Source: Lysinibacillus odysseyi
GTDB taxonomy: Bacteria > Bacillota > Bacilli > Bacillales_A > Planococcaceae
Assembly (NCBI GenBank): GCA_014595895.1
Contig: JABUKB010000001.1
Span: 1,550,001 to 1,614,000 of the forward strand
Reading direction: 5' to 3'
DNA length: 64,000 nt
A model generated the notes under the pieces. The model was not told where the DNA came from and did not search any database. It saw nothing but the letters and a program-made list of their open reading frames with translations. The position numbers and the translations under genes were made by a program. Below, piece by piece: positions 1 to 64,000 of this stretch. The number at the start of each line of letters is the position of its first letter. Position 1 is the first letter of the stretch.

Positions 1-820
1 AATTCCAATCGTCATTTGCATATTTCTCTTTTTCGATCAATTTTACTTGTGCCAATTGCTCTTCTGTTAGTGTATACGGCACCAGTTCAATGTCAAGCGC
101 TTGCTCAAATCCAGCCTTAAATGCTTCTACACACTGCGGGATTGTAAAAGGTGTATCAACTAGACGATTCATCGCTACAGCCTTTTCTGGCAGCTTCTGA
201 CGCATTTTTTCGCGTATTTCATCATTTTTAAAACGGAACACAGATAATAATTTCTCTTCGTCTAAATCCAGTAAAATCGCTCCATGTTGTAAAATGACAC
301 CTTTTTGGCGTGTTTGTGCACTTCCTGCTACTTTTCTTCCTTCTACCACTAATTCATACCAACTCGGTGCATCAAAACAAACAGCACTTCTCGGCTTTTT
401 TAAATCCGCTTGCTTTTCCTCAGTATCGGGTATGCTAAAATAGGCATCTAGCCCTAAGTTCTGGAACCCAATTAATAATCCTTCGCTCAATACTCGATAA
501 GCCTCTGTCACTGTTTGAGGCATATTTGGATAGGATTCCTCAACGATGATCGAATATGTAAGTTCATGCTCATGTAGTACGGCCCGTCCACCAGTTGGAC
601 GACGCACAAAGCCTAAGCCCTGCTCTTTCACCGCTTGTAAATCGATATCTTTTTCTGCCCGTTGGAAGTATCCGATTGATAATGTAGCCGGGTTCCACTC
701 ATAAAAACGGATCACAGGCGGCATGCTTCCTTCGCTATGCCAATTCAGCAGTGCCTCGTCAAGTGCCATATTAAAGGATGCACTGCACGGGCCTGAGTTA
801 ATAAAATACCATTGTTTCAT
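1..820 (-). CDS. lipM: Octanoyl-[GcvH]:protein N-octanoyltransferase LipM (3' part outside window)
   Basis: Reading the minus strand from an ATG behind a GGGGGAG ribosome site gives 273 uninterrupted codons that run off the window edge. The product begins [20 protein letters not shown] and carries the lipoate/biotin ligase fold signature RRPTGGRA near residues 73-80. The sequence SAVCFD places a cysteine at residue 148, matching the Cys150 nucleophile of B. subtilis LipM. In this family the enzyme moves octanoate from acyl carrier protein to GcvH, the first step of lipoate assembly. The glycine-cleavage operon a few kilobases away supplies the protein partners of GcvH, which fits. Only the C-terminal few residues should be missing. 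Confident. Confidence 0.9.
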
Positions 821-918
821 CTTTTCTCCCCCTAACCTCACCATTTTAACAAACTTAATAGACGTATGTCTCGTTCTCTTTTATAATATAGAGGATAGAA
901 AGAAAGGGGCATCACCAC

Positions 919-1299
919 GTGGAAATTTTAGTTACTATTGCGATTATCCTTGTTTTTGTTGTAGCTTATATTTTAATCAATTCAATGCGTCTAAAAAAAG
1001 CTGTAACGAATCTAACACAGGAAGAATTTATTCAGGGATATCGTAAAGCACAATTAATTGATTTACGCGAACCAAAAGAGTTCGAGGCAGGACATATTTT
1101 AGGAGCACGCAATATTCCAATGACGCAGCTAAAGCAACGTCAAAACGAAATTCGTCCAGACCTGCCTGTATACCTGTACTGCCAAAATTCCGGGCGTAGT
1201 GCTCGTGCAGCATTAACATTAAAGAAAAAAGGCTATAATCATCTTTATCAGCTACAAGGCGGCTTTAAAACTTGGACTGGTAAAGTAAAAATGAAATAA
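919..1299 (+). CDS. yqhL: Membrane-anchored rhodanese-like protein (YqhL)
   Basis: A 126-residue protein starting at GTG with the purine-rich site AAAGGGG nine bases upstream. Residues 1-20 form one hydrophobic segment, so the protein is probably anchored with the rest in the cytoplasm. The remainder is a single rhodanese domain: LIDLREPKEFEAGHI opens it and YLYCQNSGRS holds the catalytic-loop cysteine. Rhodaneses carry sulfane sulfur as a persulfide on this cysteine; the physiological acceptor is unknown. It is divergent from lipM, as in B. subtilis where yqhL sits beside lipM. A strong terminator follows, so it is likely monocistronic. Confidence 0.85.
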   Translation: MEILVTIAIILVFVVAYILINSMRLKKAVTNLTQEEFIQGYRKAQLIDLREPKEFEAGHILGARNIPMTQLKQRQNEIRPDLPVYLYCQNSGRSARAALTLKKKGYNHLYQLQGGFKTWTGKVKMK

Positions 1300-1309
1300 T
1301 TTACTTCAC

Positions 1310-1351
1310 AAGCTGTTTAGGATAGATGAAACTATCCCAAGCAGCTTTTTA
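1310..1351 (+). terminator. Intrinsic terminator of yqhL
   Basis: The arms AGCTG...CAGCT and GGATAG...CTATCC form one long stem with a short loop, followed by five T residues, starting 11 bases after the yqhL stop. Confidence 0.8.
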
Positions 1352-1517
1352 TCATATAAACTTATTTATGTGACGTTTCTACTATATTATACGTTGATTA
1401 GTTAGCAGGGAAAAATTGTGGTAGATGATGGAGCAAGAAAATTAACTAATTTTATTCCATATAGCAGTGGAAACCCATACTTATTTGTTAGCAGGGTGAA
1501 ACAACGGAATCACCTAA

Positions 1518-1553
1518 CAAAAAAGGCATTTGCCCATCTCGAGAGCAAATGCC
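1518..1553 (-). terminator. Intrinsic terminator of the QueT gene
   Basis: Perfect 9-bp arms GGCATTTGC and GCAAATGCC around an 11-base loop. On the minus strand the stem runs into six T residues. It lies just behind the QueT-like gene. Confidence 0.85.
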
Positions 1554-1563
1554 TGTTAGTTGA

Positions 1564-2067
1564 TCAATTCGCAAAATGCAGTTTTTTATTTAGTAAATAA
1601 ATCGTTACACCACCGACTGTCATTGACAATGCTTCGCCTACTGCCACCATGCCATATGTCGGCCAAAATGGTAAGTCGAGCATAATTGTCAGTTGGGCTG
1701 CTACTGTAAACATTGAGGCTGTTACTATAATCCCTGTTACGACAAATTTCATCACTTCATTTTTCATCTTTTTTGTCACCGCGCGACAAATAACCAAGAC
1801 AATGAATGTACATATACCGCCGATTGGCACATCAAGGATCCATGTTGGCGATAAAAAATTGGCTAGCACAACGCCAATTGTGACAGCAATAAGATAGCGC
1901 TTATGATATAAGGCTAAATAATTAAACATTTCAGCTAACCGCAATTGTACGGCGCCAAAGCTAATGACAGCCAGTACAACTGTCACTGCAACATAAAGAG
2001 CAGCAACGATGGCTGTTTTCGTAATATCTCCTACCGCTACACGCGATGTTGCAAGAGATGTTCCCAT
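1564..2067 (-). CDS. queT: QueT-family ECF transporter S component (queuosine precursor uptake)
   Basis: A very hydrophobic 167-residue protein with about five or six membrane segments. Motifs such as VQLRLAEMFNYLALYHKRY and the conserved PTWILDVPIGG are those of the QueT/COG4708 family. These are substrate-binding subunits of energy-coupling factor importers thought to take up preQ1 or a related queuosine precursor; the shared EcfA/EcfT module would be encoded elsewhere. The ATG was chosen because AAAGGAGGAA sits at the right distance; an in-frame GTG 30 bases upstream would bury that site inside the gene. The 5' leader is structured (separate entry). Family call good; ligand inferred from family. 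Confidence 0.82.
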   Translation of the reverse strand: MGTSLATSRVAVGDITKTAIVAALYVAVTVVLAVISFGAVQLRLAEMFNYLALYHKRYLIAVTIGVVLANFLSPTWILDVPIGGICTFIVLVICRAVTKKMKNEVMKFVVTGIIVTASMFTVAAQLTIMLDLPFWPTYGMVAVGEALSMTVGGVTIYLLNKKLHFAN

Positions 2068-2072
2068 ATGAA

Positions 2073-2170
2073 ATTCCTCCTTTATAAAATAGCCCACGCT
2101 ATTTTACTTCTAACTACAACCAAAGGAGTATGGGCAAATACCCTACCGAAGTGTCGTAGTGTGGTTTAAC
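2073..2170 (-). promoter_or_regulatory. Structured 5' leader of queT with ribosome-site masking potential
   Basis: On the minus strand a hairpin AGGGTAT/ATAC(T)CCT exposes the loop TTGCCC, whose GCCC can pair with TGGGC about 35 bases downstream, an H-type pseudoknot arrangement. The base run CTCCTTT at the 3' side of the hairpin is exactly complementary to AAAGGAG of the ribosome site. The two pairings interleave. An upstream dyad GGTGGTTAAACCAC is also present. By context it could be a preQ1 sensor, but I could not match it to a published preQ1-I, -II or -III consensus. Confidence 0.45.
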
Positions 2171-2210
2171 CACCTAGCCATTATAACAGCCTACCTATCG
2201 CTTGACAATG

Positions 2211-2936
2211 CTATTTATTGACCCAGCCGCCATCTACCGGTAAAACCGTACCGTGCATATAGCTCGCCGCCTCACTCGCTAAAAATAAGGTAACACTCGC
2301 CACCTCTTGCGGTTGTGCCCAGCGTCCTGCAGGCGTCTCCCGTGCTACCCATTTTGCCATCTCCCCGTCACCCGCGAAATCTGCCGCATTCATCGGCGTT
2401 TCAATCGCACCAGGAGCAATAGCATTAGCGCGGATACCGTCCACACAATAATCATAAGACAGCTGCTTTGTATAGCCGATGATGGCATGTTTAGAAGCGG
2501 TATACGCTGCACCGCCCCCGCCTGCTACCAGACCAGCAATTGATGCCATATTCACAATCACGCCCGTTTTACGTGCCATCATTTGAGGCAATACAGCATT
2601 CGTTACGATATAAGTGCCTTTTATATTCGTGTTCATAATACGGTCCCACAGTGCCTCATCTGTCTCTAAAGTTTTAGCATAACCATCTAAAATCCCCGCC
2701 GTATTGCATAAAATATCTACCTGTCCAATTTCTTGGATGGTTTGTTCAATAAACGCCTTGTTACTCACACTCCCGATAAAATGACGATAACGATTCTCTT
2801 TAACGGATGACGCTTGAAGGTCTAGACCAAACACTACCGCACCGTTTTTTAAAAAAGCCTGTACCTGAGCCAACCCAATGCCTGAGGCCGCCCCTGTAAT
2901 GACGATTCGTTTCCCTTGAAACTCTTGAAATTGCAT
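2211..2936 (-). CDS. Short-chain dehydrogenase/reductase (SDR), substrate unknown
   Basis: A 241-residue classical SDR. The Rossmann glycine motif TGAASGIG lies at residues 14-21, the NxAG motif at 78-81 (NTAG), the catalytic serine at 132 and YTASK at 145-149. The C-terminal half has the usual PGAIETPM segment and ends with LPVDGGWVNK, as in FabG-like enzymes. Expected to be a cytosolic NAD(P)-dependent alcohol/keto oxidoreductase; the sequence does not settle the substrate. The ribosome site TTGGAGGAA is well placed. A terminator separates it from the small gene upstream, so it is probably transcribed alone. Confidence 0.8.
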   Translation of the reverse strand: MQFQEFQGKRIVITGAASGIGLAQVQAFLKNGAVVFGLDLQASSVKENRYRHFIGSVSNKAFIEQTIQEIGQVDILCNTAGILDGYAKTLETDEALWDRIMNTNIKGTYIVTNAVLPQMMARKTGVIVNMASIAGLVAGGGGAAYTASKHAIIGYTKQLSYDYCVDGIRANAIAPGAIETPMNAADFAGDGEMAKWVARETPAGRWAQPQEVASVTLFLASEAASYMHGTVLPVDGGWVNK

Positions 2937-2952
2937 CTTTTTTCCTCCAACT

Positions 2953-2992
2953 AAAAGAGCTGCTTAGAAAGGTATGCCTTTCTGAACAGCTC
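2953..2992 (-). terminator. Terminator after the DUF2829 gene
   Basis: Arms GAGCTG and CAGCTC with an inner AGAAAGG/CCTTTCT stem form a long hairpin followed on the minus strand by TTTT. It starts 6 bases behind the DUF2829 stop codon. Confidence 0.8.
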
Positions 2993-2998
2993 CTAATA

Positions 2999-3220
2999 TT
3001 ATTCTACAATTTTCCAATCTTCAGCTAAAATATCGCAAACAGTTGGTGTAAACATCGTATAGCCTTCACCTACTACGTTGATTACAAAATACGGATTCAT
3101 CGCTAGACCGTCTAGCTCTGTCGCTGGTACGTATTTTACGTACAATTCAGCTCCGCCCCAGCCAGCACGAATAATTTTTTCACCATTTTTTAAGCGTGGT
3201 AAAATTTCTTCAAATGTCAT
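2999..3220 (-). CDS. DUF2829 / Tad2-family small protein
   Basis: A complete 73-residue protein with the family layout: an N-terminal TFEEILPRLKNGEKIIRAGW block, a central YFVI strand, and the C-terminal signature CDILAEDW at residues 62-69. This is the DUF2829 fold, to which the phage Thoeris anti-defence protein Tad2 belongs; Tad2 oligomers sequester the cyclic ADP-ribose-type signal of Thoeris. Here the gene is alone, with its own terminator, between an SDR gene and the glycine-cleavage operon, and no phage genes are nearby. Whether it binds a nucleotide signal is inference. The weak ribosome site is GGATGG. Confidence 0.72.
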   Translation of the reverse strand: MTFEEILPRLKNGEKIIRAGWGGAELYVKYVPATELDGLAMNPYFVINVVGEGYTMFTPTVCDILAEDWKIVE

Positions 3221-3304
3221 TTATAAAACCATCCTTTTTCACTTCATCTCTCAAAGTATAAGGCAAAAAATAACGGTCCACAAGTATACGTTGTGCAGCA
3301 CGAC

Positions 3305-3335
3305 GAAAATCCCGGAACACTCACTGTTCCGGGAT
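3305..3335 (-). terminator. Terminator of the glycine-cleavage operon
   Basis: Arms ATCCCGGAACA and TGTTCCGGGAT form an almost perfect 11-bp stem, followed on the minus strand by TTTTCG, six bases behind the gcvPB stop. Confidence 0.85.
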
Positions 3336-3340
3336 ATCCA

Positions 3341-4801
3341 TTATTTTGTATAACGAAGTACTGGTGTACGTGCCGCACGCGTTTCGTCTAAACGTGTTAC
3401 GACTGTTGTATGTGGTGCTTCTTGCACGATTTCCGGATTTTCTTCCGCTTCACGAGCAATTTGAATCATTGCATCACAGAATGCATCTAGTGTTTCTTTC
3501 GATTCTGTTTCCGTTGGCTCAATCATAATCGCTTCTTCCACGTTTAATGGGAAGTAAACTGTTGGTGGATGGTAGCCGAAGTCAAGCAGACGTTTGGCAA
3601 TATCTAATGTACGTACGCCTAATTTCTTTTGGCGACGGCCTGATAACACAAACTCATGCTTACAGTGACGGTTGTATGGAAGATCATAATATTCTTCTAA
3701 ACGACGCATCATGTAGTTCGCATTTAGTACCGCATATTCTGTTACCTTCTTCAGACCATCTGGACCCATTGTACGGATGTATGTGTAAGCACGAACGTTG
3801 ATACCGAAGTTACCATAGTAAGGTTTTACACGACCGATTGCTTGCGGACGATTGTAGTCAAAATGGAATGTTCCATCTTCTTTTTTCACAAGTACTGGCT
3901 TTGGTAAGAACGGAATTAAGTCAGCTTTTACTCCTACTGGACCTGAACCTGGTCCACCACCGCCGTGTGGGCCTGTAAATGTTTTATGCAAGTTTAAGTG
4001 AACACAGTCAAAGCCCATGTCGCCAGGACGTGCTTTACTCATTACCGCGTTTAAGTTGGCTCCGTCATAGTACACTTTACCGCCGACACCGTGTACTAGT
4101 TCTGCCATTTCTAAAATATTTTCCTCAAATAAGCCAAGTGTATTTGGGTTTGTTAACATTAAAGCTGCTGTATCGTCACCAATTACGCGCTTTAAGTCTT
4201 CAATATCCACTAAACCATCTTCACCTGATTTGATTGTAATTGTTTCAAAGCCTGCTACTGTAGCCGAGGCTGGGTTTGTACCGTGTGCTGAGTCTGGAAC
4301 GATAACTTTGTTACGATGACCTTCACCATTTGCTTCGTGGAATGCACGAATCATCATCAACGCTGTCCACTCTCCGTGAGCACCCGCTGCTGGTTGCAAT
4401 GTCACTTCATCCATCCCTGTAATTTCAACAAGTGATGTTTGTAGATCATATAATAATTCCATAGCTCCTTGTACAGTTGACTCGTCTTGTAATGGGTGTA
4501 CATTCGCAAAGCCTGAGAAACGTGCTACTGCTTCATTAACTTTTGGGTTGTACTTCATTGTACAAGAACCAAGTGGATAGAAGCCTGAGTCTACACCATG
4601 GTTACGGCGAGATAGCGCTGTATAGTGACGCATAATATCAAGCTCTGCTACTTCTGGTAGCTCTGCTGCTTCTTCGCGTACATAGCCCGCTGGTAGTAAA
4701 TCTGCTAAATCCATATCAGGTACATCTAGTGGCTCAAGTGCATAGCCAACACGACCTTCTTTCGTAATTTCAAAAATTAATGGTTGGTTTTCTTGACTCA
4801 T
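3341..4801 (-). CDS. gcvPB: Glycine dehydrogenase (decarboxylating) subunit 2, P-protein beta chain
   Basis: 486 residues, the normal length for the split Gram-positive P-protein. The PLP-binding lysine is Lys273 in [10 protein letters not shown], followed by the glycine-rich loop GGGGPG. With GcvPA it decarboxylates glycine and passes the aminomethyl group to lipoyl-GcvH. The ATG overlaps the gcvPA stop by four bases (ATGA), so the two chains are translationally coupled, as expected for an obligate heterodimer. Last gene of the gcvT-gcvPA-gcvPB operon; no gcvH is in the window. Confidence 0.97.
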
Positions 4802-6141
4802 TGTAATGCCCCCATTTCTGCTACTAACGCATCGATTTCCTCTTTCGTGCGCAATTCTGTCACAGCAATTAATGCATGGTTTTCTAACTCTGGATACACA
4901 CGGCCTAAATCAAAGCCACCGATGATTCCTTTTTCGATTAAGCCTTGGTTGATTTCTGTTACTGATTTTTTTGTTTGCACAACGATTTCATTAAAGTGCG
5001 CACCTTGGAATGCTACTGTAAATCCAGCTGCTTCGAAAGCTTGTTTCGCGTAGCGTGTTTTCACGATATTTTGCTTCGCCATTTCTTGCACGCCTGCTTT
5101 CCCTAACGCCGTCATCGCTACCGATGCAGCAAGGGCAAGAAGTGCTTGGTTCGAACAAATATTAGACGTTGCTTTGTCACGACGGATATGTTGTTCACGT
5201 GCTTGTAATGTTAATACGTAACCACGACGACCTTCTTGGTCTACTGTTTCACCAACTAAACGGCCTGGTACTTTACGCATTAGTTTATTTGTCACGGCAA
5301 AGAAACCACAGTGCGGTCCACCGAATGATTCGCTGATGCCGAATGGCTGAGCATCGCCCGCTACGATATCAGCACCTAATTTACCTGGAGGCGTTAAAAT
5401 ACCTAATGCTAACGGGTTAGAAGATACAACGAATAATCCTTTATACTCATGCACTAGTTCGCCGATTGTTTTAATGTCTTCAATTTGACCAAAGAAGTTT
5501 GGATATTGTGTAACAACAGCTGCTACAGAATCATCCACTAAGTCCTTTAATGCTTCCATATCTGTTACGCCGTCTTTCATTGGAGCAATCACTACCTCGA
5601 TCGATTGACCAGCTGCGTATGTTTTCATAACGTCTTGATATTCTGGATGGATCGCACCTGACACGACTAATTTTTTGCGCTTTGTATGAGCTGCTGCTAA
5701 CATCCCTGCTTCTGCTAAAGCCGTACCGCCATCATACATAGAAGAGTTTGCTAAATCCATACCTGTCAATTCAGCAATCATTGTTTGGAACTCGAAAATC
5801 GCCTGTAATTCACCTTGAGAGATTTCTGGTTGATATGGTGTGTACGCTGTATAAAACTCTGAACGCGAAATCACGTGATCTACGATGATTGGCTTATAGT
5901 GGTTATAAACACCTGCACCTAGGAATGATACATTGCTTGCTGTATCTTTGTTTTTGCTTGCAAGCTGTGATAACTCTTTCATTAAGGCCGTTTCTGATTT
6001 CGCTTCTTTAATATTGTAAAGCCCTTGGAAGCGAACTTTTTCAGGGATATCCGAAAATAGCTCATCAATCGATGACACGCCTACTGTTGATAACATATCT
6101 TTTTGATCTTGTTCCGTCATTGGTAAATAACGATGTTTCAT
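4798..6141 (-). CDS. gcvPA: Glycine dehydrogenase (decarboxylating) subunit 1, P-protein alpha chain
   Basis: 447 residues starting [17 protein letters not shown], typical of GcvPA. Recognisable family segments include [31 protein letters not shown] and [14 protein letters not shown]. It forms the P-protein with GcvPB in the cytosol. The ribosome site GGAGGG precedes the ATG, and only 14 bases separate it from gcvT. Expression is governed by the glycine riboswitch ahead of gcvT. No damage seen. Confidence 0.97.
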
Positions 6142-6155
6142 GTGTGACCCTCCAA

Positions 6156-7241
6156 TTATTTAGCGCGTTTGTAAAATGGTGTTGCGACAACTGTTGCTGG
6201 TACCATTTTATTGCGGATTTCAATTTCTACTTCTGTACCGATCGCTGTATGCTCGATGTTCAGTAACGCGAGACCGATATTGCGTTTTGTCAGAGGTGAT
6301 TGTGTACCTGTTGTCACTTCACCAATTTCTACGCCGTCTTTGTATACTTTATAGCCGTGACGCGGAATGCCCTTGCCATTCATTTCCACACCGACTGATT
6401 TACGTGTTAGGCCTGCTTCTTTTTGCTGTGCCAATGCATCACGACCGATAAAGTCCGTGTCTAATTTCACGGCAAAACCAATGCCTGCTTCAAGTGGCGA
6501 AATATCTTTTGATAGCTCTTGCCCGTATAATGGCAAGCAAGCTTCAAAACGCAATGTATCGCGTGCTCCTAACCCAACTGGCACAACACGCTCATCCTCT
6601 AAAATTTTGTCCCATAACGCAACGATCGCTTCAGGAGCTGCGTAGATTTCAAAACCATCTTCTCCAGTATACCCGCTGCGTGATACCAATGTATTGAAAC
6701 CAGCTACTTCCACATTATCTTTAAATTTAAAATATTTAATATCACTTAAATTTTCTGACGTTAGTGTTTGAAGTACTTCTTCAGCAAGCGGACCTTGCAG
6801 GGCAAGTTGACCATATTCAGCAGATTGGTTTGTAATGGTTACATCGCCAAAAGCTTGCTCTTTCATCCACTCGTAATCTTTATCCGTATTCGCCGCATTG
6901 ACACATAATAGATAACGATCTTCTGCTAAACGGTATGTAAGTAAGTCGTCTACTACTCCCCCGTTTTCATAACACATTGCGCTATATTGCGCACCACCAA
7001 CTTGAATTTTTGAAATATCATTTGATAAGAGTTTTTGTAAAAATGCCAATGCCCCAGTACCTTCTACCAAGATTTCACCCATATGAGAGACATCGAAGAG
7101 CCCCGCACGATTTCGTACCGCCTCGTGTTCCTCCTTAATCGAAGAAAACTGTACTGGTAATGCCCATCCACCAAAATCAATCGTTTTGCCACCGTATTTA
7201 CTGTACGAGTCAAAAAGTGGTGTTTGTTTTAATTCACTCAT
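6156..7241 (-). CDS. gcvT: Aminomethyltransferase (glycine cleavage T-protein)
   Basis: 361 residues. The T-protein signature is clear: [20 protein letters not shown] near the N-terminus and [10 protein letters not shown], which helps bind tetrahydrofolate. It releases ammonia from aminomethyl-lipoyl GcvH and makes 5,10-methylene-THF. The ATG of MSELKQTP was chosen because AGGAGG lies eight bases upstream; an in-frame TTG six bases further up is closer to that site and less likely. First gene of the operon, directly downstream of the riboswitch terminator. Confidence 0.96.
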
Positions 7242-7312
7242 CCTCAATTCCTCCTCACAAATTGTTTGTTATGACAGGCTCTATCTTTTTTCTGCACATA
7301 ACCCTATACCTA

Positions 7313-7540
7313 CAAAAAAAAGACAGACGGATCCCTTTTACGAGATCCTCTGTCCTTGCACCTGAAAGTATCACTTATTATTGGTCATCCAACCACATAT
7401 ATAAGCTTGCCCCGTTGGTGGTCGCATATAACGACACTCTCCAGAGTTGCGTCCTGTAAGAGTCTTTTTGCCTGAGAGATTCATAGTCTAAGCTACTTGC
7501 TCCTTCGGCGACGTGACATCACGTTCTCTCCCCATACATT
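7313..7540 (-). promoter_or_regulatory. Tandem glycine riboswitch with terminator
   Basis: The minus strand shows two consecutive glycine aptamers. The first opens with GGGGAGAG, contains CGCCGAAGGAGCAA and closes with AATCTCTCAGGCAAAAAG. The second has CTCTGGAGAG, CACCAACGGGGCAAG and TTTCAGGTGCAAGGACAGAGG. The 3' end of aptamer 2 (GACAGAGGATC) is also the 5' arm of an intrinsic terminator whose other arm is GGATCCGTCTGTC, followed by seven T residues. Ligand binding to aptamer 2 would therefore compete with the terminator, allowing gcvT-gcvPA-gcvPB transcription when glycine is abundant. Confidence 0.95.
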
Positions 7541-7661
7541 CATCCGCTACTATCCTTATAAATTGACTTTCTTAGCCATATCCTAACATTGAACAGTAGA
7601 TAAACGCAATTATTTTTTTCAAAACATCAAAAAACGAACAAAAATGATGAATTAACAATAA

Positions 7662-8174
7662 TTATTCGCCTTTTAATCGATTCACTTGGAAACCAATATA
7701 CTCGACAATTTGACGAATCGAACGTCCTTCTGTTAGCACTTGAATATGGCCAGCATGACGGTAAAATTTCCGGCGATATTGAAATAGCTCATGTAATTCT
7801 TCCTTTGTTGAACGTTGCACAATGGGACGGTTTTTATCATGGCAAATTCGCATATAAATATCCTCAAATGTGGCATCCAAAAAGAATACTAACCCCGTTC
7901 TCCGCATGATACGACGATTTTCTTCTTTTACTGATACGCCGCCGCCCGTCGCAATGATACATGATTCATTGCGGAAATTTTCCAAAAACTCAGTTTCAAT
8001 TTCTCTAAATCGTTCTTCGCCGTACTTTTCAAAAATCTCTGGAATGGTCATCCCTTGTTGTCTGACAATTTCATGATCCATGTCATAATAGGGCATTTTG
8101 AGAAAATAGCTCAACCTACGTCCAATTGCACTTTTCCCGCACCCCATAAAACCTACTAAATAAATCTTGCGCAT
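7662..8174 (-). CDS. aroK: Shikimate kinase
   Basis: 170 residues. The Walker A loop GFMGCGKS is at residues 8-15, the shikimate-binding DMD motif follows (YYDMDHEI), and ATGGGV is the conserved glycine triad that contacts substrate. It phosphorylates shikimate on the way to chorismate. The ATG before RKIYLVG is favoured because AGAAGGTG precedes it at proper spacing; a GTG nine bases upstream overlaps that site. It lies between the glycine riboswitch and the comG operon, as in related Bacillales. Confidence 0.92.
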   Translation of the reverse strand: MRKIYLVGFMGCGKSAIGRRLSYFLKMPYYDMDHEIVRQQGMTIPEIFEKYGEERFREIETEFLENFRNESCIIATGGGVSVKEENRRIMRRTGLVFFLDATFEDIYMRICHDKNRPIVQRSTKEELHELFQYRRKFYRHAGHIQVLTEGRSIRQIVEYIGFQVNRLKGE

Positions 8175-8204
8175 GTCGTTCACCTTCTTTACTACTTCGA
8201 AAAA

Positions 8205-8378
8205 TTATAGATCTCTTATTGTCTTTAGTATATCAATGGTAGCACGAACATTCGACAATTCCAATCCGTTATAAATTTTTATTTCGAAATGGTAAAAAAT
8301 TGCGTAGTTTGTACAACTCGCTCCGACGATAAACAACAGAATAATGGCTACAGGAAATATAGCCCCTTTCTCATTCAA
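8205..8378 (-). CDS. comGG: ComGG-like minor pseudopilin (short)
   Basis: Last frame of the comG operon, overlapping comGF by eight bases. The chosen TTG start gives LNEKGAIFPVAIILLFIVGA, matching the short polar head plus hydrophobic helix at the start of ComGG proteins. Upstream TTG codons in the same frame would add up to 16 residues. At 57 to 73 residues it is well below the roughly 120 of B. subtilis ComGG, so it may be a reduced or C-terminally shortened form. Role in the DNA-uptake pseudopilus is inferred from position and the N-terminal helix. Confidence 0.55.
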   Translation of the reverse strand: MNEKGAIFPVAIILLFIVGASCTNYAIFYHFEIKIYNGLELSNVRATIDILKTIRDL

Positions 8379-8817
8379 GTACTTGTTCCACAATGAAGAC
8401 TCTTTGACGTTTTTCACTTGATTCAAGCACCGCCTCTAGCTTTAAGTCTTGTCCTTCTAGAGAAAATTTTGCATCTTGCATGCCAGCTACTATCGTTTCT
8501 ACCCCTGCATTTTTTCGGTAAATAAGCGCATGGTTAACAAAACTTATGCGGGAAATTTGTTGTTCCTTAGGATAGGATAGAAAAACCGTTTTTTGGTCAC
8601 TAGACAATTGCACCCTAGCATCCATTAAATAATAATTTATATCAGCTATCGCCACTTCCCAATCTACCTCCATTCGCTGCTCCTTCATGCGGCTAACATC
8701 ATAAACAGCTAAAAAAATGAGGCCCACTAGCTGACAAAACACAATAAACAGCAGTAGTTGCAACAGTGCTTCAATAAATGTAACGCCTGCTTGAGATGTC
8801 AATCTGCCTTTATACAT
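8371..8817 (-). CDS. comGF: Competence pseudopilus minor component ComGF
   Basis: 148 residues. An N-terminal AGVTFIEALLQLL segment resembles the type IV pilin methylation region and leads into one long hydrophobic helix; the rest is a soluble beta-rich domain. It overlaps comGE by 19 bases. ComGF is a minor pilin-like protein needed for assembly of the competence pseudopilus at the membrane. Identity rests on operon position and the pilin-like N-terminus. Confidence 0.8.
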   Translation of the reverse strand: MYKGRLTSQAGVTFIEALLQLLLFIVFCQLVGLIFLAVYDVSRMKEQRMEVDWEVAIADINYYLMDARVQLSSDQKTVFLSYPKEQQISRISFVNHALIYRKNAGVETIVAGMQDAKFSLEGQDLKLEAVLESSEKRQRVFIVEQVLE

Positions 8818-9101
8818 CGCTGTTCTGTCCCCTGTAATCCTTCATAGTAGACACATATTTCCTGCCCGGCATAGTACCAATCAAATGAATGCTGATTGAT
8901 TGTCATTTGTCCCGCTGTTATTTGCTGAAATTGTACTAATTTAGCACCATTCAGGGCTACTTCACTTGCGTACAGCGATAGCTGCCTCTCATATAATTGG
9001 GCTTGCAGCTGTTGCAGCAACGGCCATAATGACAGGGCGATTAAACTTAATACAGCTAAGCCAAACACTGTTTCAACCAGCGTGATTCCTTGTTCGTTCA
9101 T
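8799..9101 (-). CDS. comGE: Competence pseudopilus minor component ComGE
   Basis: 100 residues beginning MNEQGITLVETVFGLAVLSL, a pilin-like leader with the conserved glutamate of the prepilin helix (E10). It overlaps comGD by four bases (ATGA). Expected to be a minor pseudopilin processed by ComC. Sequence conservation in this family is low outside the N-terminal helix, so the call depends on order in the operon. Confidence 0.82.
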   Translation of the reverse strand: MNEQGITLVETVFGLAVLSLIALSLWPLLQQLQAQLYERQLSLYASEVALNGAKLVQFQQITAGQMTINQHSFDWYYAGQEICVYYEGLQGTEQRCIKAD

Positions 9102-9544
9102 AGGCTACGCAATCTTCCTCTCGATAAATTAATGGAAAAGTTTTGTTGGCCGTTCGGTGTATGGATTTTTATTTGCCCACCTTGACTTACATTGCCTTTC
9201 GTATTGAATTTAATCCGTTGCAGGGTCGTGACCGTTACCGTCATACCCACCGGAAGCGCCCATTCCATGATTTCTTCTGCCATGACCGTTCTCACTACTA
9301 TCCTTTTATCCTCTGCATACACCCAGACATCTTGGCGATTTTCTAAAGCGAAATGCTGGGCGTAATGCAGAGTCATACGCAATTTTTCGGTCGCTTGCTC
9401 ATATGTCTCTTTTTCGTAGAAACGAAATGTCATAGAAAAAACAATCATGGTCAAAACGCTAAAAATCATCAATACAATCAACATCTCCAGTAATGTAAAA
9501 CCACGCTCGTTATGGATTTGCTTCAGGCTGCGCTCCTGCGACAA
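9098..9544 (-). CDS. comGD: Competence pseudopilin ComGD
   Basis: 148 residues with prepilin cleavage signature ERGFTLLEMLIVLMIF at residues 13-28 (G before F-T-L, glutamate at +5). The TTG start is preferred because AGAGGTG lies six bases upstream inside the end of comGC. A pseudopilin processed by the ComC peptidase and part of the DNA-uptake pilus. Translationally coupled to comGC (35-base overlap). Confidence 0.88.
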   Translation of the reverse strand: MSQERSLKQIHNERGFTLLEMLIVLMIFSVLTMIVFSMTFRFYEKETYEQATEKLRMTLHYAQHFALENRQDVWVYAEDKRIVVRTVMAEEIMEWALPVGMTVTVTTLQRIKFNTKGNVSQGGQIKIHTPNGQQNFSINLSRGRLRSL

Positions 9545-9833
9545 CTACTTCACCTCTAGCTGAAATAGCAATCGCCTCGCCGTTCGGACATGCTACTTCT
9601 GTTGTATTTAAATAATCTGGATGTTTTAACTCCTCAATTGTTGGATATTTATTGTGATCTATTTTATAGGTTTGCACTTGACCCTGCACCATGGCTAGAT
9701 ATGCATCGCAGCCCTTATCATCAATCGTGCCGAAATGCTTCGTAACATTGGGAATCGTCACTAAAATTAGAATAGAAATAATTAAGAGCACAATTAGCAT
9801 TTCAATTAATGTAAATCCTTTTTCATTTTGCAT
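9510..9833 (-). CDS. comGC: Major competence pseudopilin ComGC
   Basis: 107 residues starting MQNEKGFTLIEMLIVLLIIS, a textbook type IV prepilin leader with cleavage between G6 and F7 and E11 at mature position 5. Two cysteines (in KGCDAY and EVACPNG) match the disulfide pair of ComGC. It is the major subunit of the competence pseudopilus. The ATG follows AAGGAGG at seven bases; a longer open frame upstream overlaps comGB and lacks a site. Confidence 0.95.
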   Translation of the reverse strand: MQNEKGFTLIEMLIVLLIISILILVTIPNVTKHFGTIDDKGCDAYLAMVQGQVQTYKIDHNKYPTIEELKHPDYLNTTEVACPNGEAIAISARGEVVVAGAQPEANP

Positions 9834-9843
9834 AGAATCCTCC

Positions 9844-10878
9844 TTATATGACGTCAAGCATGTTATACATAGGCAATAAAATTGTTAAATACGCTGCGAC
9901 AATACAAACAGCAATCACAAGAAAGAGTAAAGGCTGAACAATTTTCGTGCTTGTTTTGAGCATGTGTTGGATCTTGTCTTCTAACAGCTCTGCATATAAA
10001 ATCATTTCCCTGCCAAGTAACCCGCTTTGCTCCCCGTGAGCGATAAAATGATGAAAATTACTGTAGAAAAAATCACTCAAAACTACTGCCTGCTCTAGTG
10101 TGTCGCCATAAACAACCCGCTGTTGAATGGTACGAGCTATATAGCTAAGCTGTGGCTGATGCGGCTGTTTCATCAGAACTTCCAAGGCATTTTGCAACGT
10201 AAAGCCTGTCAATAATAACTCTCCTAACATCCTTGCAAACTGCCGGGTTAATTTTAAACGGTAATAATAGCGAACAAAGGGGATTTTTAATAAAATCGCT
10301 AGTTGAATAGCCATGTTTTTTCTGCTTATATACAGCATAAAAGCACTCCCTAAACCGGCAGCGAGCAGTAAACCGATTATAAAATAGTCTGGTGTATGCA
10401 TAAAAAACTTAGACCATTCTATCCCGGCAGCAGGCTCATTTCCTATGCGCGTGTGCATCATTTGCTGAATGGAAGGTAAAAACTTAATACGGAACATAAC
10501 GAAGAGGATGATAATACCTGCAAATAATGCACACGGATACAACAGCAGTTTTTGCACCTGCTGTTTAAATTGCTCTGCAAATGTCAGCTGGGCAGCAACA
10601 ATTTGAAGTGTATCTGCTAATGTACCACTCTCTTCCGCTAATTCGATGGAAATCAGGTACTGCTTTTTTACACCAAGGCGCTGAAAGATCACGGTGGCAC
10701 CCGCTCCCTCTTCAAAATCTTGCTGGAAGACAGACGTCCAGAGGGAATACTCTTTTACATGATACGGCAGTAACATATCTACGCATTCGGCAAATGTATA
10801 GCCTTCTTTTAACAAGGTGCTCGTCCGGCTTAAAAAATAAGGCAATTGCTGAACACGCATCTTTCGCTTTTTTGTCAT
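9844..10878 (-). CDS. comGB: Competence pseudopilus inner-membrane protein ComGB
   Basis: 344 residues, a GspF/PilC-type membrane platform protein. It has two homologous cytoplasmic halves (SRTSTLLKEGYTFAECVDML and TRQFARMLGELLLTGFTLQN), each followed by membrane segments. It would anchor pseudopilus assembly driven by ComGA. The ATG overlaps the comGA stop by four bases. Length and layout are normal. Confidence 0.92.
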   Translation of the reverse strand: MTKKRKMRVQQLPYFLSRTSTLLKEGYTFAECVDMLLPYHVKEYSLWTSVFQQDFEEGAGATVIFQRLGVKKQYLISIELAEESGTLADTLQIVAAQLTFAEQFKQQVQKLLLYPCALFAGIIILFVMFRIKFLPSIQQMMHTRIGNEPAAGIEWSKFFMHTPDYFIIGLLLAAGLGSAFMLYISRKNMAIQLAILLKIPFVRYYYRLKLTRQFARMLGELLLTGFTLQNALEVLMKQPHQPQLSYIARTIQQRVVYGDTLEQAVVLSDFFYSNFHHFIAHGEQSGLLGREMILYAELLEDKIQHMLKTSTKIVQPLLFLVIAVCIVAAYLTILLPMYNMLDVI

Positions 10879-11855
10879 ACTTGCACTCCAGGTCGGACCG
10901 CGTCATAGGACGTTTTCGGAAACGTAAAGAACTCTCCTGCACGCTTCGCTTCGATTGCCTGCTGCAAGTAATCCCCCGTCAGTATTTCATGCATTGCTTT
11001 TTGTTGATCTTGCTCGACTTTCACTAATTTCTGGCTGACAATGCCGATTAAAGATTGCCGAATGACCTCCAAGGATATTCCTAAGTCGGATAAGCGATAT
11101 AAACAGTCCACTGTACTTTTCGCATGTATCGTAGATAATACTAAGTGACCCGTTAAAGAAGCTTCGATAGCAATTTGAGCTGTTTCCCGGTCTCTTATTT
11201 CGCCAATCATAATCACATCAGGGGAATGGCGTAAAATTGCTTTTAACCCAGCAGCGTAAGTTACGCCAGCACGTTCATTTACTTGGATTTGCAAAATTTC
11301 CTCTTGGCTGATTTCGACAGGGTCTTCTAGCGAAATCACATGCCTTGCTAAAATACGTTGGCAATACTGGACAAGCGAATACATTGTAGTGGTTTTGCCG
11401 GTGCCTGTTGCACCAGTCATCAGGATGAGGCCTTGACCTCGTTCGACAAGTTGGGATAATTGCTGTGCGGCTTGAGGATGGTAACAAAGATCTTGAAGTG
11501 ATTGTGTATCATTTTGTTTGAGGACACGAACGACAATACTTTCTTTGGCAAGTACGGAAGGCAAGGTGGAAATACGAAAAGCATACGTTTGTTTGTCTAT
11601 TTCCTTATGGAAAGCACCGCTTTGCGGTTTGCGCCTTTCACTAATATCTAGTGCGGCTAAATATTTTAAATAGGTTACAATGCGCAATGCGACATTTTCG
11701 GGAATGGAATTCACGCGTGCAATATGGCCATGTCTTCTAAATGACACCACATATTCACCGCTTTTAGGGGCTAAATAAATATCAGAAACTTCTCTTTTAC
11801 AAGCAGAGAGCAATAATTGGTCACACTCTGCGATAATAACTACTTCTTGGTCCAT
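10875..11855 (-). CDS. comGA: Competence secretion ATPase ComGA
   Basis: 326 residues, PilB/GspE-type ATPase. Walker A GATGTGKT sits at residues 148-155, the Walker B/aspartate box region reads PDVIMIGEIRDRETAQIA, and TGHLVLSTIHAKS is the histidine box. It powers pseudopilus polymerisation at the membrane and is required for DNA binding during competence. Start supported by GAGGTGAGG. First gene of the seven-gene operon; a sigma-A-like promoter lies just upstream. Confidence 0.95.
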   Translation of the reverse strand: MDQEVVIIAECDQLLLSACKREVSDIYLAPKSGEYVVSFRRHGHIARVNSIPENVALRIVTYLKYLAALDISERRKPQSGAFHKEIDKQTYAFRISTLPSVLAKESIVVRVLKQNDTQSLQDLCYHPQAAQQLSQLVERGQGLILMTGATGTGKTTTMYSLVQYCQRILARHVISLEDPVEISQEEILQIQVNERAGVTYAAGLKAILRHSPDVIMIGEIRDRETAQIAIEASLTGHLVLSTIHAKSTVDCLYRLSDLGISLEVIRQSLIGIVSQKLVKVEQDQQKAMHEILTGDYLQQAIEAKRAGEFFTFPKTSYDAVRPGVQV

Positions 11856-11907
11856 ATTTCCTCACCTCATATAGATAGTGTGATAAATATGTTGTCTATC
11901 AAATCGA

Positions 11908-11936
11908 ATTATAATCTAAATTTTCTAAAAAGTGAA
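11908..11936 (-). promoter_or_regulatory. Candidate promoter of the comG operon
   Basis: On the minus strand TTCACT is separated by exactly 17 bases from TATAAT, about 50 bases ahead of the comGA start. The region is rich in A- and T-tracts, but I found no clean pair of ComK boxes (AAAA-N5-TTTT). Confidence 0.5.
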
Positions 11937-12045
11937 TAGAATATAACCATTTTTTTACTATTTTGTCGAAAAACCTTTTTATTAAGAAGATATAAGTTTT
12001 TTCTGCCTGATAACTTATAATGACTATAAGAAAACGAGGTGATGA

Positions 12046-12400
12046 AGTGATACATCCATTAAAAATTACAAACACATTCGCAGACGAGACGAGGTTTAAA
12101 ATATACGAGCACCTACTTACATGTAAACACGCCTTCACGGTGCAAATGATTGCAGATCATTTTCATATTCACCCGAATGTCGCAAGGCTGCACTTAACAA
12201 AATTAGTCGATATTCAAGTTATCACAGCTGAATTTGAAAAAACGGGAAAAGACGGGCACCGGGGTGCAAAATATGAAAAACACGTTACAGCAGCATAAGC
12301 GTCCCTTATCTTTTGATGATCAATGTGAACTTTTAGCACTACAGTCTGCCCTGATTGGTTATATTCCTTTAGTTAGGGGAGAAAATCAGCAAAAAATCAA
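12046..12400 (+). pseudogene. Truncated, frameshifted copy of the COG2345-type HTH regulator
   Basis: This stretch is a near-identical duplicate of the regulator gene at 25.56 kb, including about 55 bases of upstream sequence and the GAGGTGATGAA-GTG start region. The first 71 codons (helix-turn-helix) align; then a net 148 bases are missing between the codon for Arg72 and the GGGGTGCAA segment, which shifts the frame and gives an early stop at 12298. Homology continues out of frame to about 12400 and then stops abruptly inside an MMPL-transporter remnant. The cluster-binding cysteines of the intact copy are lost. A shortened HTH-only protein of about 84 residues could still be made, but a regulatory role is speculation. 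Confidence 0.88.
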
Positions 12401-12523
12401 TTCACTTAGCATCGGACTAGCACTTAAGCCAATCATTAGCACTAGCCAAACAATAAGCGTGATCCATCCACCGCGCTTCGTTGATATCCAATCTGTAATG
12501 GGATGTAATAACTTGTTCATCAT
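12386..12523 (-). pseudogene. N-terminal stub of an MMPL/RND-family transporter
   Basis: Behind a good ribosome site (GAAGGAGGG) an ATG opens a 45-codon frame reading MMNKLLHPITDWISTKRG followed by the hydrophobic WITLIVWLVLMIGLSASPM, the typical cytoplasmic head and first membrane helix of MMPL transporters, normally over 700 residues. It ends at a stop formed at the junction with the truncated regulator copy. It is a remnant left by deletion or recombination, not a functional transporter. Confidence 0.65.
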
Positions 12524-12631
12524 AACCCTCCTTCTAACACCTCCGCATTATAAAGGAGCAAGAAAACTTTATATAAACTAAGAGGTAAATACGTTTATAA
12601 AAATTAAATTTAATAAGAAACCCGTAAAAAT

Positions 12632-12678
12632 AAAAAAGACTAAAACATTGAATTAACAACAACATTTCAGTCTTTTTT
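12632..12678 (-). terminator. Terminator at the end of the accessory operon
   Basis: Arms AAAAAAGACT and AGTCTTTTTT with further AAATG/CATTT-type pairing make a hairpin with U-tracts on both strands. It lies about 70 bases behind the acyl-CoA ligase stop on the minus strand. Confidence 0.7.
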
Positions 12679-12749
12679 AATACATGTTTTAATTTTGAAC
12701 AAAGCATATCTTACATGATCTCTTCTCATTAAATAGGGTAGTAATTTCT

Positions 12750-14228
12750 CTATTCTTTTATTAATAAGAAATTAACGAGCTGCTTTTTATCAATTTTTCC
12801 GACGACTGTTTTTGGAAGCTCTTGTAAAAAGTAAATTTGCTTTGGAACTTTGTAATTCGCTAATCGTTCTTTACAATACTGTTTAAGCTGTTGCTCCAGT
12901 TGATCGATGGGCTCCTTTGCAACGATAAACGCTATAACACATTCGCCCCATTTTTCATTCGGAACGCCAATAACGGAAATTTCCTGTACCGCTTCATGGG
13001 CAATCAAGCATTGCTCTACTTCCTGCGGATACACATTTTCTCCACCTGTTATAATCATTTCCTTTTTACGGCCTACAATATAGTAATCGCCATCTTCATC
13101 GAACTTTGCTAAATCACCTGTTTTCAGCCAGTCGCCTTCGAATGTATTGATTGTTTCTTGTTCATTATTCCAATATTGTTTAAATACATGACTCCCCTTC
13201 AGGCAAAGTTCACCAACTTCGCCCTGTGAGCAGGGTTGGCCTAGTTCATTAATAATTTTCACTTCATTAAAAAGCATGCTTTTTCCGACTGCTCCCTCTT
13301 TTACCATCGCTACCTCTGCATCAATAAAAAAGTTATTCGGACCAGCTTCAGTTAAACCGTACCCCTCCTTGAATGGTAACCCTCTACGTTTAAAGTGTTC
13401 ATAAATTGGCTTTGGACACGGGGCGCCTCCCGATAAAAATACTCTTACTGTCGGGAAATTCGATTGTTTGAAATAAGTGGTTTCTATCATCAGCTGATAC
13501 ATTGTCGGGACAAATAATGAAATGGTCGTTTTGAATGCGTCAAGTGCTCGCATTGCATATTCCGGATCAAACTTTTGACCAATTACTACTGTACCGCCTG
13601 CCAGAAGCACCGGCATTGCCAGCGCATTAATCCCACCAGTATGGAACAGAGGCATATAATTTAACGTGCAGTCTTTCTCATTTAAACCCCAGTTAATGAC
13701 TGTGTTTATTGCATTTGCTGTTACAGCTTCATACGAAAGTACAACTCCCTTTGGCTTTCCAGTTGTTCCTCCTGTATAAATAATCATCCATGGTAGCTGC
13801 GGATCATCACGCCAATTATATGTAGCAGGCTCCATTATTTCCGAGCTGCCGCATTTTATAAACCGGGCTGGTGAAAGAAGCGCTGCACGTTCACAATGCA
13901 CATCATCAGTAATTACTAAAGCGGGCGTACAATCAGATATAACAACTTGTAACTCTGTTAAAGATAACTTTGTATTTAACGGAACGTAAATCAATTCATT
14001 CATACGACAGGCAAATAAGATTGCAAAGCTTTCAATGGAATTTTCCATTAACGTGACAACACGGTCCCCTTTTTGCAATTGCTGTTGGGAAAATTTGTTA
14101 CTCCACCAGCCTGCATGCTGCATCAGCTCTTTATACGTCCATGTTTGACCAGTCTCTATTTGAATTAAAGCTGTTTTATCTGGTATTTGCCTCGCTCTTT
14201 TCGCGATCCAAAAATCCAGCTGTTGCAT
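12750..14228 (-). CDS. Class I adenylate-forming acyl-CoA ligase
   Basis: 492 residues of the ANL superfamily. The P-loop core motif IIYTGGTTGKPKG is present near residue 150, GYGLTEAGP is motif A5, and KTGDLAKFDEDG plus GRKKEMIITGGENVYP is the hinge/A8 region. The C-terminal lysine motif PKTVVGKIDKKQL carries the catalytic lysine. It activates a carboxylic acid to an acyl-CoA via acyl-adenylate; medium- or long-chain acids are likely but not provable. ATG start chosen at MQQLDFW. It is the last gene of the accessory operon, directly behind a FabG/PhaB-like reductase. Confidence 0.85.
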   Translation of the reverse strand: MQQLDFWIAKRARQIPDKTALIQIETGQTWTYKELMQHAGWWSNKFSQQQLQKGDRVVTLMENSIESFAILFACRMNELIYVPLNTKLSLTELQVVISDCTPALVITDDVHCERAALLSPARFIKCGSSEIMEPATYNWRDDPQLPWMIIYTGGTTGKPKGVVLSYEAVTANAINTVINWGLNEKDCTLNYMPLFHTGGINALAMPVLLAGGTVVIGQKFDPEYAMRALDAFKTTISLFVPTMYQLMIETTYFKQSNFPTVRVFLSGGAPCPKPIYEHFKRRGLPFKEGYGLTEAGPNNFFIDAEVAMVKEGAVGKSMLFNEVKIINELGQPCSQGEVGELCLKGSHVFKQYWNNEQETINTFEGDWLKTGDLAKFDEDGDYYIVGRKKEMIITGGENVYPQEVEQCLIAHEAVQEISVIGVPNEKWGECVIAFIVAKEPIDQLEQQLKQYCKERLANYKVPKQIYFLQELPKTVVGKIDKKQLVNFLLIKE

Positions 14229-14243
14229 AAGCCATCCCACCCT

Positions 14244-14975
14244 CTACATCATAATGCCGCCATCAACTTGCAGAACATTACCGGTAATATAACTTGCTTC
14301 ATCGGATGCTAAAAATAAATACGCATTTGCGATCTCCTTTGGAAATCCTAATCGTTGTAAACTTGTAATATCTTGCATTTGTTGCAGTACTTTTTCAGGC
14401 ATCTTTTCAACCATTGGTGTAGCAGTAAATCCTGGTGCAACGGCATTGACATTAATTCCTTTTCGTCCAAGTTCCTTCGCCCAAGTTTTTGTCATACCGA
14501 TAACTGCTGCTTTTGTCGCAGCATAATTCGTCTGGCCGAAATTCCCATAAACACCACTTACAGATGAAGTGCTGATGATTTTGCCCGACCCTTGCGTAAT
14601 CATATGTGGTACTACTGACTGTGTGCAGTAATAAACACCATGTAAATTAATTTGAATGACTTTCTCAAAATCTTCTTCCGTCATCTTTACAAGTGTTGCA
14701 TCACGTGTAATTCCTGCATTGTTCACCAAAATATCGATTTTGCCAAAATGCGCAACAACTTGTTCGACCATTTGCTGCACTTGAGCTAATTTCGATACAT
14801 CTGCTGCAAAGAAAGCGACGTTATCACCTAATTGTGCGGCAACTTTTTCACCTTGCTCTTTGTCATAATCGACAATGGCTACTTTTGCACCTTCTTCTAA
14901 AAAACGCTCTACAGCCGCATAACCGATTCCACCAGCACCACCTGTAATAATCGCTACTTTATTTTCCAATCGCAT
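14244..14975 (-). CDS. FabG/PhaB-like 3-oxoacyl reductase (SDR)
   Basis: 243 residues, classical SDR closely resembling beta-ketoacyl-ACP or acetoacetyl-CoA reductases: TGGAGGIG at residues 11-18, NNAGITRDATL, and the YAATK active site. The ending LQVDGGIMM is typical of FabG/PhaB. Probably an NADPH-dependent 3-oxoacyl-CoA or -ACP reductase. Its ribosome site is AAAGGAG. It lies 15 bases ahead of the ligase and is separated from the upstream hydrolase by a structured 194-base gap. This is not the housekeeping fabG context (no fabD or acpP here). Confidence 0.82.
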   Translation of the reverse strand: MRLENKVAIITGGAGGIGYAAVERFLEEGAKVAIVDYDKEQGEKVAAQLGDNVAFFAADVSKLAQVQQMVEQVVAHFGKIDILVNNAGITRDATLVKMTEEDFEKVIQINLHGVYYCTQSVVPHMITQGSGKIISTSSVSGVYGNFGQTNYAATKAAVIGMTKTWAKELGRKGINVNAVAPGFTATPMVEKMPEKVLQQMQDITSLQRLGFPKEIANAYLFLASDEASYITGNVLQVDGGIMM

Positions 14976-15000
14976 ATTGCCCGACTCCTTTATGTTAAAT

Positions 15001-15169
15001 TCAATTACGCCTTAGCATAATTGGTCCGAATTTTTTCTGTTTAGGCCCACCGGACGTGGGTCAGTAAGCCGTTGTCAACGGATGTGACGTGTACATCTGA
15101 CAGCGACTTGGGCACAATTGGTCACCCAGTCGTTATCTAAAAGATTTGGTATCCTAGACTGAGTGCCTA
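15001..15169 (-). other. Operon-internal region dense in inverted repeats
   Basis: The gap between the hydrolase and reductase genes holds several dyads in a row: CCCAC/GTGGG with a five-base loop, the palindrome CCGTTG-T-CAACGG, GATGT/ACATC, GAC-T-TGGG/CCCA-GTC, and CTGA/TCAG by the hydrolase stop. No reading frame with a ribosome site spans it and no U-tract makes it a simple terminator. It could be a processing site, a structured RNA or the remnant of a small mobile element. I recognise no known RNA family. Confidence 0.5.
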
Positions 15170-16087
15170 TCATTCAGCCGGTGTTTGCTGAATAATTATA
15201 AATTGCTCAATTGCATGTTTCGTTTCTTCTAAACAATCAACTAGCGGCGAGTGACCACAGTTCACCAGTTTCATAATGAGTGCCCGGCCTTCAAAGTCTT
15301 CGATAATCTCATTTGTCATTGCTTCATTTACAACGAAATCACGATCACCGTATAAAATGTATGTCGGAACTTGGATGTCTCTCACTCTGTTCGTTCCTTT
15401 CGCTACTTCATTATCAATTGCACTAATATTAAATGTATTTAATGCATGATAAACATCGGCTAAATTCCGTTGTGTCAGCATATCGTCAACATACTGTTCA
15501 TAACGCGCCTCATCCGGCTGATTATGTGTATAAATGACGCTATTCCAGACAAACTTTAAACCATCACGATTTTTCGAATCATACATCCCCTGCATCGGAA
15601 TTGTTTTAACGGGATCCTGCTCAATCTGTTCAATTGTTGCTAATCGTTTTGTAAGGTCAGGCGTCCCGTCTTCATTTGAACTGTAAAATGGATAGCCGCG
15701 AGTTGACCCCGATGCGAATAAAACAAGCTTTTTACTGTAGTTTGGATAGTCTGCACAAAACTGCATTGCTACATTGCCGCCAGTTGACCAACCAATAATT
15801 GTGAAATCTTTTAACTCGAGTTTATCAACAAAAAGCTTGATATCATCACTAAAATCTTTTATTGAGGTAATGCGTTGATGATATGTCGATTCACCGAACC
15901 CCCGCATATCAACGGCATAAATTGTGAATCGTTCATCCATTGTTTCCAGAAGTAAATCCCAATGCTTCGAACTCGTCATATTTCCATGTACTAATAAGAC
16001 GAGTTCATCGCCACCTTCCCGTTTACGGTACGATAGTGTTTCACCATTAGACAGCTCCACTTTTGATAAAACGTCTAGCCTGTTCAT
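15170..16087 (-). CDS. Alpha/beta hydrolase resembling Bacillus intracellular PHB depolymerase
   Basis: 305 residues. The nucleophile elbow GWSTGG is at residues 99-104 (Ser101), the oxyanion strand LLVHGNM lies near 31-37, the acid is in LYGDRDFVV and the histidine in CGHSPLVD. A GWSxGG box and the SNGETLSYR opening recall PhaZ-type depolymerases of the B. cereus group, which databases often label enol-lactonases. Esterase or thioesterase action on hydroxyacyl substrates is therefore plausible; the exact substrate is inference. It overlaps the FabH-like gene by ATGA with GGGGGG upstream. No signal peptide, so cytosolic. Confidence 0.72.
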   Translation of the reverse strand: MNRLDVLSKVELSNGETLSYRKREGGDELVLLVHGNMTSSKHWDLLLETMDERFTIYAVDMRGFGESTYHQRITSIKDFSDDIKLFVDKLELKDFTIIGWSTGGNVAMQFCADYPNYSKKLVLFASGSTRGYPFYSSNEDGTPDLTKRLATIEQIEQDPVKTIPMQGMYDSKNRDGLKFVWNSVIYTHNQPDEARYEQYVDDMLTQRNLADVYHALNTFNISAIDNEVAKGTNRVRDIQVPTYILYGDRDFVVNEAMTNEIIEDFEGRALIMKLVNCGHSPLVDCLEETKHAIEQFIIIQQTPAE

Positions 16088-17094
16088 TTTAAGCCCCCCC
16101 ATTTTACTGTAACTGCTCCCCATGCATATCCGATTCCTGCACTAACTAAAGAAACAATTTGCCCCTCTTTGAGCTTGCCTTCTTTCTGTGCTAAACAAAG
16201 AGATAAAATTTGGTCAATTTGCCCAATATGCCCGTAATGCGATAAATAAATCGAATTTTCTTCAGATAGACCAAGCTCTTTTAATACATAATCATGTGCC
16301 GACTTTTTCATATGGAGCATCGCAACATATTGTAACTGTTGTTCGCTATACCCACTTTTCTCTAAAGACTGACGGATTACCTTTAAAAAATTACTTAAAG
16401 ATTTTTGCTCCAATCGAAGCTTCATACCTTCCGGGTCGAGTACATCTAAAATATATTGACCTGCTTGAATATGTTCGATTGTGAGTGGCTCCTTTGTTCC
16501 TCCTACGGGTACAACAACATCTTCCGAAAATGAGCCATCTGTAATAAGGGATGCTTCAAGTAATTCATGACCTCCCGCATTTTTTTGTAAAATCATTGCT
16601 CCTGCTCCGGCAGCAAGATTAAACATAAACCGCGTCCGCTCGTTTTCGTAATCGATAAAGTCATGATTGCGGTACCCGCCTGCTAACAGCACAGTCTGGA
16701 TTGAGTCATCTGAAAGCATTAAACTTTTCGCGACTTTCATAGCCATAATTGCGGTACCACATCGGAGCTGCACGTCAAATGCCCATGCATTTACAGCACC
16801 AACCTCTTCCTGGATTTTAATAGCTGCCGTCCATAATGGATATTCTTTATGCTCTTCGCCGATATAAATTACGACATCGATATCTTTTGCATTGATTTGT
16901 GCTTCGGAAATGGCTCTCTTAGCTGCTTTTACACTCATTTCAACTGGATGATCGTTTGGACCAGCAATAACTTTTTCAATAATTCCCATTTTGTTTTCGA
17001 CAACTGCTGCTGGAATATTAGCTGTTTCTGCAATTTGAGCGCCCGACATCCTTCCTTCAGGTAAAAACACTCCTAAGCCAGTAATCCCTATCAT
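16084..17094 (-). CDS. FabH-like (KAS III / thiolase-fold) enzyme with altered active site
   Basis: 336 residues of the 3-oxoacyl-ACP synthase III type. The nucleophile Cys112 is in QLRCGTAIMA, at the same number as in E. coli FabH. The first catalytic histidine is His261 (LHMKKSA), but the usual HQAN becomes HMKK. The catalytic asparagine position reads GHIGQ, with His289 in place of Asn. Two of the three FabH active-site contexts thus differ, which suggests a specialised condensing, acyl-transfer or priming enzyme, not membrane fatty-acid initiation. Coupled by ATGA overlaps on both sides to a permease and the hydrolase. Confidence 0.75.
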   Translation of the reverse strand: MIGITGLGVFLPEGRMSGAQIAETANIPAAVVENKMGIIEKVIAGPNDHPVEMSVKAAKRAISEAQINAKDIDVVIYIGEEHKEYPLWTAAIKIQEEVGAVNAWAFDVQLRCGTAIMAMKVAKSLMLSDDSIQTVLLAGGYRNHDFIDYENERTRFMFNLAAGAGAMILQKNAGGHELLEASLITDGSFSEDVVVPVGGTKEPLTIEHIQAGQYILDVLDPEGMKLRLEQKSLSNFLKVIRQSLEKSGYSEQQLQYVAMLHMKKSAHDYVLKELGLSEENSIYLSHYGHIGQIDQILSLCLAQKEGKLKEGQIVSLVSAGIGYAWGAVTVKWGGLK

Positions 17095-18113
17095 TGCTGT
17101 ATCTCCTCTTTCTCAATAAGTTTCACTGTTTTCTTTTGACCCTTTTTCAGCTTCCATCCGTTGTAGCTTGAAGAAATTGTTCCAACAATGCCTCTTGGGA
17201 AGAAAATAACTGCTAAAATATACAGAATTCCGAAGAAAATAATCCAACGTTCAAAAATCGGGTAATCCCTTGCAAGACCTGATAAATAATGTTGTGCAAA
17301 TTCAATTACACCCGCTCCAATAATTGGTCCGATTAGCGTCCCTACTCCGCCGATGATCGTCATCATAAGAGCATCAAGCGTTATGTCCATCGTCAGTACA
17401 CTTGTATTAACGAACCGTAAAGATATGACGTACAGTGATCCCGCGAGACTCGCAACTACACCTGCAATGACCGAAGCGATAATTTTATAACCGAGCGTTT
17501 TATAGCCCAGTGAGCGAGTACGTTGTTCATTTTCACGGATTGCTATCAGCACTTTTCCGAACGGAGATGCAACTATACGTTTCAGTAAAATGAAAACGAT
17601 AACTAAGCAAATTAGCACAAGGAAATAAAAGTATAAGCGCTCACGAAACAGCTCTGGTGCACGGAATGTAAATCCGTCATTCCCTTTTGTAACCGTACGC
17701 CATTTTTCTGCCAATACTAGAAACAAACCTGAAATTGCCAGTGTAAACATTGCATAAAAGTGACTTTTCAACCGTAGTGTCAGTGCACCGCTGATTACAC
17801 TAATAATTGCTGATAACACAATACCTACAACAATAGAAGCAGCGAAAATCCCAACAGTTGGACCGAAATCACTTAGCATAATCGCTGTCGTATAAGCACC
17901 AATCCCAAAGAACATCGCATGCCCGAATGAAATAATGCCCGTATAACCTAGTAAAATATCATAGCTCATCGCTAATATCGCAAAAATACAAAACTGTGTT
18001 AATAAGATTGTCATCGTCCGAGAATCTAATACAAATGGCAATACGATTAAAACACCGACAATTACTGTATAAACAATATTTGATCTTGATAATAATGAAG
18101 GCTGTTTAATCAT
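17091..18113 (-). CDS. Branched-chain-type ABC transporter permease (LivM-like)
   Basis: 340 residues with about nine or ten membrane segments. The family signature GYTGIISFGHAMFFGIGAY is present, and the cytoplasmic loop FGKVLIAIRENEQRTRSLGY is the EAA-type coupling helix that contacts the ATPase. The ATG of MIKQPSLLS follows AAAGGGTGA; the stop of the LivH-like gene lies inside that site. Forms the transmembrane channel with the LivH-like subunit. Substrate not evident from the sequence. Confidence 0.9.
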   Translation of the reverse strand: MIKQPSLLSRSNIVYTVIVGVLIVLPFVLDSRTMTILLTQFCIFAILAMSYDILLGYTGIISFGHAMFFGIGAYTTAIMLSDFGPTVGIFAASIVVGIVLSAIISVISGALTLRLKSHFYAMFTLAISGLFLVLAEKWRTVTKGNDGFTFRAPELFRERLYFYFLVLICLVIVFILLKRIVASPFGKVLIAIRENEQRTRSLGYKTLGYKIIASVIAGVVASLAGSLYVISLRFVNTSVLTMDITLDALMMTIIGGVGTLIGPIIGAGVIEFAQHYLSGLARDYPIFERWIIFFGILYILAVIFFPRGIVGTISSSYNGWKLKKGQKKTVKLIEKEEIQQ

Positions 18114-18117
18114 AAAA

Positions 18118-18981
18118 TCACCCTTTCGCAACCTTGAATAAGCCTTGTGGACGGAAAATTAATACAATCGCCATTAAAATCATGTTTACTGCAACGGATA
18201 AGGAAGGCACATAATACGCCATAAAGCTTCCGGCAAGCCCTACTAAAATAGCTGCCATTAACGAGCCTTGGAAACTGCCCATTCCGCCGATTACCACAAC
18301 GATAAATCCTAAAATCGCATATTCCATTCCCATTTCCGCATAAACAACAGTTGTATACGGAGCCATTAACATCCCGCCTAACGATGCTAATGCCGCACCG
18401 CACATAAAGACAATTAAAAATACTCGCTTAATATTAATACCTAACGCCTGTGTCATTTCCCGATTCATAACACCAGCTCGAACGACTAACCCTATTTTCG
18501 TTCGATTTAAAATAAAATATAAAAGGCCAAATAAAGCAAAACCTACTGCAATAATAAAAATACGGTATTTAATAATCGTTAAATCCCCAATTTGCCAGCT
18601 GCCTGATAAATATTTAGGAACCGTAACTGGTACCCCATTTGGACCGAAAACAACTTTAATCATTTCCTGCAACACGAGCATAAATCCGAGCGTAATTAAA
18701 ATTTGCTGTACGTGATTCCCGTAAACAGGTGTAATAATCAGTTTTTCTGTAACAAACCCAAGCACAAGACCTGTGAGGATTGCGACAATAATCCCTACTA
18801 AAAAGCTGTTGCTCCACAGGTATGTAAAAACCCCTGTATAAGCGCCCCAAACGAACAATCCACCGTGTGCAAAGTTTAAAACGTCCATCAACCCGAAAAT
18901 AAGTGTTAAACCTGCTGCTAGTAAGAAAATAAGCATGCCTGTTGCGAGCCCATTAATTACTAAACCAATTAATACTTCCAT
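18118..18981 (-). CDS. Branched-chain-type ABC transporter permease (LivH-like)
   Basis: 287 residues. NGLATGMLIFLLAAGLTLIFGLMDVLNFAHG is split here as GLTLIFGLMDVLNFAHG near the N-terminus, the defining LivH motif. The coupling segment RAGVMNREMTQALGIN follows mid-protein. Start is the ATG after AAGGAGGGG; a TTG immediately before it is less likely. One half of the heterodimeric channel. It lies nine bases downstream of the LivF-like ATPase gene. Confidence 0.9.
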   Translation of the reverse strand: MEVLIGLVINGLATGMLIFLLAAGLTLIFGLMDVLNFAHGGLFVWGAYTGVFTYLWSNSFLVGIIVAILTGLVLGFVTEKLIITPVYGNHVQQILITLGFMLVLQEMIKVVFGPNGVPVTVPKYLSGSWQIGDLTIIKYRIFIIAVGFALFGLLYFILNRTKIGLVVRAGVMNREMTQALGINIKRVFLIVFMCGAALASLGGMLMAPYTTVVYAEMGMEYAILGFIVVVIGGMGSFQGSLMAAILVGLAGSFMAYYVPSLSVAVNMILMAIVLIFRPQGLFKVAKG

Positions 18982-18993
18982 CAAGTCCCCTCC

Positions 18994-19701
18994 TTAGCCG
19001 ATACCTAAATATTTACGTTTTAACTGCTCGTCTTCAATTAAACTTTGCATTTCGCCTGATTGAACTGTACGCCCATCATCAATTAATGTGAACGTATCCC
19101 CGATTTTACTAGCCATCATGAAGTTTTGTTCGACCAAAACAATTGATGTATGCTTTTTCATTTCGGTGATTGCTTCCATTACTTTCTCAATAACGATTGG
19201 TGCAAGCCCTTTTGACGGCTCGTCGATTAAAAGGAGTTTGCTGTCGTTGACAAAAGCTCTAGCCATTGCAAGCATTTGTTTTTGACCGCCAGACAGGTTT
19301 CCACCTGCCTTTTTCCAGAACTTTTTTAAATCCGGGAAAAGCTCTAAAATGTACGCCTGTTTTTGCATAACCGAATCCGTCTCTTTCCGAATAGCCACTT
19401 TCATATTTTCTTCGACCGTTAGCTGTCCGAAAATTCCTTGATCCTCCGGTACATAACCGATTCCGCAGTTCGCGATATCATACGGAGTCATTTTTGAAAT
19501 ATTTTTTTCATCGAAAATAATCGTGCCTTTCGAAGCTGGTGATAACCCCATAATTGTCCGGAGTGTCGTTGTTTTCCCTGCACCGTTTCGTCCGAGTAAA
19601 ACCGATACTTCACCCGCTTTTGCTTCAAAATTGATACCTTGCAAAATATGATATTGTGAAATATACGTTTCTACGCGTTCCAACGTTAAAATATTACTCA
19701 T
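18994..19701 (-). CDS. ABC transporter ATP-binding protein (LivF-like)
   Basis: 235 residues. Walker A GRNGAGKTT, signature LSGGQKQMLAMARA, Walker B LLLIDEPSKGLAP and the switch histidine replaced by glutamine in LVEQNF, which is normal for LivF. NCGIGYVPEDQGIF is also family-typical. It energises import together with the LivG-like ATPase. The ATG follows AGGAGG and overlaps the preceding gene by eight bases. Confidence 0.92.
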   Translation of the reverse strand: MSNILTLERVETYISQYHILQGINFEAKAGEVSVLLGRNGAGKTTTLRTIMGLSPASKGTIIFDEKNISKMTPYDIANCGIGYVPEDQGIFGQLTVEENMKVAIRKETDSVMQKQAYILELFPDLKKFWKKAGGNLSGGQKQMLAMARAFVNDSKLLLIDEPSKGLAPIVIEKVMEAITEMKKHTSIVLVEQNFMMASKIGDTFTLIDDGRTVQSGEMQSLIEDEQLKRKYLGIG

Positions 19702-20452
19702 ACGCAAGGCCTCCTAAATATGCTTTTTGTACCGTTTCATTTTCCATAATTTCCTCTGGTGTTCCGTCTGCAAGTAGTGACCCATTAAAGAGCACCATGA
19801 TTGAGTCGGACAAATCAATAATCATATCCATTTTGTGCTCTATTAATAAAATCGTTTTATCGCCCCGTTCTTTAATCGAACGAATAACATCTAAAATTGC
19901 CGGTACTTCTTCCAATGACATCCCCGCTGTCGGCTCATCCAACAGTAAGATTTCTGTATCAAGTGCCAGTAACATCCCAATTTCCAGTTTTCTCTTTTCA
20001 CCATGCGATAGTTGATTCGCTACTTGGTGCATCTTGTCTGTTAGTAACACTTGTTCTAAAATTTCGGCTGCCTCATTCGTAATCTCTTTATACTTTAAAA
20101 AATGATGTAACATATGGAAGCGTACTTTTCGTTTTGATTGAACGGCAAGTCGCACATTTTCTAATACCGTTAAGTTCGGGAAAACGTTTGTAATTTGGAA
20201 TGACCGCCCGATGCCTAGACGCGTTCTGTCAACGGATGACTTTTTTCGAAGCGACTGTCCTTTTAAGTACACATCACCTTCTGTCGGCTCCAATTCACCG
20301 CTGAGCAAATTAAAGAAAGTCGTCTTGCCTGCACCGTTTGGACCGATAATTGATTTAAAATGTTTCGCCGAAATTTCAAAATTCACATTATCTACTGCTT
20401 TGTGCTCACCGAATTTTATCGATAAATTGCTCGTTTTTAAAATCGGTTCCAT
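19694..20452 (-). CDS. ABC transporter ATP-binding protein (LivG-like)
   Basis: 252 residues. Walker A GPNGAGKTT, RSFQITNVFPNLTVLENV (LivG-specific Q-loop), an unusual signature LSHGEKRKLEIGM and Walker B ILLLDEPTAGMS with switch LIEHKMD. LSHG instead of LSGG is common in LivG. Two adjacent ATGs exist; the second has the better spacing from GGGTG. It partners the LivF-like subunit. Confidence 0.92.
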   Translation of the reverse strand: MEPILKTSNLSIKFGEHKAVDNVNFEISAKHFKSIIGPNGAGKTTFFNLLSGELEPTEGDVYLKGQSLRKKSSVDRTRLGIGRSFQITNVFPNLTVLENVRLAVQSKRKVRFHMLHHFLKYKEITNEAAEILEQVLLTDKMHQVANQLSHGEKRKLEIGMLLALDTEILLLDEPTAGMSLEEVPAILDVIRSIKERGDKTILLIEHKMDMIIDLSDSIMVLFNGSLLADGTPEEIMENETVQKAYLGGLAYE

Positions 20453-20506
20453 CATCTCACCCTTTCTTTTCCAGAAGCCAATTTCTTTCTTCCTTATAAT
20501 AAAGAA

Positions 20507-20539
20507 GGCTGTCCTGAAAGTTCATCACTTTAGACAGCC
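20507..20539 (-). terminator. Hairpin between binding-protein gene and ABC genes (partial terminator)
   Basis: Arms GGCTGTC and GACAGCC with an inner AAAGT/ACTTT extension form a strong stem on the minus strand, followed by TTCTTTATTAT. It is located 12 bases behind the substrate-binding protein stop. The same arrangement occurs after pstS; it would let the binding protein be made in excess over the membrane subunits. Confidence 0.6.
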
Positions 20540-20550
20540 CCACTCGTTTA

Positions 20551-21798
20551 CTAGTTCTTAATTGGAGGTTCCGTTTCTTCTGGAAGTAATTCACGAATTA
20601 ATACTGGTATCGGATAATTAAATTCAGAAACTTTTTCAAGTTTAATTGCATACATCGTTTGTAATGCCTGATGATCTTCTTTACGGAATGTCATTTTTCC
20701 TTTTGGCGTCTCAAATGACATACCTTCCATAAGCGGAATCAATGTATTTCCGTCAGCGTCACCGCCTGATTTTTTCAGCGCCTCTACAATTGCTACAGCT
20801 GCTGTAAATCCGCCTGGTGTGAATAAATCAGGTACTTCACCATTGAAACGTTTTTTGTGCTCTTCTACTAACCAATCATTCACTTCATTTTTCGGTAATG
20901 TATGGTGATATACAGAGAATCCTTCCATACCTACTAATGGTTCCATGAATTGAAGTGCGACAATATCAGGCGCACCTGTTGAAATTTTAATTCCTTTTTC
21001 CTGCAGCTTTAAGTCAGCAATTTGGTTCCATGGAGAGTTTGCCCCAGCCCAAACTACGAATAGGAAATCCGGTTTTGCGTCAATAATTTTTTGTAAGTTT
21101 GATGTAAAATCTGTTGCTGCTGGATCTGCATATTCCTCCAACACAATCTCTGCACCTAATTTTGATGCTGCATCTTTAAATGCTGATACTCCGTCCCAAC
21201 CGAACGAATAGTCTGGTGCGAACGTTGCAATTTTTACGCCTTCTCCAGCAATTGATGCTGCAGCTGCATAAGCGTCTTGTGATGAGTTACGTGATGTACG
21301 GAAAATGTAAGGGTTAAACTCTGAACCTGTAATACTATCTGCTACCGCAGGTTCTACAATCATAATTTTTTCATATTCTTCAGCCAGTGGGAGTACTGCT
21401 AATGTGTCCCCCGAACTAGAAGAACCAACTAAAAAGTCAACGCCATCATCTTCTAGAAGCTTTGTAGCCTTCTGAACCGCTACTTCCGGCTTCGTTTCTG
21501 TATCTTCCCAAACGACCTCGATTTTACGTCCTTCTACTTCCATCGTGCCGCCTGTTGCATACTCAAGACCTAATTCAAATCCGTTTTTCGTTTGCTTACC
21601 GTAAGATTCAAGTGCCCCTGTTAACGATGCAAGTACACCAACTTTAACCGGAGTTGATGATGCTGCTGTTTCTTTAGCACCGCTTTCACCTTGCTCAGCT
21701 GAATTTGTTGAATCATCACTGTCAGCTGAGTCGTTATTACATGCAACTAAAAAGAAAATCGATAACACCGCAAAAATTAACCATAAATGCTTTTTCAT
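20551..21798 (-). CDS. ABC transporter substrate-binding lipoprotein (branched-chain family)
   Basis: 415 residues. Signal peptide MKKHLWLIFAVLSIFFLVAC with lipobox LVAC gives a lipidated cysteine at residue 20, then an acidic serine-rich linker. The mature part is a type I periplasmic-binding fold (KVGVLASLTGALESYGKQTKNG...), as in LivJ and in amide- or aromatic-acid-binding paralogues. Positioned outside the membrane, it delivers the ligand to the LivHM-like permease. The ribosome site is AAGGAGG. The enzymes downstream hint that the ligand may be an organic acid, not an amino acid (inference). Confidence 0.9.
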   Translation of the reverse strand: MKKHLWLIFAVLSIFFLVACNNDSADSDDSTNSAEQGESGAKETAASSTPVKVGVLASLTGALESYGKQTKNGFELGLEYATGGTMEVEGRKIEVVWEDTETKPEVAVQKATKLLEDDGVDFLVGSSSSGDTLAVLPLAEEYEKIMIVEPAVADSITGSEFNPYIFRTSRNSSQDAYAAAASIAGEGVKIATFAPDYSFGWDGVSAFKDAASKLGAEIVLEEYADPAATDFTSNLQKIIDAKPDFLFVVWAGANSPWNQIADLKLQEKGIKISTGAPDIVALQFMEPLVGMEGFSVYHHTLPKNEVNDWLVEEHKKRFNGEVPDLFTPGGFTAAVAIVEALKKSGGDADGNTLIPLMEGMSFETPKGKMTFRKEDHQALQTMYAIKLEKVSEFNYPIPVLIRELLPEETEPPIKN

Positions 21799-21943
21799 AC
21801 AATGTCCTCCTTAGCAAAATTTTCAGCATAGCTAACTGCTTTATCGTAATGTAACATCGAGAAGTTACAAATGAGTTACAAAAAAGCACAAAAAAAGACT
21901 ACGCCGAAGTTTTCCGTTCAGCATAGCCTCTTCACCTGTTTAT

Positions 21944-22090
21944 CCCGCATTAACGGGTAGTAAGACTCCCGCCTCTAGCCTTAAGAAAATCGAAAAGGAT
22001 AGGCGGGAGATCAACTACCCGTAAAAGCCCGATTGGTTCAACTAACAATCGGTGGGGGATGAAGAAAACCCCCACTGATTGAAGTTTCAC
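21944..22090 (-). repeat. 147-bp structured repeat, copy A (TTTAT-flanked)
   Basis: Read on the minus strand the element begins GTGAAACTTCAATCAG and ends AATGCGGG. A second copy of identical length is at 42335-42481. It is bounded on both sides by TTTAT (21939-21943 and 22091-22095). Internal pairings are AATC-GTGGGGG/CCCCCAC-GATT and a nested stem ACGGGTAGT/ACTACCCGT enclosing TCCCGCCT/AGGCGGGA. It starts ten bases after the STAND regulator stop codon in the same orientation as that gene. Size and TTTAT flanks recall bcr1 of the B. cereus group; homology is not shown. Confidence 0.88.
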
Positions 22091-22099
22091 TTTATCACA

Positions 22100-25000
22100 C
22101 TACATTCTCAATACAAGGTCATACAGTTGTTCGGTTGTTTCCATTGGTACAATTTTATATTGTTCATCTAACGCACTTACACACTGCTCATAATGTTTTA
22201 GCGCTTCACGGCGATTTCCTAAATAGTAATGAGCAAGCATTAATAACCTGTACCCTTCTTCATGACCGGTGTCCATTGCAATAATCCGCTCTGCCCATCG
22301 AATCACTTTCTCAAATTCCTGAAGACGTACATAGTTTTGGGCGCCACGCTCCAGTATTTTCAGAATTTGCTCATCGTACTGGGTCTGAAGAGCATCCATC
22401 CAATCACGCTCTATATCCGAACAAAACTTTCCTTCTACAAGCCTCATTGCAAGCTTTAACCATTCATTCGAAAGCTTGGCTGTCTTTTCTTCCAGCCCAC
22501 GCTGTGTATAATATGCAAAATGTGCAACATCACTTTGAATCCAGCGATCCTCTAATTTGTATAGATGCTGGCGACGTGTAACGAATTGGCTTTCTTCACG
22601 CGCTGTTCTTGCCGGTTCTAATGTTTTAAGCATCGCATTAAACACTACTTTAAAATCACGCTGCATCGCTTCCTCATCATTTTGCCAAATCGCTTCACAT
22701 AATTGCTGGCGGGACACGAACTGATCGCGGTGAATATATAAATATAAGAATAACTCCTTCGCTTTCATTCGTTTCCATTCCTTATCTTGAATAATATTAT
22801 TCTCGCGTCGGATTTCAATAGGACCAAATAACGTCAATGAAAGCTCTGTGCTCGGTGCAACGTTTAGTTTTAATTGATTAAGCATTGACTCTTCTTGCTG
22901 TAACTGTTTTGCAAGCTGAGTAAATACAATTAAAAATTGCGGTCCGAAAAGTGTTTTTTTCTGAATGAAAAATGGATAGTTTTTCGCGCATAATTGCCAA
23001 AACCGGTCATAGTACTTTGTCGCCTCATATGTCTGATTCAACTCCAAAAGGCAATAAGAAAGCCAAAACGAACTGACCATTTCCCCGTACATATCCTCAC
23101 TGCGCTCATAATAAGATAATGCCTGCTTAGCAGTATCGACGGCTTCCTCATAATGCCCGTTTTCCGCTAGTACTTTCGTTAAAGCAGTTAACAGCAACGC
23201 AGACATCCAAAAATCCTGCACTTTGTTTGTTTCTCTTAAACCGGTTTGTGCATGACGTTTTGCGTCTATTACATTATTGCGATTATATAAAATAAGACCC
23301 ATATAGCACTCAGCTGTAATACGCTTAACATGAATTTGATTTAATAGCTCAAGTGTCTCATCAAAGCACGCTTTTGCACGCTCTAAATCTTTCATTTCCA
23401 TATTTAAAAGTGCGAGTCCTTTACGAAGCTTTGTCAGTGCTAGCGTATAGGGCATATCTACAAGCTCTTCTTTACCGCCTTCAATAATCCGACTGTATGC
23501 CTGTACATTTTCCCCCATTAATATGTCGATCAATACAAGCAGCAAATCTGTCGTACGGTGTGCTTCTTCCCATTGGAACGGCTTCGATACCCTAGCATTC
23601 AGCAATTGTTTTGCCTTCTCCAATTGACCGTGGCGCAAATAAAGACGCGCATCGATATTATTAATGCTTAACTCCAGATTTTGCGATTGGCTCCAACGTT
23701 GCGCTTCACCCGCTCGTCCTAAATTAATTAAATTTTCGGTATACAGACTATTAATAAGATGACGTTCAGCATCGCTAATAGTTACTTCCTTCAATAGTTC
23801 AATTGCCCGCTGCAGATGATGCTCTGCAAAAACGGGTTGAAGTGTATCCAGATAAATATTGGCAAGTCCGAATTGCGAACGCATTAAAAATAAATCATCC
23901 TGCTGGAGTTGCGCCTTTATAAAGCATTCATTATACGCATTTTTTGCACGTTCATATTGCGCACGGTACCGCTGACATTCTCCTTCGTAATAAAGAAGTT
24001 GATAAGGCTTCTGATCAACTGCAAAATCTTTCAAACGTTTTAGCAGAAATTCAAATTGACCTGCCTCTATGAACTGCGGAGCAAATTGCAGCAATACTTC
24101 AATATAATAGTGTGTATTTTGGAGTTGTGATGCATGTGACACAGCAAGTACACCTAAATTTTGCTGAGCATAATATTGCGCTGCCTGCTCATGAAACTCC
24201 TCATGTAAATTCGGATAGTATCCGCTTAACCGTTGTTGTAAAAATTGCTGGAACAGTGCATGGAAACGGTATTTTGGTCCGCCTGCCAATGGGGTAATAA
24301 ACGCAAGTTCATCTAATTTTGGCATTACTTGCTGAATCCATTCTTCACCATACAGTTCCGTAATAACGTCGAGCGATATGACTTCATGGATTCCAAGCTT
24401 TAAAAGCTGAAGCTGAAGCTGTTCGTCTAATTTATCGAATACTTCTGCGGAAAGGTACGCGGAAAAATTACCTATTGAACCCTCTGCGATATCAATCAGC
24501 TGCTCCTCGCTATACTTTGCCTTATAGCCAAGCAGCATAATTGCCATAGCCCATCCTTCTGTCATTTGCATAACAAATTCACATTGTTCTTCAGTTAGTC
24601 GGCGTTCGAAAAATTCTTCAAATAAATACTGGACGTCATCTTCAGAAAAAATAAATTCCTTCTCCAAACATTCTATTAGATGACTATTCATGCGGAGGTT
24701 TAATAAACAGCTCCATTCAGGCATTTTCCTTGTTGCAACAATTAGATGGAGGTTGGCCGGTAAAAACTGGAGCAGCTGATTCATAATAAAATTAATCGGA
24801 AATACGTGTGATACATGGTGATAATCGTCTAGTACAATAATAAATGGTTCCTTAATATAGTGGAGTTCATTCGCCAGTTGCTTAGATAGCTGCAATAATT
24901 CCTCCCTATTATGAAACTTTAAGGTAACGTCCCACCCTTTCATTTTTTCACCAAAAGCAGGGAAATGTTGTTGAATACTAAAGATGAGATGACGTAGAAA

Positions 25001-25231
25001 CGGGAAAATCGAATCATCATCTGACGTTATTTGATACCAGGCACACTTTGTTTTTTGATCATTTATAAACTGACTAATAAGTGACGTTTTCCCATACCCT
25101 GCGCTACTATGTAAAATGGTACATTTTGCATGCGGCCAATTAGAAAGCTTCTTCATTAATTTCGCTCTTCTTAAATAATTATTGGCTGGTGTCGGAGGTA
25201 TAAGTTTCGATACAAAAATATGCGGCTCCAA
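22100..25231 (-). CDS. Large STAND-type transcriptional regulator with C-terminal winged helix and BTAD domain
   Basis: About 1043 residues. N-terminal P-loop SSAGYGKTS (residues 42-50 of this start) and IIVLDDYHHV form a MalT-like NTPase. The centre is helical TPR-like repeats. The C-terminal 230 residues start with LTLFGPIEIRR, an OmpR-like winged helix (KAKELFLYLYIHRDQFVSRQQLCEAIW), then a bacterial transcriptional activation domain (REALKHYEQCVSALDEQ). Such proteins usually activate a neighbouring operon on binding an inducer. Here the likely target is the importer/acyl-CoA operon directly downstream. TTG start chosen for GGGGTGGG; a GTG three codons upstream is the alternative. Confidence 0.82.
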   Translation of the reverse strand: MEPHIFVSKLIPPTPANNYLRRAKLMKKLSNWPHAKCTILHSSAGYGKTSLISQFINDQKTKCAWYQITSDDDSIFPFLRHLIFSIQQHFPAFGEKMKGWDVTLKFHNREELLQLSKQLANELHYIKEPFIIVLDDYHHVSHVFPINFIMNQLLQFLPANLHLIVATRKMPEWSCLLNLRMNSHLIECLEKEFIFSEDDVQYLFEEFFERRLTEEQCEFVMQMTEGWAMAIMLLGYKAKYSEEQLIDIAEGSIGNFSAYLSAEVFDKLDEQLQLQLLKLGIHEVISLDVITELYGEEWIQQVMPKLDELAFITPLAGGPKYRFHALFQQFLQQRLSGYYPNLHEEFHEQAAQYYAQQNLGVLAVSHASQLQNTHYYIEVLLQFAPQFIEAGQFEFLLKRLKDFAVDQKPYQLLYYEGECQRYRAQYERAKNAYNECFIKAQLQQDDLFLMRSQFGLANIYLDTLQPVFAEHHLQRAIELLKEVTISDAERHLINSLYTENLINLGRAGEAQRWSQSQNLELSINNIDARLYLRHGQLEKAKQLLNARVSKPFQWEEAHRTTDLLLVLIDILMGENVQAYSRIIEGGKEELVDMPYTLALTKLRKGLALLNMEMKDLERAKACFDETLELLNQIHVKRITAECYMGLILYNRNNVIDAKRHAQTGLRETNKVQDFWMSALLLTALTKVLAENGHYEEAVDTAKQALSYYERSEDMYGEMVSSFWLSYCLLELNQTYEATKYYDRFWQLCAKNYPFFIQKKTLFGPQFLIVFTQLAKQLQQEESMLNQLKLNVAPSTELSLTLFGPIEIRRENNIIQDKEWKRMKAKELFLYLYIHRDQFVSRQQLCEAIWQNDEEAMQRDFKVVFNAMLKTLEPARTAREESQFVTRRQHLYKLEDRWIQSDVAHFAYYTQRGLEEKTAKLSNEWLKLAMRLVEGKFCSDIERDWMDALQTQYDEQILKILERGAQNYVRLQEFEKVIRWAERIIAMDTGHEEGYRLLMLAHYYLGNRREALKHYEQCVSALDEQYKIVPMETTEQLYDLVLRM

Positions 25232-25240
25232 TATTCCCAC

Positions 25241-25555
25241 CCCATTTACAAATTTATTACAAGTATTCTAACATAAAGGAGAAAATTTTGCTTTTAAATA
25301 CTAAAAAAAATATAGTACGATTGTTTTATTAAAAGTCAGGTTTTGATTATCTATACGTGTTTTAACAAAAACAGAATATAATGTTACACATTAAATGAAA
25401 CACTATTGAATAAGACTTAATGTACAATAACTTATATTTAATCTTATATAATATATATTCTTACTTATTTTACAATTAATACCTATTTTATAAGAAAATA
25501 TAGGTTTTTTCTGCGCCATAACTTATAATGACATATAAGAAAGTGAGGTGATGAA
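25241..25555. other. Divergent intergenic region, AT-rich
   Basis: About 315 bases of very AT-rich DNA between the divergent STAND regulator and the COG2345-type regulator. The last ~60 bases before the right-hand gene (containing CATAACT-TATAAT) are nearly identical to the sequence ahead of the truncated copy at 12.0 kb. TATAAT is a plausible -10 for the right-hand gene, but its -35 region is poor. No further gene or structured element seen. Confidence 0.5.
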
Positions 25556-26251
25556 GTGGTACATCCATTAAAAATTACAAACACATTAGCAGACGAGACG
25601 AGGTTTAAAATATACGAGCACCTACTTACATATAAGCACGCCTTCACGGTGCAAATGATTGCAGATCATTTTCATATTCACCCGAATGTCGCAAGGCTGC
25701 ACTTAACAAAATTAGTCGATATTCAAGTTATTACCGCCGAGTTTGAAAAAACAGGGAAAGGCGGACGTCCCGGGCGCGTGTACCGAGCATCGGAAACAGG
25801 GGTACAGCTGAGCTTTCCGAAGCGTGATGATTCTATCTTATTGAACATTCTCTTACCTCTTATCGAGACCTTCGGCAAGGAAGCCTATGAAAAAGGCAGG
25901 AAAGTAGCTTATACAGCCGGGGTGCAAGATATGAAAAATACGTTACAGCAGCATAAGCGTACCTTATCTTTTGAGGATCAATGTGAACTTTTAGCACTAC
26001 AGTCCGCCCTGATTGGTTATATTCCCTCAGTTACGGAAGAAAATCAGCAAAAGGTCATTCAATTTACTATTTTTAACTGTCCTTTTCAAAATTATTTGGC
26101 AGAGTACGCGACGCTTATTTGTGAACTGCATGAAGCTTATATAAATGGCCTTGTTAAAGAACTATTTGGCGAGGCACGTCCTGTCCAAACAAAGCATATG
26201 CTAAAAGACTGCGCAAACTGTCAATATGAAATTTACCTTCCAAAGAAGTAA
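25556..26251 (+). CDS. COG2345-type HTH regulator with four-cysteine (probable Fe-S) domain
   Basis: 231 residues from a GTG start with GAGGTG upstream. Residues 8-60 are an ArsR/MarR-like winged helix (LADETRFKIYEHLL... HIHPNVARLHLTKL). The C-terminal domain holds Cys175, Cys189, Cys219 and Cys222 (FNCPF, LICELH, CANC), as in SufR-like regulators that bind an iron-sulfur cluster. Cluster binding is inferred from spacing, and targets are unknown. It is divergent from the STAND regulator and adjacent to yqgY. A frameshifted duplicate lies 13.5 kb to the left. Confidence 0.8.
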   Translation: MVHPLKITNTLADETRFKIYEHLLTYKHAFTVQMIADHFHIHPNVARLHLTKLVDIQVITAEFEKTGKGGRPGRVYRASETGVQLSFPKRDDSILLNILLPLIETFGKEAYEKGRKVAYTAGVQDMKNTLQQHKRTLSFEDQCELLALQSALIGYIPSVTEENQQKVIQFTIFNCPFQNYLAEYATLICELHEAYINGLVKELFGEARPVQTKHMLKDCANCQYEIYLPKK

Positions 26252-26274
26252 AGAAATAACACCCGATTGTCACA

Positions 26275-26323
26275 AACTTCCTGGAAGTTGCAGTTTACAT
26301 TCACTGGATATATCATTTATAAT
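26275..26323 (+). promoter_or_regulatory. Promoter of yqgY with upstream dyad
   Basis: TTTACA and TATAAT are separated by 18 bases. Four bases upstream of the -35 lies the 15-base dyad AACTTCC-T-GGAAGTT, a possible operator. The regulator is not known. Confidence 0.5.
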
Positions 26324-26368
26324 ATATGGGAGACTACTGTATTCACTCGCAGAAGGAGGGGAATTTTC

Positions 26369-26611
26369 ATGAGTAAGATGTATAAAGTTATGGCTTTCTG
26401 GACAGGTATCTTTGCAGTTATGTTCTACTTAGGGCATATGTACGAGGTTTCGCTATTATTCGTAGGTAATACTGGTTTATTCTTATTATTAGGTTTCTTA
26501 AATCTGTCAGAACGCATGTACATGTACATTTTCGGTGCGTATTTAACTGTCTTCTTTGCAGGATTTACGTATTATACAACATTTTTACATGTACCGGGTG
26601 CCGGTCATTAA
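26369..26611 (+). CDS. yqgY: DUF2626 membrane protein (YqgY)
   Basis: 80 residues starting MSKMYKVMAFWTGIFAVMFY, with about three membrane segments and a short polar tail. Matches the DUF2626 family, represented by B. subtilis YqgY, in length and in neighbourhood (next to yqgX). The start is set by AGAAGGAGGGG eight bases upstream. Function unknown. Confidence 0.82.
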   Translation: MSKMYKVMAFWTGIFAVMFYLGHMYEVSLLFVGNTGLFLLLGFLNLSERMYMYIFGAYLTVFFAGFTYYTTFLHVPGAGH

Positions 26612-26621
26612 CAGTTAACGC

Positions 26622-26659
26622 AAAAAGGGCTGATTCCTATAGGGATCAGCCCTTTTTTA
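26622..26659 (+). terminator. Terminator between yqgY and yqgX (both strands)
   Basis: Arms AAAAAGGGCTGAT and ATCAGCCCTTTTTT around TCCTATAGGG; U-tracts on both strands, so it can serve both converging genes. Confidence 0.88.
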
Positions 26660-26663
26660 TTCG

Positions 26664-27308
26664 TTAGAAACCATTTAAAAATGGATTTGTATCCATTTCC
26701 TGTGCAGGCGTTGTATCATTGCCATGCCCCGGATAAATAATCGTCTCTTCATCTAGCGATAGTAGTTTATCATGAATAGACTTGATTAAGACTGGCATGG
26801 AGCCCCCGATTAAATCTGTCCGTCCTACACTTCCCTCAAACAATGTGTCTCCGACAATTGCAAAGCCATCTTCCTTAAATACATAAGAAATGCTTCCCGG
26901 TGAATGCCCTGGAGTAAACACCGCTTCAAATGTAAAGTTACTGATCTCCATTATTTGCTCTTTGCGGATAATATGTTCTTCTTTCGGAGCTTGTACTATA
27001 TAATTCGGCAATTCAGCATACTTGCCCGAGCCGTTTTTCAAAGGATCTGCCAACCAGCTTACTTCCTGCTCATGGATATAGACAGGAATATCAAACACTT
27101 CGCGTACAGCATCCACAGCACCGATATGATCAAAGTGTGCATGTGTCAGGAAAATCGCTAGTGGCTTTAGGTCATTTTTCCGGATTTCTTTTACTAGCCG
27201 GCCCCCTTCTTCACCTGGATCAAAAATCAAGCATTCTTTTTCTTTATTGCTGACAATATAACAGTTCGTTTGGACAGGTCCTAACGCATATTTTCGGACG
27301 TTCAACAT
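26664..27308 (-). CDS. yqgX: Metallo-beta-lactamase-fold hydrolase (YqgX, glyoxalase II-like)
   Basis: 214 residues. Metal-binding motif THAHFDHIG (HxHxDH) with further ligands in TPGHSPGS, VGDTLF and YPGHG. This is the small glyoxalase II-type group to which YqgX belongs; in B. subtilis it hydrolyses S-lactoyl-type thioesters, possibly of bacillithiol. Cytosolic. AAGGAGGG precedes the ATG. Convergent with yqgY, as in B. subtilis. Confidence 0.88.
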   Translation of the reverse strand: MLNVRKYALGPVQTNCYIVSNKEKECLIFDPGEEGGRLVKEIRKNDLKPLAIFLTHAHFDHIGAVDAVREVFDIPVYIHEQEVSWLADPLKNGSGKYAELPNYIVQAPKEEHIIRKEQIMEISNFTFEAVFTPGHSPGSISYVFKEDGFAIVGDTLFEGSVGRTDLIGGSMPVLIKSIHDKLLSLDEETIIYPGHGNDTTPAQEMDTNPFLNGF

Positions 27309-27454
27309 GATATCCCTCCTCCTTGCCTATTATATAACAATTAGTTCAAAGAAACGCCTTTTTTTACTCTCGACAAATACTGGATAAAAATATACAATTA
27401 GAAGGGAATATTGTTTGATACATTCTATTTAATGTGGAAAGGAGTGCTTATATC

Positions 27455-27637
27455 ATGAGTTGGATATTAATGCTTATTTTCGGACTTATTTCTATTATTT
27501 GTGTGGTTGGCACATTCCAATCAATCAAAGACAAAAACCCTCTTGCAATTCTGTTCCACTTTGGCGGAGCAGCAATTTTCGGATGGTTTGTTATTATGAC
27601 AGTGATTAACTCAGGTTACCCACCTGTACATCATTAA
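27455..27637 (+). CDS. yqgW: DUF2759 membrane protein (YqgW)
   Basis: 60 residues, MSWILMLIFGLISIICVVGT, two membrane segments joined by a polar turn (QSIKDKNPLA). Matches the DUF2759 family, of which B. subtilis YqgW is a member, and lies beside yqgX as expected. Ribosome site AAAGGAG. Function unknown. Confidence 0.8.
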   Translation: MSWILMLIFGLISIICVVGTFQSIKDKNPLAILFHFGGAAIFGWFVIMTVINSGYPPVHH

Positions 27638-27648
27638 TAATAATCAGA

Positions 27649-27686
27649 CAAAAAGCATTTAGTATAGCACTAAATGCTTTTTGTTT
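27649..27686 (+). terminator. Terminator of yqgW
   Basis: Arms AAAAAGCATTTAGT and ACTAAATGCTTTTTG, five-base loop, then a T-rich run. Confidence 0.87.
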
Positions 27687-27820
27687 TTCCCTTTTTCTAA
27701 ATAAGATGAAATGCGGAAAGAAAGGGAAGCCATCCCTGCTTTCTATGGAATATGGAGCCCCCCTCCCTTGTCATGATCCCATAATAAATTGTATCTATCG
27801 AATCTGAGGATTGCGTCTAT

Positions 27821-27870
27821 AAAAAAACGTGTAGCGTAGGCAGCTCTATTGCTGCCTTGCTACACGTTTT
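27821..27870 (-). terminator. Terminator of the LTA synthase gene
   Basis: Long stem AAAACGTGTAGC/GCTACACGTTTT enclosing GGCAGC/GCTGCC. On the minus strand it runs into seven T residues, directly behind the stop codon. Confidence 0.87.
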
Positions 27871-27872
27871 AT

Positions 27873-29768
27873 TTACTCTAGCATTTCTTCCGCTAAATTA
27901 CCTGTTGATTTATCGTAGAAACGTAATAAATCGCCATTGATAATGGTATCTGAATATTCGAGTTCTGCGCTTGCATGCTCGATATATGGTTCACAGCCGG
28001 CAACGTCTGTTACTTGTCCTGTTGCGCGTTCATAACATACTTCATTTGTATACACATATTGATCTGTAATAAAGCCTCCATCACGGAAGATCACGAAATC
28101 CTCGCGCTCTTCTGAGAACAAATCGGCACCTAGCTGTATATCCTTCGATGTGTCGATTCCTAATAAATGAAGGATTGTTGGGCGTAAATCAATCTGTCCT
28201 GCTGTGTCTGTCATCTCCTGCCCATCATTCGAGCCTGGAATATGAATAAACAACGGCACAGATTGTAATAATGCTGTATCAAATGGTGTGATTTGTTCTT
28301 TTTCTAGATACGTCGCCATCGCTTTGTTATGGTTTTCTGAAATGCCGTAATGGTCTCCGTACATGACAATAATGGAATTATCGTATACACCTTGTGCTTT
28401 TAACTCATCAAATAATACCTTTAACGATTCATCCATATAGCGTACTGTTTGGAAGTAGCGATTTAAGGTACCGGAGTTTGACGTAAATTCCGGAATCATT
28501 TTGTCCTCTTCATCCAAATAGAACGGGTAGTGGTTTGTTAATGTAATCATGCGAGAGTAGAATGGCTGCGGCATCTCCGCCATGTGCTGCGCGGATTGTT
28601 TCATGAATGGGATATCTTTCATTCCCCAGTTCACAGCCTCGCCTTCTCCTATCGTATAAGAATCTACATCATAGAACTTATCAATATTCAGTGATTGATA
28701 CATGCGGTCACGGTTCCAGAATGATTTGTTATTCGGGTGCAGGACGCTTGTAAAGTAGCCATTTTCACCAAGACTTTCAGATAGGGAATTATACGTATTT
28801 TCACCATGCGTGAAAAATACAGCTCCACTTCCTAGTCCAAATAGGGAGTTTTCAAAAACAAACTCAGAATCGGATGTTTTTCCTAGCCCTGTTTGATGAT
28901 AAAAATCGCTGAAATAATACGTATCCTTATCCTTCGTTAAAGAGTTAAGGAACGGTGTCACGACTTCGCCATTCATATCATTGTTAATAACGAAGCTTTG
29001 CAATGATTCCATCGATACAACAATGACATTGCGATCTTTATATTTTCCGAACATCTCTTCATTTGGAGAAGCTTGATTAGCATGCACATAGTTACTAATT
29101 TCCACTAGCTCACTACCATCTGCTAAAGCACGCTGAGCTGACGATTTTGTTTGTGTATATAAATCGTATAGGTGGTAGTTGTACGTACCGATATTTTTTA
29201 CTAGTAGCGTACGGTCAAAACTACGTGTCAAGAGCTGCGGACGTTCTGTTTCTGCTAGTCCTAAATTCAGGAATGATAATGCCACAGCAAACACAAAGTA
29301 AGCACGGCGCACTTGTTTCGTTACAATAAATTGTTCCTTTAAAACAGGAACAAATTTAATGAGCAGAATCAATAAAAATACATCGACAAAGTAAAATATG
29401 TCAAACCAATTAATAATAGCTGCCGCTGAAGTGCCTAAATCTCCAAAATTACTTGTCTGGAATAATACCGGTAATGTGACAAAGTCATTGTAGAATCGGT
29501 AAAATGCTACGTTGCCGTATAAGACAAGAGCTAATATCGCGCTGACTGTAATAATATATCGATTTCGAACTTTTGCCGATTTAAAGAACAATGAAATCCC
29601 GAATGCAAACAATAAGAAACTTAATGGATTGATAACCAATATAAAATACTGCATTGCATTTTCTAGACCTAGATCAAAGCTCGTTAAATACACAATGACG
29701 GTTTTTATCCATACTGCTACAATTGCAAAAGTTATTATCGAATGTTTAGGCCATGTAAATGATTTCAT
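27873..29768 (-). CDS. yqgS: Lipoteichoic acid synthase family protein
   Basis: About 631 residues. Five N-terminal membrane helices, then an extracellular sulfatase-type domain beginning VIVVSMESLQSF. The catalytic threonine lies in TGLGKTSDSEF, and metal/substrate ligands in NHYPF and YGDHYG. LtaS-type enzymes polymerise glycerophosphate from phosphatidylglycerol outside the membrane. B. subtilis has four paralogues; the neighbourhood (yqgQ, yqgW) points to YqgS. The second of two near ATGs is chosen because AGAGAGG is too close to the first. Polymerase versus primase role cannot be told. Confidence 0.87.
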   Translation of the reverse strand: MKSFTWPKHSIITFAIVAVWIKTVIVYLTSFDLGLENAMQYFILVINPLSFLLFAFGISLFFKSAKVRNRYIITVSAILALVLYGNVAFYRFYNDFVTLPVLFQTSNFGDLGTSAAAIINWFDIFYFVDVFLLILLIKFVPVLKEQFIVTKQVRRAYFVFAVALSFLNLGLAETERPQLLTRSFDRTLLVKNIGTYNYHLYDLYTQTKSSAQRALADGSELVEISNYVHANQASPNEEMFGKYKDRNVIVVSMESLQSFVINNDMNGEVVTPFLNSLTKDKDTYYFSDFYHQTGLGKTSDSEFVFENSLFGLGSGAVFFTHGENTYNSLSESLGENGYFTSVLHPNNKSFWNRDRMYQSLNIDKFYDVDSYTIGEGEAVNWGMKDIPFMKQSAQHMAEMPQPFYSRMITLTNHYPFYLDEEDKMIPEFTSNSGTLNRYFQTVRYMDESLKVLFDELKAQGVYDNSIIVMYGDHYGISENHNKAMATYLEKEQITPFDTALLQSVPLFIHIPGSNDGQEMTDTAGQIDLRPTILHLLGIDTSKDIQLGADLFSEEREDFVIFRDGGFITDQYVYTNEVCYERATGQVTDVAGCEPYIEHASAELEYSDTIINGDLLRFYDKSTGNLAEEMLE

Positions 29769-30089
29769 CCAAAACATCCTCTCTATTTAAATTAATCTTT
29801 TATATCCTTTATTGAAACAAAAATTATATTAATGCTTTTCGAAGCAATAATCAACAGCAAATCAATTATTTCAAAAAGGCAGAAAATTGCTTGAAAATAA
29901 GTTCTTTGCAATTTCCTCTATTAATAATACGTAAATTTGTTAAAAAAGTTTCAGGAAATAGTAAAACAGCGGAAACTTTCCCACTGCCTACACACAGAAG
30001 CACCGACAATCCCTTTCATATCAACGAAAGCCAACCTTCTTAACTATACGAATTAAAAAATTCAAAGATTATTATACCATACTTATAAT
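29769..30089. other. Intergenic region with terminator of yqgQ operon
   Basis: A 320-base gap upstream of the LTA synthase gene. It holds the terminator described separately and A/T-rich sequence likely to contain the LTA synthase promoter. No reading frame with a ribosome site seen. Confidence 0.5.
29958..29986 (-). terminator. Probable terminator behind rpmG-yqgN-yqgQ
   Basis: On the minus strand CAGTGGGA pairs with TTTCCGCTG-type bases around a four-base loop, followed by TTTTACTATTT. It is about 100 bases behind yqgQ. Confidence 0.55.
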
Positions 30090-30311
30090 TTAATTGCTTT
30101 CTTTTGCTCTACGCTCTTCTTTTAACTTGCGTTCCTCGGCACGAATCATTAACATAGCAGATTGATATTCTTTTGATTCGATTAAACGTGACTGAAATAA
30201 TGTCTTTACTTCATCTTCCATTAGTTCTAGATCACCAAAGCGGTCCCCTGTATAAATAAATATGCCAAAGCGCTTTAACAAACCGTAAACATCTATCATA
30301 TTCTTCATCAT
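30090..30311 (-). CDS. yqgQ: YqgQ family protein (DUF910)
   Basis: 73 residues. NMIDVYGLLKRFGIFIYTGDR and MEDEVKTLF are characteristic of the small helical DUF910/YqgQ family, followed by a charged helix. It has been proposed to bind single-stranded nucleic acid from its structure; function is not established. The start overlaps the yqgN stop by ATGA, so it is translationally coupled. Confidence 0.85.
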   Translation of the reverse strand: MMKNMIDVYGLLKRFGIFIYTGDRFGDLELMEDEVKTLFQSRLIESKEYQSAMLMIRAEERKLKEERRAKESN

Positions 30312-30892
30312 GCATTGTCTCCTCTTTCTTGTCGTGCATCTAGGCGGCGCACATCCGTAATTAACACATCTACTGGAATATCGTGCAGATCCACCGGTAC
30401 ATACTCCACGATTTGTTCATCAAAAGCAAGTGCCAGTTTAGCAGCCTTTAACCCTGGCAAGTAGCGGTCATAATAGCCACCGCCAAAACCAATGCGATAC
30501 CCTTCCTTATTAAAAACGACTCCTGGTACGATGATCGTATCTATATCTTCTTTTCCCACCTCTTCACAAAGAGCAGGTACCGGCTCTTCAATATGCAGAT
30601 AGACTGTCTCTAGTTGCGAAAAGCTCGTAATTTCATAAAACTGCATGGCACGTGTCTGAGGGTGACATTTCGGGATAGCAATTTTTTTGCCCATTTCCCA
30701 TAGCTTTTCGATCAATCCACGTGTTTCCACTTCCGGAAAGGCAGACATCGTCACAGCAATCGTTTCCCCTTCCATAACAGAAGGCTCTTTTAATAAACGC
30801 TCTATCATATGTTCACAGCGTGTTTGGTATGTATGAGGAGCCATTTGCTTTAATTGCTCGATCATTTGTTGGCGCATTTGTTTTTTCTCCAT
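30308..30892 (-). CDS. yqgN: 5-formyltetrahydrofolate cyclo-ligase
   Basis: 194 residues. Substrate loop KKIAIPKCHP, and VPGVVFNKEGYRIGFGGGYYDRYL is the FTHFS/MTHFS ATP-binding signature. Converts 5-formyl-THF to 5,10-methenyl-THF, which links to the folate produced by the glycine-cleavage system earlier in the window. The ATG at MEKKQMRQQ follows AAAGGAGTGG; the open frame upstream overlaps the rpmG terminator and is not coding. Confidence 0.92.
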   Translation of the reverse strand: MEKKQMRQQMIEQLKQMAPHTYQTRCEHMIERLLKEPSVMEGETIAVTMSAFPEVETRGLIEKLWEMGKKIAIPKCHPQTRAMQFYEITSFSQLETVYLHIEEPVPALCEEVGKEDIDTIIVPGVVFNKEGYRIGFGGGYYDRYLPGLKAAKLALAFDEQIVEYVPVDLHDIPVDVLITDVRRLDARQERGDNA

Positions 30893-30915
30893 GTTACCAC
30901 TCCTTTTAAAGCAAG

Positions 30916-30946
30916 TAAAAAGCCAAAACCACGAGGGGCTTTGGCT
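30916..30946 (-). terminator. Terminator between rpmG and yqgN
   Basis: AGCCAAAG and TTTTGGCT arms followed on the minus strand by TTTTTAC. It sits 11 bases behind rpmG, ahead of the yqgN ribosome site. Confidence 0.8.
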
Positions 30947-30956
30947 AATTGAGCGA

Positions 30957-31106
30957 TTACTTTGTTTCACGGTGAAGAGTGTACTTCTTCTCGCGAGAGC
31001 AATATTTTTTAAGTTCAAGACGCTCTGGATTGTTACGCTTGTTCTTTTTAGAAATGTAGTTACGTTCGCCGCAGTCTGTGCAAGCTAAAGTAATGTTTAC
31101 GCGCAT
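30957..31106 (-). CDS. rpmG: 50S ribosomal protein L33
   Basis: 49 residues: [17 protein letters not shown], then [22 protein letters not shown] and ending LHRETK (given in parts). Only the N-terminal cysteine pair is intact (CTDC); the C-terminal half retains a single cysteine in KYCSREKK. Structural component of the large ribosomal subunit. Two ATGs are adjacent; the second has the better spacing from GGAGGG and gives the usual N-terminus. Too short for automated gene lists but unambiguous. Confidence 0.96.
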
Positions 31107-31264
31107 CATTAACCCTCCCACTCTAAATCAAGAATAAATAAATTGAGCATGATTTATACGACTAACCTATTATAACACACTTTCAAAAAAAATCTAGCAT
31201 CAATTCATAATAAGTTTTGTTATAATGAAATTAATCTTTATATTTTTGTATAGGAGGCCAGTTA

Positions 31265-31717
31265 ATGGATATTTCCCTTATTGTAATGGGTGTTGGGATT
31301 TTCTTTATCATCCTTTCGTTTTTCTTCAAAGACCCAGCGAAACGTTTGGAAAAAGAATTAGAAGACCTGTCAATCAATATTTATCAAGAAACGAATGGAC
31401 TGAAACGCCGTTTGAAAATGGTCGAGGAAGAACTCCTGCTCGAACCCAATTTTAAAGTGCAGCCTGCTGCGAAACCAAAGCCGCCATCCCAGCAAGCCAA
31501 GCCATCACCGATGACTACATTCCAGCAAGTCGCTGCCCAAGTACAGGCAGAGCAAGCTAAGAAAAACGCTCAACAACCAACACAAAAAGTACATAGCATT
31601 TTGATGAACCAAGTGCTAGAGCTCAATAAACAAGGGCTAACGATAGAAGAAATTAGCCGGCTCTCTACACTGCCCCCTCACCAAGTGAAACAGATTATTG
31701 AAAATGGAGGGTTATAA
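31265..31717 (+). CDS. Membrane-anchored protein with coiled coil and C-terminal HTH-like segment
   Basis: 150 residues, not assigned to a named family. Residues 1-20 are a single membrane helix (ISLIVMGVGIFFIILSFFF), then a charged coiled coil (LEKELEDL...RLKMVEEELLL), a proline/glutamine-rich linker and a C-terminal segment VLELNKQGLTIEEISRLSTL that looks like a degenerate helix-turn-helix. The layout is similar to SwrB, but similarity in sequence is not evident. Ribosome site AGGAGG. Followed without gap by the next gene, so the two form an operon. Confidence 0.72.
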   Translation: MDISLIVMGVGIFFIILSFFFKDPAKRLEKELEDLSINIYQETNGLKRRLKMVEEELLLEPNFKVQPAAKPKPPSQQAKPSPMTTFQQVAAQVQAEQAKKNAQQPTQKVHSILMNQVLELNKQGLTIEEISRLSTLPPHQVKQIIENGGL

Positions 31718-32218
31718 ATGAAAAAAACTCTGCGCGGATTGGGCATTGGATTATTTCTTGCTGGCGCTGTTTTTACAGCTATGGATTATTCCGATACGCC
31801 TCCAACACCCCAAACAACCGCTCAGTATAATGAAAAAATCCATGCATTGGAGCAGCAGTTAAAGCAAGCCAATGAAAAAATAGCAACATTAGAAGAAGCG
31901 GAGCAGCAAGAAACGCCACCAAAAGATAGTGTGACATCTACAGAGGAGACAAAAACAGAAGAACCGGCAGAAACAACTGATGAGCCGGAAGCTGAAAAGG
32001 TCTCTGGGACAATCTATGTTTATGAAGGTGTTTCCTTATACGATATTGGCAAGCAAGCGGAGGATGCCGGAATCATCCAAAACAGCCGTGAGCTGGAATT
32101 ATTTTTAGCAAAACCTGAATATGCCAAGTCGATTCAAAAAGGACAGTTCGAGCTGTCAAGCGATATGACCCTAGAAGAAATGGCTCTTATTCTAACAGGT
32201 AAAGCCGATCTTCAATAA
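31718..32218 (+). CDS. Single-pass secreted-type protein with MltG/YceG-like N-domain but no catalytic domain
   Basis: 166 residues starting right after the preceding stop (TAA-ATG). One membrane anchor (residues 5-22), a coiled coil (EKIHALEQQLKQANEKIATLE), a long acidic threonine-rich linker and a C-terminal ~65-residue domain (IYVYEGVSLYDIGKQAEDAGI). That domain resembles the LysM-like part of endolytic transglycosylase MltG. The transglycosylase domain itself is absent. Likely cell-envelope located; function unknown. Confidence 0.72.
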   Translation: MKKTLRGLGIGLFLAGAVFTAMDYSDTPPTPQTTAQYNEKIHALEQQLKQANEKIATLEEAEQQETPPKDSVTSTEETKTEEPAETTDEPEAEKVSGTIYVYEGVSLYDIGKQAEDAGIIQNSRELELFLAKPEYAKSIQKGQFELSSDMTLEEMALILTGKADLQ

Positions 32219-32244
32219 TATATAAATAGAAAGAAGTTCTTGCC

Positions 32245-33441
32245 ATGTATATAGAAAAAGGAACAAAAGAATTTACAAAAGCAAATTTAGCCTTATTTGC
32301 AGCCGGTTTAAGTACTTTTGCTAACTTATATATTACCCAACCATTATTGCCAGCGTTTTCAGATACGTTCGGTGTCACACCTGCCGTGGCCAGCTTGTCT
32401 CTATCTATCGCGACGGTGACACTCGCTATCAGTTTATTAATATTCGGCTCGCTATCAGAGGCATGGGGGCGCAAAAATATTATGATTGCCTCGATTATCG
32501 TATCCAGTATTTTAACGATTATTTTAGCCTTTTCCCCTAACTTTGAATCCCTGCTCTTTCTGCGGATGCTTCAAGGTGTTGCTCTGGCTGGTGTCCCCGC
32601 TATTGCAATGGCTTATTTAGGGGAAGAAATGGATCCGAAAAGCTTAGGTGTCGCGATGGGACTCTATATAAGCGGCAACTCGGTCGGCGGCATGCTTGGG
32701 CGTATCGTCATGGGTATGGTGACGGATGTATTTAGCTGGCGTATTGGTTTTCTAGTCCTGGGCGGTTTAAGCATTGTTATTTGTTGTTATTTTATTTATG
32801 CCTTGCCTCCATCCAAACATTTTATCGCTCGTCCTCTACATATAAAAAGCTTATTGAAATCGTTAGCTCAGCACATAAAAAACCCCATCCTCCTCAAGCT
32901 GTACGGCATTGGCTTCTTGCTAATGGGAAGCTTTGTGACATTGTATAACTATATTAGCTATAAATTGCTCGGGGCTCCTTATTTCCTAAGCGAGACAGTA
33001 GTTGGATGGATTTTTATTATCTATCTAGTTGGCACATTTAGCTCTACGTGGTTTGGCAGCTTATCTGACCGCTTTGGACGGCAAACGGTCATGATGTGCG
33101 GCATTGTCATCATGTTAGGCGGTGCTCTCCTTACCCTTCCTATTCAATTTCTTTGGAAGCTGATCGGGATTACCATTTTTACATTTGGCTTTTTCGGCGC
33201 TCACTCCATAGCCAGTGGTGCCGTCAGCTATCATGCTCTGGAAGATAAAGCCCAAGCCTCCTCCCTTTATTTATTCGGCTATTATTTCGGCTCCAGTGTG
33301 GGCGGAACTACAGGCGGCTTTTTCTGGGCACAATACGGTTGGAATGGTGTAATTGGTTTTGCCTCCGTATTACTACTTTTCGCTATAGGACTCGCCATAC
33401 TTTATGCGTCCAAAACATCGGAAAAGCGCTTTTCTACTTGA
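32245..33441 (+). CDS. Major facilitator superfamily transporter (YnfM-like)
   Basis: 398 residues, twelve predicted membrane helices. The opening FANLYITQPLLPAFSDTFGV and the loop FGSLSEAWGRKNIM (MFS motif A variant), repeated as FGSLSDRFGRQTVM after helix 7, are typical. Related proteins are drug or metabolite exporters, but the substrate is not evident. Only a weak AAAGAAG ribosome site. Has its own terminator. Confidence 0.85.
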   Translation: MYIEKGTKEFTKANLALFAAGLSTFANLYITQPLLPAFSDTFGVTPAVASLSLSIATVTLAISLLIFGSLSEAWGRKNIMIASIIVSSILTIILAFSPNFESLLFLRMLQGVALAGVPAIAMAYLGEEMDPKSLGVAMGLYISGNSVGGMLGRIVMGMVTDVFSWRIGFLVLGGLSIVICCYFIYALPPSKHFIARPLHIKSLLKSLAQHIKNPILLKLYGIGFLLMGSFVTLYNYISYKLLGAPYFLSETVVGWIFIIYLVGTFSSTWFGSLSDRFGRQTVMMCGIVIMLGGALLTLPIQFLWKLIGITIFTFGFFGAHSIASGAVSYHALEDKAQASSLYLFGYYFGSSVGGTTGGFFWAQYGWNGVIGFASVLLLFAIGLAILYASKTSEKRFST

Positions 33442-33485
33442 TAGCCCTTTAGCTGTCCGATACAAAAATTAAATTTAAAACACAA

Positions 33486-33526
33486 ACAGACTGTCAATTA
33501 GTATCCTCATTGACAGTCTGTTTTTT
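33486..33526 (+). terminator. Terminator of the MFS gene
   Basis: Perfect 12-bp arms ACAGACTGTCAA/TTGACAGTCTGT, 12-base loop, followed by TTTTTT. Confidence 0.88.
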
Positions 33527-33670
33527 AATGAAATATAAGGTTTTCTACTGCATTGAATATATTTTCAACAAGTAAATCATCAAGATTACAATGGTTTTGC
33601 AATGTGAAATATAGTTAATAAGTTCACCTGAAAATCCAATTTGTATTACACTACACATAAATGTATTATT

Positions 33671-33755
33671 TTACCAATAATTATAAAAAGTTGTACAATA
33701 TAAGTGAGTATGAAAGTTCGTCTTATTCAACTAACACAATAAATTAGTTGAATAA
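33671..33755 (+). promoter_or_regulatory. Promoter plus 12-bp inverted repeat ahead of a small membrane protein gene
   Basis: TTACCA and TACAAT are 17 bases apart. About 25 bases downstream a perfect inverted repeat TTATTCAACTAA/TTAGTTGAATAA with a nine-base spacer would lie in the 5' leader. It could be an operator or an mRNA hairpin. The rest of the 340-base gap (from 33442) has the MFS terminator and otherwise plain AT-rich DNA. Confidence 0.5.
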
Positions 33756-33781
33756 AATACCAAGGCTTAAAGGGGGATTTT

Positions 33782-34120
33782 ATGATTTTCGTTATATTAG
33801 TGTTATACGGAATTACAGCGGGATTTTTTATTTCAAAAGGAAAAATGAAAATGTCTCAAGCTATGATACCACTGATCGCTTTCGCAATTCTTTCAAGTGT
33901 TGCTTTAGGTCAAAATTATACAGTGAGTTTAATTCCTGAAGCTAACGATGGCATAGGAATTTCAAATTTTTTAGCTACCTTTTTATTGCCGGAAGACGGT
34001 TGGACAAAAGAAATGTTTTTATCAAAGTTTGAATTATATCTTGGCATTTCTATAGCATTGATTCTTTTATATTTCATACTTGTAATTGTTGAAAAAATAA
34101 AATTGAGTGTTACTGCATAA
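33782..34120 (+). CDS. Small membrane protein of unknown function
   Basis: 112 residues; not recognised. Three predicted membrane segments (residues 1-17, 26-43, 88-107) with a loop containing EANDGIGISNFLATFLLPEDGW between the second and third (given in part). Good ribosome site AAAGGGGG. Single gene between two terminators. Base composition is more AT-rich than its neighbours by eye, so transfer is possible but unproven. Confidence 0.62.
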   Translation: MIFVILVLYGITAGFFISKGKMKMSQAMIPLIAFAILSSVALGQNYTVSLIPEANDGIGISNFLATFLLPEDGWTKEMFLSKFELYLGISIALILLYFILVIVEKIKLSVTA

Positions 34121-34163
34121 GGCTAATGGGTGCTTTATTTGAATATTAAAATGCCAAAATTTA

Positions 34164-34200
34164 AAAAAGGTCTTCGTTTATCAAACGAAAACCTTTTGTT
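34164..34200 (+). terminator. Terminator of the small membrane protein gene
   Basis: Arms AAAAGG-TC-TTCGTTT and AAACGAA-AA-CCTTTT with a three-base loop, then TGTTTCTC. It has A/T tracts on both sides. Confidence 0.75.
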
Positions 34201-34310
34201 TCTCAATTTCATGATCATTCAAACGGCAATATTTTGCTAATTTGAGTGCTATTTCAAATGTTTGTACCACTGAACTAAACGGGCTACTTTACTTGAGGCG
34301 CTTTTTTATT

Positions 34311-35156
34311 TTATTCTCGAACCCAGGCTAGCCCTAGGGTACCTTCCCCTGCATGAACACCTACAGCCGCTGATAATTCAGTCGGTGTAAAAGTAATCGT
34401 TGGGTATTTTATTTCTAATTCACGTTGCCATGCTTTTGCGCCCTCTAGGTTATTACAATTAATAATAGCTACGCGCTGTACACTTGCCTGCGCTAGCGCT
34501 TGGTTTAATGTCTCTATAATGGCTTCTTTTGCCCGCTTTTCTGCACGTACTTTTTGTTTGACGACACATGTGCCTTGCCCGTCATAAGCGATGACTAATT
34601 TAATATTTAATAAATTACTTAAAAACATCGCCAACCCTGACACACGACCGCTTTTATGAAGTTGTTCCAGACTAGCTGGCAAAAATGCTAATTCCGCTCC
34701 GCTTACCATCTTTTCAATTGATTGTACAATTTCTTCTACCGGCTTCCCTTGTGCTGCTAACTCGATGCCGTGCTCAATCATCCGCTGCATCGGATATGAC
34801 CCGATTTTACTGTCAATAGCATACGTAGTAAAGCCAGCTTGTTCCGCTGCCATCGGGGCACTTGTCACTGTGCCTGACTGCTTAGATGAAACGTGAATGG
34901 CAATCGCGCAATCATACCCTTCCGCTTTTAATTTTTCATATAAAGCAACATGCTCTCCAAAGTTTGGCTGAGACGTTTTCGGATGTTTCTTTGCTGAACG
35001 TAATTTATGATAAAATTCACTATGCGTCATATCTACCGTTTCTCGAAATGTTTCTTCTTCAAAAACCATGTTCAATGGCAGAACATGTATATGATGCTGT
35101 TCAATAAATGCTGGCGTTAAAAAAGCTGCTGTATCTGTAATCCATGCGATCTTCAT
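34311..35156 (-). CDS. DegV family fatty-acid-binding protein
   Basis: 281 residues. MKIAWITDTAAFL, the loop PKTSQPNFGEH (TSQPs motif) and SGRVSG around residues 170-175 are DegV hallmarks. Proteins of this family bind a fatty acid in a cleft; FakB-type members present it to the FakA kinase for phosphorylation. Whether this paralogue acts as FakB is not known; no fakA is here. The purine-rich GGGGAA is unusually far (about 14 bases) from the ATG, so translation may be weak. Confidence 0.87.
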   Translation of the reverse strand: MKIAWITDTAAFLTPAFIEQHHIHVLPLNMVFEEETFRETVDMTHSEFYHKLRSAKKHPKTSQPNFGEHVALYEKLKAEGYDCAIAIHVSSKQSGTVTSAPMAAEQAGFTTYAIDSKIGSYPMQRMIEHGIELAAQGKPVEEIVQSIEKMVSGAELAFLPASLEQLHKSGRVSGLAMFLSNLLNIKLVIAYDGQGTCVVKQKVRAEKRAKEAIIETLNQALAQASVQRVAIINCNNLEGAKAWQRELEIKYPTITFTPTELSAAVGVHAGEGTLGLAWVRE

Positions 35157-35463
35157 ATAAAAAATAAATTCCCCTCAATACAATATAGTTACGAGTTTAT
35201 ACATTATAGAATGTAAGCGATTACTTGTAGTGACAAATGTCATATAATCAGCAAATTTGAAAACGAAAGACTATTTTTGGACAATATATTTTATCAACCT
35301 TACCCATTGCAGAATTATTTCATGCAATGGAGCGGAACTCACCAAAGAAATGTGTTCACTATTGACAATAAATAAGTCCTGATATACAAGAAGCCGCCTT
35401 TTTACGTGTCAAGTATAATAACAAGGAAATCCATACTATTTTTCTAATCCTTTGAGGAAATCG

Positions 35464-35499
35464 TTGTACATTTTTATTTACATCGTGTACGATGTAAAT
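35464..35499 (+). promoter_or_regulatory. Promoter and operator of the OhrR-type/peroxidase operon
   Basis: ATTTACATCG-TGTA-CGATGTAAAT is an inverted repeat with 10-bp arms (35476-35499). It covers the -10 TACGAT of a promoter whose -35 TTGTAC lies 18 bases upstream. A MarR-type autorepressor binding here would block transcription. The remaining ~300 bases of this gap (from 35157) contain only AT-rich sequence and a short CCATTGC/GCAATGG hairpin. Confidence 0.7.
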
Positions 35500-35513
35500 A
35501 CGAGGTGATGATT

Positions 35514-35951
35514 ATGTATTTGCAGCATCAACTATGCTTTGAGGTATATAAGGCAGCCAATCAATTTACAAAACTTTATACAAAAACATTGCAGCCTTTC
35601 GGATTAACCTATCCGCAATATATCGTATTATTGGCGCTCTATGAGGAAGATAGTCAAACAACCTCTTCACTCTGTAAACGATTGTCGCTTGGCATCGGGA
35701 CATTGCACCCTATTTTACAAAAGTTAACAGAGAAAGGTTGGCTTGTTAAATCACCGTCCGCAACAGACCGACGTGCTGCGCATTTTACATTAAGCGACCA
35801 GGCAAAACAAGCCAAACCGAACATCGAACAAGCTATTTATGATAAATTAGCCTGCTCTGACTACTTAGCAACAGAAGGTTTCGCCTTAAAAGAGCAAATA
35901 AAACAGCTAAATCAATTTTTACACAACATGAACCAGGAGGAAACACGATGA
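35514..35951 (+). CDS. MarR-family regulator of OhrR type (one-cysteine peroxide sensor)
   Basis: 145 residues. The N-terminus LQHQLCFEVYKAANQFTKLY aligns with LENQLCF of B. subtilis OhrR: Cys9 corresponds to reactive Cys15, and downstream tyrosines match its hydrogen-bond partners. LTYPQYIVLLALYE and the winged-helix SLGIGTLHPILQKL complete the match. In OhrR, organic peroxide oxidises the cysteine and releases DNA. The ATG is placed six bases after GAGGTG. It overlaps the peroxidase gene by ATGA and has an operator-like palindrome upstream. Here the regulated gene is a peroxidase instead of the usual ohrA. Confidence 0.83.
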   Translation: MYLQHQLCFEVYKAANQFTKLYTKTLQPFGLTYPQYIVLLALYEEDSQTTSSLCKRLSLGIGTLHPILQKLTEKGWLVKSPSATDRRAAHFTLSDQAKQAKPNIEQAIYDKLACSDYLATEGFALKEQIKQLNQFLHNMNQEETR

Positions 35952-36418
35952 GTATTTATGATATTGAAGTAACATCTGACCTAGGAGAAACCTATAAGCT
36001 AGAGCGTTATAAAGGAAAAGTGATGCTAATTGTCAATACGGCTACAAAATGCGGGCTTGTCGGTCAATTTAATGATCTCCAATCTTTATATGAAAAATAT
36101 AATGCCCAAGACTTTGTCGTGCTTGGTTTCCCTTCCAATCAATTTAAGCAAGAGGTTGCTACTGCCGATCAAGCTTCTCAAGCTTGTCGTTTATCTTATG
36201 GTGTCACATTCCCTATGCATGAAATCGTGAAGGTAAATGGAGAAGATGCGCATCCATTATTTAAATTGGTTACGGAAGAAACAAAGGGCTTACTAGGCAG
36301 TAAAGTGAAATGGAACTTTACAAAGTTCTTAGTCGATAAAGAAGGCAAAGTTGTAAAACGTTTTGCACCTACAGATAAGCCAACAAAATTTGAAAAAGAC
36401 ATTCAAGCATATTTATAA
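35948..36418 (+). CDS. Thioredoxin-dependent glutathione peroxidase homologue
   Basis: 156 residues. The peroxidatic cysteine is in NTATKCGL (Cys36), and GFPSNQF plus KWNFTKFLV are the other conserved active-site blocks (Gln, Trp). A second cysteine in ACRLSYG could act as resolving residue, as in thioredoxin-using Gpx. Reduces hydroperoxides in the cytosol. Ribosome site AGGAGG lies inside the end of the regulator gene; the pair forms a peroxide-response operon. Confidence 0.9.
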   Translation: MSIYDIEVTSDLGETYKLERYKGKVMLIVNTATKCGLVGQFNDLQSLYEKYNAQDFVVLGFPSNQFKQEVATADQASQACRLSYGVTFPMHEIVKVNGEDAHPLFKLVTEETKGLLGSKVKWNFTKFLVDKEGKVVKRFAPTDKPTKFEKDIQAYL

Positions 36419-36423
36419 CAAAG

Positions 36424-36456
36424 AAAACGGGCTCCCTAAATGGAAGCCCGTTTTTA
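36424..36456 (+). terminator. Terminator of the peroxidase operon (bidirectional)
   Basis: AAAACGGGCT and AGCCCGTTTTT arms with a short loop; it also abuts the stop codon of the convergent gene. Confidence 0.85.
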
Positions 36457-36843
36457 TTATGTCTCAATTAAGTTTTGCTCGCGGAATATTTGCTGTGCAA
36501 TGACTAGCGCATTTTGCACACGCGGGAAACCGATATAAGGCACTAATTGCAGTAGTGCTTCCACGATTTCCTGAGGCTCAAGCCCCGCATGCAAACCGCG
36601 TGTAATATGTGTTTTTGTTTGTGGTGCGGCACCTTGTGTCACTACTGCCGTAATCACGACTAACGCACGCTTTTTTGCATCGAGCCCCTCGCGCGAATAA
36701 ATCTCCCCATACGCAAATTCTACAATCATTTTTCGTAAATCTGGTGCAATATCTGCCAGTGCATCCGCTTCTACCATTTGTGCAAGCGCTTCTGGCGTCA
36801 CATATTGCTTCATCGTTTCTAACCCCTTTGTAAAACGATCCAT
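36457..36843 (-). CDS. Carboxymuconolactone decarboxylase family (AhpD-like) protein
   Basis: 128 residues, all helical, of the CMD family (EIYSREGLDAKKRALVVITAV, HITRGLHAGLEPQEIVEALLQL). The CxxC pair of true AhpD peroxidases is absent and no other cysteine replaces it, so peroxidase activity is unlikely. Probably a small-molecule enzyme or gamma-carboxymuconolactone decarboxylase-like protein of unknown substrate. Ribosome site GGGAGGGG. Converges with the peroxidase operon. Confidence 0.8.
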   Translation of the reverse strand: MDRFTKGLETMKQYVTPEALAQMVEADALADIAPDLRKMIVEFAYGEIYSREGLDAKKRALVVITAVVTQGAAPQTKTHITRGLHAGLEPQEIVEALLQLVPYIGFPRVQNALVIAQQIFREQNLIET

Positions 36844-36865
36844 TCTATCCCCTCCCGTCTAAATT

Positions 36866-37711
36866 CTACCATAATGGAGGCGGCAAATCTTCATCATCTT
36901 GTTTTTCAAAGTATGTGGTATAAGGAAATATACACACAAAAACGAATATAACTAACGGGATATAATAGAACAGTAGTTGCCAAAAGTTTATATCAAGCAT
37001 GGGCATCAATAACATTCCAATCGCAAAACCTGCGTAATAGGTGATAAAGGTACGAATATTATCTTTTCTGCTGTAATAAATTCTTTGCTGACAATGAGGA
37101 CAGGTCGTGCTATGAATGGAGAAAAATTGCTTCATCTGAATCGGCTCCCCACAATTCGGGCAGCATGAACGCTTATTGTGACGTGTCAAAAATAATTGCA
37201 ACAGCATCACATCTATCAACATTCCCAATAATATAATCCACGATAAAATACGGGAAGCATTTGGCATATACAACGAAATCCAGACAATCATCCCCATACC
37301 AGCTACTAACAGTACAATAGGTATGACGATTCGACTTGGTTTCCAAAGGCTCGCAACAAACTGCCAAAAGCGATACCGTTGCAGTCTGCGTATTTTAGAA
37401 ACATTTATTATAAGCCCGAATGCTATGCCGACAAGCGCCTGTGTAAAAAGCGTCCAAAGTAGCATTTCTATTGTAAATTCCGCTGACTCATTTATAGGAG
37501 CTCCTGTTTGTGGTGAAGACTGCTCAAAAAAGTCGCCCCCTACTGTCAACCAAACAGCAAATAACGCTAGTGCAATAAATGCCGGAAGTACAACTCGAAT
37601 ATAGGGATGAGATGATTTCATTTTTTTGTCTTGTACTTTCCTTTTGATGGCTTGTTTTTGTGCACGGGATAATTGCAGTTTTTCTAGCTCTTCCTTCCAT
37701 TCTTTATGCAT
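36866..37711 (-). CDS. Membrane protein with zinc ribbon, probable anti-sigma partner
   Basis: 281 residues. N-terminal 35 residues are basic and cytoplasmic (EKLQLSRAQKQAIKRKVQDKK), followed by about seven membrane helices. Between helices 5 and 6 lies a zinc ribbon CCPNCG...CPHC (residues about 187-210). The start overlaps the ECF sigma gene by eight bases, the usual position of a membrane anti-sigma factor. No standard anti-sigma domain is recognised, so the role is inferred from operon structure. Confidence 0.7.
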   Translation of the reverse strand: MHKEWKEELEKLQLSRAQKQAIKRKVQDKKMKSSHPYIRVVLPAFIALALFAVWLTVGGDFFEQSSPQTGAPINESAEFTIEMLLWTLFTQALVGIAFGLIINVSKIRRLQRYRFWQFVASLWKPSRIVIPIVLLVAGMGMIVWISLYMPNASRILSWIILLGMLIDVMLLQLFLTRHNKRSCCPNCGEPIQMKQFFSIHSTTCPHCQQRIYYSRKDNIRTFITYYAGFAIGMLLMPMLDINFWQLLFYYIPLVIFVFVCIFPYTTYFEKQDDEDLPPPLW

Positions 37712-38204
37712 CTTTTAGCACCTCCCATTCGTCTTGTGGCAACTTTTCTTTTAATTTCGCACGTGCTCGTTGCAGTCTTGATTTGATTGTAGACTGCGGC
37801 ATATCCAGGAACTCTGCTATTTCTGCTACTTGCATATCCTCATAATAATATAGCAGCAGTACCTCACGATATTTTATCGGTAATGTGAGCACAGCTCCTG
37901 TAATCTCTCCGCGTTCTTCTTGTTTTAATGCTTCGCTCTCCGCCGCATTCTCTGGCTTTTTAAACTGCTCAAAAAATTGCGTCGTTTTTGTTTTCCAGCT
38001 GCGCAAATAGTCGTAACTACGGTTAATGGTCATTTTTGTTAAATATGTTTTGACAGCGGCTCGCCCGTCATATTGCTGTGTTTGGTGAAACTTCAAAAAT
38101 ACATCTTGCACTACTTCTTCCGCTACCTGTTCATCCTTTGTATAAATAAAGGCAATGCGATATAAATAATCGCCGTATGTATGAATCAATTGTTCAATAT
38201 CCAC
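37704..38204 (-). CDS. ECF-type RNA polymerase sigma factor
   Basis: 166 residues from GTG; AAGGAGG is six bases upstream, while farther ATGs would bury it. Region 2 is AFIYTKDEQVAEEVVQDVFLKFH, region 4 is LPIKYREVLLLYYYEDMQVAEIAEFL followed by STIKSRLQRARAKL (in parts). Group resembles SigV/SigW-like ECF factors but is not assigned to one. Its partner downstream is a polytopic zinc-ribbon protein. I did not find a clear ECF-type autoregulatory promoter (AAC ... CGT). Confidence 0.88.
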   Translation of the reverse strand: MDIEQLIHTYGDYLYRIAFIYTKDEQVAEEVVQDVFLKFHQTQQYDGRAAVKTYLTKMTINRSYDYLRSWKTKTTQFFEQFKKPENAAESEALKQEERGEITGAVLTLPIKYREVLLLYYYEDMQVAEIAEFLDMPQSTIKSRLQRARAKLKEKLPQDEWEVLKDA

Positions 38205-38256
38205 AAGCTCCCTCCTTTCTTTAGTCATTAGACGGAAACTTCTGCTGGCAGGACGC

Positions 38257-38284
38257 AAAAAATGCGCACAAAATTTGTACGCAC
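38257..38284 (-). terminator. Probable terminator of trpEG
   Basis: TGCG-T-ACA/TGT-G-CGCA stem around AATT followed on the minus strand by six T residues, ten bases behind trpG. Confidence 0.55.
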
Positions 38285-38293
38285 TTAGAGATT

Positions 38294-38863
38294 TTATATT
38301 CTAGCTAAAAAAGAAGCAATCATTGTATCTCCTGTTTCTGTTCCAATAGACTCTGGATGGAACTGCAAACCGAATACCGGGTATTTCTTGTGCTGAATAG
38401 CCATAATTTCACCATCATCGCTCGATGTAGCCGTCACATCAAAATCAGCGTGCAATGTGTCCGGTTTTATGATTAACGAATGGTAGCGCATCACTTCCAC
38501 TTCATCATCGCAGTTTTCAAACAAGCCTTTTTTATCGTACGTCAGCTTGCTTGTTTTGCCGTGAATAATGTTTCGTGCCTGCACAACCTCGCTTCCAAAT
38601 GCTTCGCCAATTGCTTGATGCCCTAAACAAATCCCTAAAATCGGGTACTCCTGGTAGAGTTCTTGAATGACTGAAATAGTCATACCCGCATCTGCTGGCA
38701 CACCTGGTCCGGGTGATAGCACAATTGCTTCCGGTTGCATGTTCCGAATCTCTTCAATTGTTAAGGCATCATTGCGCACGACCTGTACGTCACGTCCCTG
38801 TGCAGCGATTTGATGATATAAGTTATACGTAAAAGAATCATAGTTATCAATTAGTAAAATCAT
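38294..38863 (-). CDS. trpG: Anthranilate synthase glutamine amidotransferase subunit
   Basis: 189 residues, class I glutamine amidotransferase. Opening MILLIDNYDSFTYNLY, oxyanion SPGPGVP, nucleophile Cys in GICLGHQA (about residue 79) and catalytic His-Glu in FHPES. It supplies ammonia from glutamine to TrpE. In many Bacillales this subunit is shared with aminodeoxychorismate synthase (PabA); the T-box upstream of trpE assigns this copy to tryptophan synthesis, though shared use is possible. It overlaps trpE by ATGA. Confidence 0.9.
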   Translation of the reverse strand: MILLIDNYDSFTYNLYHQIAAQGRDVQVVRNDALTIEEIRNMQPEAIVLSPGPGVPADAGMTISVIQELYQEYPILGICLGHQAIGEAFGSEVVQARNIIHGKTSKLTYDKKGLFENCDDEVEVMRYHSLIIKPDTLHADFDVTATSSDDGEIMAIQHKKYPVFGLQFHPESIGTETGDTMIASFLARI

Positions 38864-40248
38864 TTGCGCACCTCCAGCAATGCCTTGGCTTTGTTTAATG
38901 TTTCCTCGTATTCCGATTCTGGTGCAGAATCATAGACAATCCCTGCTCCTGCCTGCACATATGCCTTGCCGTCCTTAACAATCATCGTACGAATGGCGAG
39001 GGCTAGATCCATATTGCCCGTTGTGGAAATATAGCCAAGTGCTCCAGCATATACCCCTCGCTTCTTTTGCTCAAGCTCATTGATAATTTGCATAGCACGA
39101 ATTTTGGGAGCACCCGATACCGTCCCTGCCGGTAGACTCGATGCTAATACATCTAGCACATGCTTATCTTCTGCCAGTTCGCCGGTTACTTCGGATACGA
39201 TATGCATGACATGCTTATAGCGCTCAATCGTCATATATTTTGTGACACGTACGGTTCCGATTTTGGCAACACGCCCTACATCGTTACGTCCTAAATCCAC
39301 TAACATTTTATGCTCTGCAATTTCCTTTTCATCAGCAAGCAGTCCTGCTGCAATTTCTGCATCCTCACGTGGCGTTTTGCCGCGCGGTTTCGTCCCGGCA
39401 ATCGGGTTTGTCAGCACCACGCCTTCCTGTACTTTTACTAGGCTTTCTGGCGATGTGCCTAAAATTGTATAATCTCCGAAATCTACATAAAACATATACG
39501 GTGAAGCATTGTTAGTACGCAATTTGCGGTATAAGCCTAACGGATTCTCATGAAAGTCTGCTTCAAATGTTTGCGATAAGACAATTTGGAATATATCACC
39601 TTTTTGAATATGCTCCTTTGCCGTTTCCACCATATTGATAAAGCGCTGTTTTTCCATTGTCGGACGAAAATGAATGGCTGGCGGTTCTTCTATGGACTGT
39701 GCTAGTTCCTTTTCAAGTTGTGTTTCTATCGCATTGAGTGCAGCGTTCATCTGTGCTTCTGTACGCCCCTCACCAAATAAATCAATGGCAGCTAATGTCA
39801 CACTTTGCTCTAAATGGTCCATCACAATAAATGTATCGTAGAAAAACACATGGACATCCGGCATATTGTACGCGTCATTCACGATCTCTCCGATGTTCTC
39901 AAAATGGAAGGCTGTTTCATAGCCGAAATAGCCGACCGCTCCTCCGAAAAAGGCAAATGGATAATTGCCCTTACGGATAGGCAACACTTCTTTTAGCTTA
40001 GAAAATACAGAACACTCTATTGTTTGCTCTTCTCCGTTTTTTGTATAGTAGCAATGTGTAGCATCGCCTTTCAGTTCTGCTATGGGATTCACCATAATGA
40101 ATGAATAACGGCCGCTTTGCTCATATTTTGTATTCGATTCAAGCAATACTTTATTTTTTCCTTGTACCGCCTGATAAATCGCAATCGGCGTCAGTAAATC
40201 GCCTTGGATTTTTCTTGTTACATACGGGTTTGTCTCTACTAAACTCAT
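38860..40248 (-). CDS. trpE: Anthranilate synthase component I
   Basis: 462 residues. The active-site motif TNPIAGTKPRG has PIAGT, the mark of anthranilate synthase; PabB enzymes carry PIKGT. LLES at residues 35-38 is the tryptophan feedback-binding element. LVDLGRNDVGRV and SSLPAGTVSGAPK are further conserved blocks. Converts chorismate and ammonia to anthranilate. Start at MSLVETNP with AAGGAG nine bases upstream. Only trpE and trpG are here; the other trp genes must be elsewhere. Controlled by a tryptophan T-box. Confidence 0.95.
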   Translation of the reverse strand: MSLVETNPYVTRKIQGDLLTPIAIYQAVQGKNKVLLESNTKYEQSGRYSFIMVNPIAELKGDATHCYYTKNGEEQTIECSVFSKLKEVLPIRKGNYPFAFFGGAVGYFGYETAFHFENIGEIVNDAYNMPDVHVFFYDTFIVMDHLEQSVTLAAIDLFGEGRTEAQMNAALNAIETQLEKELAQSIEEPPAIHFRPTMEKQRFINMVETAKEHIQKGDIFQIVLSQTFEADFHENPLGLYRKLRTNNASPYMFYVDFGDYTILGTSPESLVKVQEGVVLTNPIAGTKPRGKTPREDAEIAAGLLADEKEIAEHKMLVDLGRNDVGRVAKIGTVRVTKYMTIERYKHVMHIVSEVTGELAEDKHVLDVLASSLPAGTVSGAPKIRAMQIINELEQKKRGVYAGALGYISTTGNMDLALAIRTMIVKDGKAYVQAGAGIVYDSAPESEYEETLNKAKALLEVRK

Positions 40249-40273
40249 CTCAGCTCGCTCCTTTTTTGCACAC

Positions 40274-40483
40274 AAAAAGGCCCTCCGCTACTTAAAGGAC
40301 GGAGAGCCGTGGTGCCACCTTTATTGACTATATCGTATAGTCCACTCAAAACTTGTAACGTAAGTACCCGGCAAGGCATTTCCTCCTCGCAGCTAGAGAG
40401 CCCATTCATCTGCTGTGTCGCACTAGCTCCCACCAACCGCTAGCTCTCTTAAGACCGACAGCAAATTACTCTTTCTCATCATT
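40274..40483 (-). promoter_or_regulatory. T-box riboswitch, tryptophan (UGG) specifier
   Basis: On the minus strand the leader opens with AATGATGAGAAAGAGTA, typical of T-box 5' ends. Stem I contains GAATGGGC, giving a UGG specifier at 40404-40402. The T-box AAAGGTGGCACCACGG (40323-40308) exposes TGGC for an uncharged tRNA ending in GCCA, as tRNA-Trp does. A terminator GGCTCTCCG/CGGAGGGCC with a T run follows. Uncharged tRNA-Trp would switch on trpEG. Confidence 0.93.
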
Positions 40484-40499
40484 GCTTTTTGTACTTCTT

Positions 40500-40528
40500 A
40501 TTGTAATACAAACATTTTTATTATTCAA
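40500..40528 (-). promoter_or_regulatory. Promoter of the trpEG operon
   Basis: TTGAAT and TACAAT on the minus strand, separated by exactly 17 bases, about 15 bases ahead of the T-box leader. Confidence 0.65.
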
Positions 40529-40548
40529 ACTATTTTCAACTATTATGA

Positions 40549-41298
40549 TTACAGCCTATTAGCTAAACCGCTATTCGGAAAGTAAGCCTTATCAAAGCCC
40601 GTTGTTTCACCTTGCTCAAAAGCTTCTGTATCAAGAGCAATGACAGATAATTCTATGGATCGGTTTTTCAAGCACTGGACTTGCAGTGTGCTTAATTGGA
40701 CTGCTTCCGCTGTTATGAATAATAACTCTGCGTCCTCTTTTACGATAGACCTTGCAAAAATACATTCTGCTTGTACTAATAATGCCGTCAATGGATAATT
40801 TTCTCCTAAGGAAATATTACGCATTTTCCGTATTAAAACCCTCTTGATTTGACCATGAGGAAAAACGAACTCTTCTCCGTTTAATAAGACGGCGAGATCA
40901 CGCTTCTGCTCTGCGCATAGCTCTAGTAGTGGCAAAAGCAATCCTTTCACCTGCACATCATAGGCTTTGAGTGCTTCTGATGTATGCAAAGCAACAACGA
41001 GAGGTGCTGCTAAATCTACCTTTTCACCAAATGGAAAATAAGCTATATTGCCATCTGCTTGTACATAATCTTGAATGACAGAATGGTGTTCTGTGCTAAA
41101 CTCACCTATTTCCGGTACAGCGGCTTCTATTTTCCCTAGCTGATGTTGAAAATCGACCGCGACTGCGACAGCTTTCATAAATTGTTCGTCATCGACAAAA
41201 TCATCTAAAAATGCTACTTGTTCCTCTTCTTCTAACTGCTGAAACATTCCGCTTCTATATAAATACTGTAAAACATCATCAGCGAATAATGTCTTCAT
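40549..41298 (-). CDS. Conserved hypothetical cytosolic protein
   Basis: 249 residues; not recognised. No signal peptide, no membrane helix. The N-terminal 60 residues are acidic and helical (QYLYRSGMFQQLEEEEQVAFLDDFVDDEQF), split by aromatic residues; the rest alternates beta-strands and helices (DLAVLLNGEEFVFPHG, LLFITAEAVQLS). Several pieces look like a Rossmann-type fold, but I see no nucleotide loop. Start at MKTLFADD with AAAGGTG upstream; a GTG three codons earlier is possible. Stands alone ahead of the trpEG promoter. Confidence 0.65.
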   Translation of the reverse strand: MKTLFADDVLQYLYRSGMFQQLEEEEQVAFLDDFVDDEQFMKAVAVAVDFQHQLGKIEAAVPEIGEFSTEHHSVIQDYVQADGNIAYFPFGEKVDLAAPLVVALHTSEALKAYDVQVKGLLLPLLELCAEQKRDLAVLLNGEEFVFPHGQIKRVLIRKMRNISLGENYPLTALLVQAECIFARSIVKEDAELLFITAEAVQLSTLQVQCLKNRSIELSVIALDTEAFEQGETTGFDKAYFPNSGLANRL

Positions 41299-41484
41299 TT
41301 TACTCACACACCTTTTTCTAAGTCCTTGTTAGTATACAAAATTCTGCATCAAATATGTAGTAACTTCATCTGAAAATACTGACGAATATGTTTTAATTGG
41401 TACAGAACTGTGAATAAGTAAATAAAAGGGATTATTTTAGCTGTTTTAGAACAATTCTTGGCAATGGAGGGGGAAGTGCAAAAG

Positions 41485-42330
41485 ATGAGAAAAAGATACT
41501 GGATTGGTTTTTCATGCAGTTTTCTATTATTAACTGCATGTAATGACATGGCAGAAGTAACAGACGATAGCCCAGAGCCCTCCACTTTAACATTAGAGGA
41601 GGTTTTCAATAAAACCTTGGAACGTCAGCAAGGGTTGAATAGCGTGAGTGCCGATATAAATATGGAGCAAAACATGACCATGACGATTGGTGCTGAGGAT
41701 ATCAATATGAATACAACAACCAATATGAATGCAGACATCCTCAATGACCCCGTGCAATTTTATGCAGAGGGAACGATGAGCATCCATGATGCCGTCACGA
41801 GACAGCAGATGGACATGCCGATGCAAATGTATCGGACGGAAAAAGATGGCTTTTATATGTATCAGGAAGAAATCGGCTGGTATACACTACCGGAAGAGCA
41901 ATCTAAATCGATTATAAAACAAGCTGGCATACAGAATGACCCGAACAGCCAATTAACAGCATTGGCTGATTTTTTAGAGGACTTTACCTTTGAGCAAACA
42001 GCGGATGAATATATTTTAACCCTAGAAGCTGAGGGGGAGAAGTTTTTATCCTTCATTATGGAACAAACCAGCACGGCACTTGAGCAAGCTAATCCCGAGG
42101 CGGAAGCTGTTTTGGAGAATACAACCATTGAAAATGCGGATTATATTTTAACCATTGATAAAGAAAATTTTAACTTAAAATCAGTCGATATGGATTTAAT
42201 TGTCTCCATGAATATGAGCGGCATGGCGCTGCATATCGATCAAATATCAGATATCACTTACAGCAATTACAATGAAGTAGAGAATATTGTCATTCCTCCT
42301 GAGGTCATAAGAGAAGCACAATCTTTGTAA
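41485..42330 (+). CDS. DUF6612-type lipoprotein
   Basis: 281 residues. Signal peptide MRKRYWIGFSCSFLLLTAC with lipobox LTAC (lipidated Cys19). The mature protein begins with a short acidic linker, then a LolA/LppX-like beta-rich domain with the pattern EVFNKTLERQQGLNSVSADI and repeated methionine-rich strands. This is the DUF6612/LppX-like lipoprotein group of Firmicutes. Role probably in envelope lipid handling (inference). The ATG follows GGAGGGGGAAG. Its stop codon touches the ATAAA flank of a 147-bp repeat. Confidence 0.75.
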   Translation: MRKRYWIGFSCSFLLLTACNDMAEVTDDSPEPSTLTLEEVFNKTLERQQGLNSVSADINMEQNMTMTIGAEDINMNTTTNMNADILNDPVQFYAEGTMSIHDAVTRQQMDMPMQMYRTEKDGFYMYQEEIGWYTLPEEQSKSIIKQAGIQNDPNSQLTALADFLEDFTFEQTADEYILTLEAEGEKFLSFIMEQTSTALEQANPEAEAVLENTTIENADYILTIDKENFNLKSVDMDLIVSMNMSGMALHIDQISDITYSNYNEVENIVIPPEVIREAQSL

Positions 42331-42334
42331 TAAA

Positions 42335-42481
42335 GTGAAACTTCAATCAGTGGGGGTTTTCTTCATCCCCTACTGATTGTTAGTTGAACCAATCGGGCTT
42401 TTACGGGTAGTTGATTTCCCGCCTATCTTTTTCGATCTTCTTAAGGCTAGAGGCGGGAGTCTTACTACCCGTTAATGCGGG
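42335..42481 (+). repeat. 147-bp structured repeat, copy B (ATAAA-flanked)
   Basis: Same element as at 21944-22090, same length, differing at a handful of positions by eye. ATAAA lies on both sides (42330-42334, 42482-42486); this equals TTTAT on the other strand. It begins right at the stop codon of the DUF6612 lipoprotein gene and reads in the gene's direction, as does copy A behind its gene. The nested stems ACGGGTAGT/ACTACCCGT and CCCGCCT/AGGCGGG are conserved. Confidence 0.9.
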
Positions 42482-42486
42482 ATAAA

Positions 42487-42511
42487 TTACTACCCGTTAA
42501 TACAGGATAAA
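42487..42511 (+). repeat. Partial second copy of the repeat's 3' end
   Basis: The sequence TACTACCCGTTAAT-A-C-A-GGATAAA repeats the final ~22 bases of copy B and its ATAAA flank with two changes. Copy A has no such tail. Confidence 0.7.
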
Positions 42512-42595
42512 GGCGAGACGGTTCTTCTCTTCTCATGTTAGATGTTTACAACGAATCATTTGAGGAATACAAAGAAAGAAGGAGTGATATTGTTT

Positions 42596-43333
42596 ATGTT
42601 ATCGTATAAACGAAATGGAAAATCAACGGGTGAAACATTAGTACTCATTCATGGTTTTTTACTAGACCATACTATTTTTTCTAAAGTAACACCTCAGCTA
42701 GAGGAACATTATGACGTTTTACAAATAGAGTTACCTGGTCACGGCAACAGTAACGACATCCCTAACGAACCTACAATGGATGCTTATGTCGATGCTATCG
42801 CAGAAGTTTTGCAGCACGAAAAAATTACCGATGCTGTTTGGCTTGGACACTCTATGGGGGGGTATATTACATTAGCTGCCATGGAAAAAAATGCAGCCCC
42901 GATTACGAAGGCAATACTAGCTTATTCCTCCGATGCCCCAGATAGCTCTGAAACACAGAAAAAACGGGATAAACAGCGTGATGAGATTGAACAGCACGGT
43001 GTAGAACACTTTGTGAACAATTCCATTGAAAATTTCTTCTCGCAACGTGCGAAAAAAGAGGATATTGAATTAGCCAAACAAGGCGGTTACAAAGCACAGC
43101 AACAAGGCTTGCTGCAAGCTTTAGTCGCGATGAAAAATCGCAAAGATCAGCGTCCATTCCTAGCCCAAACTTCCATTCCCGTTCTTGTCATTGAAGGTGA
43201 ATTTGATGAAGCAGTTACACCAGTGAATACCAATAATATTGCCGTAAGAAAAGTTATCACACAAACCGGACATATTGGGATGCTAGAAGAACCGGATGCT
43301 TTTATAGAAGCCATCCGACAATTCATCGGCTAA
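42596..43333 (+). CDS. Alpha/beta hydrolase
   Basis: 245 residues. Oxyanion segment LVLIHGFLLDH, nucleophile elbow GHSMGG (Ser at about residue 87), acid in VIEGEFDEAV and histidine in TGHIGM. GHSMGG is typical of esterases and C-C bond hydrolases of the MhpC/MenH type; the substrate is unknown. Cytosolic. AGAAGGAG lies eleven bases before the ATG; a TTG two codons upstream is at better spacing and could be used instead. Confidence 0.8.
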   Translation: MLSYKRNGKSTGETLVLIHGFLLDHTIFSKVTPQLEEHYDVLQIELPGHGNSNDIPNEPTMDAYVDAIAEVLQHEKITDAVWLGHSMGGYITLAAMEKNAAPITKAILAYSSDAPDSSETQKKRDKQRDEIEQHGVEHFVNNSIENFFSQRAKKEDIELAKQGGYKAQQQGLLQALVAMKNRKDQRPFLAQTSIPVLVIEGEFDEAVTPVNTNNIAVRKVITQTGHIGMLEEPDAFIEAIRQFIG

Positions 43334-43381
43334 AAAAATGAATGTGGTCAGTTCCTTCAACTGGCCACATTCATTTTTTAT
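43333..43381. terminator. Bidirectional terminator between hydrolase and arginase genes
   Basis: Arms AAAAAATGAATGTGG-TCAG and CTGG-CCACATTCATTTTTT; U-tracts on both strands; overlaps both stop codons. Confidence 0.88.
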
Positions 43382-44265
43382 AAAAGTTTTTCGCCAAAAA
43401 GTGAGCCAACTAATGCGACCGCCACCTCTGCTGTTTGGTTTTGATGATCTAAAATCGGGTTGACTTCTACCACTTCAGCAGATGTCAGCTTATTACTCTC
43501 TGCCAACATTTCCATTGCCAAATGGCTTTCCCGGTACGTAATCCCTCCGCGCACAGGTGTCCCCACTCCTGGGCATTCCATCGGGTCGAGCGCATCCAAA
43601 TCGAGCGATAAATGAATGCCATCTGTATCTCTTAAGTAAAATAGAGTCTCCTCCATTACTGCAGCCATTCCCATGCGATCAATCTCATGCATCGTAAATA
43701 CTTTGATTCCTAATTTTTTAATCAGTTCACGTTCTCCGTCATCCAATGATCGCGCTCCGATAATGACAATGTTTTCCGCCTTGATACTTTGCTGTCCTAT
43801 TTGTGTCAGTTGTTCATGACCTAATCCTATATTCACAGCTAGCGGCATGCCATGAATATTACCAGATGGCGACGTTTCGGGAACATTCAAATCACCGTGG
43901 GCATCGTACCAAATGACACCAATGTTAGGTCTAGCTTCGGCAATCGCCGCCAATGTACCGATGGATATACTGTGGTCGCCTCCTAAAATCAGCGGAAATA
44001 CGCCGTCCCTTAACATCATTTCTACCCATACTTTTATGTGTAGACTTGCCTCTACAACAGCGCTTAGATTTTTTAAATGCTGTTTTTCATCATTTACAAT
44101 ATTGTTTCCTTTAACAGGTATGTTTCCGTAGTCTTTCACTTGAAATTCAAGTTCTATTAATCTATTATCTATCCCCGCGTAGCGAAGCGCACTTGGTCCC
44201 ATATCGACTCCGCGGCGTGCTTGCCCTAAGTCCATCGGCACTCCTAATAAACCTACCGTTTTCAT
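43378..44265 (-). CDS. rocF: Arginase
   Basis: 295 residues. Manganese ligands in [14 protein letters not shown] and SLDLDALDP, and the substrate loop [10 protein letters not shown] are all present. Hydrolyses arginine to ornithine and urea in the cytosol. The ATG of [10 protein letters not shown] is used because GGGGG lies seven bases upstream; a GTG two codons earlier is too near. No other arginine-catabolic gene is adjacent. Monocistronic. Confidence 0.95.
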
Positions 44266-44390
44266 TGCCACACCCCCTTTTTTACTATTGTACTAGGGCG
44301 TCTCGTAGATAGGCAAGAAAAGGAAATGGTATGTTGGTTGGGCGTTCCCTTGTTTGTCGACTTATATTTTATAGAATCACTGAGCCTCCA

Positions 44391-44421
44391 CAAAAAAATC
44401 ACCCCCAGCAACTGGAGGTGA
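44391..44421 (-). terminator. Terminator of the pst-phoU operon
   Basis: TCACCTCCA/TGGGGGTGA stem followed on the minus strand by seven T residues, seven bases behind phoU. Confidence 0.88.
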
Positions 44422-44427
44422 CGTGGA

Positions 44428-45090
44428 TTAGTTATTTAATTCGTAATGCTGACCTTTAATCAGATAGAATAAATGCTCAGCCATATTCGTTACGTGATCG
44501 CCGCAACGCTCAATGTAGCGCGCGATAAAGGCTAGGCTTGTTAATTGAGATAAGTTTTCCTGAGGTACATCGGAAATGCGGAATAACCCTGTTACCGTTT
44601 CACCATATAGCTCATCAATCTTATCATCTAATTCGGCAATTTCTTTTGCCTTTGTCATATTGTCATCCATAAAAGCATCCACAATTTGACGTAGCATCAA
44701 TAACGTACGCTGATGCATTTCTTCTAACGTTTCTGTAGAAGCAATAATAGGCGCTTTGCCAAGGCGTATTGTTTCTTTTGCAATATTTACAGCATAGTCA
44801 CCTACGCGTTCCATATCAGAAGCTGCTTTTAAAATAACAACTAAGCGGCGTAAATCTGTTGCTACTGGCTGTTGTTTTGCAATGATTAAAATCACACGGT
44901 CATTAATCATTTCTTCTAGACGATTAATTTCAGTGTCCATATCGATAATCTCTAAAGCAATATCAACATTTCTCTCTTTAAACGCTTTAAAAGCCAATTC
45001 AAAAGCGTTAATTGATTGCTCACAAAGCTCTTTTAAGTCTCTTTGTACACTTTGTATATCATTTTCAAAACGTTCACGCACTGACATCAT
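44428..45090 (-). CDS. phoU: Phosphate signalling complex protein PhoU
   Basis: 220 residues, all-helical with the two PhoU repeats. Metal-cluster motifs VGDYAVNIAK and CGDHVTNMAEH are both intact. It links Pst transport to control of the PhoR kinase, and lies at the inner membrane face. Two adjacent ATGs; the first is taken. Spaced 14 bases behind pstB. B. subtilis lacks phoU in its pst operon, so its presence here sets this genome apart from B. subtilis. Confidence 0.93.
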   Translation of the reverse strand: MMSVRERFENDIQSVQRDLKELCEQSINAFELAFKAFKERNVDIALEIIDMDTEINRLEEMINDRVILIIAKQQPVATDLRRLVVILKAASDMERVGDYAVNIAKETIRLGKAPIIASTETLEEMHQRTLLMLRQIVDAFMDDNMTKAKEIAELDDKIDELYGETVTGLFRISDVPQENLSQLTSLAFIARYIERCGDHVTNMAEHLFYLIKGQHYELNN

Positions 45091-45104
45091 TCTTTATCTC
45101 TCCC

Positions 45105-45926
45105 TTATCCAAATCGACCTGAAATATAATCTTCCGTACGCTGATCGGACGGTGTAGAGAATATTTTATCTGTCTGATCAAATTCGATAATTTCACCATT
45201 TAAGAAAAAGGCTGTTTTATCGCTGATACGAGCTGCTTGTTGCATGTTGTGCGTAACAATAACGATTGAATATTGCTCTTTTAACTCCTGCACAAGTTCT
45301 TCTACTTTTAATGTAGAAATAGGGTCAAGTGCACTTGTTGGTTCATCCATTAAGATCACATCTGGCTCTGTAGCTAAACAACGTGCGATACAAATACGTT
45401 GCTGCTGACCACCTGATAAGCCGTATGCATTTTCATTTAGGCGATCTTTCACGTCATCCCAAATGGCTGCACCGCGTAAAGATTTTTCCACGATTTCATC
45501 TAAAATCTTTTTATTTTTAATTCCGTGAATACGTGGACCGTATGCAATATTATCATAAATTGATTTTGGGAATGGGTTTGGCTTTTGGAATACCATCCCT
45601 ACTCTTGTACGTAACTCTTCTACCTCATAGCCAGCTTCGAAAATATTGCGTTCACGGTATTTGATTTCCCCTTGTGTACGCACGATTGGCACTAGCTCTA
45701 CCATACGATTTAATGCTTTTACATACGTTGACTTACCGCAACCCGAAGGTCCGATAACCGCTGTAACTTCGTTTTCCGTAATATTGATATTCAAGTTTTT
45801 TAACGCATGGTGCTCACCATACCATAAGTTAAAATCTCTTGTTTCAAATACGATACCTTTATCTCGATTCGGTGTAAGGATTGTCTTTTCTTTTACGACA
45901 ATCTTCGGTGTTTCTATTGCGACCAT
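45105..45926 (-). CDS. pstB: Phosphate ABC transporter ATP-binding protein
   Basis: 273 residues. Walker [10 protein letters not shown], signature [14 protein letters not shown], Walker [14 protein letters not shown] and switch IVTHNM. The [11 protein letters not shown] segment is PstB-specific. A ~25-residue N-terminal extension precedes the ABC domain. Drives high-affinity phosphate import. Ribosome site AAGGAG. Single pstB, where B. subtilis has two. Confidence 0.96.
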
Positions 45927-45938
45927 CTATAACACTCC

Positions 45939-46817
45939 TTAATAACGTTTTTGGAATTTATTTCGAATAAATATAGCAATCGAGTTCATGAAAATTAACA
46001 CAGTCATCAACACAATAATCCCTGCGGCTGCAACATATTGGAATTCTTCCTGTGGACGTTTTGCCCAGTCGAAAATTTGCATTGGCAGTGCTGTGAATGA
46101 GTCCATAATACCGGTAGGCAAGAATTGCAGAATAACAGGTATACCAATAACAACAAGCGGTGCTGTTTCGCCAATGGCACGTGATAACGCTAAAATACTA
46201 CCTGTTAAAATACCTGGAATCGCGGCTGGTAACACAACACGGACAATCGTTTGCCATTTTGTCGCGCCCATTCCATAAGATGCTTCACGTTGTTCATTTG
46301 GCACAGCGCGAATAGCTTCCTGTGCAGCAACAATAATAACTGGTAAGATCAGTAAACTCATTGTAAAACCAGCTGCTAAAATACTTTTCCCTAAATCCAT
46401 TAAACGAACGAAAATCGTCAAACCTAGTAAACCGAAGACAATAGATGGTACACCTGCTAAGTTAGAAATGTTCATACGGATAAAATCGTTTAATTTATTT
46501 TTCTTCGCATACTCTTCTAAGTAAATAGCTGTAGATACACCTAAAATGATCGATACTGGCGCAACTATAGCCATTAACCATAAAGAACCAATAAGCGCTG
46601 CCTTGATCCCTGCTTTTTCAGGTATACGGGAAGCAAAGTTCGTAATAAAGTCAAAGTTTAAATACCCTGCACCTTGCGATAAAATACGGAATAGCAATAC
46701 CGCTAATGCTAATAGCGCAAAGCTAGTAGCAAGGATGAACAAAGTCTTCCAGAGCCCATTCATTTTTAATCGTGAGTGCATACGCTTCGTGACAGTTTCT
46801 TGTTGCAAATATTTCAT
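45939..46817 (-). CDS. pstA: Phosphate ABC transporter permease PstA
   Basis: 292 residues, six membrane helices. The coupling loop REASYGMGATKWQTIVRVVLPAA (EAA motif) and ALSRAIGETAPLVVIG identify PstA. Forms the channel with PstC. One base separates it from the pstC start region, and it is 12 bases ahead of pstB. No anomaly. Confidence 0.95.
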   Translation of the reverse strand: MKYLQQETVTKRMHSRLKMNGLWKTLFILATSFALLALAVLLFRILSQGAGYLNFDFITNFASRIPEKAGIKAALIGSLWLMAIVAPVSIILGVSTAIYLEEYAKKNKLNDFIRMNISNLAGVPSIVFGLLGLTIFVRLMDLGKSILAAGFTMSLLILPVIIVAAQEAIRAVPNEQREASYGMGATKWQTIVRVVLPAAIPGILTGSILALSRAIGETAPLVVIGIPVILQFLPTGIMDSFTALPMQIFDWAKRPQEEFQYVAAAGIIVLMTVLIFMNSIAIFIRNKFQKRY

Positions 46818-46818
46818 C

Positions 46819-47745
46819 TTAATACTCCTCTCTGAAGCGTTTTGAAATGTACTGCGCTAGTAAGTTCATTACTAATGTAAAGATGAATAGTGTAAATCCT
46901 ACTGCATAAATAGAGTAGTAAATCGTTGTACCATAACCAGCATCACCCGTTGTTACTTGTACTATATAGGCTGTCATCGTCTGAATTGAGTCTGTGAAGC
47001 CGAAATTGAATAAAGGTGTTGAACCACCTGCAAGAGATACGATCATCGTCTCACCGATTGCACGGGAAGTAGCAAGTACAACCGAAGCAATAATTCCTGA
47101 TAATGCAGCTGGCAAGACAATTTTCACCGCTACCTCAAACTTTGTAGCACCAAGACCTAAGGCACCTTCACGGATAGAATTAGGAACAGAGCTCATCGCA
47201 TCTTCTGACATCGAGGCGATCATCGGTAAAATCATTACCCCTACTACAATCCCCGGGCTTAGTGCATTGAAAATTTTCAAATCTGGAATAATAGTCTGCA
47301 ATATTGGCGTGACGAATGTTAAGGCAAAGAATCCATATACGATCGTTGGGACACCAGCTAATACTTCTAAAATTGGTTTTACTGTACGACGTACCTTTTC
47401 TGAAGCATATTCACTTAAATAAATCGCTGCGCCTAAACCAAATGGTACCGCTACAATAATCGCGATAAATGTTACTTTAAATGTTCCCATGATTAGCGGT
47501 AATACTCCGTATAATGGCTCTTTTCCTGAGAATGGTAACCACTGTGTGCCGAATAAATAATCAGTAATCGATACGCGTGTAAAGAATTCCACAGTTTCAA
47601 AAATTAATGTAAAAACAATACCGAATGTCGTTAGTACAGAAATGGCTGCCGCTGCAAATAACAAAATCGGTACCATTTTTTCAATAAACTTTTTACCTTT
47701 CTTTTTACGTGACTCTGCAATCATCTGCTGCACAGACTGACTCAT
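46819..47745 (-). CDS. pstC: Phosphate ABC transporter permease PstC
   Basis: 308 residues. EAA loop REGALGLGATKFEVAVKIVLPAA and SRAIGETMIVSLAGG are PstC marks; six membrane helices after a basic N-terminus (ESRKKKGKKF). ATG of MSQSVQQM chosen for GGAAG upstream. It follows pstS across a hairpin that probably lowers its expression relative to the binding protein. Confidence 0.95.
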   Translation of the reverse strand: MSQSVQQMIAESRKKKGKKFIEKMVPILLFAAAAISVLTTFGIVFTLIFETVEFFTRVSITDYLFGTQWLPFSGKEPLYGVLPLIMGTFKVTFIAIIVAVPFGLGAAIYLSEYASEKVRRTVKPILEVLAGVPTIVYGFFALTFVTPILQTIIPDLKIFNALSPGIVVGVMILPMIASMSEDAMSSVPNSIREGALGLGATKFEVAVKIVLPAALSGIIASVVLATSRAIGETMIVSLAGGSTPLFNFGFTDSIQTMTAYIVQVTTGDAGYGTTIYYSIYAVGFTLFIFTLVMNLLAQYISKRFREEY

Positions 47746-47763
47746 CAAAATCTTCCTTTCTTT

Positions 47764-47794
47764 TAAAAAAACGTGTGGTAAAGCTACCACACGT
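47764..47794 (-). terminator. Hairpin between pstS and pstC (partial terminator)
   Basis: Perfect 10-bp arms ACGTGTGGTA/TACCACACGT around AAGC, then seven T residues on the minus strand. As pstC-pstA-pstB-phoU lack another promoter by eye, read-through is expected; such a hairpin makes pstS transcripts more abundant. Confidence 0.85.
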
Positions 47795-47804
47795 CAAGTT
47801 ACGT

Positions 47805-48770
47805 TTATTTTAACGCTTCAATTGCCGCTAAACCTTCGTCATATTTTTCTTGTGGTGAACGTACATAACCAGTTAATTCTGCCATGTCGCCCGCGTTTTC
47901 TAGCGTGAATTTAACAAAGTCATATTTTGCTGGATCTTTTAATGCTTCATTTTTCACATAGACGAATAGTGGACGTGATAGTGGTGAATATTCACCAGAT
48001 TCAATTGTTTCATTGTTTGGTTCTACACCATCGACTTTCACAACTTGTAATTTATCTTTGTTTGCTAAGTAGTAAGCGTAACCGAAGAATGCAATTGCAT
48101 TTTTATCAGCGACTACACCTTGTACTAGTACGTTATCATCTTCTGATAATGTAGCTGAGCTTACTAGATCTTCGCCATCTAAGATTACTTCATCGAAGTA
48201 GTCATAAGTACCTGAGTCTGCCCCTGGAGAGTAGAATACAACTTCTTCATCTGGCCATGATGGATCGATATCAGACCATTTTTTTGTCGTACCATCTTCA
48301 ACCCAAAGTTTTTTTAATTGATCTACTGTTAAGTCTTTAGCCCAGTCATTTTCTGGGTGAATCACAACCGATAAACCATCATAAGCAATCTCTAATTCTG
48401 TATAGTCAATGCCAGCATCTTTTAATTTCTGTGCTTCATCATCTTTAATTGGGCGTGATGCGTTTGAGAAGTCCGTTTCTCCATTTACGAATTTTTCAAA
48501 ACCACCACCTGTACCTGATACGCCGACAGATACACGAACATCTTTTTGTGCACCGCTATATTCTTCTACGATCGCTTCCATAATTGGTGCTACAGTAGAT
48601 GAACCATCACCTATTACATCGCCTGATAATTGTGCAGTGCCTTCTTCCGCTTGAGCTTGTTCATTAGTGTCTGTTGATGCTGTGTCTGTTTCTTCGTCGC
48701 CACCACATGCCCCTAGTAGTAATGCCGATCCTAAAACAGCTGTCATCGTTAAGTACTTCCATTTTTTCAT
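47805..48770 (-). CDS. pstS: Phosphate-binding lipoprotein PstS
   Basis: 321 residues. Signal peptide MKKWKYLTMTAVLGSALLLGAC with lipobox LGAC. A short acidic linker, then the phosphate-binding fold: DGSSTVAPI, GVSGTGGGFEKF and GADSGTYDYF supply the serine/threonine/arginine phosphate ligands. Start set by GGAGG. Preceded by a four-repeat Pho box, so PhoP-controlled. Confidence 0.96.
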   Translation of the reverse strand: MKKWKYLTMTAVLGSALLLGACGGDEETDTASTDTNEQAQAEEGTAQLSGDVIGDGSSTVAPIMEAIVEEYSGAQKDVRVSVGVSGTGGGFEKFVNGETDFSNASRPIKDDEAQKLKDAGIDYTELEIAYDGLSVVIHPENDWAKDLTVDQLKKLWVEDGTTKKWSDIDPSWPDEEVVFYSPGADSGTYDYFDEVILDGEDLVSSATLSEDDNVLVQGVVADKNAIAFFGYAYYLANKDKLQVVKVDGVEPNNETIESGEYSPLSRPLFVYVKNEALKDPAKYDFVKFTLENAGDMAELTGYVRSPQEKYDEGLAAIEALK

Positions 48771-48822
48771 TGTGTGAATCCTCCAAGTCAAAGGTTGTTT
48801 TATTAACTTACAACTCATACTT

Positions 48823-48861
48823 TACCAACAAAATATGAAGTCAAAATAAACGAATTGTTAA
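48823..48861 (-). promoter_or_regulatory. Pho box (PhoP-binding repeats) of the pst operon
   Basis: On the minus strand four hexamers follow each other with exact 5-base spacers: TTAACA, TTTATT, TTCATA, TTGGTA. This 11-bp periodicity and sequence fit the PhoP direct-repeat consensus TT(A/C/T)A(C/T)A. It lies about 50 bases ahead of the pstS start, in the place expected of an activator site. Confidence 0.82.
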
Positions 48862-48943
48862 GGAGGGGTAAATAATTGTATTACTTTATAAAGGAACGTA
48901 AAGTCTATTTACAAAGAGATTTACGAGAATCGCAAACTATTAA

Positions 48944-48985
48944 CAAAAAAAACCGCTAGAAAATAAACAATCATTTTCTAGCGGT
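48944..48985 (-). terminator. Terminator of pbpA
   Basis: Perfect 12-bp arms ACCGCTAGAAAA/TTTTCTAGCGGT with a ten-base loop and eight T residues on the minus strand, right behind the pbpA stop. Confidence 0.9.
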
Positions 48986-48989
48986 CATT

Positions 48990-51203
48990 TTATTCGTTTA
49001 CTGTATCAATTTCTTGCTCTTCATCCAACAGCTCACTATCCGTCGGACGAATAATTCTTTGGGTAGTGGAACTATCGATTAAGCCCTCTGCCTGATGTTT
49101 ATTTTTTAATTCAAAGTAATAATCTAACATATCACGCGCAATAAAATTGGTATGTCCAGTGTAAGAGTTTAGATTCGTAGAGGCCCAAGGGAGGATGACT
49201 GCATAAGCTACCTCTGGATTTTCGAAAGGTGCAAAGCCAACATGCACTAAGTTAATCGTATTCGTACCGTATCGATTTCTCTGTGGTCCATAGTAAACTA
49301 CCTCTGCTGTACCTGTTTTACCAGCAGCTGTGTACGGGGTATCGCCAAATACGTGTCTTGCCGACCCTTTACTTCCTGTATATACCCGACGGAATCCTTC
49401 TCGTACTTGGTTAATTTCAGCTTCCGTATTATCAATTTTATTTAAAATATTTGGTTTGATTTCTTCTACCAATGGTCCCATCACTTGGCCATCTTTAGAA
49501 GGATCGCGAATTTCTTTTAGGATACGTGGCTGCACGCGGTATCCACCATTCGCAATGGTTGACACATACTGGGCTAGCTGCAATGGTGTATACGTATCGA
49601 ACTGACCAATTGCAATATCCAGGATTTTACCTTGAGAATCCGGATTATTTTGAATACCTGTTGTCTCCCCAGGTAAATCGATACCTGTTGGCACACCTAA
49701 ACCTAGTTGAGCATAGCCGTTACGTAAACGTTGTAATGTATCGCTTGGGAATTTCAATCCCATATATGGATAATAAGATAAACCACCCATTTTTAGTGCA
49801 ATTTTGAACATATAAATATTGGAAGATCGCTCTAAAGCTTGTAAATCATTCATCATAATTCGTCCATGACGGTTGAAAATAGAAGATTTCTTTAAGCCAC
49901 CACCTAAAATAATGGGCTCATCTAGTTGCGTCGTCCCAACAGAAATCGCGTTTTCACGGTAACCTGTTAACACGGTAGCTCCCTTGACTACTGAGCCGGC
50001 TTCATAGGCCGTAGTGAATGTTCCGTATGAATAATCGGCAATATACCTTTTACCACTATCGTCATATTCAATCTTTTTACCGACCATCGATAAAATTTCA
50101 CCGGTATTTGGATTCATCATCACATAGAAGGCACGGTCGACTAAGCCGCCTCCACTACCTGCTTTTGCTTTTAGTAGGGTTTCCTCTATAACACGCTCTG
50201 CTTCTTGCTGAAGTTCAATATCTAATGTTGTAACTAAATCTTTCCCTGGCTCCCCTTCAAAGGTTGTCACAGTTTCCATGACATTACCGGCTTTATCTGT
50301 CACGTTTTTCACGACCGATTTTTCACCTTGCAATAATTCCTCATACTGCGCCTCGAAATAACTTTCACCAACTCGGTCATTTCTGGAATATTCGCGTGCC
50401 AAATAATAATTCAGCTTACTTTTTGGAATCCCCTTACTTGGTGTGGATGTTCGGCCTAGTATCGCTAGCGATACATGGCGTACACGTTTCCAGTCCGTTG
50501 TCGTATTGACACCTGGTAATTCTGATAATAATTCAGACACTAGCGCAAACTCTTGATCTGTGACATTTTCACTTTTGATAATTTGCGGTGATAAATCATA
50601 GCCGGATGTCATCTCACGATAAATGGCCAACACTTCTAAATCAGTCGGTGTCAGCTGGGCTAGCTCTTGTTCCGTAATACGCTCACGTACACGGCGGTCA
50701 TATTCCGCATTTACTTCTTTTTCTTCCATATTTTCTTTAGAGTTACGGAAGTCCGTCATTTCCTCTGTTGTCACTTTTTCAGCCGCTTCATTCGGATTTT
50801 TCAAAATCCAAAAGTCTTGTTTATCCCGATATGTTACTTTTTTAGTAGGCATGTCGATCAGTTGGGCCAACTTTTCTGCAATCCCTAGCATTTCCTCACT
50901 TTTTACTTTCGGTAACTTGGTATAAGTAATCGCATTTTCCGGTTGATTATCGACCAAAATTCGTCCATAACGGTCGTAAATACGCCCCCTAGCTACACTT
51001 GTATTTACTCGTATTTCTTCTGTACGCTCTATTGCACGGACATAATCTTCTCCTTTGACAATTTGTAAATAACCTAGGCGAATAATCAGTAAAGAAAATA
51101 AAATAAATATCGAAAAGAAAAGGACGTTCATGCGAAATGAAAGGCTCGATTTTTGCTTGGCCTTTGCTTTCGGATCGCGTTTATTTGATATTTGTTTCCG
51201 CAA
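48990..51203 (-). CDS. pbpA: Class B penicillin-binding protein (transpeptidase)
   Basis: 737 residues. One N-terminal membrane anchor (about residues 25-46), a PBP dimer domain, and a transpeptidase domain with SVVK (EAGSVVKGA, about residue 400), SSN (ERSSNIYM) and KTG (AAGKTGTAEV). Position next to pstS equals pbpA (PBP2A) of B. subtilis, involved in side-wall elongation. Extracytoplasmic. Long inserted region between anchor and catalytic domain is normal for this group. Confidence 0.92.
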   Translation of the reverse strand: MRKQISNKRDPKAKAKQKSSLSFRMNVLFFSIFILFSLLIIRLGYLQIVKGEDYVRAIERTEEIRVNTSVARGRIYDRYGRILVDNQPENAITYTKLPKVKSEEMLGIAEKLAQLIDMPTKKVTYRDKQDFWILKNPNEAAEKVTTEEMTDFRNSKENMEEKEVNAEYDRRVRERITEQELAQLTPTDLEVLAIYREMTSGYDLSPQIIKSENVTDQEFALVSELLSELPGVNTTTDWKRVRHVSLAILGRTSTPSKGIPKSKLNYYLAREYSRNDRVGESYFEAQYEELLQGEKSVVKNVTDKAGNVMETVTTFEGEPGKDLVTTLDIELQQEAERVIEETLLKAKAGSGGGLVDRAFYVMMNPNTGEILSMVGKKIEYDDSGKRYIADYSYGTFTTAYEAGSVVKGATVLTGYRENAISVGTTQLDEPIILGGGLKKSSIFNRHGRIMMNDLQALERSSNIYMFKIALKMGGLSYYPYMGLKFPSDTLQRLRNGYAQLGLGVPTGIDLPGETTGIQNNPDSQGKILDIAIGQFDTYTPLQLAQYVSTIANGGYRVQPRILKEIRDPSKDGQVMGPLVEEIKPNILNKIDNTEAEINQVREGFRRVYTGSKGSARHVFGDTPYTAAGKTGTAEVVYYGPQRNRYGTNTINLVHVGFAPFENPEVAYAVILPWASTNLNSYTGHTNFIARDMLDYYFELKNKHQAEGLIDSSTTQRIIRPTDSELLDEEQEIDTVNE

Positions 51204-51393
51204 AATATCCCCTCCTCTAGTTAGAAATTCATAGCTTTTAGTATATCATCATTTCCTCCCTTTAAAAAGCTAGACTATTACATTCTTTAAAATCGACTCT
51301 ATTAAAAGATAAAAGGTTCCTCTTCTTCTATCATTTTGTATAAAATAGATATAATCCTAATAAAATAGCTGTTTTGAAGATAAGGAGGATTTG

Positions 51394-52449
51394 ATGAAAA
51401 AAATTGTTTTTCTTCTATTATTAATAGTATGGCCATTGCAAGTCGATGCACAATTTTCGGATGTCCCTACCGGCGGGGAGCTTGACGAAGCACTTACTTA
51501 TCTGACAGAGCTGAATGTGCTAGGCGGTTACCCGGACGGCACTTTTCGTCCAGGCAATCCGGTCACTAGAGCACAGGCTTCTAAAATGATTGCCAATGCC
51601 TTGCAGTTACGGCAGCCTGCAACAGATTCTATCTTTTCGGATTTAGCAAAAAGCAATGACTATTACCAATACGTCAGTGCTTTAGCAGCCAAGCAAATTA
51701 TCAGTGGTTATCCGGACGGTTCTTTTAAGCCCTATAAAGCCATTACCCGCCAGCAAATGGCCAAAATGCTTGCAAATGCCTACGATCTAGAAGGTGTGTT
51801 CCACACGTTGCCTTTTGAAGATGTCAAGCGGTCCGTTGAAGCATTTCAGTTTATCAATGCCCTTTATAGTTACGGCGTGACAACCGGAACAACAGCAACC
51901 ACTTACTCTCCGTCTAAAACGGTCACACGTGGACAGTTGGCTGTTTTTATCTACCGCGCTTCTCATATGAACAAGAATGGTTATTTGTTAGCGATAGATG
52001 ATAGCGCATCTTATGAACTTGCCCGACCGCTAGTGAAAGTGATTGCTTCTGGGACACAGCTGCATTTGCTCCCTTTAACAAATGGCAATACAAAACTCTA
52101 TATCGATGGGACCAAACCTGCTCTTTATGCGCTTCAAGTCAAGGATGGGCGAATTTCTTTAGTACCGGAATCGGTTTCCGCGGGGCTTACCCATAATGTA
52201 CTGTTTTATACATTTAATGCCTTGCAGCTCCCTTTTATCCCAAATCAAATTGATGTACAAACGATAGAGGGGCAAGCTTTGCCCGCTAATATGTACTACG
52301 CAGGGCAGACTGCTACCGGGATTGAGCTTGCTATTTTCGGACCTGGTGAATATAGAGTGACTCTATCAAATGGTCAACAAAAACAATCTTATCTAGCGGA
52401 AGTATATGTGCAGAACTTCCAGACGTTTACTCAACTTTACCGACCGTAA
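51394..52449 (+). CDS. Secreted protein with three S-layer homology (SLH) domains
   Basis: 351 residues. Signal peptide MKKIVFLLLLIVWPLQVDAQ. Three SLH repeats follow: FSDVPTGGELDEALTYL with GGYPDGTFRPGNPVTRAQASKM, then FSDLAKSNDYYQYV with GYPDGSFKPYKAITRQQMAKM, then FEDVKRSVEAFQFI with TYSPSKTVTRGQLAVF (shown in parts). SLH domains bind pyruvylated secondary wall polymer. The C-terminal ~150 residues are beta-rich and unrecognised. ATG follows AAGGAGGA. Own terminator. Convergent with the diguanylate cyclase gene. Confidence 0.88.
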   Translation: MKKIVFLLLLIVWPLQVDAQFSDVPTGGELDEALTYLTELNVLGGYPDGTFRPGNPVTRAQASKMIANALQLRQPATDSIFSDLAKSNDYYQYVSALAAKQIISGYPDGSFKPYKAITRQQMAKMLANAYDLEGVFHTLPFEDVKRSVEAFQFINALYSYGVTTGTTATTYSPSKTVTRGQLAVFIYRASHMNKNGYLLAIDDSASYELARPLVKVIASGTQLHLLPLTNGNTKLYIDGTKPALYALQVKDGRISLVPESVSAGLTHNVLFYTFNALQLPFIPNQIDVQTIEGQALPANMYYAGQTATGIELAIFGPGEYRVTLSNGQQKQSYLAEVYVQNFQTFTQLYRP

Positions 52450-52454
52450 CAAAG

Positions 52455-52490
52455 AAACCTCAATCATCACAGCGGATGATTGAGGTTTTA
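52455..52490 (+). terminator. Terminator of the SLH gene
   Basis: AAACCTCAATCAT and ATGATTGAGGTTT arms, seven-base loop, then TATAGG; both strands have short U-tracts. Confidence 0.8.
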
Positions 52491-52560
52491 TAGGTGCTAA
52501 CGTTATTTAGCTGATTGGAACTTTCTAACTTCAGTCCGCCTTCGCGATCCTTAACAGCCT

Positions 52561-54579
52561 TTACATTGTTGAACAGGTCATTGATTCACAATCATTTATT
52601 CTTACACAGTTTCTCCCATCTCGTTTGGCCTCGTATAGGGCTTTATCTGATTCTTTGATAAACTGTTCAATAGATCGCTCGTTATCAGGAATGGTTGTAT
52701 TCATGCCTAAACTAATGGTCACACACTGATTAAATTTCGAAAATGAATGAGGAATAGCTAAATTTTCAACGGCTTTTCGAATAGTTTCTGCTACATTCTT
52801 AGCCTCAACAAGATTGGTTCCTGGCAAAATGACACTAAATTCTTCTCCCCCATACCTAAACACCATATCGCCCGATTTCTTCACTATTTCTAATACAACG
52901 GATGCCACTTCTCTCAAACAATCATCCCCTGCCTGATGTCCGTATGTATCATTAAATGCTTTGAAATGATCTATATCAAACATGATCATAGATAAGGGTG
53001 CTGAATTTTCTATTGCACGATTCCACTCCACTTCCAAACGTTCATCAAACGTTCTACGATTCCAAACCCCTGTCAATCCATCTTTCGTTGAAAGTTCACG
53101 CAATATATCATTCGCTTCTTGAAGTTTCTGTTCTACCAGTTTCCTTTCCGTTATGTTTCGAGAAATACAAACCAGCTGTAATTCATCCGGTTTTTCTCCT
53201 TTAAAACACTTAATGGAAGATTCAAACCATATATACTCCCCGTCTTTTCTGCGGATACGATAAGTAGAGACTACATAGCCTTTGTCCAATAATATTTCAT
53301 GATTCTTGCTTATCATCTCTAAATCATCAGGGTGAATAAAGAGATAGCCATCATACCCGACAAATTCATGGTCTTCATACTGCAGGATTTCCTTTCCGGC
53401 AGGTGAGACATACAGATACTTCCCTGCTGCATCATGAATCGTAATCATATCGCTTGAATACTCAGCAATCATACGGAAACGTTCTTCATTTGCTGAAATA
53501 GTTTCTATATGTGCATCAAGTAAATCCGCCATCTTATTAAAATTATCGCTAAGTTCTTTACGTTCAATCGTTTCATATTTATATAGGGAGCTATCTATGC
53601 GATATTCCAAATTACCTGTACCGATTTCCCTAGTTCCTTCCAATACTCTATTGATTGGAACTTCTAATTGCTTAGCTATTATCATCAACATTCTGTAACC
53701 TACTACAACTAATAAAAGAAGAACGATAGACAAAATCATTGCCATGCGATTAAATATTTCAAACACTTTTTTCTCTGTTATTTCTCCAATAATAAGCCAT
53801 TGATTATTATGAACCCAACGATAATCCCCTAGCACTTTCTCTTGATTCTGGTTAGCATAGAAATTCGTTATTTGTCTGCCCTCAATTGCTTGTTTAAAAA
53901 TTTCTGTATCTATTGTTTGTCCTATCGTATCTTGCCTTGAATCGCTGATTAACATGCCATTTTTATCAACAATATACGTTTCTCTTGAATCATCTTGATA
54001 TTCTCCCATAACATCGTTAATTGTTGTTATGGGAACAGGCCCAAACACTAAACCCTGAAAAGTACCATCAAAGCCATAAACAGGAGCAGAAAAAATAATA
54101 ATCGGCTTTTTGGATTGCCTTCCAATTAACACATCTGTAATAAAACTATTTCCTTTTTTCGCCTCTTGATAATAAATTCGATCAGACAAATCTAAACCTG
54201 TATCCCCTGTAGTATCAATTTCTGATATTCCTTCTTTATTCACATATACAATGCCATTAAATTCTGAATGGGTCTTGTCGAATGCTTCTAAGGCTACTTC
54301 CATACTTTTTAAGTCTTTAGCTTTTACGGTAGGCAGTTCTGAGATAAAGTTTATCTCAGCTATTCTATCCTCGAACCAATTCTCAATAACTAACTGTTGT
54401 AAATCTATTGTTTTTTCAATTTCGCTGTATGCACTTTCTTGCATATATTTTTTCCCTATAAATACAGCAGGAGTTGAAGCCAATAAAATCAACAACACGA
54501 TATAGCATATGAACCCAAATCTTAACCTGCCCTTTAAACTTTGAACGCCTACTTTTGAAAAAATGCGGTTAACCAACAT
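52561..54579 (-). CDS. Membrane diguanylate cyclase (Cache-HAMP-PAS-GGDEF)
   Basis: 672 residues. Two membrane helices (about residues 17-41 and 270-292) bracket an extracellular Cache-type sensor (ending WVHNNQWLIIGE). Then HAMP-like linker, a PAS domain (NEERFRMIAEYSSDMITIHD... YRIRRKDGEYIWFESSIKCF in parts) and a GGDEF domain with FRYGGEEFSVILPG, an intact active site. No inhibitory RxxD is obvious five residues before it. It should make c-di-GMP in response to an outside ligand. Start after GGAGGAGG. A c-di-GMP-II-like riboswitch precedes it. Confidence 0.9.
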   Translation of the reverse strand: MLVNRIFSKVGVQSLKGRLRFGFICYIVLLILLASTPAVFIGKKYMQESAYSEIEKTIDLQQLVIENWFEDRIAEINFISELPTVKAKDLKSMEVALEAFDKTHSEFNGIVYVNKEGISEIDTTGDTGLDLSDRIYYQEAKKGNSFITDVLIGRQSKKPIIIFSAPVYGFDGTFQGLVFGPVPITTINDVMGEYQDDSRETYIVDKNGMLISDSRQDTIGQTIDTEIFKQAIEGRQITNFYANQNQEKVLGDYRWVHNNQWLIIGEITEKKVFEIFNRMAMILSIVLLLLVVVGYRMLMIIAKQLEVPINRVLEGTREIGTGNLEYRIDSSLYKYETIERKELSDNFNKMADLLDAHIETISANEERFRMIAEYSSDMITIHDAAGKYLYVSPAGKEILQYEDHEFVGYDGYLFIHPDDLEMISKNHEILLDKGYVVSTYRIRRKDGEYIWFESSIKCFKGEKPDELQLVCISRNITERKLVEQKLQEANDILRELSTKDGLTGVWNRRTFDERLEVEWNRAIENSAPLSMIMFDIDHFKAFNDTYGHQAGDDCLREVASVVLEIVKKSGDMVFRYGGEEFSVILPGTNLVEAKNVAETIRKAVENLAIPHSFSKFNQCVTISLGMNTTIPDNERSIEQFIKESDKALYEAKRDGRNCVRINDCESMTCSTM

Positions 54580-54600
54580 TTTTCCTCCTCCCTCACTTGC

Positions 54601-54712
54601 AAAAAAAAAAAAATAGACCAACAACAGTGTTGGTCGGTTGCATCACTTGCTCCCTATACTTTAGATGCCCACATACAAAGTATAGTTCATAGCTCCTATA
54701 TACCTTAAAATT
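54601..54712 (-). promoter_or_regulatory. c-di-GMP-II riboswitch with terminator
   Basis: The minus strand carries GTGATGCAACCGACC, matching the conserved AGUAGUGCAACCGACC core of c-di-GMP-II aptamers, and upstream GTGGGCATC, matching UGGGCAC. GCATC and GATGC are complementary, preserving the aptamer pseudoknot by compensatory change. A stem TACTTT/AAAGTA lies between 5' elements. Directly overlapping the 3' GACC is a perfect terminator GACCAACA-CTGT-TGTTGGTC followed by thirteen T's, 20 bases ahead of the ribosome site of the GGDEF gene. Confidence 0.85.
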
Positions 54713-54737
54713 ATTTTACTTTTTGTTAATTAAAACC

Positions 54738-54788
54738 ATATTACTTCATAATAAAAGAAGTTTCAATAATAATTTAGAATGATTCTCA
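54738..54788 (-). promoter_or_regulatory. Promoter of the riboswitch-GGDEF transcript with Fur/PerR-like box
   Basis: TTGAAA and TAATAT on the minus strand are 17 bases apart and would start RNA just ahead of the aptamer. Eight bases upstream of the -35 lies TGAGAAT-C-ATTCTAA, one mismatch from a symmetric 7-1-7 Fur-family site. The box could be coincidental. Confidence 0.5.
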
Positions 54789-55473
54789 TAAAATATAGTT
54801 TAAAAACTAGAAAATATCTACTTATATAATTAAGATGCCATATAGATAGCAAATGTGATCGATATGAGCAAAATTTATTATATCTTATTAGCTTTAAATT
54901 GTAAAAATAGACAAAAAATAGACCTTTTTTAAAAAAATTGCTACCCCTTCCATGTATCAGCCCCCAATTTATTTCTAAAAAAAATCATTTGCCAACCCTT
55001 GAAAAATAAGCTTTGCATTTGGAAGGGTAATTTTTAAAATCGTATATCCTCGCATCAGGAGGAATGGCTCAAAAATCGACACTTATTCATAGCTAAGTCG
55101 TACATCGATTTGGTCAAACAGCGCTTTTTTAGTAAAGAGTTTTAGATTCTCTCCTTTTCATTACAAAAATGAATTGAAGGAAATTAGATGCCCCCTTTTT
55201 TATGTATCGGCGGAAATGGATAATGTCCTTACGCATTAAAGTTCTTCCCTCCCCCAAAACCCATCAAACCCTTGTCACACAAGATTTGAATACGATTTCG
55301 CTTAAATCTCATCTGTCATTAAGTTGTTCCCCGAATTAGGGGGAAGAGCATAGTTTTTAGAGGTTAGCGGGGTTATTTGGAAAGACGAAAATGTAATTAA
55401 GTCGGTTTCAGCAGAAGGAAAATGGAGTATAGATAAAAATTAAGATGTAAAGCTCTGAACTTGATATAACAAC
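54789..55473. other. Gene-poor region
   Basis: About 700 bases without a convincing gene. One open stretch on the plus strand (55354-55443) reads FLEVSGVIWKDENVIKSVSA and ends EGKWSIDKN; it looks like the tail of a decayed protein gene but has no start or ribosome site. An AGGAGGA-ATG at 55064 opens only ten codons. T-rich and purine runs suggest eroded sequence. I see no RNA gene. Confidence 0.4.
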
Positions 55474-55516
55474 GAAAAGGACCACACAGCGCACAGAAGT
55501 TGTACGTGTGTGATCC
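55474..55516 (-). terminator. Probable terminator of sodA
   Basis: GGATCACACA/TGTGTGGTCC arms around a 16-18-base inner part, followed on the minus strand by TTTTCG; 70 bases behind sodA. Confidence 0.6.
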
Positions 55517-55585
55517 TCAAATTGCTTCCGATTGTAAAATCTTTACCCTACTCTGGGTACCGACTTAGTTACAGAAAGAAAATTA

Positions 55586-56191
55586 TTATTTAGCTGCGCG
55601 GAATTTCTCTTCCACTACGTCCCAGTTCACGACGTTCCAGAATGCACCGATGTAGTCTGGACGACGGTTTTGGTAGTTTAAGTAGTAAGCGTGCTCCCAA
55701 ACGTCTAAACCTAAGATAGGTGTTTTGCCTTCCATTACTGGAGAGTCTTGGTTTGGAGTAGATGTGATCGCAACGTCATCACCGTTAACGATTAACCAAG
55801 CCCAGCCTGAACCGAAACGAGTAGTCGCTGCTTTTGCAAACTCTTCTTTGAAAGCATCGAATGAACCGAATTTAGCTTCGATTGCAGCTGCTACTTCACC
55901 TACTGGTTTGTTAGAACCGCCTGGTGCGATTACTTCCCAGAATAATGTGTGGTTTGCGTGACCGCCACCGTTGTTACGTACTGCTGTTTGTTTGTCTGCT
56001 GGTAATGCATCCAAGTTAGCGATTAACTCATTGATGTCTTTGTCAGCGAACTCAGTACCTTCTAGTGCTGCGTTTACGTTTGCCACATATGTAGCGTGGT
56101 GTTTAGAGTGGTGGATTTCCATAGTACGTGCATCGATATGTGGTTCTAATGCATCGTAAGCATAAGTTAATTCTGGTAATTTGTAAGCCAT
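55586..56191 (-). CDS. sodA: Superoxide dismutase (Mn/Fe type)
   Basis: 201 residues. Metal ligands His27 (IHHSKHH), the histidine in [12 protein letters not shown], and Asp/His in [10 protein letters not shown] are present. The [15 protein letters not shown] segment with the Gln/His partner region favours manganese. Cytosolic removal of superoxide. TGGGAGG precedes the ATG. Placement a few kilobases from pbpA and near yqgC/yqgB matches sodA of B. subtilis. Confidence 0.96.
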
Positions 56192-56337
56192 GTTTAACTG
56201 CCTCCCAATATTCTTAATATAAGTACACTACTAGGGTATCAAAATTACCAAAAGCCTTCAACTAAAATACTCACTCAAATTGTCAAATCAGCCTTTTGAC
56301 GGAAATTTTCCAAGTAAATCGACTATCTAGTTATTCG

Positions 56338-57114
56338 TTATTTAAACATTGCTGGACGTTTTTCAATAAATGCTTGTACTCCTTCTTGGACATTCTCTGT
56401 CTGGAATACCTTTCCAAAATACTTTGCCTCTATTTTCAAACCATCAGCTAAGCCGTGCTGCATTCCTTCATCAATGGCTTTTTTCGCGTACATTAATGCT
56501 TCTGTGGAATAAGGCAAGAATTTTTCTGCCAGTTTTTTAGCATAGTTCATCCCCTCATTCGACGGCGCTACTTGATCGACAAGACCCAATCCCTGTGCCT
56601 CTTCCGCCGTCAAAGCCTCTCCCGAAAAAATCAGTTCCTTTGCTTTTGATAAACCAATTAACCTTGGCAGTCTCTGTGTACCGCCTGCACCCGGCAACAA
56701 ACCTAGCGATATTTCCGGTAAGCCGATTTGGCTGTGCTGTTCCGCAATTCTAAAATCGCAGCTTAGGGCTAGCTCGCAACCGCCTCCAAAAGCTACTCCA
56801 TTTATGACACAAATCGTAGGATGTGGTAAGGCAGCGACTGCATCGAGCGGTTTTTGCAGCCATAATGCTTTTTCCTCTGCCAATGCCTCCCCCTTCCCAA
56901 TCCACTGCGGGAAGCTCTTGATATCTCCACCTGCCATAAAAGCTTTGTTTCCTGCACCTGTCAGAATGACTACCTTCACATCCGCGCGCTCCTCTACAAG
57001 CTGGACTGCTTCTAGTAAGCCTTCCACGACAGCTTCACTTAGCACATTTACCGGTGGATTATTAATCTCGATTGTTGCTATCTGTGCCTCCACATTTACA
57101 CTCACTACCGTCAT
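56338..57114 (-). CDS. Enoyl-CoA hydratase/isomerase family protein
   Basis: 258 residues, crotonase fold. The oxyanion segments AGNKAFMAGGDIK and INGVAFGGGCELALSCDFRIA are present, with EISLGLLPGAGGTQRLPRL carrying the glutamate position of hydratases. Acts on enoyl-CoA esters in fatty-acid or branched-acid breakdown. Start overlaps the acyl-CoA ligase stop by ATGA, so the two are co-translated. Confidence 0.88.
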   Translation of the reverse strand: MTVVSVNVEAQIATIEINNPPVNVLSEAVVEGLLEAVQLVEERADVKVVILTGAGNKAFMAGGDIKSFPQWIGKGEALAEEKALWLQKPLDAVAALPHPTICVINGVAFGGGCELALSCDFRIAEQHSQIGLPEISLGLLPGAGGTQRLPRLIGLSKAKELIFSGEALTAEEAQGLGLVDQVAPSNEGMNYAKKLAEKFLPYSTEALMYAKKAIDEGMQHGLADGLKIEAKYFGKVFQTENVQEGVQAFIEKRPAMFK

Positions 57115-58673
57115 ATCACAACATCTCCTTTTGCTTCCCCTAAATAGCGGTACTTTTCGCGTAATTCTACTTTCTTTACCTTACCTGACGGGGTTCTAGG
57201 AATTTCATCTACAAACACGACTTTCTTTGGCACTTTATATTTGGCTAAATATTGTTTCGTGAACGCAATAATATCTTCTTCAGAAACCTCATGTCCTTCT
57301 TTTGGAATAATGACCGCGCATACTGCCTCCAAATATTTTGGGTCAGGGATCGCAATCACTGATACGGTCAAGACGGATGGATGTCTATAGATAATATCTT
57401 CAATTTCTGCTGCGTATACATTTTCCCCGCCGCTGCGAATCATATCTTTTTTACGCCCTGCAACTGTAATATAGCCCTCTTCGTCCTTCATCCCTAAATC
57501 ACCTGTTTTACACCAGCCGCACCAAAATGTACTGGCCGTTTCTTCAGGCTTTTCCCAGTAGCCTTCTGATACACCTGGGCTTCTCACCCATATTTCTCCT
57601 ACCTCACCTACTGCTAGAGGGTGTCCTTCATCATCCATTATTTCGATTTCCGTCAGCGGTAATGGCTTGCCGACAGACGCACTTTTACGCAGTGCATCTT
57701 CACTATCTAAACAGCAAGCAATCGGCTGTCCTTCTGTCAGACCGTATACTTGAATGATGCCTACATGCGGAAACTTTTCCTTCATGCGCTCAATAGCCCA
57801 TGGCATAAGCGGGTCGCCACCGGTATAAATTCTTGTTAATTTTTCTAATGTTGCATCGTCTAGCATAGAAGAATTTAATAAATCATAAATCATGAACGGA
57901 AACAAGAAAATATCTGTCACTTGCTCACGCTCGATTACCTGTAAAACACGATCAATCTCGAAGCCTTTACTCTTTGTAATAATGACCGTCCCGCCTGCCA
58001 GTAATATTGGTAGCGCAATATCTTCCATTGCGCCTACATGATACAGCGGTCCTGTAGTCATTCCGATTTCTTTACCAGTATAGCCCCACTTCATCATTTG
58101 AATAGTAGAAAACCAAAACGTCGTATTATGTGTCCACAAAGCGCCTTTAGGCCGTCCTGTTGTGCCGGATGTATACATCAGCATCACAGGGTCTTGCAGT
58201 TGAATGGATACGCCTTGGATGTCTGCCGTGCTGACACTGTCAAATGACTCAATAGATGTCGCCCATGGCACATCTGGCTTTTGCCCGTAGACAATATATT
58301 CTTCAATGGATAATTCATTGTAAATTGTTGCGATATTCGGTAATAATTCATCATGGATAAATAAAATTTTTGTTTTCGAATCCGTTAAAATATAGCTTAA
58401 TTCACTCGGTGTTAAACGGAAGTTGATCCTTACAGCAATAGCCCCTATTTTGGCAATACCAAAATATAATGCGAAATAATCTAAGCAGTTGTAGAGCAAT
58501 AGCCCGACACTATCTCCTTTTTTCACCCCTAAACTTTTCAGCATGTTTGCATATTGGTTCGATTTCTCATGAAGCTCCTGATAGCTCCATTTCTCCCCGC
58601 TTTCCATCTGGATTGCAATTTTATGACCTTCTGATTGTTGTAGCGACTTTCTCGTAAATAATCCTAAATCCAT
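57111..58673 (-). CDS. Acyl-CoA synthetase (AMP-forming)
   Basis: 520 residues. ANL motifs MLMYTSGTTGRPKGALW, VYGLTEGQP, WCKTGDLGMKDEEGY, GRKKDMIRSGGENVYAAEIE and the lysine-bearing PRTPSGKVKKVEL are all intact. Activates a fatty or aromatic acid with CoA before beta-oxidation. The ATG at MDLGLFTR follows AAAGGGGTG. Divergent from the GntP-type permease gene; the shared 284-base region likely holds both promoters. A second ligase of the same type is at 12.75 kb. Confidence 0.88.
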   Translation of the reverse strand: MDLGLFTRKSLQQSEGHKIAIQMESGEKWSYQELHEKSNQYANMLKSLGVKKGDSVGLLLYNCLDYFALYFGIAKIGAIAVRINFRLTPSELSYILTDSKTKILFIHDELLPNIATIYNELSIEEYIVYGQKPDVPWATSIESFDSVSTADIQGVSIQLQDPVMLMYTSGTTGRPKGALWTHNTTFWFSTIQMMKWGYTGKEIGMTTGPLYHVGAMEDIALPILLAGGTVIITKSKGFEIDRVLQVIEREQVTDIFLFPFMIYDLLNSSMLDDATLEKLTRIYTGGDPLMPWAIERMKEKFPHVGIIQVYGLTEGQPIACCLDSEDALRKSASVGKPLPLTEIEIMDDEGHPLAVGEVGEIWVRSPGVSEGYWEKPEETASTFWCGWCKTGDLGMKDEEGYITVAGRKKDMIRSGGENVYAAEIEDIIYRHPSVLTVSVIAIPDPKYLEAVCAVIIPKEGHEVSEEDIIAFTKQYLAKYKVPKKVVFVDEIPRTPSGKVKKVELREKYRYLGEAKGDVVI

Positions 58674-58957
58674 AAAAATCACCCCTTTATTACCGAAAAT
58701 TCTACAATAGGTCATTTTGTTTGTAAAACCATTAATTTGGTTTTTTTACTATTTTTATAATATTACCCAGTACCATAACCCCTTGCAAACATACATACCT
58801 CAAGCTCTCTAGACATACAATATGCCAAGTTATTCCTTTTAAGCATAACAGTGTTGCTAAATCCGAATAATGTTATCAAACTATTCTGTGTTATATATAT
58901 AAATACAAAAATAACTGAAAAATGTTATTTTTATACTCGAAAAGGGGGGTTTTTTAT

Positions 58958-60277
58958 ATGTTGAGTTTCATCGGATTATTAGGCGGATTAGCATTATTAA
59001 TCTATTTAACTGTTAGAGGGGTAAATATTTTAATTGTAGCACCAGCTGCTGCACTGTTCGCAGGGCTATTAAGTGGGGTAACGCTCTTCCCTCAACAAGC
59101 TGCTGAAGGTGAAATCAGTATGGTAACAGGCTATATGACATCATTCTCTAACTTTGTTTCCTCTTGGTGGCTTATGTTCTTGGCGGGGGCTATTTTCGGA
59201 AAAGTAATGGAAGATAGCGGGGCTGCCGATAGTGTTTCGAAATGGGTTGTAGAAAAGCTAGGAATGAAATTTGCCGTTATAGCAGTCGTTGTGGCGTGTG
59301 CAGTTTTAACGTATGGCGGGGTAAGTTTATTTATTGTAGCCTTCTCTGTATACCCAATGGCTTTAAGCTTATTTAAACAAGCAGATTTACCACGTCGTTT
59401 TATCCCGGCTACTCTAGCCTTTGGTTCGGTAACCTTTACTATGACATCGGCAGGGTCTCCAGAAATCCAAAACTGGATTCCGATTGAATTTTTAGGGACA
59501 ACACCTTATGCCGCATGGGAAGCTAGTATTGTCGTAGCTCTTTTTATGATGATATTTGGTTATCTGATGCTAAGTAGTCTCATTAAACGAGCTAAAAAGC
59601 GCGGCGAACATTTTATTGACCGTGACGGTGATCATATTTCGGTAGATGGTCAATATGCGTTACCAAATCCAATTCTTAGTTTACTGCCATTATTGATTGT
59701 GTTAGGTTTCTCATTTGTATTCCACGACAGTTTAGGAACCTCTGCTCTTATTATTGCACTATTAGGCGGCATTATCGCCACTTACCTTGTTAGCTTCAAA
59801 TATATGCGTGATCGTTCGGCAGCTATTTCAGAGGGGGCCCTTGGAGCAGTAATTGCTATTGCCAATACAGCGGCCGTGGTCGGTTTTGGTGGTGTAGCAA
59901 AATTAACGCCAGCGTTTAATGAAGCTGTAGCCTTTATTACGGATGTACCAGGTTCTCCATTGATCGGCGGCGCGATTGCCGTTGCCCTTATCTGTGGTCT
60001 TGCAGGCTCTTCATCAGGGGGGCAAGCCATTGCTTTACCATTGATAGCACCTCAGTACTTAGATATGGGAGTTAATCCTGAGCAACTTCACCGTGTCGTA
60101 GCGATTTCTTCGGGATCACTCGATACATTGCCACATAGCGGATATGTAGTAACGACAATCACTTCCATTGCGAAAGAGTCATATAAAGCTGCTTATCCAG
60201 CATTTGCTCTGATGACTGTTATACTACCAATTTTAGGAACTATTTTAGCTATTATTTTATTCTCTTTAGGCATGTAA
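58958..60277 (+). CDS. GntP-family permease (YxjC-like, probable 3-hydroxybutyrate transporter)
   Basis: 439 residues, about twelve membrane helices. MLSFIGLLGGLALLIYLTVR and the glycine-rich CGLAGSSSGGQAIALPLIAP motif are those of the GntP family. In B. subtilis the homologous yxjC stands in front of genes for ketone-body use (scoAB, yxjF). Here the same type of dehydrogenase (YxjF-like) follows, so import of 3-hydroxybutyrate or acetoacetate is likely. ATG after AAAAGGGGGG. Confidence 0.85.
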   Translation: MLSFIGLLGGLALLIYLTVRGVNILIVAPAAALFAGLLSGVTLFPQQAAEGEISMVTGYMTSFSNFVSSWWLMFLAGAIFGKVMEDSGAADSVSKWVVEKLGMKFAVIAVVVACAVLTYGGVSLFIVAFSVYPMALSLFKQADLPRRFIPATLAFGSVTFTMTSAGSPEIQNWIPIEFLGTTPYAAWEASIVVALFMMIFGYLMLSSLIKRAKKRGEHFIDRDGDHISVDGQYALPNPILSLLPLLIVLGFSFVFHDSLGTSALIIALLGGIIATYLVSFKYMRDRSAAISEGALGAVIAIANTAAVVGFGGVAKLTPAFNEAVAFITDVPGSPLIGGAIAVALICGLAGSSSGGQAIALPLIAPQYLDMGVNPEQLHRVVAISSGSLDTLPHSGYVVTTITSIAKESYKAAYPAFALMTVILPILGTILAIILFSLGM

Positions 60278-60289
60278 AGGAGTTTTTCC

Positions 60290-61243
60290 ATGACAACTAT
60301 CGCTATTATTGGCGCAGGTACGATGGGGCGCAGTATTGCCCTATCGGTTGCCTTGGCTAACATGAAAGCTGCTGTTTTCGCTTTAAATGAACGAGAGATT
60401 TTATTGGCTAAAGAGGATATTCAGCAAAAATTGAAATTGCTCAAGGAACAACAAGTAATTACCGAGCAAGAAGGTTACGCTATCACAGATGATATTTACT
60501 ATGTCACTTCACTTGCAGACTGTGTCCTGGAAGCTTCATTTGTCATCGAGGCTGTACCGGAGAACCTGGCTATTAAGCAGGATATGTATGCAAAGCTAGA
60601 GGGGTTGCTTTCTGCTGAAGTGATTATAGCCAGCAATACATCAGGCATTCCAAGCGAGCAATTGATTGAAAAAATCATTTATCCAGAGCGCTTTATTATT
60701 ACACACTTTTGGAACCCGGCCCACCTCGTGCCTCTAGTGGAAATGGTACCAAATAAAAGGACAAGTGAACGAACCATCGAGAAAACAAGGGAACTTCTAG
60801 AACGGTTAAATAAAAAGGTCGTGACGATTCAAAAAGAGGTGCCTGGATTTATCGGCAATCGCTTACAGTTTGCCCTATTCCGCGAAGCCCTTACCTTACT
60901 GGATGAAGGGATTGCCTCTAAAGAAGACATTGATTTAGCTGTAACGCAAGGCATTGGACGCCGACTGCCGATAACCGGTCCACTTATGTCAGCCGATTTT
61001 ACTGGCTTAGATGTTGTACAGTCGATTTGCCACTATTTATATCCGGTACTGAGCCAGGATACGGATACGCGTCAACTCCTCCAGCAAAAGTTACAGGACA
61101 CACATTTAGGGGTAAAGTCCCTGCATGGCTTATACAAATGGGATGAAGAACAAATCCAACAAGTGAGTCAACAACGGGAACAGATGCTTATTCATTTCTT
61201 AAAACAAGATTTACACAGGAAGGGGAATCATCATGAAGGATAA
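60290..61243 (+). CDS. 3-hydroxyacyl-CoA dehydrogenase family protein
   Basis: 317 residues. NAD-binding loop IGAGTMGRSIAL at residues 7-18, then SNTSGIPSEQL and the catalytic region THFWNPAHLVPLVEMVP, with the histidine at about 146. The C-terminal domain holds the VPGFIGNRLQFALFREAL segment. Oxidises 3-hydroxyacyl-CoA (or a related hydroxy acid, since some family members act on free acids). AAAGGAG precedes the ATG; overlaps the next gene by eleven bases. Confidence 0.88.
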   Translation: MTTIAIIGAGTMGRSIALSVALANMKAAVFALNEREILLAKEDIQQKLKLLKEQQVITEQEGYAITDDIYYVTSLADCVLEASFVIEAVPENLAIKQDMYAKLEGLLSAEVIIASNTSGIPSEQLIEKIIYPERFIITHFWNPAHLVPLVEMVPNKRTSERTIEKTRELLERLNKKVVTIQKEVPGFIGNRLQFALFREALTLLDEGIASKEDIDLAVTQGIGRRLPITGPLMSADFTGLDVVQSICHYLYPVLSQDTDTRQLLQQKLQDTHLGVKSLHGLYKWDEEQIQQVSQQREQMLIHFLKQDLHRKGNHHEG

Positions 61244-61997
61244 GGTAGTATTTATCACAGGTGCAGCACGAGGTATTGGACTAGAACTGGCGCAACATTT
61301 TGCTAGGAAAGGTGCCAAGGTGGTGATTTCAGATTTAAATGAAGAACAATTAGAAACAGCCGCGCAGCAAGTTGAAGGAGAGGTACGCTGGACTACCTGT
61401 GATGTGACGAATGAACAGCAAATCGAAAACGCCATCAATTATACAGTAGAACAATTTGGACGTATCGATGTTTTAGTGAATAATGCCGGCATGCAGCATG
61501 TAGCAATGATTGAAGACTTCCCTTCTGATAAATTTAAACTCATGCTCGATATTATGGTAGTTGCCCCATTCTTAACGACGAAATATGCATTCCCCCATAT
61601 GAAGGAACATAATTTTGGGCGCATTATTAATATGGCTTCTATAAATGGCTTAATTGGTTTTGCGGGGAAAGCCGCCTACAACTCAGCAAAGCACGGCATT
61701 ATCGGCTTAACAAAGGTAACGGCCTTAGAAGCAGCCCAATACAATATTACAGCGAATGCGATTTGCCCTGGGTATGCTGATACAAAGCTGGTACGAGGCC
61801 AATTCGAAGATCTAGCTGCGACACGCAATATTTCAACAGAGGATGTACTAAACGAAGTACTTTACCCTCTTATTCCGCAAAAGAGATTAATTGGTTTAGA
61901 TGAAATCGCCGGTTTAGCTATTTACTTGGCAAGCGAAGAGGCAAGAGGCTTAACAGGACAAGCTGTTGCTTTAGACGCTGGTTATACGGTTCAATAA
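61233..61997 (+). CDS. 3-hydroxybutyrate dehydrogenase (SDR)
   Basis: 254 residues. TGAARGIG (9-16), NNAGMQHV with the substrate-binding glutamine, INGLIGFAGKAAYNSAKHG with His/Tyr/Lys of the active site, and NAICPGYADTKLV are specific to D-3-hydroxybutyrate dehydrogenases such as YxjF. Oxidises 3-hydroxybutyrate to acetoacetate with NAD. Final gene of the permease operon. The downstream CoA transferase (ScoAB) found in B. subtilis is absent here. Confidence 0.9.
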   Translation: MKDKVVFITGAARGIGLELAQHFARKGAKVVISDLNEEQLETAAQQVEGEVRWTTCDVTNEQQIENAINYTVEQFGRIDVLVNNAGMQHVAMIEDFPSDKFKLMLDIMVVAPFLTTKYAFPHMKEHNFGRIINMASINGLIGFAGKAAYNSAKHGIIGLTKVTALEAAQYNITANAICPGYADTKLVRGQFEDLAATRNISTEDVLNEVLYPLIPQKRLIGLDEIAGLAIYLASEEARGLTGQAVALDAGYTVQ

Positions 61998-62038
61998 TAA
62001 AGGGGCCGTCTGAAAAGTCATTTTGAGACGGCCCCTTT
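61998..62038 (+). terminator. Terminator of the 3-hydroxybutyrate operon
   Basis: Perfect arms AAAGGGGCCGTCT/AGACGGCCCCTTT, immediately after the stop. No T run follows on the plus strand, so efficiency is uncertain. Confidence 0.65.
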
Positions 62039-62114
62039 GCGACGAGGATGGTGGCATTTTGATGCGACCACCGCAGGAGCAATACTTCCTAAGGGATCAT
62101 TATCAAATAGAATA

Positions 62115-62154
62115 GGGAGGTGTTCAAAAAGTTTTTACTTTTTGAACACCTCCC
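62115..62154. terminator. Perfect 18-bp-arm hairpin behind yqgC
   Basis: GGGAGGTGTTCAAAAAGT and its exact complement around TTTT. It sits five bases behind the yqgC stop. No long U-tract follows on either strand, so it may act as an mRNA-stabilising end or bidirectional terminator. Confidence 0.7.
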
Positions 62155-62159
62155 TCCTT

Positions 62160-62639
62160 TTAAATAACAATGATAAATAATACAATCATGACAATTTGTA
62201 CAATCCCTTTTGTCACAATGGATGTTAAAAAGCCAACTAAAGAACCAATTCCTGCCTTGAATGCTTGTTCTAAGGAAGAACGTGTAACGATTAACTCCGC
62301 TGCCACTGCCCCGATAAAAGGACCGATCAAAATGCCCGCTACCGGGATGACAAATGGTCCGATAAGCAAACCAATTGTACTGCCCCACATCCCTGCTTTG
62401 CTGCCGCCGAATTTTTTCACACCCACTACATTAGACAGCGTATCCGCGCCGAATAATAAAATGACGAATAATATCTCAATGACCCAGAACCACCAAGGCA
62501 GCTCACTAAAGCCATAAAATAGTCCGTATACAATAAATCCACCTAAAATAAACAGCACAGATGGAATGATCGGGTAAACAAGTCCAATAAAAGCAATGAT
62601 AAAGAACGCTATAATGATAACCCAAGCTACTATATCCAC
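62160..62639 (-). CDS. yqgC: DUF456 membrane protein (YqgC)
   Basis: 159 residues, about five membrane helices. The glycine-rich core [21 protein letters not shown] and [12 protein letters not shown] is the DUF456 signature. Start is GTG with AAAGGAGAG upstream. Lies beside yqgB and sodA as in B. subtilis. Function unknown. Confidence 0.88.
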
Positions 62640-62750
62640 GTAACATCTCTCCTTTCTATTCCTATACGTACCACTCTTTCCAAGGTTTCAAGCAATATTC
62701 GTTTTTCGAACGGAAGCTTTCATGTTACACTTCCTGTTGGAGGGAATATT

Positions 62751-63254
62751 ATGAACCATTTACAATTTTTTATCGCCAGCTTGTTTACTCCTAAAAAACT
62801 AGCCAATACTCGTATGCTATCGATTGGGAAAGTAATTCAATACGCTTTTTTATTAATCACAGTGCTCACTATTTTTTCATTCCTCCAATTTTTATTCGAT
62901 TTAGACAGCGACACGTTTAATGCAGCAGGTCTGGAAGAGTATGTAGCCGATATCAAATGGATTATTTATCCGATTGGATTATTGTTTATTTTCATTTTAA
63001 CAGCTGTGCTTACATTTGCCCGTATTAGTATATATGCTGCTGTAGGGCTATTATTTGTGCGCATGGTCGGTCGCCGCGGCGAATATCGTCAAATCTGGCG
63101 CACTGCTACTTATGCAATAACGTGGGCTATCCTATTATCTATCATTGCGGAGCTATTTCACCTACCAGGGACATTATGGACGATGATTGGTATTATCATT
63201 ACGGTACTATTTTTATGGATTGCTATACAGTATTACCCAAAACAGAGAAAATAA
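62751..63254 (+). CDS. yqgB: Short DUF1189-type membrane protein (YqgB-like)
   Basis: 167 residues. The N-terminus MNHLQFFIASLFTPKKLANTR, with the first helix directly after, is typical of DUF1189/YqgB. Four or five membrane helices. Many family members are about 250 residues because of an extracellular loop; here that loop is short, so it may be a compact variant. TTGGAGGGA precedes the ATG. Function unknown. Confidence 0.7.
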   Translation: MNHLQFFIASLFTPKKLANTRMLSIGKVIQYAFLLITVLTIFSFLQFLFDLDSDTFNAAGLEEYVADIKWIIYPIGLLFIFILTAVLTFARISIYAAVGLLFVRMVGRRGEYRQIWRTATYAITWAILLSIIAELFHLPGTLWTMIGIIITVLFLWIAIQYYPKQRK

Positions 63255-63258
63255 GCAT

Positions 63259-63303
63259 AAACCCCTACGCGTCACATACAATATGGACAAGGAGGGGTTT
63301 TTT
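63259..63303 (+). terminator. Terminator-like hairpin whose 3' arm is the next gene's ribosome site
   Basis: AAACCCCT pairs with AGGGGTTT across 26 bases, then six more T residues. The 3' arm includes AAGGAGGGG used by the following gene. Confidence 0.6.
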
Positions 63304-63304
63304 A

Positions 63305-63634
63305 TTGCGTATGCTCATTTGGACTATTATCTTTTTTGTCGTTGCAGCGGTGGTAAAAATTGATTTGCAGGAAGGCACATTACCTCTAGCTAGTTTCTAT
63401 AAGGAGCCTTGTACTGAAACCACAACAAGCTATCAAACGGTCCAAGTAAAAATAGCAGAACACGATACTATCCACTCCATTTTAGCAACAACGCCGATGG
63501 AAACAGAGATGTCTTTTTCGGAGCGGTTGGCATTATTTTTTCAGTATAATCCACATTTACAAAAGCAGTCATTACGTGCAGGAGAATCGGTTACTATCCC
63601 AATAAAACGAATAAAACAATGCCAAAATACATAA
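63305..63634 (+). CDS. Small single-pass protein, possibly secreted; unknown function
   Basis: 109 residues; not recognised. One N-terminal membrane helix (MLIWTIIFFVVAAVV) acting as signal or anchor, then a ~85-residue outer domain with two cysteines (EPCTETT and KQCQNT) that could form a disulfide. The segment QYNPHLQKQSLRAGESVTIP resembles the end of a LysM-like fold. A TTG start seven bases from AAGGAGGGG is chosen; ATG two codons later is the alternative. Upstream of ispG. Confidence 0.62.
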   Translation: MRMLIWTIIFFVVAAVVKIDLQEGTLPLASFYKEPCTETTTSYQTVQVKIAEHDTIHSILATTPMETEMSFSERLALFFQYNPHLQKQSLRAGESVTIPIKRIKQCQNT

Positions 63635-63730
63635 TTCAACGTTTCTTCCTTGTCAATACCTTTCACGGACTGCTAAAATAGTCTAGAGTGACGGCTATCT
63701 TCAAGAGAGCCCGAAAAGGAGAGAGAAATA

Positions 63731-64000
63731 ATGAGTGAAATCGTTCATCGTACAAAGACACGCCCAGTACGTGTTGGTAATTTAACGATTGGTGGAAATA
63801 ATGAAGTAGTAATTCAAAGTATGTGTACAACAAAAACACATGATGTAGAGGCTACAGTAGCAGAAATTAAACGTTTAGAAGAGGCAGGTTGCCAAATTGT
63901 ACGTGTCGCTGTGCCAGATGAGCGTGCAGCAGATGCTATCGCTGACATTAAAAAGCAAATCAATATCCCACTTGTTGCGGATATTCATTTCGATTATAAA
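63731..64000 (+). CDS. ispG: 4-hydroxy-3-methylbut-2-en-1-yl diphosphate synthase IspG (3' part outside window)
   Basis: First 90 codons, running off the edge. [20 protein letters not shown], then [20 protein letters not shown] and [11 protein letters not shown]...[11 protein letters not shown], the TIM-barrel start of IspG (GcpE). It makes HMBPP in the non-mevalonate isoprenoid pathway using a [4Fe-4S] cluster whose cysteines lie further downstream. The start follows AAAGGAGAG. Neighbourhood with yqgB matches the B. subtilis yqfY position. Confidence 0.95.

Follow-up and report, generated by a model that had tools for sequence, protein, structure and literature searches.

The Tad2 proteins of phages, among them SPO1 gp34.65, ModTad2, SptTad2 and HgmTad2/AcrIIA7, are the closest described relatives of the protein studied here, with which they have both a Pfam family and a fold in common, and they act as anti-Thoeris sponges that sequester gcADPR or related signals. 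According to a review, Tad2 binds gcADPR in a pocket to which the beta1-beta2 loop, strand beta4 and the beta4-alpha3 region belong, and cyclic dinucleotide binding is attributed to a long insert that separates beta2 from beta5 (PMC12043709). Two further known families bear on the present locus. The short-chain dehydrogenases of PRK06550 / NF005118 carry the automatic annotation name '3-oxoacyl-ACP reductase', and QueT transporters (PF06177) have been reported together with the preQ1-II riboswitch, mainly from Streptococcaceae and Lactococcus (PMC11625349).

We report the analysis of a stretch of 64,000 nt from Lysinibacillus odysseyi (GCA_014595895.1, JABUKB010000001.1, positions 1,550,001 to 1,614,000), referred to below as the window, which carries a compact member of the Tad2 family. 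What is new here is the recognition of a host branch of this known family that has a fixed dehydrogenase partner. We give about an even chance to the reading that the protein is a host member of the Tad2 fold, working in an obligate unit with an NAD-type dehydrogenase as a putative binder of a nucleotide-like ligand that serves the enzyme, and not as an anti-Thoeris sponge. The features of the locus are listed here from upstream to downstream:

3255-3283, minus strand: candidate promoter of the DUF2829-dehydrogenase unit (TTGTGG, 17 bases, TATACT)
2999-3220, minus strand: DUF2829/Tad2-like gene, 73 aa, of the putative host clade (open reading frame, PF11195, fold)
2955-2994, minus strand: hairpin with a UUUU tail in the DUF2829-dehydrogenase gap (-23.2 kcal/mol, z -4.7)
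2211-2936, minus strand: NAD-type short-chain dehydrogenase (NCBIfam NF005118 / PRK06550), the constant partner of DUF2829
2077-2162, minus strand: preQ1-II-like QueT leader with an enlarged P2 loop, overlapping the QueT Shine-Dalgarno sequence (alignment, covariation)
1564-2067, minus strand: QueT-family transporter gene (PF06177) with its own strong promoter, next after the dehydrogenase

An earlier note on this DNA had described a stand-alone DUF2829 gene with its own terminator in a housekeeping neighbourhood. The gene is real: the open reading frame of 73 codons begins with ATG, the protein ends in ...CDILAEDWKIVE, and a profile search with Pfam PF11195 (Tad2-like) matches residues 1-73 of 73, and thus the whole domain, at 76.5 bits (cut-off 25, E 2.4e-21). 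It is the sole PF11195 copy in the genome, and dN/dS values of 0.02-0.13 in most pairs of close relatives indicate purifying selection. The neighbourhood was also described correctly, with gcvPB, gcvPA, gcvT and a glycine riboswitch on one side and yqhL/lipM-like genes on the other. The riboswitch itself, a tandem one 5' of gcvT (7348-7543, minus strand, 68 and 40 bits), is ordinary for a gcv operon, and Rfam found no riboswitch 5' of the DUF2829 gene. The sequence at 3255-3283 is a possible promoter of the unit, read by eye from the sequence, that has 8 of 12 consensus matches and lies under the cut-off of the promoter scan. The gene is not stand-alone, for a dehydrogenase gene starts 62 bases downstream on the same strand and accompanies it wherever it is found. 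In two congeners (G001, G002), where gcvPB and yqhL lie about 320-340 bp apart, and in several other relatives, these two genes are adjacent; in the window the distance is 2042 bp and is occupied by QueT, the dehydrogenase and DUF2829. The three genes therefore stand at a place left vacant in near relatives, through either gain here or loss there.

The note had proposed that a predicted structure be compared with Tad2, and Tad2 crystal structures proved to be the only good fold matches. An AlphaFold model of the single chain, built with 54 relatives, reached a pLDDT of 95.3, and a Foldseek search with it returned 24 matches at E <=0.001, all of them Tad2 chains (E 3e-7 to 2e-4), the next match having an E value of about 1. 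ModTad2 (8v3e) superposes with a TM-score of 0.89 and 40% identity in the structural alignment, and SPO1 Tad2 (8smf/8wje) is matched as well; by sequence too the nearest solved structures are ModTad2 (8v3e, 9eib; E 1e-10) and SPO1 Tad2 (E 6e-5). Both the gene and its fold stand far above chance.

The partner is a protein of 241 aa that scores 362 bits against NF005118 (cut-off 270), with DUF2829 as the first gene of the unit. Like other members of PRK06550 / NF005118 it is a short-chain dehydrogenase of the classical type, and its active site is intact: S132, Y145 and K149 are invariant, as is D39, the aspartate with which the second strand ends, and the cofactor motif reads TGxxSGIG. An aspartate at the end of the second strand in short-chain dehydrogenases favours NAD(H). 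The presence of D39 thus argues against an ordinary NADPH-dependent FabG, whatever the automatic name of the family suggests.

A search of about 85,000 bacterial and archaeal genomes gave 296 loci, in Sporosarcina, Lysinibacillus, Kurthia, Caryophanon, Virgibacillus, Enterococcus, Vagococcus, Globicatella and other genera, and neighbouring genes were analysed in the best 80 of the 296. The dehydrogenase lies directly 3' of DUF2829 in 79 of these 80 (three of the 79 with an insert between the genes), the single exception, L071, being a frameshifted copy, whereas the nearest upstream genes belong to 38 different clusters over 78 loci. All 107 examined loci with both genes have them in the same orientation, commonly with a gap of -4 bp, in which stop and start codons overlap, or of about 55 bp. 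The inserts, all in Sporosarcina (L014, L021, L022), measure 2.0, 0.3 and 0.6 kb, and that of L014 holds a TetR-like regulator and an alpha/beta hydrolase-like gene on the opposite strand. No fusion of the two genes was present among the reading frames listed in the surveyed genomes.

The two genes are also gained and lost together. In 300 sampled Bacilli genomes the scores against the dehydrogenase profile are bimodal, 26 genomes lying at 306-424 bits and the rest at 247 at most, and these 26 are exactly the genomes with a compact DUF2829 gene, adjacent and co-oriented in every case; PF11195 as such occurs in 37 of the 300, the remaining 11 encoding other DUF2829 proteins and lacking the partner dehydrogenase. 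Because 17 of the 26 co-occurrences come from one genus-level group (f26, probably Streptococcus), they do not represent independent events. The contrasts at genus level are largely independent: in each of seven genera of mixed presence one member has both genes and another neither. Among 61 relatives, NF005118 is above its cut-off in 9 genomes, the same 9 that hold the compact DUF2829, and among 14 named control genomes both families are found only in Lactococcus lactis. A survey at phylum level beyond Bacilli (398 genomes) gave no more than two matches, one being the window's genome and the other a genome of f26. Constant pairing of this kind speaks for a shared role, not for direct contact.

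In the open-access literature we found no description of the DUF2829-dehydrogenase pairing, nor any report of a ligand, reaction or physical complex for the unit; a search of this scope does not prove novelty. DUF2829 proteins, of the paired or another form, are listed in proteomics tables from Streptococcus suis (PMC8125046) and, only after gliotoxin, from Enterococcus faecalis (PMC10533825).

The terminator of the earlier note proved to be a terminator-like hairpin that does lie 3' of DUF2829, where it sits inside the two-gene unit, and it is a probable intrinsic terminator or attenuator within that unit. A strong hairpin was counted in 32 of 37 comparable DUF2829-dehydrogenase gaps of relatives, by stability, given that the automatic terminator flag caught only 2 of the 37 because the T run pairs within the fold. 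Combined with partial read-through, a hairpin at this place would yield, in the window's family, more binding protein than enzyme.

On this basis we can sketch how the unit might work. The DUF2829 protein is probably a tetramer like Tad2, and would bind a small nucleotide-like ligand between protomers. Such binding would serve the dehydrogenase by holding, buffering or delivering its substrate or product; alternatively, the protein would sense the ligand and adjust the activity of the enzyme. A broader proposal, which we put forward tentatively, is that the binder and the dehydrogenase form a previously undescribed host system of Bacilli acting on a nucleotide-like metabolite, and that phage Tad2 and the host protein derive from one another. 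The metabolite is possibly a 7-deazapurine, because a second QueT gene often accompanies the unit.

That last observation also underlies the strongest competing explanation, according to which all three genes form a queuosine-precursor module, QueT importing preQ1 or a related 7-deazapurine, the Tad2-fold protein binding this compound or its nucleotide and the dehydrogenase oxidising or reducing it. QueT stands right behind the pair in 9 of 9 pair-bearing genomes of the window's family, 8 of which have a second QueT copy, no genome of the family without the pair has two QueT genes over the cut-off, and in the wider set QueT follows the pair in 69 of the 80 best loci; among the control genomes, all three families occur in Lactococcus lactis alone. 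The leader before QueT fits the same idea, for it has a preQ1-II-like core (CACUUC, and UCCUUU pairing with AAAGGA) with compensatory changes at 7 of 7 P2 pairs. Rfam makes no preQ1-II call on the leader in the window itself, and for the leader of one relative (L061) RF01054 reaches 32.6 bits (E 3e-4) against a gathering score of 47. Compared with the known association, the transporter family is the same and the leader core is preQ1-II-like. The differences are one of distribution, such leaders being found beside the unit in Enterococcaceae, the window's family and elsewhere, and one of form, since the P2 loop frequently contains an additional hairpin. Against a common module, QueT was not found within the 1.5 kb flanks of the f26 loci or near a Latilactobacillus plasmid copy of the pair, with a promoter and leader of its own it is transcribed separately despite the linkage, and a transporter so close by may simply hitch-hike. 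We regard the three-gene module as rather unlikely, if worth keeping in mind, and prefer the two-gene unit with a putative ligand of less definite identity.

A role of the pair in defence was also considered. The earlier note had offered, as one of its options, that the gene regulates a resident TIR-based defence, and this gained little support: the constant partner is a dehydrogenase, and the window's genome yielded no ThsB-type TIR (in a search whose positive control worked), no STALD (ThsA; searched without a positive control) and no CD-NTase. The look for Thoeris elsewhere in the genome, which the note had advised, did turn up one bSEFIR/TIR_2 gene, a candidate for defence, on another contig (G000:C11, L253 1480-2460, PADLOC E 4e-45); no Thoeris partners lie beside it in the stretch that was read, and nothing links it to DUF2829. 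This gene might still be set beside a more general explanation, in which the pair is a mobile stress or defence unit, toxin-antitoxin-like or anti-phage, whose binding protein senses a nucleotide signal and gates the NAD-binding enzyme. The pair is patchy within genera and shifts between sites and onto a plasmid, that of Latilactobacillus curvatus, where the two genes overlap at their ends and lie behind a mannose PTS operon. It is, on the other hand, common in f26, where it comes after metG in the locus inspected; neither protein matches PADLOC-DB, the dehydrogenase is a canonical intact enzyme, and the loci that were read have no defence-island context. We consider a mobile defence unit improbable.

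There is, finally, the possibility closest to the family name, that this is a domesticated prophage tad2 gene whose product is still an anti-Thoeris sponge. In its favour, sequence and fold are those of Tad2, and an alignment of 54 host with 92 viral or phage-type sequences gives a core common to both forms, consisting of F3, K11, G13, R18, G20-W21, G23, D63, L65 and D68-W69. Around this core the two forms part company at columns 22, 24-26, 52-54, 57, 60 and 62. The host proteins have G/S22, A/F24, E25 (100%), L26, E52-G53 (100%), F57 (W in the f26-type), T60 and C62 (100%), where the viral proteins have N22, K24, G25, M26, variable residues at 52-53, W57, S60 and S/T/N62. These differing columns fall in the gcADPR pocket as the review describes it (PMC12043709), the pocket being placed from that description and not from coordinates. 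The search patterns by which some of the viral sequences were collected themselves span pocket residues (columns 22-26). Five phage proteins chosen independently of these patterns all retain S60 and W57 and have a residue other than cysteine at 62, and four of the five have N22. The host form is further distinguished by its length of 73-78 aa without the long beta2-beta5 insert of Tad2, by its occurrence on bacterial chromosomes instead of phages, and by the dehydrogenase partner, which is constant here and absent from phage-type DUF2829.

The distribution of the compact form points the same way. Among 2.9 million viral contigs it occurs in only about 11, and the gene lies at or near the contig end in 9-10 of these, preceded in the contigs that were read by an integrase or phage genes, so that these copies are probably host flank. 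The option of a phage gene kept by its host therefore gives way to that of a host orthologue group, found at about 300 bacterial loci. An automatic tree of host and viral rows, built on few columns and unrooted, does not place the host rows on one side of a branch, and a tree that keeps them together, which the AU test does not reject (p-AU 0.56), has a better likelihood; a single host clade of the Tad2 fold is thus plausible from the alignment.

The viral and plasmid records deserve a description of their own. The IMG/VR contigs L092-L098 (9-14 kb) and L102 (6 kb) terminate at the DUF2829 gene and probably represent Streptococcus prophages or satellites. Two of them were read, L093 and L102, and both have an integrase gene some 95 bp upstream of DUF2829, pointing to an attachment site within this gene or ahead of it; in L102 the DUF2829 frame is broken near codon 24. 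An origin of the IMG/VR matches in the Listeria monocin (lmaDCBA) was rejected on the same arrangement, which looks like prophage or satellite edges beside a host gene. Host-type DUF2829 with 54-62% identity also appears in Klebsiella and Pseudomonas 'plasmid' records (including NZ_CP151545.1) and in a 'Listeria phage' contig. The latter, 'Listeria phage LM 4-14-1' (OR848486.1, L250), was not accepted as a phage copy, since it has an intact dehydrogenase downstream and is probably a mislabelled or contaminant bacterial sequence; the Klebsiella plasmid CP069369.1 (L251), with a broken dehydrogenase downstream, and NZ_CP151545.1 are probably likewise mislabelled or contaminant Gram-positive sequences.

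Taken with the absence of any Thoeris gene found in the genome (the STALD search, as noted, having no control), the obligate partner, the broad conservation under purifying selection and the near absence from viral contigs make a retained sponge very unlikely. The earlier note had named an absence of the nucleotide pocket residues, together with a lack of signal binding, as what would speak against its view, and for the residues the outcome is divided: R18, G20, W21, G23 and D63 are shared, while most pocket-loop positions differ. Of the three options that the note had offered, a family member with another ligand fits best, given the fold, the retained core and the altered loops, the ligand itself being putative. 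The two genes might also owe their pairing to neutral linkage in a common ancestor, which would say nothing about function, and a single genus-level group does account for much of the class-level count. We hold this to be most improbable, since the pair persists beside varying upstream neighbours, is jointly present or absent in seven genera, occurs on a plasmid and has overlapping stop and start codons.

The preferred reading of a host binding protein with a metabolic enzyme as its partner has consequences for how these genes are named and studied. The family name 'Tad2-like' leads to anti-Thoeris labels, and estimates of how many counter-defence genes Bacilli carry would be inflated as a result. 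The host branch, tied as it is to one enzyme, offers a direct route to the cellular role of the fold and to the origin of the phage sponges, and both genes are small, common and amenable to deletion or expression, for example in Lactococcus lactis. For other evasion proteins, an origin by co-option from the host has already been suggested (PMC11722364). Phage Tad2 probably has a host relative with a different, metabolic job and, if this is true, a fold used by phages for immune evasion would have a metabolic counterpart in their hosts.
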